Shown one piece after another: positions 1 to 39,322 of a stretch of 39,322 bases of DNA; position 1 is the stretch's first letter, and every line of letters starts with the position of its first letter. The stretch spans positions 1-39,322 of the IMG/VR virus record IMGVR_UViG_3300044712_000212. One strand, written 5' to 3'. Source of the stretch: a virus. Below the pieces are notes generated by a model. That model saw nothing but the letters and a program-made list of their open reading frames with translations. It was not told the origin of the DNA and did not search any database. The position numbers were made by a program, and so were the translations under genes.

Positions 1-1
1 A

Positions 2-1141
2 CTCGAAGGTGTGAGCACGGACGAGACTCATTATTGGACAGATGTGGTTATCACCAAGTATGATGAACGTCGCCTACTCGAATTCGCAGAACAAACGAAG
101 AATCTGGTGTACTCCAATGCGGGTTCAGATATCTCATCGCTTAGAAACAAGCTGGAAGAGAAGCTTATCTCGCTTTCAGGGCAGGTAAGCAATACTTCCT
201 CCCCGTTATCAGCTACAATCCCTGAGTTGGATGCTCGTATTGAGAAGTACATCACCAACCCAGATGGTATTACGGGCTTTAAGACAGGACTTAAGAAGCT
301 GGATACTACCCTAGATGGGCTCCAGAAGGGCAATGTTAGCATTGTTTATGCCCCGTCGTCAAGATTCAAGTCTCTGTTTGCCACAAACATAGGCTGGCAC
401 CTTGCAGAACAGAATATCCCCGGTCTGTGGTTTACCACGGAGATGCCTAGGGTACAGGTTCTTGAGCGTTTGCTCCAGATTGAGGCTGGTATCAACCTCA
501 AGTGGCTTCGCAGAGACAAGAAACTGCTTCTCTACAGAGGTAGAATCAAGGATTCACAGGAAAGACTGATGAAATACCCTATCTACTTCTGCGATACCTC
601 TGCTTTAGATGTATCTGACATTCGTTCGGAAATCTCTAGGCAGAAAAGATGGCACGATATTCAGTATATCATCGTAGACTTGGTAGACCATGTGTCTTCT
701 TCCAAGTTCAAGGATGAGATGGTCAATAATCAGAGAGCCGTTATGGCTGCTATGAAGCAAATGGCTAAAGATTTCGATATCCATGTGCTACTTGTATCAC
801 ATGTGACCAAGGGCACAGCAGAAACAAGGGCTAAGGCAGACTTAGATGTGGAGGAAATGATTGGATCATCAGCCAAATACCAAGACGTGGACGCGAGTAT
901 ATCCATCGGCCCAGCTAAAGTGGACGAAAAAGGTAGATGGGTCGCAATGTCACGTGAAGATATCCTGTGGGCAATTGGAAATGGAGGGGACATTGACGTT
1001 CTCTTATCAGTCACAAAGAATAGACATGGAGAGCTTCTCAGGTATATTGTCAGCCTTGATTTCAGTCATGGAGGAAGATTTACAGAGAATCTCTTCAAAC
1101 CAGTACAAGTTGAAAATGACCAGTTGACGATGGACGAATGA
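2..1141 (+). CDS. DnaB-like replicative helicase, C-terminal ATPase part (5' partial)
   Basis: RecA-fold helicase that would unwind the phage replication fork. Numbering from the GTG at 11: a Walker A position reads APSSRFKS (114-121), followed by TTEMP (142-146) at the usual DnaB place. Walker B is YIIVDLVD (219-226), a sensor segment is LLVSHVTKG (260-268), then IGSSAKYQDVDA (284-295) and TKNRHGE (335-341), the last two matching the DnaB RGSGAIEQDAD and KNRNG segments. The first 90 residues look like the DnaB linker. The frame is open to the window edge (codons from base 2), so the N-terminal domain probably lies outside and GTG 11 is not the true start. Oddity: the Walker A glycine before lysine is phenylalanine. 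It overlaps the next gene by ATGA. Confidence 0.85.
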   Translation, partial: LEGVSTDETHYWTDVVITKYDERRLLEFAEQTKNLVYSNAGSDISSLRNKLEEKLISLSGQVSNTSSPLSATIPELDARIEKYITNPDGITGFKTGLKKLDTTLDGLQKGNVSIVYAPSSRFKSLFATNIGWHLAEQNIPGLWFTTEMPRVQVLERLLQIEAGINLKWLRRDKKLLLYRGRIKDSQERLMKYPIYFCDTSALDVSDIRSEISRQKRWHDIQYIIVDLVDHVSSSKFKDEMVNNQRAVMAAMKQMAKDFDIHVLLVSHVTKGTAETRAKADLDVEEMIGSSAKYQDVDASISIGPAKVDEKGRWVAMSREDILWAIGNGGDIDVLLSVTKNRHGELLRYIVSLDFSHGGRFTENLFKPVQVENDQLTMDE

Positions 1142-1377
1142 AACGTAAATTAGTATTAGTAACATGGATTGATACTGCATTCGAACCGGGGTGGAAAACG
1201 TCCTATTCTACCCCTCCAACCTATTCTGTCTGCAAGACAGCGGGATATCTTATCGAAAAGTCCAAGAAGAAGGTCGTTATTTCTATGAACATCAATGAAG
1301 ATGGTGGATATGGAGAATGCATGATCTTTCCTCGTGGAAACGTGAAGAAGATAGAGGTATTGACATGGGGTAAATAA
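1138..1377 (+). CDS. small hypothetical protein (79 aa)
   Basis: Starts on the ATGA overlap with the helicase stop, so it is probably translationally coupled to it. The 79-residue product is basic at the N-terminus (MKRKLVLVTW), has alternating hydrophobic beta-like segments (LVLVTWID, KKVVISMNIN, CMIFPRG) and no recognised motif. Its 3' end carries the -35 box of the next promoter, so it is the last gene of the helicase transcript. The function is unknown. Position suggests an early or replication accessory role, which is inference. Confidence 0.6.
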   Translation: MKRKLVLVTWIDTAFEPGWKTSYSTPPTYSVCKTAGYLIEKSKKKVVISMNINEDGGYGECMIFPRGNVKKIEVLTWGK

Positions 1378-1388
1378 TCTGTTATAAT
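1360..1388 (+). promoter_or_regulatory. consensus sigma70-type promoter, leaderless for the 68-aa gene
   Basis: TTGACA at 1360-1365, a 17-bp spacer and TATAAT at 1383-1388: a perfect consensus. Only CCACAT separates the -10 box from ATG 1395, so transcription should begin at or next to the start codon and give a leaderless mRNA. No Shine-Dalgarno sequence is present. It should drive the packaging operon from 1395 onward. Confidence 0.85.
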
Positions 1389-1394
1389 CCACAT

Positions 1395-1601
1395 ATGGAT
1401 GGATACTACCCTAAGTGCTTTGGCACTAAGGAACAATTCGAAGAGTGGGTGTCATTTGCCGATACGCTAGACGACGGCATTGATGCCCGCTCTTCTTTTT
1501 GCTCTTATTGCACAAAAGATTTCCAAGACTTCAAGAAAGAAACTGACATGTGCGATTTCCCCACGTTTCCTGCTGGAGAGGATGACGAAGATGGGGATTA
1601 A
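1395..1601 (+). CDS. small acidic CxxC protein (68 aa)
   Basis: First gene after the consensus promoter and probably translated from a leaderless transcript, since ATG lies 6 nt after the -10 box. The product has FCSYC near residue 36 and a further Cys near residue 53, a plausible partial zinc site, and a strongly acidic tail (GEDDEDGD). It overlaps the start of the next gene by a few bases. The function is unknown. It heads an operon of terminase and head genes, so a packaging or early regulatory role is possible but not shown. Confidence 0.65.
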   Translation: MDGYYPKCFGTKEQFEEWVSFADTLDDGIDARSSFCSYCTKDFQDFKKETDMCDFPTFPAGEDDEDGD

Positions 1602-2112
1602 AGCATTCATGTCCCAACGTGAGAAAAGTGATCTCATTGACTTCATTGCAGTTACGGGCGAGAACTACGACCGTTATCTAGAGTGGTGCAAACAGCGTGG
1701 AATAGAAAAGGTATTCACGAAGAAGTACTTGCACACATGGGTACAGAGACACAGACCACGGGTTAAAGTGGCTCGTATTCGCGTAGAAGAAGAAATTCGA
1801 CGCATGTCCATGTTTGACAAGGAAAAGAGAATTCGTGAACTGGAGAATGACATTGATATGGTCAATCAACTTGTCCAGAAGAGCTATGATATTCCAGAGA
1901 TGATGGTGAAGTTACTTGAGCAGAAAAGAAAACTCTTACAAGCCGTCGCACAAGAAAGAGGCGAGTGGCTACGTGTCGAAAATAAAGAGTCAGATGGGAC
2001 TACCTCCAGAAACGCTATCAGAGCTAGAGTTATGGAAGTTCTTGAAGGCCAAGCCACGGAAATTGTCCCACGCCAAAACATCGTGGCAAAAGATCAAGGA
2101 TTACTACAATAA
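1591..2112 (+). CDS. putative terminase small subunit-like DNA-binding protein (173 aa)
   Basis: Start ATG 1591 is chosen because GGAGAGG lies about 8 nt upstream; ATG 1582 in the same frame is an alternative. The N-terminal half looks like a helix-turn-helix (SDLIDFIAVTGENYDRYLEW then a recognition-helix-like YLHTWVQRHRP). The middle is a charged coiled coil (residues roughly 60-130), and the C-terminus is basic and polar. An HTH plus coiled coil just upstream of HNH and large terminase is the usual place and architecture for TerS, which binds packaging sites and recruits TerL. No diagnostic motif is visible, so the call rests on architecture and position. Its last 119 bp overlap the HNH gene in another frame. 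Confidence 0.5.
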   Translation: MGIKAFMSQREKSDLIDFIAVTGENYDRYLEWCKQRGIEKVFTKKYLHTWVQRHRPRVKVARIRVEEEIRRMSMFDKEKRIRELENDIDMVNQLVQKSYDIPEMMVKLLEQKRKLLQAVAQERGEWLRVENKESDGTTSRNAIRARVMEVLEGQATEIVPRQNIVAKDQGLLQ

Positions 2113-2266
2113 CCAATGCGCCTATTGTGGTAAGATAGCAGTACTGACACAGGATCATATGACACCAAAGTCAAAGGGTGGTGAATCGATCCCTGAAAAC
2201 ATTGCTCCAGCATGTGAGGAATGCAATCAGCGAAAGGAGAACAAGCCCATTTGGGCTATGTTATGA
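1994..2266 (+). CDS. HNH endonuclease, packaging-associated
   Basis: Zinc-ribbon HNH nuclease: CAYCGK, then DHMTPKSKGG (the DH of the beta-beta-alpha metal site), NIAPACEECNQRK and a terminal Trp. Two CxxC pairs would bind structural zinc. Phage HNH proteins encoded beside terminase are known in HK97-like phages, where they stimulate TerL cleavage; the same role is inferred here because the stop overlaps the TerL ATG (ATGA at 2263). The start is uncertain: ATG 1994 gives 90 aa, TTG 1916 gives 116 aa. Either way the 5' part is read out of frame inside the preceding gene, an unusually long overlap for a phage operon. Confidence 0.85.
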   Translation: MGLPPETLSELELWKFLKAKPRKLSHAKTSWQKIKDYYNNQCAYCGKIAVLTQDHMTPKSKGGESIPENIAPACEECNQRKENKPIWAML

Positions 2267-3825
2267 AAAGACTACCATACAGTATTGCTAAGATCTACTA
2301 TGATGCACTTGGATTGAGGTTTGAGAAATTTTGGGATGAACAATACAATCAGTGGTCAGGAAATCCAGAACAGTATAAGGTCGTATCAGGAGATGATAGA
2401 TTCCCTCTTATCGTGGGCGGAGAGCGTGGAGGAAAATCCTTTGCTACAGCCGCTATCCTCCTACCTCACGTGGAGTTGCTCCCTGACATTAGACCTGACA
2501 GATTCTATTATCCGATGGATCACCCTGATCCAGAAAAGCGCGGAAAGCTAACTTATGACCCGAAGAGCAGGAAACCATTAGTCCCTGACTTCGTTCTTTT
2601 CGGCCCTTCTTACGCTGAGCCTAGAATCGAGTTTACGATGCTCGAAGGCTGGCTTAGAGAACTTGATAACATTTCATATTTGTCTAAGCCACAGGAAGGG
2701 CCTTGGAGACTTGTTACTAAAGCAGGGGTGGTTGTTGCTACGTGGTCCACAGACGACCCCGGTACAATCAGAGGCTTAGACCTAGAAGGAGCAGCAGCTT
2801 GTGAAGCAGGCAATATGGAATGGGACGCCATTGAAAGAATTCAGGGTCGTATCGGTGCGAAACGTGGATTCTGCGTTTATTCAGGTACAATGGAGAACGC
2901 GAAACGGTGGTATATTAAATGGGCACTTGAAGGCGAGAGGACTAACAGATTCGGAGTTGTCACATATTCTCTGCCATCTTGGGGTAACCTACATCAGTTT
3001 CCCGGAGGGAGACAAGATCCTGAAATTCTACGATGGGAAGCCTTCTATACAGAAGATGTTTTCCAGACTAGAGTGGCTGCCAAGCCTATGCCTCCTAGGG
3101 ATAGGGTTATCCGCGAAATCAATGAAGTTGATATTCGCAAGGTTAAACTCCCACGCAAAGAAGATGGGTCTTTAGACTGTCACATTGAAATAGCAATCGA
3201 CCCCGGTTATCTTCCCTCGGCCTATGCTGTCCTTTGGGTTGCTTCGTGGAGCACAGACAAGGGTAAGATGTGGTATGTATTTGATGAGTTGTATCAGCAA
3301 CAAATCGGGAATGAGGCAGTAATTGAATGGATCAAAGGACATAAATTTTACAAGTATCTCGGAACAGACGATCTCACGATTGACGTTTCGGCTAAGCGCC
3401 ACGCTGACGGAAATGAACCTGCTATTGAAAAGTTTAGAAAGCTCACTAAACTCAGAAGTCCCTACACTCACTACTGGCATGAAGCAGCACTTATTGACAG
3501 AATTAGAACCACTGCTAAAGCAGGGCTTATCGCAATACATCCTAACTGTCGAGGCTTTATTGCAGAACTTGGTCTAGGGGAAGAGGTTTATCCTGATATG
3601 CACCCGTGGAAATTCCCCACGGCGAAGGATGGTATAATCTTAAATGAGAAGCCTATTGACAAGTGGAATCACTCCGCAAAAGCTTTCGGCTATCTCTTAC
3701 TAAGACATTTAGGGCTTGTCGAGAGATTGGGAGGCCCTCCGAAGGGGTGGAATAGGTTGAGAGACAGAAGACCCACGTCCACTAAACCTAAGCGCAATAT
3801 ATTTGCAAAGAAGAGGGCTAGCTAA
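2263..3825 (+). CDS. terL: terminase large subunit (TerL)
   Basis: DNA-packaging motor ATPase and headful or site-specific nuclease acting at the portal. From ATG 2263 (520 aa): Walker A GGERGGKS (52-59), Walker B and catalytic glutamate in LDLEGAAACE (172-181), coupling-motif-like SGTM (207-210), then an RNase H-type nuclease domain with acidic residues in IEIAIDPGY (Asp 313) and LTIDVSAK (Asp 374). The late position KWNHSAKAFGY replaces the more usual D-H-x-x-DA segment. The length is typical. ATG 2263 is preferred because it gives the ATGA overlap with the HNH gene; an extension to 2221 would overlap more. The stop overlaps the portal start (TAATG). Confidence 0.92.
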   Translation: MKRLPYSIAKIYYDALGLRFEKFWDEQYNQWSGNPEQYKVVSGDDRFPLIVGGERGGKSFATAAILLPHVELLPDIRPDRFYYPMDHPDPEKRGKLTYDPKSRKPLVPDFVLFGPSYAEPRIEFTMLEGWLRELDNISYLSKPQEGPWRLVTKAGVVVATWSTDDPGTIRGLDLEGAAACEAGNMEWDAIERIQGRIGAKRGFCVYSGTMENAKRWYIKWALEGERTNRFGVVTYSLPSWGNLHQFPGGRQDPEILRWEAFYTEDVFQTRVAAKPMPPRDRVIREINEVDIRKVKLPRKEDGSLDCHIEIAIDPGYLPSAYAVLWVASWSTDKGKMWYVFDELYQQQIGNEAVIEWIKGHKFYKYLGTDDLTIDVSAKRHADGNEPAIEKFRKLTKLRSPYTHYWHEAALIDRIRTTAKAGLIAIHPNCRGFIAELGLGEEVYPDMHPWKFPTAKDGIILNEKPIDKWNHSAKAFGYLLLRHLGLVERLGGPPKGWNRLRDRRPTSTKPKRNIFAKKRAS

Positions 3826-5726
3826 TGTTACCTCCGACAACAGAAGAAGATGCACTTCGTCTAATTCTGAACATGAGAGCCTACTACAACACGGCTATCG
3901 AAGGCTTTGTTGAAGACGACCTCTTCTATGAAGGTTTACTCGAAGACATTCTAGAGGTTCCCGAGGGCTTTGAAATCACCATTCCTACTACAGCTAGGGC
4001 CATCATTGATGAGGCTGTAGACAATGTTGAGCCCTATGATATGCTCATCCGCTATGCGCCTAGAAGCTTTGGTGAGCAGGCACAGAAGGAAGCTGAGAAC
4101 ATCTCTAGGTTCATCAAGAACATTTGGGTTTACTGGCGTCAGACCAACTCAGACATTGATATCCTCAGAGACTTCATCAAGAACATGTTCAAGCACGGGA
4201 AGGCTATTTTCAAGGTTGTCCCTGATTGGAGCCTCTGGCCTGAACTAGGTGAAGAAGAAGAAGTTAAGCTCCTAGAAGAGGGCGGGAAAGCCTCTGTTCG
4301 CAAGAAGGTACAGCAGATCAAGCAACTCCGTAAGGAGTCGTTCCCTCTTATTGCGCGTAGCATGTCTCCTAGACACGTCTACGAAGACCCTACGCTTGAC
4401 TCTCGTAAGTTGTGGGTTATTGAAGAATACAATATCAGTCTCTCTGAAATCCGCAATAAATACACAGAATTCGTGCCTGAGCTCATCCTTCCTGAGCCTT
4501 ATAGCTACACAGTGAAGGAGCTCTGGACTGCTACGTGGATTGACTGGAACGGTAAGATCCACGAGGGTATGCACTGGACATTCATCAATGAAACCCTGAT
4601 GGAGAAGGAACCCAACATCTATTATGATGTTCCTTACGTTATCAAACACTCTGGTTTCGGCAGTGAGTCCTATGATGGTAAGCCTGAGCAGAAGGCAGTA
4701 GGGTTCTTCACGAGACAAACCAAGTCTATGCTCAAGGCAGAAGTTCGTAGAGTTACGCACTTCGATGCTCTTATGCAACAACTTGCATTTCCGCTTATTC
4801 TTCTTCCTGATATGATGGAAGACGTAGACTTTGACACATCTCCCGGTTCTATCAACTATGTACCGGAAGAAATGCTTGCTAACGCTCAGAATATCTTTGT
4901 TACAGCCAAGCTTCCTGAGCCTGAGTACATGACTTCAATCAACATGATTCAGAATCAGATTGAACGTGCTACAACTCAGAGAGCTATTCGTGGTGCTGGT
5001 GTGCCCGGTACGGACTCGGCTGCACAGCTTTCTATGATTACCGCTCAGGCCAAGTTAAGACTGGAACCTGTTAAGCGCGCAGTTGAAGAAGCTGTTGACA
5101 TGGTTAACTCCATGATTCTCAAGTACATTGAGAATATCCTTAAGGATTCAGTTTCTATCTTTGGGGCAGAGCCAGACGGGCCTCCTGAATATACTGTAAA
5201 GCCTGAGTGGATCAAGGGTAGATTCAGAACCAGAACCTCGTTCTCTCCTAGCGAGGAACAGGTTAAAGAAAGAAAGCTTGTGCTTGCAACCGATGCCATG
5301 ACAAAGGCCAAGCTTAATCCATATGATGCTCTTACCTTTGCTGGTTGGGAGAATCCTATGGAGGTTATCAAGCGTAACTTAGCGTACTCCATCCTTCTCG
5401 AAGATCCGTCTGTTAGAAGACAGATTGCCAAGGAAGCCCTAAAGGATTGGGGCATGGATACTATGGAATTGCAGCTTGAAGAACTCAATGACACTAACAT
5501 GCTTAAGCAAATGGCAGCAATGCTACAACAAAAGAATCAAGGTACTCCGGGTGCAGGTGCACCGGGGCAAGATCTACAACAACAAGGTTCTCCAGCGCCG
5601 GGTGGTCAACAACAAGCACAAGTTCCCGCTGCTCCACCCCAAGCGGCTGGATCTCCCTTAGCACAACCACAACAAATGCCAGAAGTTAATGGCGCAATGA
5701 GAGATATAGGACAGATGCAACAATGA
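3825..5726 (+). CDS. portal protein
   Basis: Dodecameric head vertex through which TerL pumps DNA and to which the neck attaches. Evidence is position directly after TerL (TAATG overlap), length of 633 aa and portal-like organisation: helical N-terminus, a central region with NMFKHGKAIFKVVPDW and SPRHVYEDPTLDS typical of large podoviral or myoviral portals, a long helix with GAGVPGTDSAAQLSMITAQA near residues 390-415, and a Gln/Pro/Ala-rich disordered tail (last about 80 residues). Such tails occur in portals that contact ejection proteins. There are no frameshifts. The next gene starts on its stop (ATGA). Confidence 0.85.
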   Translation: MLPPTTEEDALRLILNMRAYYNTAIEGFVEDDLFYEGLLEDILEVPEGFEITIPTTARAIIDEAVDNVEPYDMLIRYAPRSFGEQAQKEAENISRFIKNIWVYWRQTNSDIDILRDFIKNMFKHGKAIFKVVPDWSLWPELGEEEEVKLLEEGGKASVRKKVQQIKQLRKESFPLIARSMSPRHVYEDPTLDSRKLWVIEEYNISLSEIRNKYTEFVPELILPEPYSYTVKELWTATWIDWNGKIHEGMHWTFINETLMEKEPNIYYDVPYVIKHSGFGSESYDGKPEQKAVGFFTRQTKSMLKAEVRRVTHFDALMQQLAFPLILLPDMMEDVDFDTSPGSINYVPEEMLANAQNIFVTAKLPEPEYMTSINMIQNQIERATTQRAIRGAGVPGTDSAAQLSMITAQAKLRLEPVKRAVEEAVDMVNSMILKYIENILKDSVSIFGAEPDGPPEYTVKPEWIKGRFRTRTSFSPSEEQVKERKLVLATDAMTKAKLNPYDALTFAGWENPMEVIKRNLAYSILLEDPSVRRQIAKEALKDWGMDTMELQLEELNDTNMLKQMAAMLQQKNQGTPGAGAPGQDLQQQGSPAPGGQQQAQVPAAPPQAAGSPLAQPQQMPEVNGAMRDIGQMQQ

Positions 5727-6001
5727 AAGGTCCAGATGGAAATCTCCTAACCGGAGTAAGACAAATGGTAAAAGACTTCATGAAGGCCGCTAACGACGGC
5801 CTTAGAGAGGTTCAGGATAGACCCATTGGGTACGATAAACGTTCACAGAGGGAATTGAGTATAATGATGAAGAAGCTACAAGATTTGCCTAATGATGTAC
5901 GTCAGGTAAAAATGACAGAAATGGCAAATGTTGCAGGACATAAGGGAGACGGATTTGACAACTGTTCTCTCTGTACATTTATTAAAGATAAATTGGGGTA
6001 G
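5723..6001 (+). CDS. small CxxC protein (92 aa)
   Basis: Coupled to the portal through ATGA. The product is helical and charged, begins with MKGPDGNLLTGV and ends with a DNCSLCTFIKDKLG segment whose CxxC could bind metal, with a nearby His in VAGHKGDG. No family is recognised. Its place between portal and the 958-aa putative internal protein suggests a minor head or assembly role; that is inference. Confidence 0.6.
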   Translation: MKGPDGNLLTGVRQMVKDFMKAANDGLREVQDRPIGYDKRSQRELSIMMKKLQDLPNDVRQVKMTEMANVAGHKGDGFDNCSLCTFIKDKLG

Positions 6002-6009
6002 GTGCATTT

Positions 6010-8886
6010 ATGCCGTTGACTGATGGAACCGGGGGATTAGTACCTTACCTGACAACAGACGCTCAGGGAAATGTCATTGACACTAGAACTGGTAATCCTG
6101 TCCGCGATAAGTGGGGCAATGTCTATGACCCCAATACAGGAAACTGGGTTAACTCTCAAGGTAAGATTTGGGTAGGCGATATGCCCGGTACCCCCGGTTT
6201 CTTCAGGGATCCAACCTCTAGTGATATTACTGGCCCCGGTAGAAGCACGTCAACTGGTGGAATTGATCTTTCTGGCTTAGGTGGTTCTGGTGGAGGCGGA
6301 GGTGGTGGTGGAAGTAAGGCCGACCACTTCTTTGATGTTAATCCATTAGATCAACAAGGTTTTGACGCTAAGCAGAAACAGCAACAGTGGCAGAACGACT
6401 TTGATATGACTCAGTTCAACTATCAAAAGGCCATGAACGATAGAGATTATGCTCTCGCTCTTGGTGATAGTGAACTTGCCAAGCAGAAGCAGGCTTCTGC
6501 TGATTACTGGCAGGGTAAGGGCCTAGAAGTCCAACAGGCCATGAATGCTCAGGATAATCAGACTACAATTGCATCACACCAGATTGATGCAAATGCAGCT
6601 ATTCAGTCTGCTAATATTAGAGCGCAAGCAGACAGGTATGCGGCTCAAACAAGACTTCAAGAAGGGCTTGCTAATGCTCATAATGATGAGCAGAGAAACC
6701 AAGTCCTCTTAGCACATGAGCGCGAACTGGCAAACATTGCCAAGATGGAAGACGATACAAAGCGTGCCATCGCTGGCAGACAGTCTCAAATTGATGCATT
6801 CAACGGAGAGACTACAAGAGCAGCCCAAATGGGTGATCTGGCTCTTAAGAACAACCAGTTCCTCATGGACAATGCAACCAACCCTAGGAACCTCTTTGGC
6901 CTTTATTTTATGCAGAGAGGGTTGAAGCCGGATTGGGATGCCATGGCGGCAGGCCAACCCATGACGCAGGGCGATGCATTAAAGCCCTACGATCCCATGA
7001 AGGCTTACCAACCAAAAGTTGGTCTTCCTACAGACTTTAGCATTGGCGCAGGTGGCGCATACGGTGGAGTGGGTAGTGCAGCAAATTCTACTAATCTTGC
7101 CTCTAACCCATTCCTAAATATGAACCTTGTTCCTAACAATGGCGGTGGGGGAGCAGGGGGCGGTGGATCCACTGGTTTTGGTGGCGGTGGATTCACCATG
7201 CCTAACTTCTCTTCTGTCAGTGTTGGTTCTGCTCCGCAACTTCCTACTGATATTAACAAAGCAGGACTTCAGGGTGGAGTTCCACTTGCTGGATTAAAAC
7301 CCGGTATGAATCTTTCTACTTATGGTGCCGGTGGTTCTAATACTGGCGCAGACTTTACTATGCCTGCTTATTACGATCAAGGCAAAACAAGGGCAGTTGG
7401 TAAGACTGATGTTCTTACCCCCGGTCAACAGGTTTGGGTAGACTATCAGGTTCCTAAGATGGCAGGTGGTGGATATACTCAAGATTCTATCTTTATGACT
7501 GGCGACGCTCCTTCGAAGAACCCTAACGAAGGCGGGGCACGTCCTGAGATTATTGAGAATCCTACCAATGCTCCTATCAAGGTCAATCCTAATCCGATGA
7601 CACAACAGGACTTCGGACAGAATCCTAATAATCAACCTCCGTCTCAATCTGGATTCGGTGGTGGTTTTGGTATGGGTATGCCTATTAGTCAAAGTCCTAT
7701 TCTTAATACTGCTCCTATGCAACAACCTGCATACACACCGCCTCCTTCTAATGGCGGGATTGTAATTAATCCTAATACCCTTAATCAGGAACAATGGGGA
7801 CAACTTCCTATTCAAGAGCAAATAGCTCTCAAGGAAAAAATGTCCATGATGCCCCCTTCTCCTTTTAATGGAAATATTGGACAAACACAAACAGGTGCTA
7901 TTGAAAAACCCTCATTTCTCCCGCCGCCTACTAATCTAGACTATCCCGGTAAACGCCCCGACCAAGGCCCTACTAACTGGATAGATCAGCGTGTAAACAC
8001 TGGCCCTGATAACTTAGGTGGTGGTAATTGGATGGATACCACTAGGGGTGCGCTCCCTAGAGATCCTATGGATGGAATGGTGCAGGATAATCGCTGGAGA
8101 GGGGATCCTAATCCTCCACTTCCCTTTAACCCTGATTTCAGAAGATTACCAGCAGAAGGAATGGCACCTCGTCCTGTTTCTACAGATTACCCCTTGGCTC
8201 CACCTATTAACAGAGAGCTTCCTCGTCCAATGCCTCCTACACCTATTGGACAGGATTCCTATGGTATTGGTGCACCTAGACCCGATATGAATAGATGGGA
8301 AGGGGCGCTAGGGCCTCAATCTCAGAATCAAGACCTTATGCAGCAATGGCAATTAGCTCGCAAGAGGGCCATGATGCAACAACAACCTCAGCAGTTACCT
8401 TGGCAACCTAGACCACAAAATGGATTTTGGCAAGGACAACAGGATTATCCCACTAGATACTACATGGGGACAGACGTTCCTAGGTATGCCTTGGGCACTG
8501 GCGTAGATGCTAGTGGAGACTATAAGAATGCTGGCCTAGGCAATCTCTGGATGGGTTCATCCAATAATGCACATCTTGCTGGACAAGAACTTCCTCCTAT
8601 GCTCAGGGGATTAGCTGACTATGGAGTTCCTATCTCTCCTTCGCTTGCAGCAGGGGCAACAGGTCAAATCGCTCCTACTCTGAATACTTCCTCCGCCTTT
8701 AACCAAAGAGGTGGCGGAGTGCTTCCTTCCCTTCAGACATTTGGTAATATGACCAAGGGTGAAGTGGAGAACTTCAGAGGATATGCAGAAGGCGTGGTTG
8801 GTATGCCTTGGGCAGATATTGTGGATTACTTGGGTAAACCCACACAGAATCTTGGCTCTGCCAAGCAGTCTCAGGGACTCTTCTAA
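6010..8886 (+). CDS. putative internal virion (ejection) protein, low-complexity, 958 aa
   Basis: Not assigned by motif. Residues 1-90 hold YD..G..-type short repeats (DTRTGNPVRDKWGNVYDPNTG, a 21-residue stretch abbreviated here as TGN-x-TGN motifs). A glycine run lies near residues 93-104. Residues about 115-285 form a Gln/Ala-rich helical or coiled-coil region, and the rest is mostly disordered, rich in Gly, Pro, Asn and Gln with many PNP and PPP tracts. Large disordered proteins encoded between portal and capsid genes of podoviruses are often packaged and ejected with DNA, so that role is inferred. A start at ATG 6010 follows GGGGTAGGTG. The next gene has its own promoter just after the stop. 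Confidence 0.55.
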   Translation: MPLTDGTGGLVPYLTTDAQGNVIDTRTGNPVRDKWGNVYDPNTGNWVNSQGKIWVGDMPGTPGFFRDPTSSDITGPGRSTSTGGIDLSGLGGSGGGGGGGGSKADHFFDVNPLDQQGFDAKQKQQQWQNDFDMTQFNYQKAMNDRDYALALGDSELAKQKQASADYWQGKGLEVQQAMNAQDNQTTIASHQIDANAAIQSANIRAQADRYAAQTRLQEGLANAHNDEQRNQVLLAHERELANIAKMEDDTKRAIAGRQSQIDAFNGETTRAAQMGDLALKNNQFLMDNATNPRNLFGLYFMQRGLKPDWDAMAAGQPMTQGDALKPYDPMKAYQPKVGLPTDFSIGAGGAYGGVGSAANSTNLASNPFLNMNLVPNNGGGGAGGGGSTGFGGGGFTMPNFSSVSVGSAPQLPTDINKAGLQGGVPLAGLKPGMNLSTYGAGGSNTGADFTMPAYYDQGKTRAVGKTDVLTPGQQVWVDYQVPKMAGGGYTQDSIFMTGDAPSKNPNEGGARPEIIENPTNAPIKVNPNPMTQQDFGQNPNNQPPSQSGFGGGFGMGMPISQSPILNTAPMQQPAYTPPPSNGGIVINPNTLNQEQWGQLPIQEQIALKEKMSMMPPSPFNGNIGQTQTGAIEKPSFLPPPTNLDYPGKRPDQGPTNWIDQRVNTGPDNLGGGNWMDTTRGALPRDPMDGMVQDNRWRGDPNPPLPFNPDFRRLPAEGMAPRPVSTDYPLAPPINRELPRPMPPTPIGQDSYGIGAPRPDMNRWEGALGPQSQNQDLMQQWQLARKRAMMQQQPQQLPWQPRPQNGFWQGQQDYPTRYYMGTDVPRYALGTGVDASGDYKNAGLGNLWMGSSNNAHLAGQELPPMLRGLADYGVPISPSLAAGATGQIAPTLNTSSAFNQRGGGVLPSLQTFGNMTKGEVENFRGYAEGVVGMPWADIVDYLGKPTQNLGSAKQSQGLF

Positions 8887-8897
8887 TAAACGAAGTG

Positions 8898-8906
8898 TGG
8901 TAAGAT
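8898..8906 (+). promoter_or_regulatory. extended -10 promoter, leaderless for the 2343-aa gene
   Basis: TGG followed by TAAGAT (8901-8906) forms an extended -10 (TGn-TAnnnT). Six bases (GTACCT) separate it from ATG 8913, and no Shine-Dalgarno sequence is present. The -35 region at 8878-8883 is poor, so the promoter relies on the extended -10 or on a phage or host factor. Spacing matches four other -10/ATG pairs in the window. Confidence 0.55.
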
Positions 8907-8912
8907 GTACCT

Positions 8913-11900
8913 ATGGGATTCCTTAGTAAGTTCAAGAAGTCTATCCTTGACGATATTAAGTCAGGAGCTAACCTAGGGCTTAAGAGCGCCTCTAGGGGCT
9001 TCGACACGCTTGGAGATGTTTTAGATTCTCCTAGTGGAATCGTTAAGGCTGCTTCTTATCTTAACCCGTATACAGGCGGGCTTGCACTTACTAATGATAT
9101 CTCATCCAGACTAGGTGGGCCTACTATAGGTGGGCTAGCACGCAGCGCGGGTAGCGGCCTAGCATCTGCATATAGCAACTATGGTGAACCTGCCTTAGAC
9201 TATTCCTCGTCTATGGGTCGTGGTGCGTTTGCATCTCGTTTCGCAGATCCAGAACAAACCCCTAGTGGTCTTCGTGCCAACTTCTCCAAGAGCTCCTTTA
9301 AGAAGGGAGCTACTTCTCTCTTCGGTAATACTGAGGAATGGAAGCAAGCTGGTTATGGTGGTAATGGTATTGGGAGCGCATTCAAAGGCGTTCATAATAT
9401 TGGTGGAGACCCTTACTGGAACTCCAACCTTCCCGTTGGTGCCAAGCAGGCAGGAGCCATTGCCTTAGACCCTGCGATGTATATTCCGGCAGGAACCCTA
9501 GGCAAGTTTTCAAGTAAAGTTGGACTCGATGCAACACGAGCAGGTAAGTTACTGCTCGGAGGCGAGAAAGCAGGCGCTACAAGCCGTACAGCGCGCGTGG
9601 CAGGTGGTTTAGTGGAAGGCATGGGAAGATATAACCTTCCCGCAGCATTAGCATCTGGCGTTGCTTCTCAAGCAGCATCTCTCACTCCTTGGAAAGCTGA
9701 TGACGCGATAGCAGGATTCGCTGCTCCAGTTCTTGGTGCCTATGGCGCTAAGAAGCTAGGATTCGAGCCTAGGGCCAATGTTATCAGAGATAACTCCGGG
9801 GATGTGTTCCGTGATATCCATACCCATCTCAGTCAAGACCCTAAGATGCCTGAGGTTGCTCGTGGCAAGGATTGGCAGGAGAAATTCCTTCCAATGCTCC
9901 AAGTTACAAAGAAGGAACAGGAGTGGAACGGACTCACAGACCTGTTCAAGGAACGTGGTCTTAACAAGGTTACGAAGCAAGAGATTCTTGATACTATCAA
10001 AAAGAACAACTTCGATATTGAAGAGAAGGTTCTTGAGGCTCAAGGTAGAAATCCTAAATATACAATTGATACTGAAAGAAATGTAATTAAGTTGTCTGAT
10101 GGTAGAGAGGTTCCTTTTGAAATAAATTCCGAAGGAAATTATGTAGCTCATGATCTGAACGACTCTGGTTCTACAACAGAGACGCATTCATTAGACATGT
10201 TGGCTCAACATTTTGAAATGTACTATTCCAGTGGTCATCCAGATCTACCCAGATACCACCCTTACACAGTCCCCGGTGGAGATCCTGGCACCTATAGAGA
10301 GATCCTGATTAAGCAGTCTCCGCAGAGTTCCGAGGGCGTTGACCCTATGTCTTGGAAACCTGCTTCGCCAACTGCTACAGAACAGGTGGCGCGGGATTTA
10401 CAACAAAGTATTGGACTAGAGGTTTCCTTCCCTTATTCTATCATGTATAACGGTAGAAATGGAAAATATACATTAAAGCGCGTAGACAAGGAAACTGGAA
10501 GCATTGCCTACCTTGGAGAATTTAACTCTAAGGATGATGCTATTGATTTTGCTGCCCAACTAAAATCTAATAAGATCTCTGATAACCAGTGGCATGATCA
10601 AGGCGACGTGTTGATGCATATCCGTGTTGATGATAGAAATAACGGAAAGCAACTCTTTGTGCATGAGATTCAGTCAGACTGGGCGCAAGAGAATAGAAGC
10701 GGTAAAGAAACTCATGTCACTCATAATAATGCACCAGATAAAACTGAATGGGAAAAGCAGCCAAATGATCCAATGGATGATCCAAATCATACATATTATT
10801 ATAGAAAAAGTGAACCACCGGGATCAAGAACAGACTTTATCATTAAACAGTTAAATTACAAAGATGACACTGTTTACAGGGCATATGTAGCTAATGGGAT
10901 TGATGGTTCTGTTGAATTTCCGACCCTAGAAGAAGCTGCTAAGTATATTCATGATAATTCTAATACTAGTAGACACCCTCATCCATTCCAAGACAACTGG
11001 CAGACAGTTGGGGTGAAGAGAATTCTTCGCTATGCAGCAGATAATGGTTATGACGAGGTTAAGTTTGCTTCTGGTGAACAAACTCTAGATATCCCCGGTA
11101 TGGAACTCGCTAGGGGAAGCAAGGAAGAGGCAGGTAGACTTAGTTCCTACAACAAGACTATTCCTGATATCGTCAATGGTCTCGCTAAGAGATTCGACCT
11201 TAAGGTTGGCAAGGAAGGTGGGGCAACCACACTAGCTGCCGTAGGAGATGATATCACTGGCCCTGAGCTTTGGGATGTTATGCATGTAAATGGAGACTTA
11301 GAGTGGCAAGGGCCACACGGGTATAAGGCTACAACTCAACTTGGCACAGAATTTATTAAAACATATCAAGATTGGTTAAATGCAAATCCATCGCTTATGG
11401 ATCCTACCGTTAAAGATTATGTTAACTGGTTGGTTGGGGTAGGACACACTACATTAGCGGAAGATATTGCAGATATAACTGGAGTTAAATTAAGAGAAGT
11501 TCCTACTGGACAAAACACAGTCATCAAGTTGACCCCTGAGTCTAGGGCTGCAATCACGGCTAAGCCACAGACTATGTTCGGGGTTAAGAGTGGCCCGTTA
11601 GGGGAATTTGATCCTAACTCTGAGAAGCGCGCTGCAAGACAGGCTAGATATAAGCAGGTTCCTCCGGGGACTACGTTAGACGAGAGTGGGAATGTTATCT
11701 ATCCTCGTAATAACGTGCCTATGGATGTATTCAACAAGGCTAAGGAAAACCCTCAGTTTGTACCGAATACACCTACGAACAGACCTAATGACCTTTCTAT
11801 TCCTGAGAAGTCAGCGGCTTCTAATACAGCGAACTTAGATATTGAGAACTCAATCCAGAGAGAGATTGTTAGAGATCAGGCTGCGAGCCTAGGGGATCAA

Positions 11901-14900
11901 CAGCCTATTGAACCTACTCCGCCTCGTCCTCCTACAACGAATATTCAAGCAGCATCTGAGCAGCTTCCTACTGAGATTCAACCTAATGTTGCTAGAAGAT
12001 TCGACGAGACAGGCCCTACTGTATCCGAAGGTTCTAATGTTCCCACACTAAGACAACAACTTCAGTCTGTAGCATGGGGGCCTGCAGAGGTTGGAGAACC
12101 CGGCGCTAAGGTTCTTGCTAAAGAAGAAAAGAAGAGGGGTAAGTTTAAAACCTCTCCTTTCGAGCGCCCGCAGGCTGCTCCTATGGGAGACTATAGAGCA
12201 AGGGCAGAAGAACTCCTTAAGACACTTCCTCCAGAGGAACTAGATGCTCCGGTTAGAACAACCGATGCTGCAGAACTTATCAGTTCCTTACAGGGGCGTG
12301 AGGATCTTGGAAAGACACTAGATCAGAAGGAACTGGCTGCACACGATTATCAACAGTCCACTAATCAGAATCCTGCTGTTTCTCCTATGCAGGCACAGGG
12401 CTCTGTCTCTGGTGGATTACCTGTTGCTAACACCAAGCCTAGGATTCCTATGGAGAGCGTGGATGCGCCTACACAGGAAACCCTTATCAAGAATGCTGTT
12501 CAAGACTCAGGGCCTCCTACTCCTAAGGGGCCTGCTAAGCCTGAGTTAGCACTTCCTGAAGATATGAGAAAGAGCACCAAGTTCTTAGCTGTTCCTAGGC
12601 CCTTAGCTATGCTTGCAGAAGAAGTCAAGAACGGTGGAAACGCTGTTACTAGAGCTATTATGAGCACGCTCGGTGTCAATCCTTCTATGGCGATGACAAG
12701 CCCTATCGGGCGCTTGGTTGTTGCCAAGATTCGCCAAGACGGGGTTATTGAACAGCTTACAGAACAGGCTTCGGCTGTCCTTGATAGATATGCTGGTAAG
12801 GGCGGTATCAGAGGGGTTAACAGTGTCATTGGTATTGACGATAAGGGAATCCTTAAGGGAGTCAATGCACACTGGAACGATGTGTTCTCCAACATTGAGG
12901 CTTACAAGGACAAACTTAGTCCTCAGCAACTCAGGTTCGCAGAAGACTATAAGGCCCTACTGGATGACCTGAGAATCATGCAGGTTGCTAACGGCGTTCC
13001 TGTCCTGCCTAGAGAGACAGATGGCAAGTTCTGGATTCCCCGTGTTACAGCAGGGGTTAATGGAATCGAGATTATCAGGCCTACTAACCACGCACATGAT
13101 AGAATTTGGGAACTGGCTACTGAAGGTGTTAAGAACGGTGTGGACTATGCCGACCCTAGAGAGACTATGAAGCTCTACACCTATGACACCTACAGAGAGA
13201 TTGTTAAGAAGCAATTTGCGGCAGAGATGGAAAAGGTCTCTATGCCCCTGCAGGGCTCGATCAATCCTGAGGTTTATCAGAAGTATCAGGATGCGCTCTT
13301 AGCCAAGGAAGACCAAACTCTTAAGGTGAAGACAGCAGGTGAAGCGTTTGCCAAGGACAAGGAGAACGCAGACCTTAAGAAAATCTTCATGGACGAGAAG
13401 GCTAAACTCAAGGAAGTAAACAAGGAGCATAAGAGTGCTCGTTACGCTGTTGACCAAGCCCTTAAGGAAACACGTTCTCAGGAAGTTAACAAGTCCCTTG
13501 CTTACAACGAGAAGGGTGAGCGCGTAGGCGTGGCTCCATTCACAGTTGCTAAGCTCGGAGAGAGACTGGTTAACAGAGATGACGCTCAACTTCTGCATGA
13601 CTACATCGGTGTTGCAGGATACATTCCTAAGAGCGAAGAGTCTCACTTTGTCCAGCGCGCCGCTGGTGTCTTTGGTAGAACTATTCGTCAAACCACGGCC
13701 AGCTTTGACTTTGCAACTCCATTTGTTCACGGCCTTCCTACGCTCGCAAACAATCCGATTGGTTGGAGTAAAGCAGTGGCAGGTCAGTTTAGGGCATTCG
13801 TAGACCCTAAGTTCGTTGCTCAGTACCAAGTTGAGAATGGTGCCATTATCAATGAGATGCGTCAGTATGGCGTGGATGTTAGTTCTAACGAATTCTTCGA
13901 ACTCTCTACATCAGGAGAGGGTGGCAAGGCTTGGAACAAGGTTACAGGGAAACTTGGCCCTGTTAATACTATTGGTAAGGAAGCTACCAAGCAGACTATG
14001 GGTAGACTCCAATCAGCTATGGCTATGAACCTGATGATCACCAGAGTTGAACTGTGGAAGGCTAACAAGGATGCCTTCTTAAAAGACCAAGGTATCATGC
14101 ACACAGGCATAGCCCAAGGCTCTGCACACGCAGATCCTATGGCTGGCTTAGCACAGTATGTTAGAAACATGTCTGGTGCGCTAGACGCAAGAGACCTGTT
14201 GGTTTCTAAGAATCAGAGAGACCTTGAATCCCTTTGGTTGGCATTCTCGCCTAAGTTGTTCCGTTCTACACTCTCCTTGGTTGGTATGGCTACTAAGCCT
14301 ACGACTGTGGAGGGTAGGGCAGCACTCAGAAGCCTTGCTGTCATGAGTACAGCAGCAGCCCTTACATTCTACGGACTTAATAGACTTTCTGGCAATAGCC
14401 ACGAAGAATCCCTCGCTTCTATCAATCCTAGTAATACAAGACAGTTCATGTCTGTTAAGGTGGGAGATGGCTACTATGGAATCGGTGGACAGATGCGCTC
14501 AGTCGCTCAGTTGCTTGGGCAATCAGGTAAGGCCATTCAGCAAGGAGACTTCTCCGACTTCAAGTCTTGGGATCAGGCTCAGAACCCTCTCTTACGATTC
14601 TACGTTGGAAGAGGCGCTCCTGCTCTGTCCCTTACTCAGAACACAATTGAAGCTGCTAGCGGTGGGAAGATTAACTCGAATCCCTATGAACAAGTGAATG
14701 GCATCTTCGATATGTCAGACTTTACTCATAGCCTAGTGGCTACCACAGGGAAAGACTTCTTGCCCTTCGTGGCACAGAACAAGCTTCAGGGAGAAAATGC
14801 TCCGCAGTTAGCCTTTGAAACATTTGGTGGTAGATACACAAAGTTCTCCAGAGCAGAAGAAACTGATCAGCGCGTTCTGGCGTCTGGTTATAAGAAATTG

Positions 14901-15944
14901 GATGGTACTCCCGCTACCACAATCAATGATTTGAATAAGGAGCAGAAGGATGATTTCTACAAGAAAAATCCTGTTGCTCAAATCACATCTAGCGACAATG
15001 TTACCAAGATGTTCAGTTCAATCAATGATGAGGAAGCTGCCTATCAGGCTGATATTCTGAAGTATACTGCATTTGTAGACGCTGGCAAGATGACTAAGGA
15101 GCAGTTCAAGGATTGGTATAACCAGAGAAGCAAAGAGAAGTTTGCTAAGATTGCTCAGGTCAAAAAGGATGCTTCCATACAACCAGCCAACAGGCCGGGT
15201 TTCACCGGGAGCGTGACTGACTATATCAACTCCAAGAACACCAGACCTGAAGACAGGGCTGTGGATGAGTACTACAACGTCTCGGCTACAACTCCGCTTA
15301 CAGAGCAGGGGACAGTGAACTTCGATCTCATCTCCAAGAGAAGAAATGACTTGTTGAGCTCCTTACCAACGGAGCAGGCAGCCTATGTTAGAAGAATGGT
15401 GAACAAGCCTAGTCAAACGCCTGACTCGAAGCTCGTCACAGAGTACGATATCGTGAAGGATATTACTAAGCCTTATTGGGAGGCTGAGGGACAAATCTTC
15501 GATGCTCTCAAGGAGAAGTCTGGATTCCTTGCTCAGTTCGGTTCTAAGGATGCCTATGACAAGTGGGTTCAGCAGACCTCGCAAGAGTCTGGTCTTACCC
15601 CGGCTACATTCCAAGCCTACTTGAGCAAGAAGGTTAAGGATGTGGCATCCCTCGATAAGATCACCACAGACTACAAGAAGAGAATGAGACTTTCAGATCC
15701 TCAGTTAGACAGGGCTCTTACAGAATGGTATGGGATGGAACCTGCTAACAGAGTGGACTATCTCCTGTCAGGATTTGGTAGTGACCAAGGTGCTGCTATG
15801 GCCTCTCAAATCTACAATGGTGATGGCCCCTCTAGGGCTCAGGTAGCAGACTTTGGACTGAACCTTGCTAAATCTGGCCTCAGAACACAGCCTAGAAAGT
15901 TCTACAGACCCAAAGAAATGTCATTGAAATCCTCACAATCCTAG
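8913..15944 (+). CDS. giant polyvalent / internal virion protein (2343 aa)
   Basis: One intact 7-kb frame. Residues 1-300 are Gly/Ala/Ser-rich with possible amphipathic helices. At about 584 is the motif HEIQSDW, followed by a helix with RILRYAADNGYDEVKF and SGEQT (about 710-725) and a closing ITGVKLREV...TMFG segment (about 865-890). This trio recurs in very large 'polyvalent' phage proteins thought to enter the host with DNA; membership is from memory, not a search. Residues about 930-1230 are Pro-rich linker. A helical C-terminal half (about 1240-2343) has DFATPFVHGLPTLANNP and other membrane-active-looking stretches. There is no tape-measure coiled-coil pattern. A role in ejection and early host takeover is inferred. 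The catalytic activity of the EIQSDW module is not known to me. Confidence 0.7.
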   Translation: MGFLSKFKKSILDDIKSGANLGLKSASRGFDTLGDVLDSPSGIVKAASYLNPYTGGLALTNDISSRLGGPTIGGLARSAGSGLASAYSNYGEPALDYSSSMGRGAFASRFADPEQTPSGLRANFSKSSFKKGATSLFGNTEEWKQAGYGGNGIGSAFKGVHNIGGDPYWNSNLPVGAKQAGAIALDPAMYIPAGTLGKFSSKVGLDATRAGKLLLGGEKAGATSRTARVAGGLVEGMGRYNLPAALASGVASQAASLTPWKADDAIAGFAAPVLGAYGAKKLGFEPRANVIRDNSGDVFRDIHTHLSQDPKMPEVARGKDWQEKFLPMLQVTKKEQEWNGLTDLFKERGLNKVTKQEILDTIKKNNFDIEEKVLEAQGRNPKYTIDTERNVIKLSDGREVPFEINSEGNYVAHDLNDSGSTTETHSLDMLAQHFEMYYSSGHPDLPRYHPYTVPGGDPGTYREILIKQSPQSSEGVDPMSWKPASPTATEQVARDLQQSIGLEVSFPYSIMYNGRNGKYTLKRVDKETGSIAYLGEFNSKDDAIDFAAQLKSNKISDNQWHDQGDVLMHIRVDDRNNGKQLFVHEIQSDWAQENRSGKETHVTHNNAPDKTEWEKQPNDPMDDPNHTYYYRKSEPPGSRTDFIIKQLNYKDDTVYRAYVANGIDGSVEFPTLEEAAKYIHDNSNTSRHPHPFQDNWQTVGVKRILRYAADNGYDEVKFASGEQTLDIPGMELARGSKEEAGRLSSYNKTIPDIVNGLAKRFDLKVGKEGGATTLAAVGDDITGPELWDVMHVNGDLEWQGPHGYKATTQLGTEFIKTYQDWLNANPSLMDPTVKDYVNWLVGVGHTTLAEDIADITGVKLREVPTGQNTVIKLTPESRAAITAKPQTMFGVKSGPLGEFDPNSEKRAARQARYKQVPPGTTLDESGNVIYPRNNVPMDVFNKAKENPQFVPNTPTNRPNDLSIPEKSAASNTANLDIENSIQREIVRDQAASLGDQQPIEPTPPRPPTTNIQAASEQLPTEIQPNVARRFDETGPTVSEGSNVPTLRQQLQSVAWGPAEVGEPGAKVLAKEEKKRGKFKTSPFERPQAAPMGDYRARAEELLKTLPPEELDAPVRTTDAAELISSLQGREDLGKTLDQKELAAHDYQQSTNQNPAVSPMQAQGSVSGGLPVANTKPRIPMESVDAPTQETLIKNAVQDSGPPTPKGPAKPELALPEDMRKSTKFLAVPRPLAMLAEEVKNGGNAVTRAIMSTLGVNPSMAMTSPIGRLVVAKIRQDGVIEQLTEQASAVLDRYAGKGGIRGVNSVIGIDDKGILKGVNAHWNDVFSNIEAYKDKLSPQQLRFAEDYKALLDDLRIMQVANGVPVLPRETDGKFWIPRVTAGVNGIEIIRPTNHAHDRIWELATEGVKNGVDYADPRETMKLYTYDTYREIVKKQFAAEMEKVSMPLQGSINPEVYQKYQDALLAKEDQTLKVKTAGEAFAKDKENADLKKIFMDEKAKLKEVNKEHKSARYAVDQALKETRSQEVNKSLAYNEKGERVGVAPFTVAKLGERLVNRDDAQLLHDYIGVAGYIPKSEESHFVQRAAGVFGRTIRQTTASFDFATPFVHGLPTLANNPIGWSKAVAGQFRAFVDPKFVAQYQVENGAIINEMRQYGVDVSSNEFFELSTSGEGGKAWNKVTGKLGPVNTIGKEATKQTMGRLQSAMAMNLMITRVELWKANKDAFLKDQGIMHTGIAQGSAHADPMAGLAQYVRNMSGALDARDLLVSKNQRDLESLWLAFSPKLFRSTLSLVGMATKPTTVEGRAALRSLAVMSTAAALTFYGLNRLSGNSHEESLASINPSNTRQFMSVKVGDGYYGIGGQMRSVAQLLGQSGKAIQQGDFSDFKSWDQAQNPLLRFYVGRGAPALSLTQNTIEAASGGKINSNPYEQVNGIFDMSDFTHSLVATTGKDFLPFVAQNKLQGENAPQLAFETFGGRYTKFSRAEETDQRVLASGYKKLDGTPATTINDLNKEQKDDFYKKNPVAQITSSDNVTKMFSSINDEEAAYQADILKYTAFVDAGKMTKEQFKDWYNQRSKEKFAKIAQVKKDASIQPANRPGFTGSVTDYINSKNTRPEDRAVDEYYNVSATTPLTEQGTVNFDLISKRRNDLLSSLPTEQAAYVRRMVNKPSQTPDSKLVTEYDIVKDITKPYWEAEGQIFDALKEKSGFLAQFGSKDAYDKWVQQTSQESGLTPATFQAYLSKKVKDVASLDKITTDYKKRMRLSDPQLDRALTEWYGMEPANRVDYLLSGFGSDQGAAMASQIYNGDGPSRAQVADFGLNLAKSGLRTQPRKFYRPKEMSLKSSQS

Positions 15945-15951
15945 GTATGAT
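15924..15951 (+). promoter_or_regulatory. promoter of the scaffold-capsid unit
   Basis: TTGAAA (15924-15929), 16-bp spacer, TATGAT (15946-15951); a second -10 candidate TATACT overlaps at 15951-15956. Unlike the leaderless promoters it is followed by a leader with AGGAGG (15967-15972) placed 11 nt before the TTG start at 15984, which allows strong expression of head genes. Confidence 0.65.
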
Positions 15952-15983
15952 ATACTAGAGGAAATCAGGAGGATTACTTTACC

Positions 15984-16832
15984 TTGGCTACAAAGAGAAC
16001 CAGCGAAGAAGAAGACGTGTTCGAAGAAGATTGGGACGACGACTTCTCCAACGACGAGGAACTAGACGATAATAGCGACGACGCAGAGTTCGATTACACA
16101 AGCCTTTCAACATCTGAACGTAAGAGATACGATAAGATGAAGGCAGAAATTGAAAACTCACTTGTCGAAACTATAGCAAAGGGCGAAACGGATACACCGA
16201 TCTACAAAGGCCTCCAGAAAGTGTTAGCCAAGAGAGATCGACAGCTAGCAGAGACCCAACAAGCCCTACAGGGTCTAATGAGCAAAGCGGGGATGGTTGA
16301 TGAGACAAACAGTGATGTAGGTTTCTTAGCAAACATCTTCAAGGAAATGCTCGATGAAGACGGAAGAAAGGTATTCGACGAAAGGCTCAACCAGTATGCA
16401 ACGCAGAAACGTGCTGCACGCAACGAGCAAACACTCCAAACCCTTCTTAAGCAACAAAATGGGCAAGAGCAACAGATCCCAATGTATGGGAGGAACGAAG
16501 AGGACGACAAGATTACTGAATACAAGCGACAGGCTACCAAGCGGTTGCAAGAGTTTGCAAAAAGAATGGGCGCAGATCCTACTGAAGGCAAGCTAGATTT
16601 CGGTGACGAAGATGAACCTCTTCTGGTCAGAATGGACAAGTTATCTGCCTCTATCGAACGTGTCAACGCACAAGCTGACGAAGACACTGATAAAGTCCGC
16701 AGAAAGGGTCCAAGACCCGATACCCGTACTAGAAGAGATCCGGGCGGGAAGGATGTAGAAGATATTTCTTACAACATTCTCGAACGGGGATCCCAAGAAA
16801 TGATTAGTAGAATGCGTAAAAACGTTAAGTAA
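15984..16832 (+). CDS. capsid scaffolding protein
   Basis: Highly charged 282-aa protein: an acidic N-terminus (residues 8-35, mostly Asp and Glu), long predicted helices (residues about 40-200, rich in Gln, Lys, Glu) and a short C-terminal helix (SQEMISRMRKNVK) of the kind that binds coat protein. It lies immediately before the major capsid gene, the canonical scaffold position. Start TTG 15984 is chosen for the AGGAGG upstream; no better ATG exists nearby. It would nucleate procapsid assembly and then leave the head. Confidence 0.8.
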   Translation: MATKRTSEEEDVFEEDWDDDFSNDEELDDNSDDAEFDYTSLSTSERKRYDKMKAEIENSLVETIAKGETDTPIYKGLQKVLAKRDRQLAETQQALQGLMSKAGMVDETNSDVGFLANIFKEMLDEDGRKVFDERLNQYATQKRAARNEQTLQTLLKQQNGQEQQIPMYGRNEEDDKITEYKRQATKRLQEFAKRMGADPTEGKLDFGDEDEPLLVRMDKLSASIERVNAQADEDTDKVRRKGPRPDTRTRRDPGGKDVEDISYNILERGSQEMISRMRKNVK

Positions 16833-16846
16833 AGGATTTGTAAATT

Positions 16847-17878
16847 ATGGCGACTATTTTAACATTAGCAGATGTACAGCGCCAAAAGTCTGAAAAGGGC
16901 GACAGCTATGGCGCAGCCGTAGTTGAACTGTTCCAGCAACAGTGCGACCCTGCAACACTCCTTGACTTCAAGACCCTTGGGACTACTGAAGTTAAGCATA
17001 GAGTGAAGAATGCCATTGCCACTGTCGGTTTCAGACAGGGTAGAGGGGCAGCCTTCGGCCAGATTAATGGTACTTCCAACAGTCAAGTTACGGATGCAAC
17101 ATTTCAGCTTGGCGCAGAAATTAGAATGGACAAGACCGACGTCAGAGACAAGGAAGCCTCTGGTATGCTCGGTGAAAGAACACAAGATGCCGTGAAGGGC
17201 ATGGCGTGGACATTCCTCGATTACTTCATTAATGGCGACCATGCTACTGAACCTCACGGTTTTGAGGGTATTAAGGTTCGCCTTGCTAACTCGGCTGCAG
17301 GCCAAATCGTTTACGGTAATGCCTCTAACGCCGAACTCGATGTAAGAGCTTCTGCTTCCCCTTCGGATGCAACCCTCTATACATTCCTTGATAAGATTGA
17401 CGAAGCAATCGACGCACTCGACGGTTCTACTGGCGATGCAGCGTTTACTTCGAGTGACTTTATCGCTACACTGAGATCCGTCTTAAGACGCCTTGGTAAG
17501 TACACAGAACGCCCGGTTGAACCGCTTGGTAAGTTCGGTAGCGTTCGCAGAAGAACATCCGCAGTTAGACCCACAGGGCCAGTTCTCGTTTATCCCGAGA
17601 ACAAGGGTATCCCGTGGTATGATATGGGCCTCAAGGCTGACCAATCAACTCGCGTTATTGGTACTGATACAGTTAACTCTGTCGCCTGCCGCCCTGTGTA
17701 CTTCGTGAAGTTAGGTTATCCCTATGTTCACGGCATTCAACAGTACGCGATGGAAATTGATGGCCCGGATTGGAATGACGACCACGTTACACAGTCCATC
17801 GTTATCGACTGGCCCGTTGGCCTCCATCACGTTCATAACAAGAGCATCAGCAAGCTTGCTGGCGTGAGGGTTGCATAA
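16847..17878 (+). CDS. major capsid protein
   Basis: Coat protein of 343 aa, HK97-fold type by family resemblance. The N-terminal arm is ATILTLADVQRQ; a following region rich in GFRQGRGAAFGQINGT resembles E-loop sequence of podoviral coat proteins. The central segment TAT..FLDKIDEAIDALDG corresponds to the spine-helix area, and a conserved-looking C-terminus (RPVYFVKLGYPYVHGIQQY) closes it. An AAAGGA Shine-Dalgarno precedes ATG 16847. It follows the scaffold and shares TAATG with the next gene. The name rests on position, length and general likeness, not on a catalytic motif. Confidence 0.85.
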   Translation: MATILTLADVQRQKSEKGDSYGAAVVELFQQQCDPATLLDFKTLGTTEVKHRVKNAIATVGFRQGRGAAFGQINGTSNSQVTDATFQLGAEIRMDKTDVRDKEASGMLGERTQDAVKGMAWTFLDYFINGDHATEPHGFEGIKVRLANSAAGQIVYGNASNAELDVRASASPSDATLYTFLDKIDEAIDALDGSTGDAAFTSSDFIATLRSVLRRLGKYTERPVEPLGKFGSVRRRTSAVRPTGPVLVYPENKGIPWYDMGLKADQSTRVIGTDTVNSVACRPVYFVKLGYPYVHGIQQYAMEIDGPDWNDDHVTQSIVIDWPVGLHHVHNKSISKLAGVRVA

Positions 17879-18339
17879 TGAGAGACAGTAGAGTTACGAT
17901 CTTTAATAGCGGTGCCGCTCTGACTGTTAGTGCTGATGGCACTACTACAGGTGACACCATCGACCTTCTGCAGGGCTATGAAGTAGGTTCCTACTTCGAA
18001 GGTGCCCCTAGCGAATATGGTATCGGCGTCGAAATTATGCTTAGTACTGTTACAGGTACAGCATTCAATGTTGAAATCTATTGGGAAACAAGCGATGACA
18101 ACTCCACATTCGTGAGAGATGCCCTCGTTCTGGAATCCAGTGCAGACCCGGTTGCTTTGATTGCAGCCTCTAACGGTGGAACAAAGATGATCGTTCCGAC
18201 GAGACTCACTTCCAAGAGACGCTATGCAAGACTGAAGGTTGTTACAACTAACATGTCTTCGGAATCCTTCGTTCTCCAAGGTTGGCTCAGCGATGGCACT
18301 CCTTCTCTGGCCTACGGTGGCGATAATATTAGATACTAA
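17878..18339 (+). CDS. putative capsid cement/decoration protein (Bbp16-like)
   Basis: A 153-aa beta-rich protein begun on the capsid stop (TAATG). The pattern resembles the cement protein family of Bordetella phage BPP-1 (Bbp16): an N-terminal strand region with GVEIMLSTVTGTAFNVEIYW, then ETSDDNSTF, and near the end LTSKRRYARLKVVTTNMSS. Proteins of this family bind between capsomers and stabilise the head. Position right after the coat gene and before the terminator supports it. The likeness is judged by eye only. Confidence 0.6.
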   Translation: MRDSRVTIFNSGAALTVSADGTTTGDTIDLLQGYEVGSYFEGAPSEYGIGVEIMLSTVTGTAFNVEIYWETSDDNSTFVRDALVLESSADPVALIAASNGGTKMIVPTRLTSKRRYARLKVVTTNMSSESFVLQGWLSDGTPSLAYGGDNIRY

Positions 18340-18353
18340 TCCTTCACCGGATA

Positions 18354-18384
18354 CAAAAAGGCCCCTCTTCGGAGGGGCTTCTCT
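18354..18384 (+). terminator. intrinsic terminator after the capsid unit
   Basis: GCCCCTC (18361-18367), TTCG tetraloop, GAGGGGC (18372-18378), preceded by an A tract and followed by TTCTCT. The 7-bp GC stem with a UUCG loop is very stable; the U tract is short, so termination may be partial. It separates head genes from the tail and decoration operon. Confidence 0.85.
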
Positions 18385-18401
18385 ATGTCCAAAAACAGTC
18401 A

Positions 18402-18410
18402 TGCTATAAT
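18402..18410 (+). promoter_or_regulatory. extended -10 promoter of the tail/decoration operon
   Basis: TGC-TATAAT (18402-18410) is a perfect extended -10; the -35 position is weak (TCTATG). AAGGAGGG at 18424-18431 then serves the TTG start at 18439. It directly follows the terminator, giving independent control of the downstream genes. Confidence 0.65.
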
Positions 18411-18438
18411 AAGAATAACCTTGAAGGAGGGAAAACAC

Positions 18439-18765
18439 TTGATCAGCAACAAAACCCACACAGAGGTATCCCCTAGCGGAAAACCTGTGTACATCATTGA
18501 GACCTACCTTAAAGATCCCGACACAGGCGAAATCACAGACGTCCTGAACAAGGAATACAATAGGGAAATTTTCAAGATTCTGTTCTATCGTGGTGTTGGT
18601 AAGACAACTAGTCGCGCAAAGGCACAGATTCTCTCAGAACAACATCAATATGTGGTCAGACTGCATAAAAATGTGAAGCCTTGGGTGGAAGCAGGAGAAC
18701 CGGAAAGACCAGAAACTATGGAGATTGATGACGAAGAGGATGTGTTCGAACTCGATGGAGAATAA
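18439..18765 (+). CDS. small acidic-tailed virion or assembly protein (108 aa)
   Basis: Start TTG 18439 is chosen over ATG 18385, because 18385 lies between the terminator and the -10 box and would not be transcribed from this promoter, whereas AAGGAGGG sits about 8 nt before TTG. The product has a beta-like middle (VYIIETYLKDPDTGEITDVL), a helix (TTSRAKAQILSEQHQYVV) and a very acidic C-terminus (DDEEDVFELDGE). The pair formed with the overlapping next gene recalls small assembly-chaperone pairs of tailed phages, but no slippery frameshift site is seen and the role is unproven. Confidence 0.65.
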   Translation: MISNKTHTEVSPSGKPVYIIETYLKDPDTGEITDVLNKEYNREIFKILFYRGVGKTTSRAKAQILSEQHQYVVRLHKNVKPWVEAGEPERPETMEIDDEEDVFELDGE

Positions 18766-18958
18766 CGAACAGCCCGTAATCTCATACACTATCCAAGAGA
18801 TTCTGAATCATTATAACGCCCTTGTGCAGACTGTCAATGAGAACTCTCAACTTAAGGCAGTTCTTCAGGAATATAAGAAACTCGTAGACGAACTACGAAC
18901 TGAGAAAATCGAAGAGGTAGTGGAAGATGGCGAACAAGTCAAACGAAGGAAACGATAG
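18755..18958 (+). CDS. small coiled-coil protein (67 aa)
   Basis: Starts at ATG 18755 inside the end of the preceding gene (11-base overlap) and is likely translated by coupling; an in-frame extension to 18725 is possible but lies within the upstream coding region. Residues 15-55 form a helical, coiled-coil-like segment (IQEILNHYNALVQTV...LQEYKKLVDELRTEK), and the end is basic (QVKRRKR). No family is recognised. Its overlap with both neighbours indicates co-translation and joint function in virion assembly, as an inference. Confidence 0.6.
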   Translation: MENNEQPVISYTIQEILNHYNALVQTVNENSQLKAVLQEYKKLVDELRTEKIEEVVEDGEQVKRRKR

Positions 18959-19220
18959 TACTGGATTCTTAGTCAATAACGCCACCACTGTTTACAAGAA
19001 CAAGGGTGGTTTCGTTGGCAAGTTAGTCATCACGAACGTTGGAACAGCGGCTACTGTCATTATCTATGACAATGCATCTGCTGCCTCTGGCAACATCCTG
19101 TGGTCGTATGCCACAGCAGACGGCAAGATCATCCTTGACCTTAAGGTTAGGGCTGTAAATGGTATTACTATCGCAGTTAACAGCGGTGGTGCTATCGCAG
19201 GGTATATTACATATTCTTAG
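18927..19220 (+). CDS. small beta-sandwich virion protein (97 aa)
   Basis: Residues 20-97 read as alternating strands (GFVGKLVITNVGTAATVIIY, then DNASAASGNILWSY, DGKIILDLKVRAVNGITIAV). This 'T-x-V-x-I-Y-D-N-A-x-A-x-G' pattern occurs in many small phage virion proteins thought to decorate the head or tail. Position among structural genes supports a virion role. SD AGAGG about 9 nt before ATG 18927. It overlaps the previous gene by 32 bases. Confidence 0.65.
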   Translation: MANKSNEGNDSTGFLVNNATTVYKNKGGFVGKLVITNVGTAATVIIYDNASAASGNILWSYATADGKIILDLKVRAVNGITIAVNSGGAIAGYITYS

Positions 19221-19233
19221 AGAGGGATGCTTA

Positions 19234-19797
19234 ATGAGCAAAAGATTACTACAGTTATGGTCGTGGTTTAAGAAGTTACCGAGCAGACTGCTCTACGTGA
19301 AGTATCTGTTCGGAGGTAGTCTTGCCATTGGCAAGGCAGAACTCTCGATGGTTGTCATCAGGGCAGATGGCACTGTTGAAGATAGGGGCGTTGTTAGCCG
19401 TAAGAAGGTTACTGGCGCTTTCGTTACAGATATTGTCAACTGCCTCTCTAAGACTGCTCCGTACAACGCTTCAGCAGCAGTGTTCCAAGACTACAAGTAC
19501 CACGACTGCGGAACTGGTGTCACAGCCGAAGCTAACACACAGACTGCCCTTGTTACACCTTATGGCGGGGCAAGAGCTACGGGTACACAGGTTGCAGGTG
19601 GTACAGCTACGGCTCCTACCTATACTAGTGTTGCCACAATCTCGTTCACTGGTACGCTTGCTATTACTGAGCACGCCATCTTCAACGCATCAACAGTGGG
19701 CACTATGATGGATAGAAGTGTGTTCGCTGCTGTCAACGTCATCAATGGCGACTCGATTCAATTCACATACGTTCTTACAATCAACGCGGAGGCTTAA
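19234..19797 (+). CDS. virion structural protein (187 aa), phage family of unknown function
   Basis: Start ATG 19234 is chosen for AGAGGGATG just upstream; the frame could extend to 19159 but that lies in the previous gene. A basic N-terminal helix (KRLLQLWSWFKKLPSRLLYVK) could be membrane- or head-associated; 20 residues of it are SKRLLQLWSWFKKLPSRLLY. It is followed by a beta-rich body with HDCGTGVTAEANTQTALVTP, the ATISFTGTLAITEHAIF segment and VINGDSIQFTYVLTI at the end. I recall this family from many podovirus-like and metagenomic phages beside capsid genes, without an established function. A head or neck structural role is inferred. Confidence 0.65.
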   Translation: MSKRLLQLWSWFKKLPSRLLYVKYLFGGSLAIGKAELSMVVIRADGTVEDRGVVSRKKVTGAFVTDIVNCLSKTAPYNASAAVFQDYKYHDCGTGVTAEANTQTALVTPYGGARATGTQVAGGTATAPTYTSVATISFTGTLAITEHAIFNASTVGTMMDRSVFAAVNVINGDSIQFTYVLTINAEA

Positions 19798-19800
19798 TAT

Positions 19801-20313
19801 ATGGCACGTTACAAAATCTATAATGGCCCCGCTCCAACTTCAGCGTCTCAGGTAGCCGTTACCACAGGTACGGCTATCAAGACTCTTTTACAGGTACAGG
19901 TATCTGGAACACTTGGCTGTCATATTGTTGAGTGGGGAATCTCATTCGATGGTGCAGCGATGGCCGCTGGTATTGAAGTAGAACTGGTAGAAACTGATGT
20001 AGCTGCAACTGTTACCGCTCACGTTACAGGTGGTATTGTCAGGCTCGATGAAGCTGCCGTTCAGGGTGGAGATCCTGTAACAAACCTTATTCTTGTTGGT
20101 ACAGCAGCTACAGGCTACACAGCGACAGCAGAAGGAACTATTACAGCTACTCGTATGTTAGACTGCCAGTTTATTGACCCTGCAGCTAACTATGTTCTTC
20201 AGTTCCCGCTTGGTGAACGTCCATATATGAAACCGGGTTCATTCTACTATCGTGTGAGAGTAAAAGCTGCGGCTGCTGTAAATGCAATTTGCTATATTGT
20301 TGTTGAGGTGTAA
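19801..20313 (+). CDS. virion structural protein (170 aa)
   Basis: Beta-rich protein with N-terminal YKIYNGPAPTSASQVAVTTG, then TAIKTLLQVQVSGTLGCHIVEWGISFDGAA and ETDVAATVTAHVTGGI, ending in FYYRVRVKAAAAVNAICYIV. It resembles small beta-sandwich virion proteins commonly paired with the preceding gene in podovirus-like genomes (recalled, not searched). It is separated by 3 nt from its neighbours on each side and clearly co-transcribed. It is likely a capsid or tail decoration protein; the exact site is unknown. Confidence 0.65.
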   Translation: MARYKIYNGPAPTSASQVAVTTGTAIKTLLQVQVSGTLGCHIVEWGISFDGAAMAAGIEVELVETDVAATVTAHVTGGIVRLDEAAVQGGDPVTNLILVGTAATGYTATAEGTITATRMLDCQFIDPAANYVLQFPLGERPYMKPGSFYYRVRVKAAAAVNAICYIVVEV

Positions 20314-20316
20314 TAT

Positions 20317-20868
20317 ATGTCTCAGGCTGTAGCTATTTGCGGCACTGGCGCGGATGCAGGTACTTCGGCCATCGGATCTTCTGCTTGGACAAATCCAACT
20401 AATATTCAGGCGAACGACGCTAATAACGCCACATCGAGTGGCGCTCAGTGGACAAACTGGCTACGTGGTACTAACTTCGGGTTCTCTATACCGGCGGGAA
20501 ACATAATCACTGATGTAAAATTTGATGTAGATATTAAGAGTTATACACAGTCTGGTGGGAGTGCGTCTGGATGGAATGCACAATTATATGATAGCGGATT
20601 AATAGGCTCACAACAGGGGAACACTTTTGGCACACTTTTAAATACACTACTCACAATAGTTTCAGGTGGACTTTGGGGGGCAACCCTAACCCCGAGTATT
20701 GTAAATGGATCAGGATTTGGTGTCCAGCTTTACGTCGATGCCTTCTCGCCCAACACCATTACAGCCTGTCCGCTCAACTATTTCTCGCTTACTATCACTT
20801 ATATCGCTGGCGGGATGGTGTTTACTCAACGTAGATCAGCCGCCGTAAGAAGGGCGGCGTACTGGTAA
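20317..20868 (+). CDS. putative beta-sandwich (carbohydrate-binding-like) virion protein (183 aa)
   Basis: Residues 20-165 have jelly-roll-like traits: SAWTNPTNIQANDANNAT, GTNFGFSIPAGNIITDVKFD (20 residues) and FGVQLYVDAFSPNTITAC. The 'sequence of dry Asn/Thr strands then FGFSIPAG-x-I-x-V' pattern is common in phage adhesin modules. The C-terminus becomes basic (QRRSAAVRRAAYW) and abuts the repeat protein by a one-base overlap (TAATG). It may contact the host surface or decorate the head; no enzymatic motif is visible. Confidence 0.6.
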   Translation: MSQAVAICGTGADAGTSAIGSSAWTNPTNIQANDANNATSSGAQWTNWLRGTNFGFSIPAGNIITDVKFDVDIKSYTQSGGSASGWNAQLYDSGLIGSQQGNTFGTLLNTLLTIVSGGLWGATLTPSIVNGSGFGVQLYVDAFSPNTITACPLNYFSLTITYIAGGMVFTQRRSAAVRRAAYW

Positions 20869-21548
20869 TGCCTAGAGCAGGTAGGGGTTTTCCAAGTAGA
20901 AGAAACCCAATGCTCCGTGGTGGGCATATGTACACCCAATCGGCTTCAGGAGCTATGGGAGCGTTGTCTGGTATCCTTACTGCCTCTCATTTATTCTCTA
21001 TTGCACTGGCAGGAACAATGGGTGCGCTCAGCGGTGCACTGAGTTATGTACGCCTTTATGCAGTTAGTCTTGCAGGTTCAATAACCGCAGGGGCGGGTAC
21101 TCTATCCAGAATGACTATTAAAACGTTGTCAGGGGCTTCTGGTGCACTCTCAGGGGCACTTTCGTTAGGGTACTTCGTCGCTCTAGCTGGTTCTATCCAG
21201 ACACTAACCGGATCTCTGGTTCGACAAATCAATAAACTTCTCACCGGCAGTTCAGGTTTCCTCACTGGAACCCTTCAAAAGCTTATTTATAAGCCCCTTA
21301 GCGGAGCTACTGGTGCCCTGTCTGGTGCCCTGTCTATGACTAGAATCTTCTTTATAGCTCTTAGTGGCGCTATCTCTGTCCTAACTGGCGCTCTGGCTAT
21401 GGTGACCCATCACGCTAGGGCTAAGCTTAAGGCTGGCACTGTAGTTATGACCAAGACCCTTAGTGGTTCAGTAACCAGATCTCCTATGGGGAAAGCTGCC
21501 TCTGTTGTAATCAGCAAGATGCGCGGCGGAACGACGAGGCGTGGATAA
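20868..21548 (+). CDS. Gly/Leu-repeat virion protein A (226 aa)
   Basis: After a basic N-terminus (MPRAGRGFPSRRN) the protein is almost entirely 19-21-residue repeats of the form [SAT]-G-x-x-G-x-L-[ST]-G-x-L followed by a hydrophobic or basic spacer (SGASGALSGALSLGYFVAL, TGSSGFLTGTLQKLIYKPL, SGATGALSGALSMTRI). About eight copies are readable. A small C-terminal domain ends in KMRGGTTRRG. It overlaps the neighbours by one base at each side. I recall similar 'GxLTxSGxL' repeats in phage proteins with no assigned role. The composition suits a stacked fibre-like or membrane-embedded array. Confidence 0.6.
   Translation: MPRAGRGFPSRRNPMLRGGHMYTQSASGAMGALSGILTASHLFSIALAGTMGALSGALSYVRLYAVSLAGSITAGAGTLSRMTIKTLSGASGALSGALSLGYFVALAGSIQTLTGSLVRQINKLLTGSSGFLTGTLQKLIYKPLSGATGALSGALSMTRIFFIALSGAISVLTGALAMVTHHARAKLKAGTVVMTKTLSGSVTRSPMGKAASVVISKMRGGTTRRG
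20943..21480 (+). repeat. tandem 57-63-bp coding repeats in protein A
   Basis: The repeat unit encodes about 19-21 residues with the core GALSGALS; copies diverge at DNA level but retain blocks such as GGTGCCCTGTCTGGTGCC. Maintenance of the protein pattern over diverged DNA indicates selection on the repeat structure. Confidence 0.6.
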
Positions 21549-22627
21549 TGCCTACTATAGTTGTATATTCTGGAACAGATGATGGATATATATATACTAG
21601 CGATGCTTCATATGCAAATACTAGATCTGGTACAGGATTAACTGCTCACACAACTGAAACCGCTCTCTCTGTCGGACAAGACTTAAATGGCACTTACGAA
21701 GGATATGAAGGATTTCTCTCATTCGATACATCTGCGATACCTAATAATGCAACAATTACAAATGTAGAATTAGGAATGTATGGGTCAACTGACAATTCAA
21801 CTCAAGATTTTACTGTAGTTGTAAAAGCATACGATTGGGGTACTTCACTTACAACAGCAGACTATGTAGCTGGTGCTAGCCTAACGGGACTTGGTGGTGC
21901 TGGTACTGAATTATTGCTATATACAACTCTTAATGGATGGAGTACATCGGCATATAATATATGTAGTGATGGTGGAGCGGTTTGCTCAGCTATAAATAAG
22001 TCTGGTATCACTAGGTTCATTCTTTATTCTGATAGATTTGCTAATAATAATACGCCAACAACATTTGAACAAGTTCAAATGCATTCAGGAAATCAAACTG
22101 GAACTGAACGTAGGCCAAAGCTTACTATTACATATACTGAAGTTTCTCAGTCATTGACTGGTTCTATGGGAACTCTCTCTGGAACTCTTGCTAGACAGAT
22201 TAACAAGCCACTGGCAGGTGCAGCAAGCACCCTTTCGGGTATTCTAAATAAAAGAGTTCCATTAGCTTTCGCTGGTACAATGGGCGCTCTTACTGGAGCA
22301 TTTTCTCAAATACGTGCTATCCCAATCACTATCACAGGGACGATGGGGAGTCTATCTGGATCCATTTCAAGACAGGTAAGAAAGGTACTTGGTAGCCCCT
22401 TAACTATGGCCGGGGTGCTTACTAGACAGGGTATGCCAATGCACCTAAGTGGAGCAGTTGGCGATTTTACAGGGGTATTGAATACTCTTAAAGTTAGATT
22501 AATAAACCTAACTGGTGCTATTAATCCAAGTGGCGCTGTGACTCCGCTACTCAGAGGATTCAGGTATGCTATAATGAAAGCTGGTAGCGTAGCAGCAAGG
22601 ATACTTCGAGGGGGAAGTGCAACCTAA
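21548..22627 (+). CDS. Gly/Leu-repeat virion protein B with N-terminal jelly-roll domain (359 aa)
   Basis: Residues 1-195 form a DNRLRE/jelly-roll-like domain: YIYTSDASYANTRSGTGL, then YEGFLSFDTSAIPNNATITN (20 residues) and FTVVVKAYDWGTSL, the last strand reading RPKLTITYTE. Residues about 197-335 hold six or seven copies of the same 19-21-residue repeat as protein A (TGSMGTLSGTLARQINKPL, TGTMGSLSGSISRQVRKVL). The C-terminus (ARILRGGSAT) also resembles that of protein A. The shared repeat implies duplication and a shared assembly site, with B adding a putative glycan-binding head. Confidence 0.65.
   Translation: MPTIVVYSGTDDGYIYTSDASYANTRSGTGLTAHTTETALSVGQDLNGTYEGYEGFLSFDTSAIPNNATITNVELGMYGSTDNSTQDFTVVVKAYDWGTSLTTADYVAGASLTGLGGAGTELLLYTTLNGWSTSAYNICSDGGAVCSAINKSGITRFILYSDRFANNNTPTTFEQVQMHSGNQTGTERRPKLTITYTEVSQSLTGSMGTLSGTLARQINKPLAGAASTLSGILNKRVPLAFAGTMGALTGAFSQIRAIPITITGTMGSLSGSISRQVRKVLGSPLTMAGVLTRQGMPMHLSGAVGDFTGVLNTLKVRLINLTGAINPSGAVTPLLRGFRYAIMKAGSVAARILRGGSAT
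22142..22560 (+). repeat. tandem coding repeats in protein B
   Basis: Six to seven 57-63-bp units encoding the L-[ST]-G-x-x-G-x-L-[ST]-G-x-L pattern seen in protein A. The unit SGTLARQINKPL here is close to TGSLVRQINKLL in protein A, supporting common origin of the arrays. Confidence 0.55.
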
Positions 22628-23787
22628 TGACAATCACAATCAATTATCCACTGGATGAACTTCAACTGAGTAGTCTGATTGCAGCAGGATGGACTACCCT
22701 CAAGCTTTATTACAGCGACAGCCCCGAGGGGCCATTCACTGATTCTGGTGCTACTCCTAGCCCTGCTACATTAGCTCTTGTTAGGACGGCGCTCGCTCCC
22801 TTTCACGTTGATTTTCCGTTTGCCACTGGCAATGGAGCTATGTACTACAAGGTTCTTGCCTACGATGGTGTGTCTGTTTCAGATATCAATGATGCACAGA
22901 CATTCCACGGTGGAGGGGGGACAACCCTAAGAGCGATTAGACAGAGAGTTGGGAAACTTATACATGCAATGCATATAGGAACCACTACCTCTGCTGGCGC
23001 AGCCAATGGCTCTACGGCGATTGCAAACGTAGCAAAGTTCACTAGGTTCAGAGACACTTACTTCGGTGGTGGTGCAGGGGTTGATGGCTGGTTCTATAAT
23101 AACCTTGCGACAAATGAATGGACGGTTGTATCCAATTGGGTGCAATCCTCGGGAACATTCACCTTCAGCCCTGCTTTTGCAGCACAGGTTGGTAATGCCA
23201 GTCTATTCGAAGTTATGGCACGTTGGACGCCTGATGAGTACAGAGATGCTATCAATTGGGCTATTGTGAACTGCTATCCGATTCTCTCAAAGCCAGTTGT
23301 TGATACAGGAACGATCACTCAGGAGGACATCTTCTCCTATCCAATCCCTAACAGCATCAGAATTCTGAACAGTATTGAAATTGAAGCTGGAGACAACCTT
23401 GCTAACACAGACAACAGAACCAGAGGAATGCCGTGGAGAAGGATTCCATACGCTCTTATTGATGACGGCCTCAATAGAAGTGTCGAATTCAAGAGAGAGC
23501 TACAAGAGTCCCGTAGACTTAGATTTACCGGAACAACAATGCTTAACGGTCTGTACAACGATACAGACTACATCGAAGTTATTGATCCCCAAGTTGACCT
23601 TATCGTATACCTTGCAGCCCACAGGCTCTACGCCCTTCTCTCTAATACTGACGCCGCATCTGACATTGACAGATATCAACAACAAGCCAGTTACTATCTC
23701 AGCTTGTTCGAACAGTACAAGAAAACCAGAGCAACCAGAAGAAAAGCCAAGATGAATTGGGCACATGATGCAAGGTGGTCGTACTAA
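22627..23787 (+). CDS. putative neck/head-tail adaptor protein (386 aa)
   Basis: N-terminal residues 1-95 look like a fibronectin-III-like fold (TLKLYYSDSPEGPFTDSG, then YYKVLAYDGVSVSD). The rest resembles phage connector proteins: TLRAIRQRVGKLIHAMHIGT followed by IANVAKFTRFRDTYF and W..S..TFTFSPAF, a pattern seen in adaptors that ring the portal. Later PDEYRDAINWAIVNCYP and LIVYLAAHRLYALL are helical. It overlaps the repeat protein and the next gene by single bases. The adaptor role is inferred from position between decorations and the tail hub. Confidence 0.55.
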   Translation: MTITINYPLDELQLSSLIAAGWTTLKLYYSDSPEGPFTDSGATPSPATLALVRTALAPFHVDFPFATGNGAMYYKVLAYDGVSVSDINDAQTFHGGGGTTLRAIRQRVGKLIHAMHIGTTTSAGAANGSTAIANVAKFTRFRDTYFGGGAGVDGWFYNNLATNEWTVVSNWVQSSGTFTFSPAFAAQVGNASLFEVMARWTPDEYRDAINWAIVNCYPILSKPVVDTGTITQEDIFSYPIPNSIRILNSIEIEAGDNLANTDNRTRGMPWRRIPYALIDDGLNRSVEFKRELQESRRLRFTGTTMLNGLYNDTDYIEVIDPQVDLIVYLAAHRLYALLSNTDAASDIDRYQQQASYYLSLFEQYKKTRATRRKAKMNWAHDARWSY

Positions 23788-25727
23788 TGGCAGGAGACCC
23801 ATCGTACCCTTGGGATGTTAAGTTAGCTATTACAGGTGGTTCAACCTATGGCTTTATGCTTGTGTCTCCAGAAGGAAAGAGCAAGCAGATTGACTTCACT
23901 GAGGCAGATGGGCCTGAGGCCGATAGGATGAACACCAAGGATATCTCTACTACACGCGACTTCTCACCAAGAACGGATACGCCATTCTCTATGGGCAACT
24001 TCACAGGAGGGGTTGGACAACTAGAGTATGACTTTAATGACGAGAGTGCGTATTGGTGGAGTAGCGGTATTGTCACTCATGTTAATGGTAGAGTTTATCC
24101 TGCCCCTCCTGCATCTACACTTGCTCTTACAGGTACAAACGGAGCTATTACCTGTATTCGTACTTGGATGGATGCCAATGATGTTCGCTACGACTTCTTA
24201 GTCGAAGGAGTTAACATCTGGCGCAGACCCACTACAGATAAGACAACAGGTTGGACTAAGGTCTATGTAGCAGGAGCAGCCATAACTGACTTCAGAATCA
24301 TGGATAGTATTGGCTTTATCATGGTTCCCTCGCTCGCTGGTACAACAGACTTCCTCTACCAGTCCACTCTCACAGCGGCAGCTACGTGGACTCCTACAGC
24401 AGTGAACCATACTCCATTCAGCGATGCGCTAGGAAAGCCTAAGTACATGCACGTTATTAGAGGTACTTGCTACGCAGCCGTAGATAACAGTAAGGTATTC
24501 TATACTACAGACCCTACGATAGACGGTTGGTCGGGTCCTATCGATACGTCCCTTACAGGAAACATCTCAGGCCCTCCGGGGGATGACTCCTATAAGTTCG
24601 TTGGTACAAATGCTGTCTCAGACTTCTTCTTCTGCCGTAAGAAGGATGCTATCTATTCTATCGACTCACAGCAGGATGTGCTAGAGGTTATCTGGCAATG
24701 GAAGGACAAGCCTTCTCAGTACAACTTCGCCTACGCCTGTACTGGCGGAGACCAGTTCATCTATAATGTAGGCCCTGAGGTCTACGTCTATGATCCGCAG
24801 ACAGGTGGGAACACCCCAGCAGGACTTGCTAGAAAGTCTGGCTTTGCCGTTAAGGAAGTCTTAGGACTAGATGCTGACAACCAGTATATGTACGTTCTTG
24901 CTAGGGTGCGCGTACCAATTATCAGAGGTGCCGACTCTATCGCCTTGCTACGCGGAGTTAGGCAACGCGGTTTCTGGTCGTTCGAGGTTCTGTGGGAAGA
25001 CACAGCTTTAGCAAATAAGAGCTATAGCTACTTAGCAGCGGTGCCATTTGGGGTTGGAACAAGACTTTATTGGGGACAGGACAATGCCACCGATACCGTG
25101 ACATATGTCATGGACATTCCAGCGGAGTGGGATGAAACTCAGAGTGGCTCGTTTGCTACTACTGCATCCCTTTGGACGTCCATTAACCGGAGTGGATTCC
25201 CCGGTTTCAACAAGAGGCATCTCTACTTCAATCTCAACGGATTGAATCTGGATCCTACTAACTATATCAATGTCTACTACAGTATCGATCTAGGTGTGAC
25301 ACCAGAGCTCCTTACTGCAGCACAGGCTAATCAGACTGAGGCCAACTTTGTTAACGAACACGGGCTCACGATCATGTTTAGATTCGACTTCGTGAGTACC
25401 GGGACAACTCCTGCTATCTTGTCCAACTTTGACCATCATCAAAGAGTGAGATTCAAGTACTTACCAGCCGCTAAGATAGCCGTTAGGATAGCCCCTAGAA
25501 TAGAGACTAGGGCCAAAAGTATCAGCAACCGTACTGTAGCTGAGCTATGGAACGACATTGTGACTCTTCGTACATCAAATGCAGATATCGCGTATACTGA
25601 CTTCCTAGGGAACTCGTATAACGTGACCGTGGATCTCATCGGGGTTCACCCCACAAGGCATCAGCATCCTACTGAATATGAAGAAGAGGCCGTGTTGCTT
25701 ATCACCCGTGCCGACAGGGGCGCTTAA
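23787..25727 (+). CDS. putative tail nozzle/hub beta-propeller protein (646 aa)
   Basis: Start ATG 23787 shares TAATG with the neck gene stop; a GTG at 23775 in frame would only add four residues. The protein is nearly all beta, with repeated aromatic strand motifs spaced like propeller blades (FLVEGVNIWRRPT, KYMHVIRGTCYAAVDNSKVF, FFCRKKDAIYSID, TRLYWGQDNATDTVTYVM). Residues 470-560 form a galectin-like segment (FNKRHLYFNLNGLNLDPTN), and the C-terminus ends in a conserved-looking VTVDLIGVHPTRHQHP. Such proteins form the tail nozzle of podoviruses (P22 gp10- or T7 gp12-like place). The assignment is by position and fold impression. Confidence 0.6.
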   Translation: MAGDPSYPWDVKLAITGGSTYGFMLVSPEGKSKQIDFTEADGPEADRMNTKDISTTRDFSPRTDTPFSMGNFTGGVGQLEYDFNDESAYWWSSGIVTHVNGRVYPAPPASTLALTGTNGAITCIRTWMDANDVRYDFLVEGVNIWRRPTTDKTTGWTKVYVAGAAITDFRIMDSIGFIMVPSLAGTTDFLYQSTLTAAATWTPTAVNHTPFSDALGKPKYMHVIRGTCYAAVDNSKVFYTTDPTIDGWSGPIDTSLTGNISGPPGDDSYKFVGTNAVSDFFFCRKKDAIYSIDSQQDVLEVIWQWKDKPSQYNFAYACTGGDQFIYNVGPEVYVYDPQTGGNTPAGLARKSGFAVKEVLGLDADNQYMYVLARVRVPIIRGADSIALLRGVRQRGFWSFEVLWEDTALANKSYSYLAAVPFGVGTRLYWGQDNATDTVTYVMDIPAEWDETQSGSFATTASLWTSINRSGFPGFNKRHLYFNLNGLNLDPTNYINVYYSIDLGVTPELLTAAQANQTEANFVNEHGLTIMFRFDFVSTGTTPAILSNFDHHQRVRFKYLPAAKIAVRIAPRIETRAKSISNRTVAELWNDIVTLRTSNADIAYTDFLGNSYNVTVDLIGVHPTRHQHPTEYEEEAVLLITRADRGA

Positions 25728-27158
25728 ATGCCTAGCCTAGATGATAGACTTAACCATCTTGAGGATATAGCCGCGCAGTTAGAGCAAGGTGCTTTCACCA
25801 TGCCTACTGCCTTAGGCCCTAACAGGCTCAATAAGAACACTATCAAGGGTAAGTCTATTACTGGTGTAATGATCGACGCGAACGATCTTTCGGCGATTAA
25901 AACAAGTACAGGGAGCTTATCCGTAACTGGTAATCTTACCATAGGTACGGGCGGCTCCCTGCGTTCTGGAAAAACAGCATATACGGATACAGTGAATCCC
26001 GGATACTTTATTGGTCTTGACTCTGGTACTCCTAAGATTAGAGTTGGAAATGCTGGTCACACCAAGGGCTTCGTTTGGGACGGAACTGACCTTATAATCA
26101 CTGGTACAATCACCGCTACAACGGGCTTTATTGGAGGCTGGACTATTGGTAGTACAGATTTAACTGCTGATTCTGGTGCTACAGGACTAGCTAGCTCAGG
26201 TTCATATAGACTATGGATCGGAGATGCTACACCATCCCTAGCCGAATTCAGTGTTACTTCTGCTGGTGCCATATCAGCTACATCAGGTTCGATTGGTGGT
26301 TGGACTATTGATAATATCAGTGGCCTGAAACTAGGGACAACCACATCAACCCGAGGAATATCAACAGGCAGTATAGCATTTTATGCAGGTAATGCCACCC
26401 CATCGTCTGCTCCTTTCCGCGTCACTACAGGTGGCGCTATCACCGCAGAAAGCGGTACTATTGGTGGACTGACTTTATCTGCTAGTTCCATCTCTGGAAC
26501 TAACTGGTCAGTTGATTCGTCTGGAACAATGACCTCGACAGCAGGAACTATTGGTGGATTAACCATTGGTTCTAGCTCTCTTACTGTTCCATCTGGAAAG
26601 CAACTTAAATTCGGAGCGTCTGCTGCTGACTATCTTGATAACAACATCCTCCACTTCGAAGTTGGTGCAGGTGAACTAGGAAAGGTTGAATTTAGAAATG
26701 GTAGCATTGCTAACTACAGTTACTTTGCAGCTTATTCAGCAACCAACCTTACGTTCCTTAATCAATATGCCCTTGGGTCTACCAACAGAAAATCATTAAT
26801 AGAGTTGCGTGGCACAGATTCAAATACATCAACTTATGTTCGACTGAATGCTTATAATTCTTCATCAGCAGATACATATTTGGGAATAGGTGCTGATGGA
26901 ACTTTGTCATTTGGCAGTAGCGGTATCGGTAATACTCGTATGGCTTTCGATGGTAACGGTTGGGTGTTTACTTTGAATGATGCCGCTGGTTCTTATGCCT
27001 TTCAAGTCAAGGACTCAGCAGCACAGGTTCAGTTTGGTATTTCATCCAACGGAGCCTTTACTTATCCTGATGCAGATGCAACAGGACTAGGTGCATACTC
27101 AGGGAGAATCCCTTGGTATGTTAATGGCAACTTAAGATATGTTCCATACTATCTCTAG
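25728..27158 (+). CDS. tail fibre / receptor-binding protein (476 aa)
   Basis: A short N-terminal helix (LDDRLNHLEDIAAQLEQ) would attach to the tail; then come trimeric-fibre repeats [AS]-[TE]-x-G-x-I-G-G-[WL]-T-[IL] at about residues 130-285 (ATTGFIGGWTIG, ATSGSIGGWTID, AESGTIGGLTL, STAGTIGGLTIG). Residues 300-476 are a Ser/Asn/Gly-rich beta region with NTRMAFDGNGWVFTLNDAA. No chaperone-cleavage Ser-Asp tail is seen. It is the last structural gene and the likely host-range determinant. It lies 1 nt after the preceding stop. Confidence 0.8.
   Translation: MPSLDDRLNHLEDIAAQLEQGAFTMPTALGPNRLNKNTIKGKSITGVMIDANDLSAIKTSTGSLSVTGNLTIGTGGSLRSGKTAYTDTVNPGYFIGLDSGTPKIRVGNAGHTKGFVWDGTDLIITGTITATTGFIGGWTIGSTDLTADSGATGLASSGSYRLWIGDATPSLAEFSVTSAGAISATSGSIGGWTIDNISGLKLGTTTSTRGISTGSIAFYAGNATPSSAPFRVTTGGAITAESGTIGGLTLSASSISGTNWSVDSSGTMTSTAGTIGGLTIGSSSLTVPSGKQLKFGASAADYLDNNILHFEVGAGELGKVEFRNGSIANYSYFAAYSATNLTFLNQYALGSTNRKSLIELRGTDSNTSTYVRLNAYNSSSADTYLGIGADGTLSFGSSGIGNTRMAFDGNGWVFTLNDAAGSYAFQVKDSAAQVQFGISSNGAFTYPDADATGLGAYSGRIPWYVNGNLRYVPYYL
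26116..26581 (+). repeat. fibre-shaft coding repeats (IGGWTI)
   Basis: Four copies of the G-x-IGG-[WL]-T-[IL] unit spaced irregularly (about 30-55 residues), separated by jelly-like Ser/Thr segments. Such units are typical of intertwined trimeric fibre shafts. Confidence 0.6.
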
Positions 27159-27216
27159 TCTATAACAAACTCCTATGTGTTATTCTTAACCTATACTGAC
27201 GGAGAATAGCGCCCCA

Positions 27217-27465
27217 ATGGTACCGATTCAACCACAGCAACCGGACGAGAGACAATACAGTGATCACGACCTATTGATTGTTATTGCAGAGCGAACTCGT
27301 ACATGGGGAGAACGCTTTGAGAAACTCGAAAAGAGAGTTACCGAACTAGAGCGGAGTGAGGATAAGCAAACAGGTTTTTTTACTGGAGCGAGGTTCCTAT
27401 GGGGCGTTTTGACCGCCCTGCCGATAGGCATGTTAGCTTATCTTATTGGGGAGTTTAATCAGTAG
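27217..27465 (+). CDS. XhlA-like membrane protein, lysis-associated (82 aa)
   Basis: Residues 25-50 form an amphipathic coiled coil (TWGERFEKLEKRVTELERSE) and residues 60-78 a single C-terminal membrane segment (LWGVLTALPIGMLAYLI). This layout matches hemolysin XhlA-type proteins that act with holins and endolysins in phages. GGAG lies 12 nt before ATG 27217, and a TATACT (27192-27197) in the 58-bp gap may be a weak -10 box. The stop is 1 nt from the stop of a convergent minus-strand gene. Confidence 0.65.
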   Translation: MVPIQPQQPDERQYSDHDLLIVIAERTRTWGERFEKLEKRVTELERSEDKQTGFFTGARFLWGVLTALPIGMLAYLIGEFNQ

Positions 27466-27466
27466 G

Positions 27467-28114
27467 TTAAGGAATAACATCTCCTTGCTCTATCCCATAG
27501 TTAATAGGTGTATTCTGTGGCAGAGTCATTGGCGGAAGCAGTGTATCAAGCGTATGTAACAATTGCTCAAACTGCTGGTAGTCTGTAGGTGCAGCGTGGG
27601 GTTCCCCCGGATAGAGAGCAGGTTGGTTTGCTGGAAAGAGATTCGGATAGGCTGCCTGCCATGCAATACCAGCGGTTAGAAATTGATTTCCCTGTGCCTG
27701 TAGAGCAGGAGCCTCATGGTAAACTACCTGAGCCTCTTCTTCATCCTCATCATAAGCTTCATCTGGATCATATTCTTCTTCTTCATCATCCCTATTTCTG
27801 TGTAGATAGAAGGTATCATCTACATCACGATTAAACTTCTGAATCTTATCTTCAGCATTTAGCATAATCTGATACTCAGTGCCCTGATTGCTCAGGGAAG
27901 TCCAAGTATCCCACAGAATATCCATGAGCATTGAGTGCCTAACCTTGGCGTGTAAAGTACAGTATCTAGAAGATTCCTGAGGATCAGCTTCAATATCTTC
28001 AGTTATCTTGTAGACTGCAAGTCTCTGGCATTTATTCTCTGTAGGGTACTCACAAGAGTACCCTTCATAGTCTGTCCACCTGATTTCGTATCCGCAATAC
28101 TCTACACTTTCCAT
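27467..28114 (-). CDS. acidic zinc-site hypothetical protein (215 aa)
   Basis: Minus-strand gene lying between two lysis genes and convergent with the XhlA-like gene. N-terminal C21, C29, C52 and H55 (SCEYPTENKC ... YCTLH) form a C-C-CxxH pattern shared with three other small proteins of this phage. A long acidic stretch (DDEEEEYDPDEAYDEDEEEA, around residues 109-128) follows, then a Pro/Gln/Ala-rich tail. No family is recognised. The acidic stretch could mimic DNA or bind a basic partner, which is speculation. It is divergent from the endolysin gene with overlapping -10 regions. Confidence 0.65.
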   Translation of the reverse strand: MESVEYCGYEIRWTDYEGYSCEYPTENKCQRLAVYKITEDIEADPQESSRYCTLHAKVRHSMLMDILWDTWTSLSNQGTEYQIMLNAEDKIQKFNRDVDDTFYLHRNRDDEEEEYDPDEAYDEDEEEAQVVYHEAPALQAQGNQFLTAGIAWQAAYPNLFPANQPALYPGEPHAAPTDYQQFEQLLHTLDTLLPPMTLPQNTPINYGIEQGDVIP

Positions 28115-28117
28115 ATA

Positions 28118-28126
28118 TGGTATAAT
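28118..28126 (+). promoter_or_regulatory. extended -10 promoter, leaderless for the endolysin
   Basis: TGG-TATAAT with TATAAT at 28121-28126; GCTCCT then ATG 28133. The -35 position is weak (TACTCT) and no Shine-Dalgarno sequence is present. A private leaderless promoter directly before the endolysin would time lysis separately from tail genes. Confidence 0.7.
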
Positions 28127-28132
28127 GCTCCT

Positions 28133-28786
28133 ATGACAAGAATGGACTTTTGGGTGAAGCTCTTAGGGAAGTTAGCCCTTCCTGCTACAGATTGGCGTAT
28201 CGCTGTGTTTGAGTTTTGGGCTCAACAGGAGAATATGCCCTACGATAGAACATTTAACCCCCTAGCTACAACTAGAATCTCTCCTGCTATAGCCCTTAAC
28301 ACTAGCTACGATATTGGGTTTGGCCCCGGTAACTGGAACCATGTTCCTGTTAGGGTTTATGCTACTGAAAATGATGGGGTACAAGCCACCTTTGAAACCA
28401 TACAACTCTCATACTATGAAAACATCAGAAAGATGCTCTTAGAGCAGAAGCCCAATCTAGGTATTATAGGCCCTAATGACTTTACGTCTTGGGTAGGCCC
28501 TGATAATCCTTATGGACAGAGAGTATATGATTATGCTCTTTCTCTACCTCCACCTTCGGTAACTATCCCTGCTACTGTATTCTCTGCGGAGCAGAGAGCA
28601 GAGGTTATGAAGATGATAGAGTTTTTTGTTTCAAGTTCCTTTCCTGCTTATTGGGAAGCTTTGTGGAACGGTGGTTTTACCAAGTATCCTGTACCTCTGA
28701 AGCCTTGGATTGATGGATCTCAGAACAAAGCTGATATCCTAGCTAAGGAACTTCAGGCAGCGATTGACAAATACTTGAAGGGATGA
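28133..28786 (+). CDS. endolysin-like peptidoglycan hydrolase (217 aa)
   Basis: The N-terminal 110 residues show a lysozyme/glucosaminidase-like pattern common in actinophage endolysins: FEFWAQQENMP with a candidate catalytic Glu, FNPLATTRIS, then GFGPGNWNHVPVRVYATEND and a helix (FETIQLSYYENIRKMLLE) that follows 'x-x-T-L-x-x-G-x-Y' logic. The C-terminal part lacks a recognisable cell-wall-binding domain. There is no signal peptide, so export would need a holin. Transcribed from its own leaderless promoter. Confidence 0.6.
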   Translation: MTRMDFWVKLLGKLALPATDWRIAVFEFWAQQENMPYDRTFNPLATTRISPAIALNTSYDIGFGPGNWNHVPVRVYATENDGVQATFETIQLSYYENIRKMLLEQKPNLGIIGPNDFTSWVGPDNPYGQRVYDYALSLPPPSVTIPATVFSAEQRAEVMKMIEFFVSSSFPAYWEALWNGGFTKYPVPLKPWIDGSQNKADILAKELQAAIDKYLKG

Positions 28787-28818
28787 TCGACGACCTTACC
28801 TTACTCCGGTATTATACA

Positions 28819-28852
28819 CTTGACAATAGCACACTCAGCGTTGATTGTCAAG
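28819..28852. repeat. 9-bp perfect inverted repeat, candidate terminator/operator
   Basis: CTTGACAAT (28819-28827) and ATTGTCAAG (28844-28852) with a 16-nt loop that contains the stop of the minus-strand gene. It sits between convergent stops, as a bidirectional terminator would, but lacks GC and U tracts. Each arm carries TTGACA, and on the minus strand TTGACA-N17-TATTGT is a promoter-like arrangement, so a regulatory site is also possible. Confidence 0.5.
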
Positions 28853-29002
28853 GGCTTTGGCAAGCTTAGCGTGAAGTTCTTCGATTCGCTCACAGTTCAT
28901 ACAGACTTTCAAGTCTGGTGGAGGTAGGGAGATAGTCCTGCAACTAGGGCAATACCTCACGAGTTTAATTAGGGCTAGATCAACAGGAAAAGTCTTATTC
29001 AC
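28835..29002 (-). CDS. mini zinc-ribbon protein (55 aa)
   Basis: The GTG start at 29002 overlaps the stop of the upstream gene as GTGA. The product has CPSC and, 15 residues later, CMNC, followed by a charged helix (ERIEELHAKLAKAL): a complete two-CxxC zinc-ribbon of minimal size. It is coupled to the 72-aa gene. Function unknown; DNA or protein binding is likely for this fold. Confidence 0.65.
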   Translation of the reverse strand: MNKTFPVDLALIKLVRYCPSCRTISLPPPDLKVCMNCERIEELHAKLAKALDNQR

Positions 29003-29217
29003 GAGGCATCACCGAGGGCTTTACTCGCTTCCTGAATCGGCCACACGACCTCGTACCCGTCTATGACAACCCTGTCTGCCAACACGACGTGCTGGAGTGC
29101 CACCCGCATCGCCGCGTTCTCATCGAGAATTGTCAGCAATTCCTCAGGCCACAGATGAACCATCTCATTTAGAGCCTGTTTTGCTAGTGCCGCCTGTCGC
29201 AGTTCGTCGTAGTTCAT
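28999..29217 (-). CDS. small helical hypothetical protein (72 aa)
   Basis: ATG 29217 is preceded by GGTGA (SD about 6-7 nt away). Helix-rich sequence (ELRQAALAKQALNEMVHLWP, then a VVLADRVVIDGYEV strand region). No motif recognised. It forms a two-gene unit with the zinc-ribbon gene through a GTGA overlap. The 5' region carries a palindrome (29245-29256) between candidate -35 and -10 boxes. Confidence 0.55.
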   Translation of the reverse strand: MNYDELRQAALAKQALNEMVHLWPEELLTILDENAAMRVALQHVVLADRVVIDGYEVVWPIQEASKALGDAS

Positions 29218-29244
29218 GGTTGTTCACCATTTGTAATATGCCAT

Positions 29245-29256
29245 GCTATACATAGC
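29245..29256. promoter_or_regulatory. inverted repeat GCTAT-N2-ATAGC, candidate operator
   Basis: GCTAT (29245-29249), AC, ATAGC (29252-29256). Read on the minus strand it lies between a TTGCGC (-35-like) and TATTAC (-10-like) upstream of the 72-aa gene. The core resembles the GTGCTA-TTA-TAGCAC palindrome at 33313-33327. Confidence 0.35.
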
Positions 29257-29302
29257 GCGCAATTTCGCTGGCGAAGAATATGGCAAGGACAAATACAAAA
29301 TA

Positions 29303-29656
29303 TCATCTAACTAACCCTTGAAGAACCACATGAAAAGCACGACGCCAACTAGGAAGCTGAAGAGCATCAGATCCACTGAAGTCAAAAAATCTTGCATCTC
29401 GCATAATCCCCTCTTCTCCTGAATGCTCAGCGCCTAGGCAGTGGCCTACTTCGTGAGCTACGATGTTGCGCTGTTCCCTGAACGTATACGTCCAGAAAAC
29501 AGGCATTACAGTAATCTCGCAAGGGCTAACCCAAGGATTAGCCCAAGCGTCTGCGTGTACGTTCTGATAGGCAACGTCCCTAGTCTCTGCAATAGTTACA
29601 GGGACAGGTGCCGTTCCCCACATCAGGAATGCTAGGCTAACCAACCAAGCCAACAT
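29303..29656 (-). CDS. minimal secreted metzincin zinc protease (117 aa)
   Basis: Residues 68-78 read HEVGHCLGAEH, an exact HExxHxxGxxH metzincin site, and GIM (83-85) supplies the Met-turn only seven residues later, closer than in matrixins. Residues 1-23 form a signal-peptide-like hydrophobic start (MLAWLVSLAFLMWGTAP...), with a plausible cut after TIA. Total length is far below typical metzincins (about 130-200 residues for the catalytic domain alone). The start ATG 29656 overlaps the membrane gene upstream by 20 bases, indicating co-translation. It would cleave an envelope or virion protein outside the cytoplasm; the substrate is unknown. Confidence 0.8.
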   Translation of the reverse strand: MLAWLVSLAFLMWGTAPVPVTIAETRDVAYQNVHADAWANPWVSPCEITVMPVFWTYTFREQRNIVAHEVGHCLGAEHSGEEGIMRDARFFDFSGSDALQLPSWRRAFHVVLQGLVR

Positions 29657-29954
29657 TGCGACGAAGAACCTTTCTCCTGATGAACAGCCTTACCTTCCAG
29701 TAAAACTTGTTCCATAGGGCCTGGGGCCATCCTACGTAGAATATCCAGACCATATACAGGAAGCCTACCACGAATCCTCCTGCAGGAATACCGTACTGAG
29801 GGTACGATATGGCTAGATTGATTAATCCAAGAATCCCTATGATTAGGGCAAGCGCAAGGATACTGAAGTGAACCACGATGATGATCTTGGTTCTGTTTCT
29901 GAATCCTCCCTCATACGGTTCACTGTACATCTTATCGAGAAATCGATCTATCAC
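29637..29954 (-). CDS. two-TM membrane protein (105 aa)
   Basis: GTG 29954 with AAAGGTGAT about 8 nt upstream. Two hydrophobic spans at about residues 23-49 and 56-80, and a strongly basic C-terminus (RLFIRRKVLRRNVGLVG), fit an N-in, C-in inner-membrane protein. It is divergent from the metallophosphoesterase gene and coupled to the metzincin gene. It could be a holin-like protein or an anchor/partner for the protease; neither is shown. Confidence 0.65.
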   Translation of the reverse strand: MIDRFLDKMYSEPYEGGFRNRTKIIIVVHFSILALALIIGILGLINLAISYPQYGIPAGGFVVGFLYMVWIFYVGWPQALWNKFYWKVRLFIRRKVLRRNVGLVG

Positions 29955-29983
29955 TTGACAATCACCTTTCTATGTGTTATAGT
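29955..29983 (+). promoter_or_regulatory. consensus promoter, leaderless for the metallophosphoesterase
   Basis: TTGACA (29955-29960), 17-bp spacer, TATAGT (29978-29983), then seven bases to ATG 29991. The -35 box abuts the divergent GTG start at 29954, so the two genes share this 36-bp control region. Confidence 0.8.
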
Positions 29984-29990
29984 AGTTGGA

Positions 29991-30869
29991 ATGACCAAAC
30001 GAGACAAAAGCGGTAGATTTACATCTAACAAACCACGCCCTGAGAGATGGGTAATCGTTGGCGATACGCAGGTTCCCTTTCATTATGCGCCAGCGGTAGA
30101 GCTAGCGGCACAGATCATCGAGGAAGTTAATCCTGATCATCTTGTGTACAATGGTGATATGATTGACTTTTGGTCGATCTCGAAGCATCAGCCGAACCGA
30201 TCCACAATTCTTCAGGCACTATCTCTTCAGGAAGAGGTAGACAGAACCATTGCCATCCAAGATAAGTTGGGCCGGGGAATTCACTCGACCTGTAAAAAGC
30301 ACAACATTGACGGCAACCATGAGGACAGGTTGGAACGATTCCTAGGATACGGGGAATCCAAAGTTCTTGGCTCTCTTCGTATGTTACGCATGGAGAATGT
30401 CTTTCGTTATGAAGACCGTGGGTTCGCATCATATAGGCCTTATGGTGAGGGAATCTGGATCACCGATAACCTCTTTGTGTACCACGGCCAGTTTGTGTCC
30501 CCAGTACCCGGCTCTTCCGTTAAGAAAGAAATAGATGCCATAGGCGCGTCCGTCATCATGAACCACGTCCACAGACGCAGTGATATCCGTTTCCGTCAAG
30601 GTAATCACGAATGGAGGGGTATTGAGAATGGTTGTCTTTGTCAACTTGCTAGCTCCTACAGTGTGATGACCAATTGGGCTCATGCCCTTACTGTGGTTGA
30701 GAAGTACGACAACAGGCATTGGGATGCTCAGGTTATCGATATCGTCACTGATAATAATGTGGTATACTGCATGTACAGGGGCACCAAGTTTACGGTGAGT
30801 TCTGATTATTCAGATGGACTCTCTCTTCCTTGGAGACCTGATATGAACAGAAATTATGAGGTAGATTAA
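29991..30869 (+). CDS. calcineurin-like metallophosphoesterase (292 aa)
   Basis: Two-metal phosphoesterase signature in order: GDTQVPFH (24-31), YNGDMIDFW (53-61), DGNHEDR (107-113), VYHGQF (163-168) and MNHVHR (190-195). The first motif is D-T-Q rather than D-x-H, a form I know from actinophage homologues ('GDTQIPF'). Start ATG 29991 is chosen over upstream codons because the promoter -10 box ends 7 nt before it. Substrate unknown; phage members may act on nucleotides or nucleic-acid ends. It heads a short plus-strand operon ending at the 31698 terminator. Confidence 0.88.
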   Translation: MTKRDKSGRFTSNKPRPERWVIVGDTQVPFHYAPAVELAAQIIEEVNPDHLVYNGDMIDFWSISKHQPNRSTILQALSLQEEVDRTIAIQDKLGRGIHSTCKKHNIDGNHEDRLERFLGYGESKVLGSLRMLRMENVFRYEDRGFASYRPYGEGIWITDNLFVYHGQFVSPVPGSSVKKEIDAIGASVIMNHVHRRSDIRFRQGNHEWRGIENGCLCQLASSYSVMTNWAHALTVVEKYDNRHWDAQVIDIVTDNNVVYCMYRGTKFTVSSDYSDGLSLPWRPDMNRNYEVD

Positions 30870-30871
30870 AC

Positions 30872-31072
30872 ATGGCTTATGACAGACCCACAGTAGACAC
30901 AGAATACGTTGCACAGATGATCAAGTCTGATCCTGATGACGAACATATTAGACTGTTAGTGAACTTTATCCTAGCCGTAGGCAAGGATGCTGCTTCTCTG
31001 ATTAATTCAAGAACAGTCGCTCAATGGGTAACGGTTCTTGATAACGCCATTACCAAGGGTATCGCTCCCTAA
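30872..31072 (+). CDS. small hypothetical protein (66 aa)
   Basis: Begins 2 nt after the phosphoesterase stop and ends on the next start (TAATG). Mostly helical, acidic (SDPDDEHIRLLVNFILAVGK). No motif. It is probably a partner of the next gene, whose N-terminus is also a short helical domain. Confidence 0.55.
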   Translation: MAYDRPTVDTEYVAQMIKSDPDDEHIRLLVNFILAVGKDAASLINSRTVAQWVTVLDNAITKGIAP

Positions 31073-31410
31073 TGTCCACAACTAAACTAGTAGCAGAGGT
31101 TCTTAAGCGTTGGCGTGCCAATTCTGAAGAGAGAGCCTTAGGAGATTACATCCTGAAGCTTACGAAACTGAACTTGGCTGACTGCCAGAAGCTTACAGTA
31201 CCAGACCTTACTAAGCTTTTACAAGCGAAGATCAATGAGGCAGTGGAGGAAGAGCCTATTCAGGAACCAGATGGATTACTATTCCAAGAAGAAGAACCAG
31301 AGCTGACCAACTCAGTGCTGCAACAAACAGAAACCAAAGAAGTTTCCTTACCAAAAGAGTTACCTCCAAGAATCATTGAACTTAGAAAGAGAGGAAGAGT
31401 CAAGAAATGA
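31072..31410 (+). CDS. small acidic hypothetical protein (112 aa)
   Basis: The N-terminal 60 residues are helical (VAEVLKRWRANSEERALGDY, 20 residues), the middle is acidic and Gln-rich (EEEPIQEPDGLLFQEEEPE), and the end is basic (IELRKRGRVKK). It overlaps the preceding stop (TAATG) and the following holin-like start (ATGA). Function unknown; the helical half may be homologous to the 66-aa protein, but this was judged by eye only. Confidence 0.55.
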   Translation: MSTTKLVAEVLKRWRANSEERALGDYILKLTKLNLADCQKLTVPDLTKLLQAKINEAVEEEPIQEPDGLLFQEEEPELTNSVLQQTETKEVSLPKELPPRIIELRKRGRVKK

Positions 31411-31619
31411 GAGTAGTATTAGACAGATTCGTTCGCGTTGTCGGCGGCCAAGTATTGGCTGTTGGCATCGTTTCAACCATCGCATTTCTTAACAGTGGTG
31501 ATATTGACCCGCAGTTCTCAGTGTATGCAACCGTCTTAGGCGCTGCTCTTACAGCAGTGGATAAGTGGTGTAGATACAAGGGCTGGTATGGAACATCTTT
31601 GGAGACTGCCAATGGCTAA
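31407..31619 (+). CDS. holin-like small membrane protein (70 aa)
   Basis: Two hydrophobic segments (residues about 10-28, VVGGQVLAVGIVSTIAFLN; and 38-52, SVYATVLGAALTAVD) separated by a short polar turn, with charged ends: class II holin-like topology. ATGA overlap with the previous gene. An alternative is a plain phage membrane protein of 'phage r1t holin' type. It lies away from the endolysin but within the same lysis quarter of the genome. Confidence 0.6.
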   Translation: MRVVLDRFVRVVGGQVLAVGIVSTIAFLNSGDIDPQFSVYATVLGAALTAVDKWCRYKGWYGTSLETANG

Positions 31620-31692
31620 GGGAAAGATGCCTATGAAGGGCAAGATGCCAGCAAAGGGACAGAAATGTCCTACTTGTGGCAAGATGATGTAG
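31612..31692 (+). CDS. 26-aa basic CPTCG micro-protein
   Basis: ATG 31612 lies inside the end of the holin-like gene (8-base overlap); the frame runs to TAG 31692, six nt before a terminator. The product is a Lys/Gly/Met repeat (KGKMPMKGKMPAKG) ending in KCPTCGKMM with one CxxC. Short spacing, terminator position and the low-complexity basic repeat argue for a real gene, but it is too short to be certain. Confidence 0.5.
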   Translation: MAKGKMPMKGKMPAKGQKCPTCGKMM

Positions 31693-31697
31693 AAAGA

Positions 31698-31724
31698 AGG
31701 GGCTCACTTACGAGCCCCTCTTCC
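31698..31724. terminator. bidirectional intrinsic terminator
   Basis: AGGGGCTC (31698-31705), loop ACTTAC, GAGCCCCT (31712-31719), followed on + by CTTCCTTTTGTT and on - by CTTCTTTCT. It ends the phosphoesterase-holin operon; the stop of the minus-strand 85-aa gene lies within the stem, so it also ends the whole minus-strand cluster. Confidence 0.88.
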
Positions 31725-31961
31725 TTTTGTTCTTACCAATTCTTCTTCAGGATCAAATGCTTCTAGATAAGCACCTCCCTTCGAACACACACCAGATTCA
31801 GTGGATACAATCCAGCCATATAATAGATTCTTGAACCCCTGAAAGGCTGGCTTTAGCTTACTCATATGATGAGCACTTCGTTTGAACGAGTGCCACTCAC
31901 CGCAGTTCCAGCATATGAATTCTCTAAAGATAGCCTCAGGTTCTTTCTTTTTCCTTGGCAA
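31704..31961 (-). CDS. small basic CxxC protein (85 aa)
   Basis: Start TTG 31961 with GGGAGGG about 5 nt upstream. The N-terminus is basic (PRKKKEPE); FICWNCGEWHSFKR gives a CxxC with nearby His, and a lone Cys lies at GVCSKGGAY. It is the terminal gene of the minus-strand cluster and overlaps the upstream gene by 26 bases. Function unknown; a zinc-knuckle nucleic-acid binder is plausible. Confidence 0.6.
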   Translation of the reverse strand: MPRKKKEPEAIFREFICWNCGEWHSFKRSAHHMSKLKPAFQGFKNLLYGWIVSTESGVCSKGGAYLEAFDPEEELVRTKGRGARK

Positions 31962-32208
31962 TGGCCCTCCCTACTGCTTGTCTGAAGGTGGACTCGGGAA
32001 GATTCAACATTCTAGCCATATCCTGCAATTCTGACTGAGCGAGTTTTCGCATCTTCAATAGAAAGCTATCTGAATAGGGGTTGTACCCATACTCATGCTC
32101 CACCATGTCGTGTGGTTGACGATGGAAGACAACTGTACCGTGAACGATACACTCAACTTCCTTTGTTCTTCTGTCGATTCTCAGTGTACATAGGCTACCG
32201 CAGCGCAA
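31936..32208 (-). CDS. C-C-CxxH zinc protein with putative HTH (90 aa)
   Basis: Start TTG 32208, with GGAG 7 nt upstream. Cys 3, 7, 20 and His 23 (CGSLC ... CIVHGTVVF) form the C-C-CxxH site; the segment after it (HGTVVFHRQPHD) matches HGTISFTREPWD in the protein at 32992-33309, so the two are paralogues. The C-terminal 35 residues (SELQDMARMLNLPESTFRQA, 20 residues) look like a helix-turn-helix. It is probably a small DNA-binding regulator. Confidence 0.65.
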   Translation of the reverse strand: MRCGSLCTLRIDRRTKEVECIVHGTVVFHRQPHDMVEHEYGYNPYSDSFLLKMRKLAQSELQDMARMLNLPESTFRQAVGRAIAKEKERT

Positions 32209-32515
32209 GTAAGTGCTCCAGTTTTACCCCGCCTTCATCGTTGAAGAACTCTCGTAAGCGAGGAAGGATTTCCTTAAGTGTTGGGGACTCGACTCCCTCA
32301 TTAAGGGCTACGAAACACTGTATGCATTCCTCAAATGCACTTCTTGGTGTATTTCCTGTGCCTGAAATTCTCCACTCTTCTTTGCCCTTATCATCGATAA
32401 AGACAAAGGCCCAAGTAGCGTCCCCCATCCACATGAATTTACCGGCCCATTGTGGGTAATACCCAATCGGAGTTCCAAACTCCTGACCGTGTAGTATGGG
32501 TTTTTCTGATTCCAT
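32195..32515 (-). CDS. small hypothetical protein (106 aa)
   Basis: ATG 32515. The N-terminal half is strand-like and aromatic (YYPQWAGKFMWMGDATWAFV), followed by EEWRISGTGNTPRSAFEECI and a C-terminal helix (LKEILPRLREFFND). The pattern 'G.W.a......IsG.G.Tp..Af..a' is typical of small phage proteins of unknown function. It overlaps the zinc-HTH gene by 14 bases. An AATAAATAAAA tract lies just before the start. Confidence 0.55.
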   Translation of the reverse strand: MESEKPILHGQEFGTPIGYYPQWAGKFMWMGDATWAFVFIDDKGKEEWRISGTGNTPRSAFEECIQCFVALNEGVESPTLKEILPRLREFFNDEGGVKLEHLLALR

Positions 32516-32699
32516 CTATTTTATTTATTCACCACATACTTCTGCCCCGTATAACTCCGGGGCAACGAGTTTGCAGACAGTTTTACCGAACTAAAAGATG
32601 TTGGTGGGTGGCCTGACAACTACAGACAGTACGCTTATGGCAGTAAGTCACTTTCGTGAGAACTGTTTCACCCCATACGTAGCACCCACATTCGTTAGA
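32516..32699. other. 184-bp region without an independent gene
   Basis: No convincing start-SD-ORF combination on either strand. It holds (a) a 7-bp GC hairpin TGCCCCG/CGGGGCA at 32543-32564 with an 8-nt loop, possibly a weak terminator, and (b) on the minus strand, a 38-codon stop-free extension directly after the TAG of the 86-aa gene (TAA at 32583-32585) rich in Cys and His. A plus-strand frame across 32598-33020 is judged a shadow. Confidence 0.45.
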
Positions 32700-32960
32700 C
32701 TAGGCCCAAGTAACGCAAGGCTGAGCCTTGAGACCCTTGGCCTTGAAAGTCTTGTCATTGAACTTGTACTTCCGGGCGGAGTTGAACTTCGCACCAGTAG
32801 GGACGGTAACAATAGTATCGCCCTTACTGTTCAGGAAGTCGATGTTTGCAACGCCATTGCGGACGCGAGCAACACGGGCAACCTTACCAGAACTGGTAAG
32901 AGTATTGAGAGCGCCCTGTGCGCTGGCTTCCGGGACGTCGATGGAGATAAGATAACGCAT
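32700..32960 (-). CDS. small beta-rich hypothetical protein (86 aa)
   Basis: ATG 32960 is chosen because AGAGG lies about 11 nt upstream; the frame extends to a TTG at 32981. The sequence begins MRYLISIDVPEASAQGALNT (20 residues), then ARVARVRNGVANIDFLNSKG and ends FKAKGLKAQPCVTWA. A beta-alpha-beta start followed by an OB- or SH3-like basic segment could bind nucleic acid; no family recognised. It ends in TAG followed by an in-frame Cys/His-rich extension (see findings). Confidence 0.6.
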   Translation of the reverse strand: MRYLISIDVPEASAQGALNTLTSSGKVARVARVRNGVANIDFLNSKGDTIVTVPTGAKFNSARKYKFNDKTFKAKGLKAQPCVTWA

Positions 32961-32991
32961 GGAAAATTTAACCTCTTTCAATTAGTGATCA

Positions 32992-33309
32992 CTAAGACTT
33001 GCCGACAGCCCAAAGCTTAGAGTACACAGAGTTTTTACTGCGACCTAAAGCCTTTGCTATCTCGAACAATGAAACTCCGTCTTCAGTCATAGAAAGCAAA
33101 GTGGAGATTTCATCTTGACTCCACGATTGACCACCATTCTCTGCTTCATATGTTTCATCTGGTGTTTCGACGGAATCCCAAGGTTCCCGAGTAAAGCTGA
33201 TTGTGCCGTGATCCAGACAGTACCATTCATTTAAGTTCTTGAGGGTAGTCTTTCCGCATGGCAGTTTCATGTATTTATTCTGAAAAGGACACTTGGGATG
33301 TTGTTGCAT
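32992..33309 (-). CDS. GcrA-like HTH protein with N-terminal C-C-CxxH zinc site (105 aa)
   Basis: Cys 7, 18, 31 and His 34 (KCPF ... LPCGK ... YCLDHG) form a putative zinc site. Residues about 62-104 (SWSQDEISTLLSMTEDGVSL, then FEIAKALGRSKNSVYSKLWA) match the trihelical GcrA/Myb-like HTH in which a conserved Trp opens helix 1 and 'I-A-x-x-L-G-R-S-x-x-x-V' forms the turn. Expressed from its own consensus leaderless promoter overlapped by a palindrome, which suggests tight, possibly self-directed control. Probably a transcription regulator of the phage. Confidence 0.75.
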   Translation of the reverse strand: MQQHPKCPFQNKYMKLPCGKTTLKNLNEWYCLDHGTISFTREPWDSVETPDETYEAENGGQSWSQDEISTLLSMTEDGVSLFEIAKALGRSKNSVYSKLWAVGKS

Positions 33310-33312
33310 ATC

Positions 33313-33327
33313 GTGCTATTATAGCAC
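33313..33327. promoter_or_regulatory. 15-bp palindrome over the -10 box, candidate operator
   Basis: GTGCTA (33313-33318), TTA, TAGCAC (33322-33327): 6-bp perfect arms covering the minus-strand -10 box. A dimeric repressor here would block RNA polymerase. The adjacent HTH protein is the natural candidate. Confidence 0.55.
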
Positions 33328-33346
33328 TAATCGACCCATCTGTCAA
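33318..33346 (-). promoter_or_regulatory. perfect consensus promoter, leaderless for the GcrA-like gene
   Basis: On the minus strand TTGACA (33346-33341), 17-bp spacer and TATAAT (33323-33318), then eight bases to ATG 33309. No Shine-Dalgarno sequence. The -35 box lies inside the end of the upstream gene, so this promoter is internal to the minus-strand cluster. Confidence 0.85.
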
Positions 33347-33521
33347 CCCATTCTTTGAGACAGAAGGATGAACAAAAAGTTCTAGGAGTATCATCACCGG
33401 GGAGGCTTAACTTCCACCATCCCGGTGGGTTGGAGCGGTCTTTGATGGGCATATCCATTGTTTTAACACAACGGTTACAGACCCATCTATTTTTCTCGTA
33501 CTTGAATACAGTCAAGAGCAT
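33327..33521 (-). CDS. small double-CxxC zinc protein (64 aa)
   Basis: ATG 33521 is chosen for GGAG 5 nt upstream; the longer frame to 33596 would overlap the upstream gene by 110 bases. Motifs: WVCNRC, then a PPGWWKLSLPG segment, FCSSFCLKEWV. The CxxC ... CxxxC layout with 'PPGWW-x-L-x-L-P' is familiar from small actinophage zinc proteins. It may bind nucleic acid or a host protein; function unknown. Confidence 0.65.
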   Translation of the reverse strand: MLLTVFKYEKNRWVCNRCVKTMDMPIKDRSNPPGWWKLSLPGDDTPRTFCSSFCLKEWVDRWVD

Positions 33522-33708
33522 CTCGCTCCATGATTGCTTGACAGAGATACGCACACATATCCAATGCCTCTTCATACGCATCCCTGAGGGCGTCACGACC
33601 GTTAAAGGTCGTTAAGGATCTCTTATAGTGGTCGAAACCAATCTGGTTCCGAGACTCTATATCTCTTTGAAGCTGCTGAAAAACTTCTTCACTAACTGGC
33701 TGTTGCAA
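33487..33708 (-). CDS. small helical protein, MazG-like fragment family (73 aa)
   Basis: Start TTG 33708 with GAAGG just upstream. Helices RDIESRNQIGFDHYKRSL and DALRDAYEEALDMCAYLCQA (20 residues) resemble short phage proteins annotated as dNTP pyrophosphohydrolase-like, in which 'Y-E-E-A-L-D-x-x-x-Y-L' recurs. It lacks a full MazG EExxE...ExxD set, so activity is doubtful. It overlaps both neighbours. Confidence 0.55.
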   Translation of the reverse strand: MQQPVSEEVFQQLQRDIESRNQIGFDHYKRSLTTFNGRDALRDAYEEALDMCAYLCQAIMERDALDCIQVREK

Positions 33709-33889
33709 GTGCCTTCTTTCTTGCGCGATAAGCGCGCTGATACTCAGCTTTCTTTGCCTTGTAGTGCGGAGTATATGTCATTCCGATGTGTACTTTGTAG
33801 TGGTATTCACACCTACCACCCTGAAAGACATATCGTGTACAGTCTGCACAAATAGCCCATAGTTGTGGTCTAGTTGTCGAGCGCGGCAA
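33692..33889 (-). CDS. small basic C-C-CxxH zinc protein (65 aa)
   Basis: Start TTG 33889 overlaps the end of ThyX; AGGA lies about 10 nt upstream. Cys 14, 17, 27 and His 30, 34 (ICADC ... RCEYHYKVH) form a zinc site, followed by a basic helix (KAKKAEYQRAYRARKKALAT). This short zinc-plus-basic-helix plan suits DNA binding. Same C-C-CxxH logic as three other genes here. Confidence 0.65.
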   Translation of the reverse strand: MPRSTTRPQLWAICADCTRYVFQGGRCEYHYKVHIGMTYTPHYKAKKAEYQRAYRARKKALATAS

Positions 33890-34541
33890 GCCGAGGTCTT
33901 CCTTCTTCGTTCCACAATCTATAGGTTACTGGTGCAACCTTCTCGAATGATTCTTCTACAAGCATCGCTGCCCTGTTGATTTCTCTAAGAGCCTGCGGTG
34001 CGTTACGAAGCACTAGAAAGTTTGTGAGATTTCGTAGATCAGTACCCCAAAAGAACTTAGTATAAATACTAAGAGGGATGTGATTACGAGCCACTTCACG
34101 AGCGATACCCATCTCAAGGTATTTTTCATATCCTTCCCACGCTAAAGAGCAGTAGTGCTTTTGTGAGACGATATACTGAGCGCGGTCATCATCGCTAGAC
34201 AAGGTTTCGTATTCATACGACATCTTCTTGCCTACTTGCTGACGAACATCCTCAGTTCTAGGGACGTAGAACTTTGGCTTGTATTCTGAGTACCTTCCAG
34301 ACACTTCATTGAAGGAGCTCATGCGGTGCTTGAACCACTCTCTAGCTACGAAGATGGGCACTTCGATCAGGAACTCAAAGCGAACCTTCTCAAAGGGTGT
34401 ACCATGTCCGTTCTTGATAAGGGTACGAATAAGGCCCTCGTCTGCATCAGAGAACTTCTGATGTGTAGTGTCTAACGAGAGCCTAGCAGCGTTGACAATT
34501 CGTAGATCATCACCCATGCTGTCAACCAGAGTGACGCCCAT
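33870..34541 (-). CDS. thyX: flavin-dependent thymidylate synthase ThyX
   Basis: Makes dTMP from dUMP with FAD, NADPH and methylene-tetrahydrofolate. From ATG 34541 (223 aa): MGVTLVDSMGDDLRIVNAAR (20 residues) is a standard ThyX start, the ThyX motif is KHRMSSFNEVSGR (71-83; consensus RHRxxSxNxxSxR with the first Arg as Lys), and the C-terminal LRNLTNFLVLRNAPQALREI (20 residues) is the substrate-binding helix region. Longer frames to 34685 overlap the amidoligase gene and are not favoured; the visible SD is poor, so coupling is likely. It supports phage DNA synthesis. Confidence 0.93.
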   Translation of the reverse strand: MGVTLVDSMGDDLRIVNAARLSLDTTHQKFSDADEGLIRTLIKNGHGTPFEKVRFEFLIEVPIFVAREWFKHRMSSFNEVSGRYSEYKPKFYVPRTEDVRQQVGKKMSYEYETLSSDDDRAQYIVSQKHYCSLAWEGYEKYLEMGIAREVARNHIPLSIYTKFFWGTDLRNLTNFLVLRNAPQALREINRAAMLVEESFEKVAPVTYRLWNEEGRPRLAALDN

Positions 34542-34554
34542 TTCTGAGGAGAAT

Positions 34555-35328
34555 TCAAGGTCTGATATCTGGATACTCCTTTGCAAGTTGAGCATACCCT
34601 TCTTCATCAGACTCGTTAATGGTATGCTGTATGAGTTTGCCAATGGTTGAGTCTTCTTCGATCTGAACATTCTTGGCGAATTCAATAGCTTTGAGCGTAG
34701 CGTTCCAGACCCAAAACCTCATCTCCGAAGAAAATATCCAGAAGTTACTGAGGGTTCTGTATTCAACGCCATACTCTTTCAGGCGGAATGCGCCTGCCTT
34801 GCCATATAGCTTTCGACGCTCCTTGTCAGGGTCAAGGACAACCGATGGAACTCCGAGAAACAAGTCCATACACCTAATAAGGTTTGTAGGGTTGATATCA
34901 GTGACTCCACCAACATGTACATGACCACCTGCAGTACGGAACGTACTATCAGCGGCACTTGGCTTATCGTTAATACAACGAGCCCAAGCGTCAAAATCAG
35001 GTTCACACCCAAATTCGAGAGCTTCTGGTCTATCCAATTCCTTTGGATCAAAGGAGGCTGACGCCTTAAGGGAGATACCGCGATGATTTGCTTTTGCGTA
35101 TTGTTCACAGATGCTTAGTCCCTTCACAATATTGTTAGCGAAGTCATCGGGGTTACTGGCTGGTGGCACATTGTACTCTGCTGCAACATTGTCCTCAAGA
35201 ATGAAGAACCCGCCGCCAGCAGCCCTAGGATGGCTCTTAGAGCCACCAATTAGTCCAATGGCAGAGGATGGCTTACCATCCAATTCAAAGAATACCTCAG
35301 GGTCTGCCCCTAAAGTAATCTCTACCAC
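34555..35328 (-). CDS. phiEco32-type amidoligase (COOH-NH2 ligase type 2)
   Basis: Glutamine-synthetase-fold ligase that would join a carboxyl and an amine with ATP. Motifs: LGADPEVFF (6-14), HPRAAGGG (33-40), DNVAAEYNVPPA (46-57), LEFGCEPDFDAW (104-115), AGGHVHVGG (133-141) and EYGVEYRTLSNFW (185-197); the Glu and His residues are the expected metal and ATP ligands. Described by comparative genomics in phage phiEco32 and relatives; the substrate is not established as far as I know. Start GTG 35328 with AGGAG 7 nt upstream overlaps the stop of the 174-aa gene. No glutamine amidotransferase partner is visible in this window. Confidence 0.9.
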   Translation of the reverse strand: MVEITLGADPEVFFELDGKPSSAIGLIGGSKSHPRAAGGGFFILEDNVAAEYNVPPASNPDDFANNIVKGLSICEQYAKANHRGISLKASASFDPKELDRPEALEFGCEPDFDAWARCINDKPSAADSTFRTAGGHVHVGGVTDINPTNLIRCMDLFLGVPSVVLDPDKERRKLYGKAGAFRLKEYGVEYRTLSNFWIFSSEMRFWVWNATLKAIEFAKNVQIEEDSTIGKLIQHTINESDEEGYAQLAKEYPDIRP

Positions 35329-35846
35329 TGCCTAGCTCCTGCCTTCTTCTCTCCCATTTGCTTAGGATAGAACCTGTCTTGGCTAAATGCATAGCCGACA
35401 AGCTTCATATCCTTTGGAGGAATAGAGCAGACCACGAAAGCCATTGGTGAACCAACGGTTCTGTTGGCAGGAAACTCCAAGTACTTCTTCCATCCAGTGT
35501 TCAGAGCAACCAACTTGTCAGCATGTTGCGGAGGACACGACGCATTGATCACATTGTACCCTGTAACACTGGCGATGTTACGAGTAATGAAATCCTGCAT
35601 AGCGATGGATTCAGGGACGATAGGATAAATGGCTCCCATCTGGAGATTACCACAGTTGCGAGCAACCTGATAAACTTCAGTAGAACCACCCTTAGATCCC
35701 TTAACTCGGAGACCGGGGCCTTGCCATTCGGGATAGGAGAAAATCAATCCTCCAATCATTTCCTCAAGCTTCTCATCTCTGATGTGAAACTTGCCTTCCT
35801 CAAGAGCCTTGAGGTTTGTGTTATGCCACCAGTAATGGTCTTCCAT
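35322..35846 (-). CDS. amidoligase-linked paralogue 1 (174 aa), unknown function
   Basis: Coupled to the amidoligase gene by a 7-base overlap. Motifs shared with the next gene: HNTNLKALEEGKFHIRDEKL (20 residues), RNCGN, MQDFITRN, TGYNV and KLVALNTGWKKYLEF. The body is mixed alpha/beta without a signal peptide; conserved Cys and Asn-rich patches could be catalytic, but none match a known enzyme. The tail is basic (MGEKKAGARQW). It could be a ligase substrate, adaptor or protein-modifying partner; that is inference from linkage only. Confidence 0.7.
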   Translation of the reverse strand: MEDHYWWHNTNLKALEEGKFHIRDEKLEEMIGGLIFSYPEWQGPGLRVKGSKGGSTEVYQVARNCGNLQMGAIYPIVPESIAMQDFITRNIASVTGYNVINASCPPQHADKLVALNTGWKKYLEFPANRTVGSPMAFVVCSIPPKDMKLVGYAFSQDRFYPKQMGEKKAGARQW

Positions 35847-36355
35847 TAGCGCCTGACTCCTTTGACATTCATGTTTGTTTTTTGTGAGAGAAGTGCATAT
35901 GACAGGGGTTTCTCAGAATGTCGCCTAGAGGATGGTGCTGTAACTGCTACCACCCATCCCGTATTCAGAGCGACAAACTGATCAATGTTTGCCTTGTATC
36001 CATTCATTGCTGCAACCCCATAGCCGTTGTACATCATGAAGTTACGCAGAAGAAAGTCCATCGTCTTAACCCTTTTGGGCTCCAAACATGGGTAAGGAAC
36101 GTTATAGAAGTTCACCATCCCACAGTTATAGTACTGTTCACGCCAGTACATTACTGTCCAACCATCAGAAATATTCCAACTCTTATTTTGAGCATCGTCT
36201 GTATTTCTGTCTGCTGGATATGTAATTGATATCTTATAGGGGCCAACAAAGAGTTTTTCAATCTCTTCGTCCTTGATGATGAACTCCTTAGCCTTTAGCC
36301 GTTCTATACCCTCGGGGTTAAACCAACCTGTCAATGCAGTTTCCTCTATTTGCAA
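35846..36355 (-). CDS. amidoligase-linked paralogue 2 (169 aa), unknown function
   Basis: Begins at TTG 36355 (weak SD GGA) and shares TAATG with the next gene. It aligns by eye with paralogue 1: FNPEGIERLKAKEFIIKDEE (20 residues), YNCGMVNF, MDFLLRNF, NGYGV and QFVALNTGWVVAV. Divergence elsewhere is high, so the duplication is old. The C-terminus is again basic (NMNVKGVRR). Retention of two diverged copies beside an amidoligase suggests a hetero-complex or two targets. Confidence 0.7.
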   Translation of the reverse strand: MQIEETALTGWFNPEGIERLKAKEFIIKDEEIEKLFVGPYKISITYPADRNTDDAQNKSWNISDGWTVMYWREQYYNCGMVNFYNVPYPCLEPKRVKTMDFLLRNFMMYNGYGVAAMNGYKANIDQFVALNTGWVVAVTAPSSRRHSEKPLSYALLSQKTNMNVKGVRR

Positions 36356-36600
36356 TAGATCCAGTACGCCTCATAGGCATAAAGCTGGTCGAAGTATCGA
36401 GTTACAAACTCGGGGATATAGACATGATCAAGATAATCTTCTGTCCATGCATCCCACTGTTGCGTATCGCCATTGAAGTGCCACATGATTGAGATGTTGC
36501 ACTCTTTGTGTGCATCTTGAAATTCAAGAGCAGAGGACTGTTGTCCAGAGATGAAATTCCATCCATGAAACAACAACAAGAAGATGACGTTAAGAATCAA
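36346..36600 (-). CDS. small secreted or membrane-anchored protein (84 aa)
   Basis: TTG 36600 start with AAAGGATTAAGG upstream, overlapping the nuclease-like gene stop by 11 bases. Residues 2-11 (ILNVIFLLLF) form a short hydrophobic signal-like segment; the rest is aromatic and acidic (HFNGDTQQWDAWTEDYLDHV, 20 residues), ending EFVTRYFDQLYAYEAYWIYC. The last part faintly resembles the F-[IL]-x-R-N-x(n)-GY segment of the two following paralogues. Function unknown. Confidence 0.55.
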   Translation of the reverse strand: MILNVIFLLLFHGWNFISGQQSSALEFQDAHKECNISIMWHFNGDTQQWDAWTEDYLDHVYIPEFVTRYFDQLYAYEAYWIYCK

Positions 36601-36952
36601 CCTTAATCCTTTCTAACAACCCTCCTAAGAATTTTTCTATGTTCTCATCCTTCGGGAATACCTCCAGCATTATGAACCTACGTGCATTCTGCCCTCGCGT
36701 TCCGTGGAATGTAAAGCAGACTAACGGAAACCTAGGAGTCTTTGAGGCTTTTTCCCTCAAAGCATTAGCGTCGTATTGTTGAATCGCTTTTCTGAATTCT
36801 GCTGAATACTGGCCGAGATTTCTATACTTATGCTCGGCGGTAAACCAAGTCCCGGTTATATCCTCATTGGATACGCCCTGAGATGGGACTCGTTTACCAC
36901 CAAGGAAGTTACCCCACCACCTTTCAGCAGCTTTATCGCTGCTATCTGGCAT
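36590..36952 (-). CDS. putative PD-(D/E)XK nuclease, Holliday-junction-resolvase-like (120 aa)
   Basis: Compact resolvase-type plan: helix 1 Glu (AAERWW, Glu 10), GGKRVPSQG, then Asp 31 and Glu40-x-Lys42 (DITGTWFTAEHKYR) matching E...D...ExK of small phage/archaeal resolvases. The closing strand reads PLVCFTFHGTRGQNARRFIM (20 residues). It would cut branched DNA before packaging. The motif set is complete but the family call is by eye. Confidence 0.65.
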   Translation of the reverse strand: MPDSSDKAAERWWGNFLGGKRVPSQGVSNEDITGTWFTAEHKYRNLGQYSAEFRKAIQQYDANALREKASKTPRFPLVCFTFHGTRGQNARRFIMLEVFPKDENIEKFLGGLLERIKVDS

Positions 36953-37458
36953 TAGTTAGTCCGCTTCTGATAAACCTCGCGGTACTTACAGTACCATCTC
37001 AGTTGACCGTTCACATCTCTAACGTTTGTTAACGCCCAAGACGGCGGATTATTCCTGTCAGTAGCAGCTTCCCAGCGGTTACACTGAAGACCACTGCCAA
37101 ACTTAGCAGGATAAACATACTGCCCACTATGCTCAGGACACGTCCACTTTGGCTGAGCAGCACCCTCAGTTTGTGTCGGGGTACTAGCATTACCAGTCTG
37201 TCTTCTAAACGCAGGAGAAACTCCATGATCTCTCACCTGAGCAACTAAAGCAGGAATGGTGCCCACTTCTGCCATACCAGACAGGCCAGCAAATTCACCA
37301 TCCTCATCAAATCTCTTAAGGTCTTCCTCGGTAGCATATACAACTACCTTGAAGCCATCGATTTCACCTTCGATTGTAACTCTACTCAATTCTTCTCCTA
37401 CCCATTCATAGGTAACAGGATCAAACATCATCACGTTGGCGAGATGTTCCTGTGTCAT
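36952..37458 (-). CDS. zinc-site protein (168 aa), recombination-cluster
   Basis: ATG 37458 preferred (GGTGA 9 nt upstream); a TTG at 37464 adds two residues. The N-terminal half is beta-rich and acidic (VTIEGEIDGFKVVVYATEED, 20 residues). A Thr/Gln/Ala linker leads to a zinc-like C-terminal domain: CPEHSG, LQCNRWEAA, RWYCKYREVY. The domain order resembles phage single-strand-binding or exonuclease-helper proteins with a C-terminal zinc patch, but it is not identified. It lies between two nuclease-like genes. Confidence 0.55.
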   Translation of the reverse strand: MTQEHLANVMMFDPVTYEWVGEELSRVTIEGEIDGFKVVVYATEEDLKRFDEDGEFAGLSGMAEVGTIPALVAQVRDHGVSPAFRRQTGNASTPTQTEGAAQPKWTCPEHSGQYVYPAKFGSGLQCNRWEAATDRNNPPSWALTNVRDVNGQLRWYCKYREVYQKRTN

Positions 37459-37657
37459 TTTCAAGGTTCACCAACTTAATAGGCTCGAAGACTGCATAAC
37501 CTTCGTCCCAATTTATCATCATGACTGCATATGCAGATGCACCGAACATGTGAAAGGCCTTCCCGTCAATTACATCAGGGATAAAACCTAATCCGTTCTC
37601 TAATTCAAGCCCATCATTAGGGCCACCCGTGAACTTGAATCTTTCAATCTTGCTCAC
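37421..37657 (-). CDS. small hypothetical protein (78 aa)
   Basis: GTG 37657 is chosen since GGAGG lies 6 nt upstream; the frame also runs to 37678 within the upstream gene. Sequence VSKIERFKFTGGPNDGLELE (20 residues) is a pattern common in small phage/plasmid proteins ('F-x-G-G-P-x-D-G'), followed by beta strands. Overlaps the neighbours on both sides. No function known. Confidence 0.55.
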   Translation of the reverse strand: MSKIERFKFTGGPNDGLELENGLGFIPDVIDGKAFHMFGASAYAVMMINWDEGYAVFEPIKLVNLENDTGTSRQRDDV

Positions 37658-38585
37658 CACACACCTCCACTTTAGCACAGCCTCCGCAGGGGTTGAATGA
37701 GCCAGTCAATTCTTTGTTCTTACCACCCCAAACATTGGATGGGATTACTTTTGCTTTCTCAAGCTCTACGTACTGAGACGTATTCTTGGCGAAATACATG
37801 GCAGGCCCTGCGCTGCCTTTATCGACGTAATTCATTTGCTCAGAGAGAATATCTGTAGCAAGTTCTGACGTTTCAATCTCTGGCTTGATGATTTCTGCGT
37901 AAAAGGTAAGTGAACCGTTTCCCTTTTCTCCTAGATATTCGTCCTTCTCAAAGACCTTGACGATATCCTTTGCAGCAACCAAAGCTAAGCCTTGCTTGAA
38001 TCCTGATGCCGCTAACTCACACTGTAACTGAACATACCCTGATGGGTTTGCCATTCTAAATCCAACGAATGGATACTCTGCAAAACCCCTTCTTATCCAC
38101 TTCCCCTTCTGTTGTCCACTCATCTTATATGCAGCGGACTTTACAGAAACGATTGTCGGGATTCCAAGGATTTTTACAACACCATCACTTTTGGATTGGG
38201 CAATTGGACGTCCTGATTTATCCAACAGGATACACTCCTGCTGAGTTTCAATCAATGGATATCCCGCTGCCTCCAGTGTAGCTAACGCTGCTATTTCAAC
38301 AGCATGACCAAGCCAGAACGTGAAACGACTAGAGCCGCTAACATCTTCTCCCTTAAAGCCTAATAACCCAAGGGCTATGTCTCTGGTGCAACCACCAGCC
38401 TTAGATAAACCAAAGACACGTTTGCCATCTACCTGATTGGTATGTTCGTCTTTCCACTCAAGCATCTTGATGTGCATGAGCTCTCCGAACCTATCAACCC
38501 ATTGATGCCACTCTGGATCTCCTGATTTATCAGCGTGGTTCTTCCACCATTTCTCCATCGCACGACCAATAGGATGGCCGTACAT
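37644..38585 (-). CDS. Cas4/RecB-like exonuclease with 4Fe-4S site (313 aa)
   Basis: PD-(D/E)XK fold with iron-sulfur ligands: Cys 66 (GGCTRD), then C300-x2-C303-x5-C309 (NPCGGCAKVEVCG), exactly the C...CxxCx5C spacing of Cas4/AddB proteins. Nuclease motifs: GHAVE (93-97), Asp 134 (SKSDGVV), Lys 149 in SVKSA and a Q-rich YVQLQCEL helix. The expected Glu of ExK is Ser 147, so activity may be altered or the residue supplied elsewhere. It would resect DNA ends in phage recombination. The start ATG overlaps the preceding micro-gene stop (TAATG). Confidence 0.8.
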   Translation of the reverse strand: MYGHPIGRAMEKWWKNHADKSGDPEWHQWVDRFGELMHIKMLEWKDEHTNQVDGKRVFGLSKAGGCTRDIALGLLGFKGEDVSGSSRFTFWLGHAVEIAALATLEAAGYPLIETQQECILLDKSGRPIAQSKSDGVVKILGIPTIVSVKSAAYKMSGQQKGKWIRRGFAEYPFVGFRMANPSGYVQLQCELAASGFKQGLALVAAKDIVKVFEKDEYLGEKGNGSLTFYAEIIKPEIETSELATDILSEQMNYVDKGSAGPAMYFAKNTSQYVELEKAKVIPSNVWGGKNKELTGSFNPCGGCAKVEVCGEQD

Positions 38586-38659
38586 TAAATATCGTCCAGA
38601 TCATTATCCTCAATTGGCCCTCCGCCAATAAGTGGAACTTCTGGTAGAAGTGTTCTCAT
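38585..38659 (-). CDS. 24-aa micro-protein upstream of the Cas4-like gene
   Basis: ATG 38659 has a strong SD (AAGGAGAG, about 4 nt away) and its TAA overlaps the next ATG (TAATG), so it could set translation of the Cas4-like gene as a coupled leader peptide. Sequence starts MRTLLPEVPLIGGG and ends in acidic DNDLDDI. Too short to classify; the strong SD and the overlap are the evidence. Confidence 0.55.
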   Translation of the reverse strand: MRTLLPEVPLIGGGPIEDNDLDDI

Positions 38660-38678
38660 TACTCTCCTTTTATTTATT

Positions 38679-38754
38679 TGGCGACCCCGGTAGGACTCGA
38701 ACCTACGACCTATTGTTTAGAAGACAATCGCTCTATCCTCTGAGCTACGGGGCC
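38679..38754 (-). tRNA. tRNA-Arg (anticodon UCU)
   Basis: Minus strand: acceptor GGCCCCG pairs with CGGGGTC (one G-U), D-arm GCTC...GAGC, anticodon stem TTGT/ACAA with loop CTTCTAA (anticodon TCT), T-arm GTAGG-TTCGAGT-CCTAC. Discriminator G and an encoded CCA at the end. It reads AGA, which is frequent in this window. Confidence 0.95.
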
Positions 38755-38758
38755 ATTG

Positions 38759-38841
38759 TACTCCTGATAGGATTCGAACCTATACGCTTTCATTAGCGGC
38801 AGATTTTAAGTCTGCTGTGTCTGCCATTTCACCACAGGAGC
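38759..38841 (-). tRNA. tRNA-Leu (anticodon UAA)
   Basis: Minus strand: acceptor GCTCCTG/CAGGAGT, anticodon stem CAGA/TCTG with loop CTTAAAA (anticodon TAA), long variable arm CGCTAATGAAAGCG typical of class II tRNAs, T-arm ATAGG-TTCGAAT-CCTAT. CCA is not encoded. It lies 4 bp from tRNA-Arg, so both are probably one transcript. Confidence 0.95.
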
Positions 38842-38849
38842 ATTGGAAC

Positions 38850-38911
38850 GAGTCGTTATCAGGCTGATGTTAGTCCCTCATCGCTGATCATTACCGGACT
38901 TACGACGACTC
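38850..38911. other. hairpin-rich non-coding stretch beside the tRNAs
   Basis: GAGTCGT (38850-38856) and ACGACTC (38905-38911) form a perfect 7-bp outer stem; inside, AGTCC/GGACT (38872-38876, 38896-38900) and ATCA-GGC-TGAT style repeats can pair further. No T-loop, so not a canonical tRNA. Could be an RNA-processing signal, small RNA or terminator for the gene upstream. The whole 38842-38954 gap holds no gene. Confidence 0.35.
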
Positions 38912-38954
38912 TACCAGATCATTCAGACTCTCACTGAACAAGCAGGAGCTTAGC

Positions 38955-39158
38955 TTATGCCTTCTCTGGCTTTTCCTTTAACTGTCGAAGAAATTGAACT
39001 ATGTCACTTTCAATGAAGTCAAGGCTTCTCCGCAATTGGACATACTGCGCGTATGGCGCGGACTCCCATACACTGTCAGGATTACTTGCTCTGAGTTCAC
39101 ACAACTCATACAATATCTTGGCGTACTTATTGACTAGAGTATCAATCTCTCGGCCCAT
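38955..39158 (-). CDS. small helical hypothetical protein (67 aa)
   Basis: Starts at ATG 39158 within the 3' end of the primase gene (17-base overlap). Entirely helical and charged (NKYAKILYELCELRASNPDS, 20 residues; IESDIVQFLRQLKEKPEKA), possibly coiled coil. No motif. Its overlap with primase suggests a primase or replisome accessory role. Confidence 0.55.
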   Translation of the reverse strand: MGREIDTLVNKYAKILYELCELRASNPDSVWESAPYAQYVQLRRSLDFIESDIVQFLRQLKEKPEKA

Positions 39159-39322
39159 ATCTTCTGAACTCCCCCTCTACTAGAGAAGTTAGCTCACCAT
39201 CGCTTAGCGGTGGATCGCAGTATGTGTTATTCCAAGCTTTCATCATACCATGTACGAAACCTTCGTCGTACATAAACTTACGTATCAGAAGCCCACATAG
39301 TTGAGCAGCTATTGTATTCCTC
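39142..39322 (-). CDS. DNA primase/polymerase-like protein, C-terminal fragment (partial)
   Basis: Only the last 59 codons are in the window (open frame to the edge, TGA at 39142-39144). The segment GFVHGMMKAWNNTYCDPPLS (20 residues) then ELTSLVEGEF matches the C-terminal helical domain of phage AEP primases and primase-helicases ('N-x-x-x-C-x-P-P-L-x-x-x-E-L'). With the DnaB-like helicase at the other end it completes the replication set if the genome is circularly permuted. The identity needs the missing N-terminus. Confidence 0.6.
   Translation of the reverse strand, partial: RNTIAAQLCGLLIRKFMYDEGFVHGMMKAWNNTYCDPPLSDGELTSLVEGEFRRYGPRD

Follow-up and report, generated by a model that had tools for sequence, protein, structure and literature searches.

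What does a solitary carboxylate-amine ligase do in a phage genome, and do the two related genes preceding it belong to the same system? The locus that raises this question lies in a 39,322-base virus record of the IMG/VR type, referred to below in its full length as the window. Directly upstream of the ligase gene, on the same strand, are two genes here called W174 and W169 (Table 1). A sequence-only reading of this DNA had proposed a PF14395 ligase with two paralogous, unannotated partners, plausibly serving amide-bond modification, and in this it was right. What it overlooked is the absence of the enzyme cassette found around such ligases in other phages; a ligase stripped of these companions is the truly unexpected feature of the locus.

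Table 1. Genes of the ligase locus and its surroundings in the window.
Feature	Coordinates	Strand	Length	Remarks
Predicted COOH.NH2 ligase (PF14395, phrog_3815)	34555..35328	-	257 aa	GTG start
W174, paralogue	35322..35846	-	174 aa	directly upstream of ligase, overlapping it
W169, paralogue	35846..36355	-	169 aa	TTG start
ORF with hydrophobic N-terminus, putative gene	36346..36600	-	84 aa	TTG start
ThyX (Thy1, PF02511)	33870..34541	-		next downstream of ligase; likely start ATG 34541
Remaining overlapping upstream gene run	36590..38585	-	120 aa, ~170 aa, ~85 aa, 313 aa	four genes

Along the minus strand, the genes run from a Cas4-like exonuclease (38585) through several small genes to the 84-aa ORF, W169, W174, the ligase and ThyX, for which an alternative, longer ORF with a TTG start reaching 34685 would overlap the ligase. 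The exonuclease is the 313-aa gene of the upstream run (phrog_1990, E 1.6e-4), and its 120-aa, ~170-aa and ~85-aa neighbours could be assigned to no family. The coordinates confirm the overlaps that had been described for this locus: the ligase GTG start lies at 35328 and the W174 stop ends at 35322, W174 and W169 meet in a TAATG at 35846, and W169 and the 84-aa ORF share ten bases (36346-36355). The fixed stoichiometric unit that had been read from these overlaps does not follow, since 22 of the 36 same-strand junctions of the window overlap or abut and such junctions are therefore ordinary here. As for the 84-aa ORF, taken earlier for a signal-peptide-like gene, its hydrophobic N-terminus stands, but TTG is the sole start type nearby and no homologue was found among phage records, so that the gene itself is unproven. 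Two tRNA genes, Arg(tct) and Leu(taa), lie upstream of the minus-strand gene run (38679-38841, minus strand). Further along the same strand, the 105-aa HTH gene at 32992-33309 is preceded by a perfect match to a sigma-70-type promoter (33318-33346; TTGACA-17-TATAAT with TG before the -10 element, 12 of 12 positions).

Profile searches bear out the earlier assignment of the ligase gene as a phiEco32-type amidoligase. Its product matches PF14395 with an E value of 1.9e-13 and 50.7 bits (curated cut-off 25) and phrog_3815 over its full length (residues 3-250, E 4.3e-74); its identity reaches 45% with GenBank phage ligases and is 44% with LUZ24 gp16. In an alignment of the window ligase with 14 other phage ligases, 22 columns are invariant across all 15 sequences, and all of them are kept in the window protein, including D9, E11, D46, E51, R131, H136, H138, R171, E189 and R191. 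Judged from these matches, it is an intact PF14395/phrog_3815 COOH.NH2 ligase. The PF14395 family as a whole belongs to the glutamine-synthetase/GCS-like class of carboxylate-amine ligases. No PDB chain was matched at E 1 by a profile built from its phage members, and by sequence search these enzymes therefore appear structurally uncharacterised.

The system as a whole had been put forward as undescribed, which does not hold: the ligase family and a peptide or cell-wall-modification cassette around it are published predictions (PMC11945000, PMC10580990, PMC3890496), credited in citing papers also to Iyer et al. 2009. The LUZ24/phiEco32-type cassette has been termed a 'peptidoglycan modification module' (PMC11945000), and the phage cassette was proposed to modify peptidoglycan, thereby blocking superinfection or preparing lysis (PMC11945000; PMC10580990). 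The product is only predicted in the literature that we searched, where we found no experiment on it. In phages such as LUZ24, BUCT695, Salmonella 7-11 and ECBP2, the genes around the ligase encode a ~190-aa protein, a second amidoligase, a class-II glutamine amidotransferase and an ATP-grasp ligase, often together with a gamma-glutamyl cyclotransferase or a C26/class-I amidotransferase.

The window shares with this multi-enzyme cassette the COOH.NH2 ligase gene and has none of its companions. We built HMMs for six cassette families, which in leave-one-out runs recovered nearly all held-out members, and found no second amidoligase, GAT-II, ATP-grasp, C26/GATase-1, GGCT or ~190-aa partner in the 39.3-kb window. 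The record may be incomplete, given that no DNA polymerase was found among the window ORFs scanned, and the cassette genes could therefore lie elsewhere in the genome. We compared the locus with the 80 IMG/VR relatives closest to the window ligase (out of at least 591), seeking cassette genes within 7 kb of each ligase. The second amidoligase and GAT-II were each present in 76 of these loci, C26/GATase-1 in 75 and ATP-grasp in 74; at least one cassette gene accompanied the ligase in all 80, and the missing genes mostly reflect contigs cut off near the ligase. The window, in contrast, extends 34 kb to one side of its ligase and 4 kb to the other with no cassette gene, which makes it the only solitary ligase among those compared. 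The missing ~190-aa partner belongs to phrog_4877 (e.g., LUZ24 gp17) and, in 54 of the 80 relatives, is encoded by the gene that follows the ligase.

The two upstream genes are paralogous, as had been noticed earlier: their products show 27% identity over 147 aa (BLASTP E 1e-12), and both contain the motif VALNTGW, which in W174 stands in the order NCG, GY, VALNTGW and NR..G. They are the sole two copies in the window genome. Searches of Pfam, PHROGs, NCBIfam and PDB sequences with either protein gave nothing meaningful. Nor did the paralogues turn out to be widespread without a ligase, the occurrence that had been named as speaking against the proposal: no close homologue of either was found in 50,697 phage records, by pattern scans of IMG/VR or in GTDB genomes, and contigs of related phages reached via terminase and capsid contained neither the paralogues nor the ligase. 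A DNA-level scan for VALNTGW yielded 20 loci, all of them chance matches.

Some of the 80 related loci encode, upstream of the ligase, proteins that share the motif order of the window pair, namely [N/C]CG, a helix, a strand, G[FW] and then N..[ST]G. Iterated HMM searches in which W174 and W169 were never included gathered 49 members of this [N/C]CG family, among them QDWS535 gp44 and LUZ24 gp12. At least one copy is present in 27 and at least two copies in 11 of the 61 loci with more than 3 kb of sequence upstream of the ligase. Tandem paralogous pairs lie directly upstream of the ligase at L081, L082 and L087, as they do in the window, and further pairs were found at L088, L095 and L112. In 24 loci chosen independently of the ligase, no match to the family stood clear of background. 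The family is fast-evolving, encoded around ligases in many phages and without functional annotation in the libraries searched.

Several weak signals suggest that the [N/C]CG proteins probably have a GNAT fold, all family matches to GNAT models being below curated cut-offs. The member at L082:1588-2046 matches PF00583 with E 0.0034 and a GNAT model of NCBIfam with E 0.007, and carries RKLGLG after its CCG, an acyl-CoA loop at the right spacing; another member (L135:1560-2156) has RNLGIG at the matching position, again with the right loop spacing. The second match of the family profile in the PDB was the prophage protein 3g8w (E 0.13), which we take to be a GNAT. For the window pair itself, a low-confidence model of W169 (pLDDT 41.6), computed before the family was known and with no sequences other than W174 and W169, has a predicted b-a-b-a-b-b order in residues 79-157. 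With Foldseek, its PDB matches were mostly acetyltransferases at E 0.04 or worse, none falling below E 0.001, and with VIA-align GNATs were mixed with other a/b folds ranking equally, at Z below 7. The W174 model (pLDDT 29) was unusable. Whereas these features resemble the GNAT acetyltransferases of PF00583, the R/QxxGxG/A acyl-CoA loop is absent from both W174 and W169, so that, if they are GNATs, they would not be ordinary acetyl-CoA enzymes. Ligase-GNAT links are noted earlier in a passage of PMC4431377 that cites Iyer et al. 2009.

Whether the window pair belongs to the [N/C]CG family bears directly on the foremost alternative, according to which the ligase acts alone or with host enzymes, and W174 and W169 are unrelated orphan early proteins that became its neighbours by chance in a packed operon. 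The prevalence of overlapping genes in the window agrees with such a view, as does the lack of close homologues in the collections searched, which leaves conserved linkage not directly demonstrable. Two observations oppose it: many unrelated phages encode [N/C]CG proteins near the ligase, some of them as tandem copies directly upstream of it, and with two of the three profiles used the window pair outscored every column shuffle. Against the family profile, the pair scored 18.7, above all 500 column shuffles (maximum 17.4), and against an earlier version 21.4, above all 300 (maximum 18.0), but with a third profile of eight hand-picked relatives it did no better than shuffles. Among 150 natural homologous pairs, one exceeds the window pair (28.5) and itself resembles a family member. 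When 796 ORFs were scored with a profile from which both had been left out, W174 came first and W169 second, and these two are the sole ones that score among 15 ORFs containing [N/C]CG. On the opposing side, the A4-A1 comparison gave E 0.14. When [NCDS]CG was masked, the profile signal was lost for both proteins, a dependence on the motif that speaks for chance neighbours. Since the family was moreover picked partly by a motif common to W174 and W169, the evidence for their membership is suggestive only. Overall, we regard the pair as probably divergent members of the family, which they resemble in the position next to the ligase, the frequent occurrence in two copies and the motif order, and from which they differ in being far diverged, with weak, motif-dependent similarity. 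The earlier remark that no family like these partners is known is, accordingly, probably wrong. Chance neighbourhood remains a serious contender, though on balance we do not favour it.

A second kind of duplicated partner occurs in Grimontviridae, Aeromonas phage LAh_9 and other phages, where upstream of the ligase there are two to four genes for proteins of ~300 aa that contain a CFG motif and an RN helix (CFG-RN; phrog_24882 and phrog_19161, related to 27195 and 34254). They lie directly upstream of it at L015, L020-L022, L027, L031, L035 and L037; LAh_9 has four copies, and two Grimontviridae copies are related to each other (hhalign 97%). By eye these proteins resemble W174 and W169, but controls reject homology, 7 of 300 shuffles and 14 of 245 natural ORFs scoring as high. 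They share with the window pair the tandem arrangement of related genes immediately before the ligase, but are longer and show no significant similarity to W174 and W169. Duplicated upstream partners have therefore either arisen repeatedly or diverged so far that their relationship can no longer be recognised.

Taken together, we give an even chance to the explanation that the locus is a reduced phage COOH.NH2-ligase cassette, composed of an ATP-dependent amide ligase and a duplicated GNAT-like accessory pair. The ligase would most likely use ATP, the ATP-dependent joining of a carboxylate to an amine being characteristic of its family, and its target may be a small metabolite, a peptide side chain or a protein. 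W174 and W169 would be diverged duplicates belonging to a rapidly evolving, ligase-associated family that probably has a GNAT fold. As they lack the acyl-CoA loop, we infer a non-canonical role for them, which may lie in binding the ligase's acceptor or product, in presenting it or, alternatively, in acyl transfer from a donor other than CoA. In full cassettes, GAT-II would supply ammonia, C26/GATase-1 would trim gamma-glutamyl bonds, and Amidoligase_2 and ATP-grasp would add a second residue. The window phage may have kept the first ligation step with the GNAT-like pair and dropped the steps that supply ammonia and trim or extend the product. Since the companion enzymes are absent from the fragment, the phage would make a one-step product or rely on host or unsequenced genes. 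A stronger form of this explanation, in which one ligase and a GNAT-like heteropair without the CoA loop make up a minimal stand-alone system, the pair selecting or presenting the substrate with no companion enzymes, seems to us unlikely, although worth considering.

The role proposed earlier for W174 and W169, that of substrates or carriers, i.e. small proteins receiving a residue from the ligase, appears quite improbable. Their fast evolution and location directly upstream of the ligase would suit it, but neither sequence shows a conserved tag-like tail, the conserved part of the [N/C]CG proteins looks like a folded domain, and carrier proteins are usually much smaller. That the solitary ligase is a decaying, functionless remnant of a lost cassette is highly improbable: all the other cassette genes are indeed gone, yet the ligase ORF is full length, retains every invariant residue and sits in a gapless operon.

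The proposed reduced cassette with its accessory pair is of interest beyond this phage. COOH.NH2-ligase cassettes are common, with at least 591 ligase relatives in IMG/VR and 312 phage records, and the substrate would be easiest to track down in a phage with just one ligase and two partners. As for the GNAT-like [N/C]CG proteins that recur around these ligases, they are a missing component to be built into any model of the pathway.

Two further genes were noted on the plus strand, away from the ligase. In the structural region, positions 8913-15944 encode a 2343-aa protein without a match in Pfam and PHROG searches, and positions 29868-30869 encode a calcineurin-like metallophosphoesterase (phrog_221, E 4e-28).
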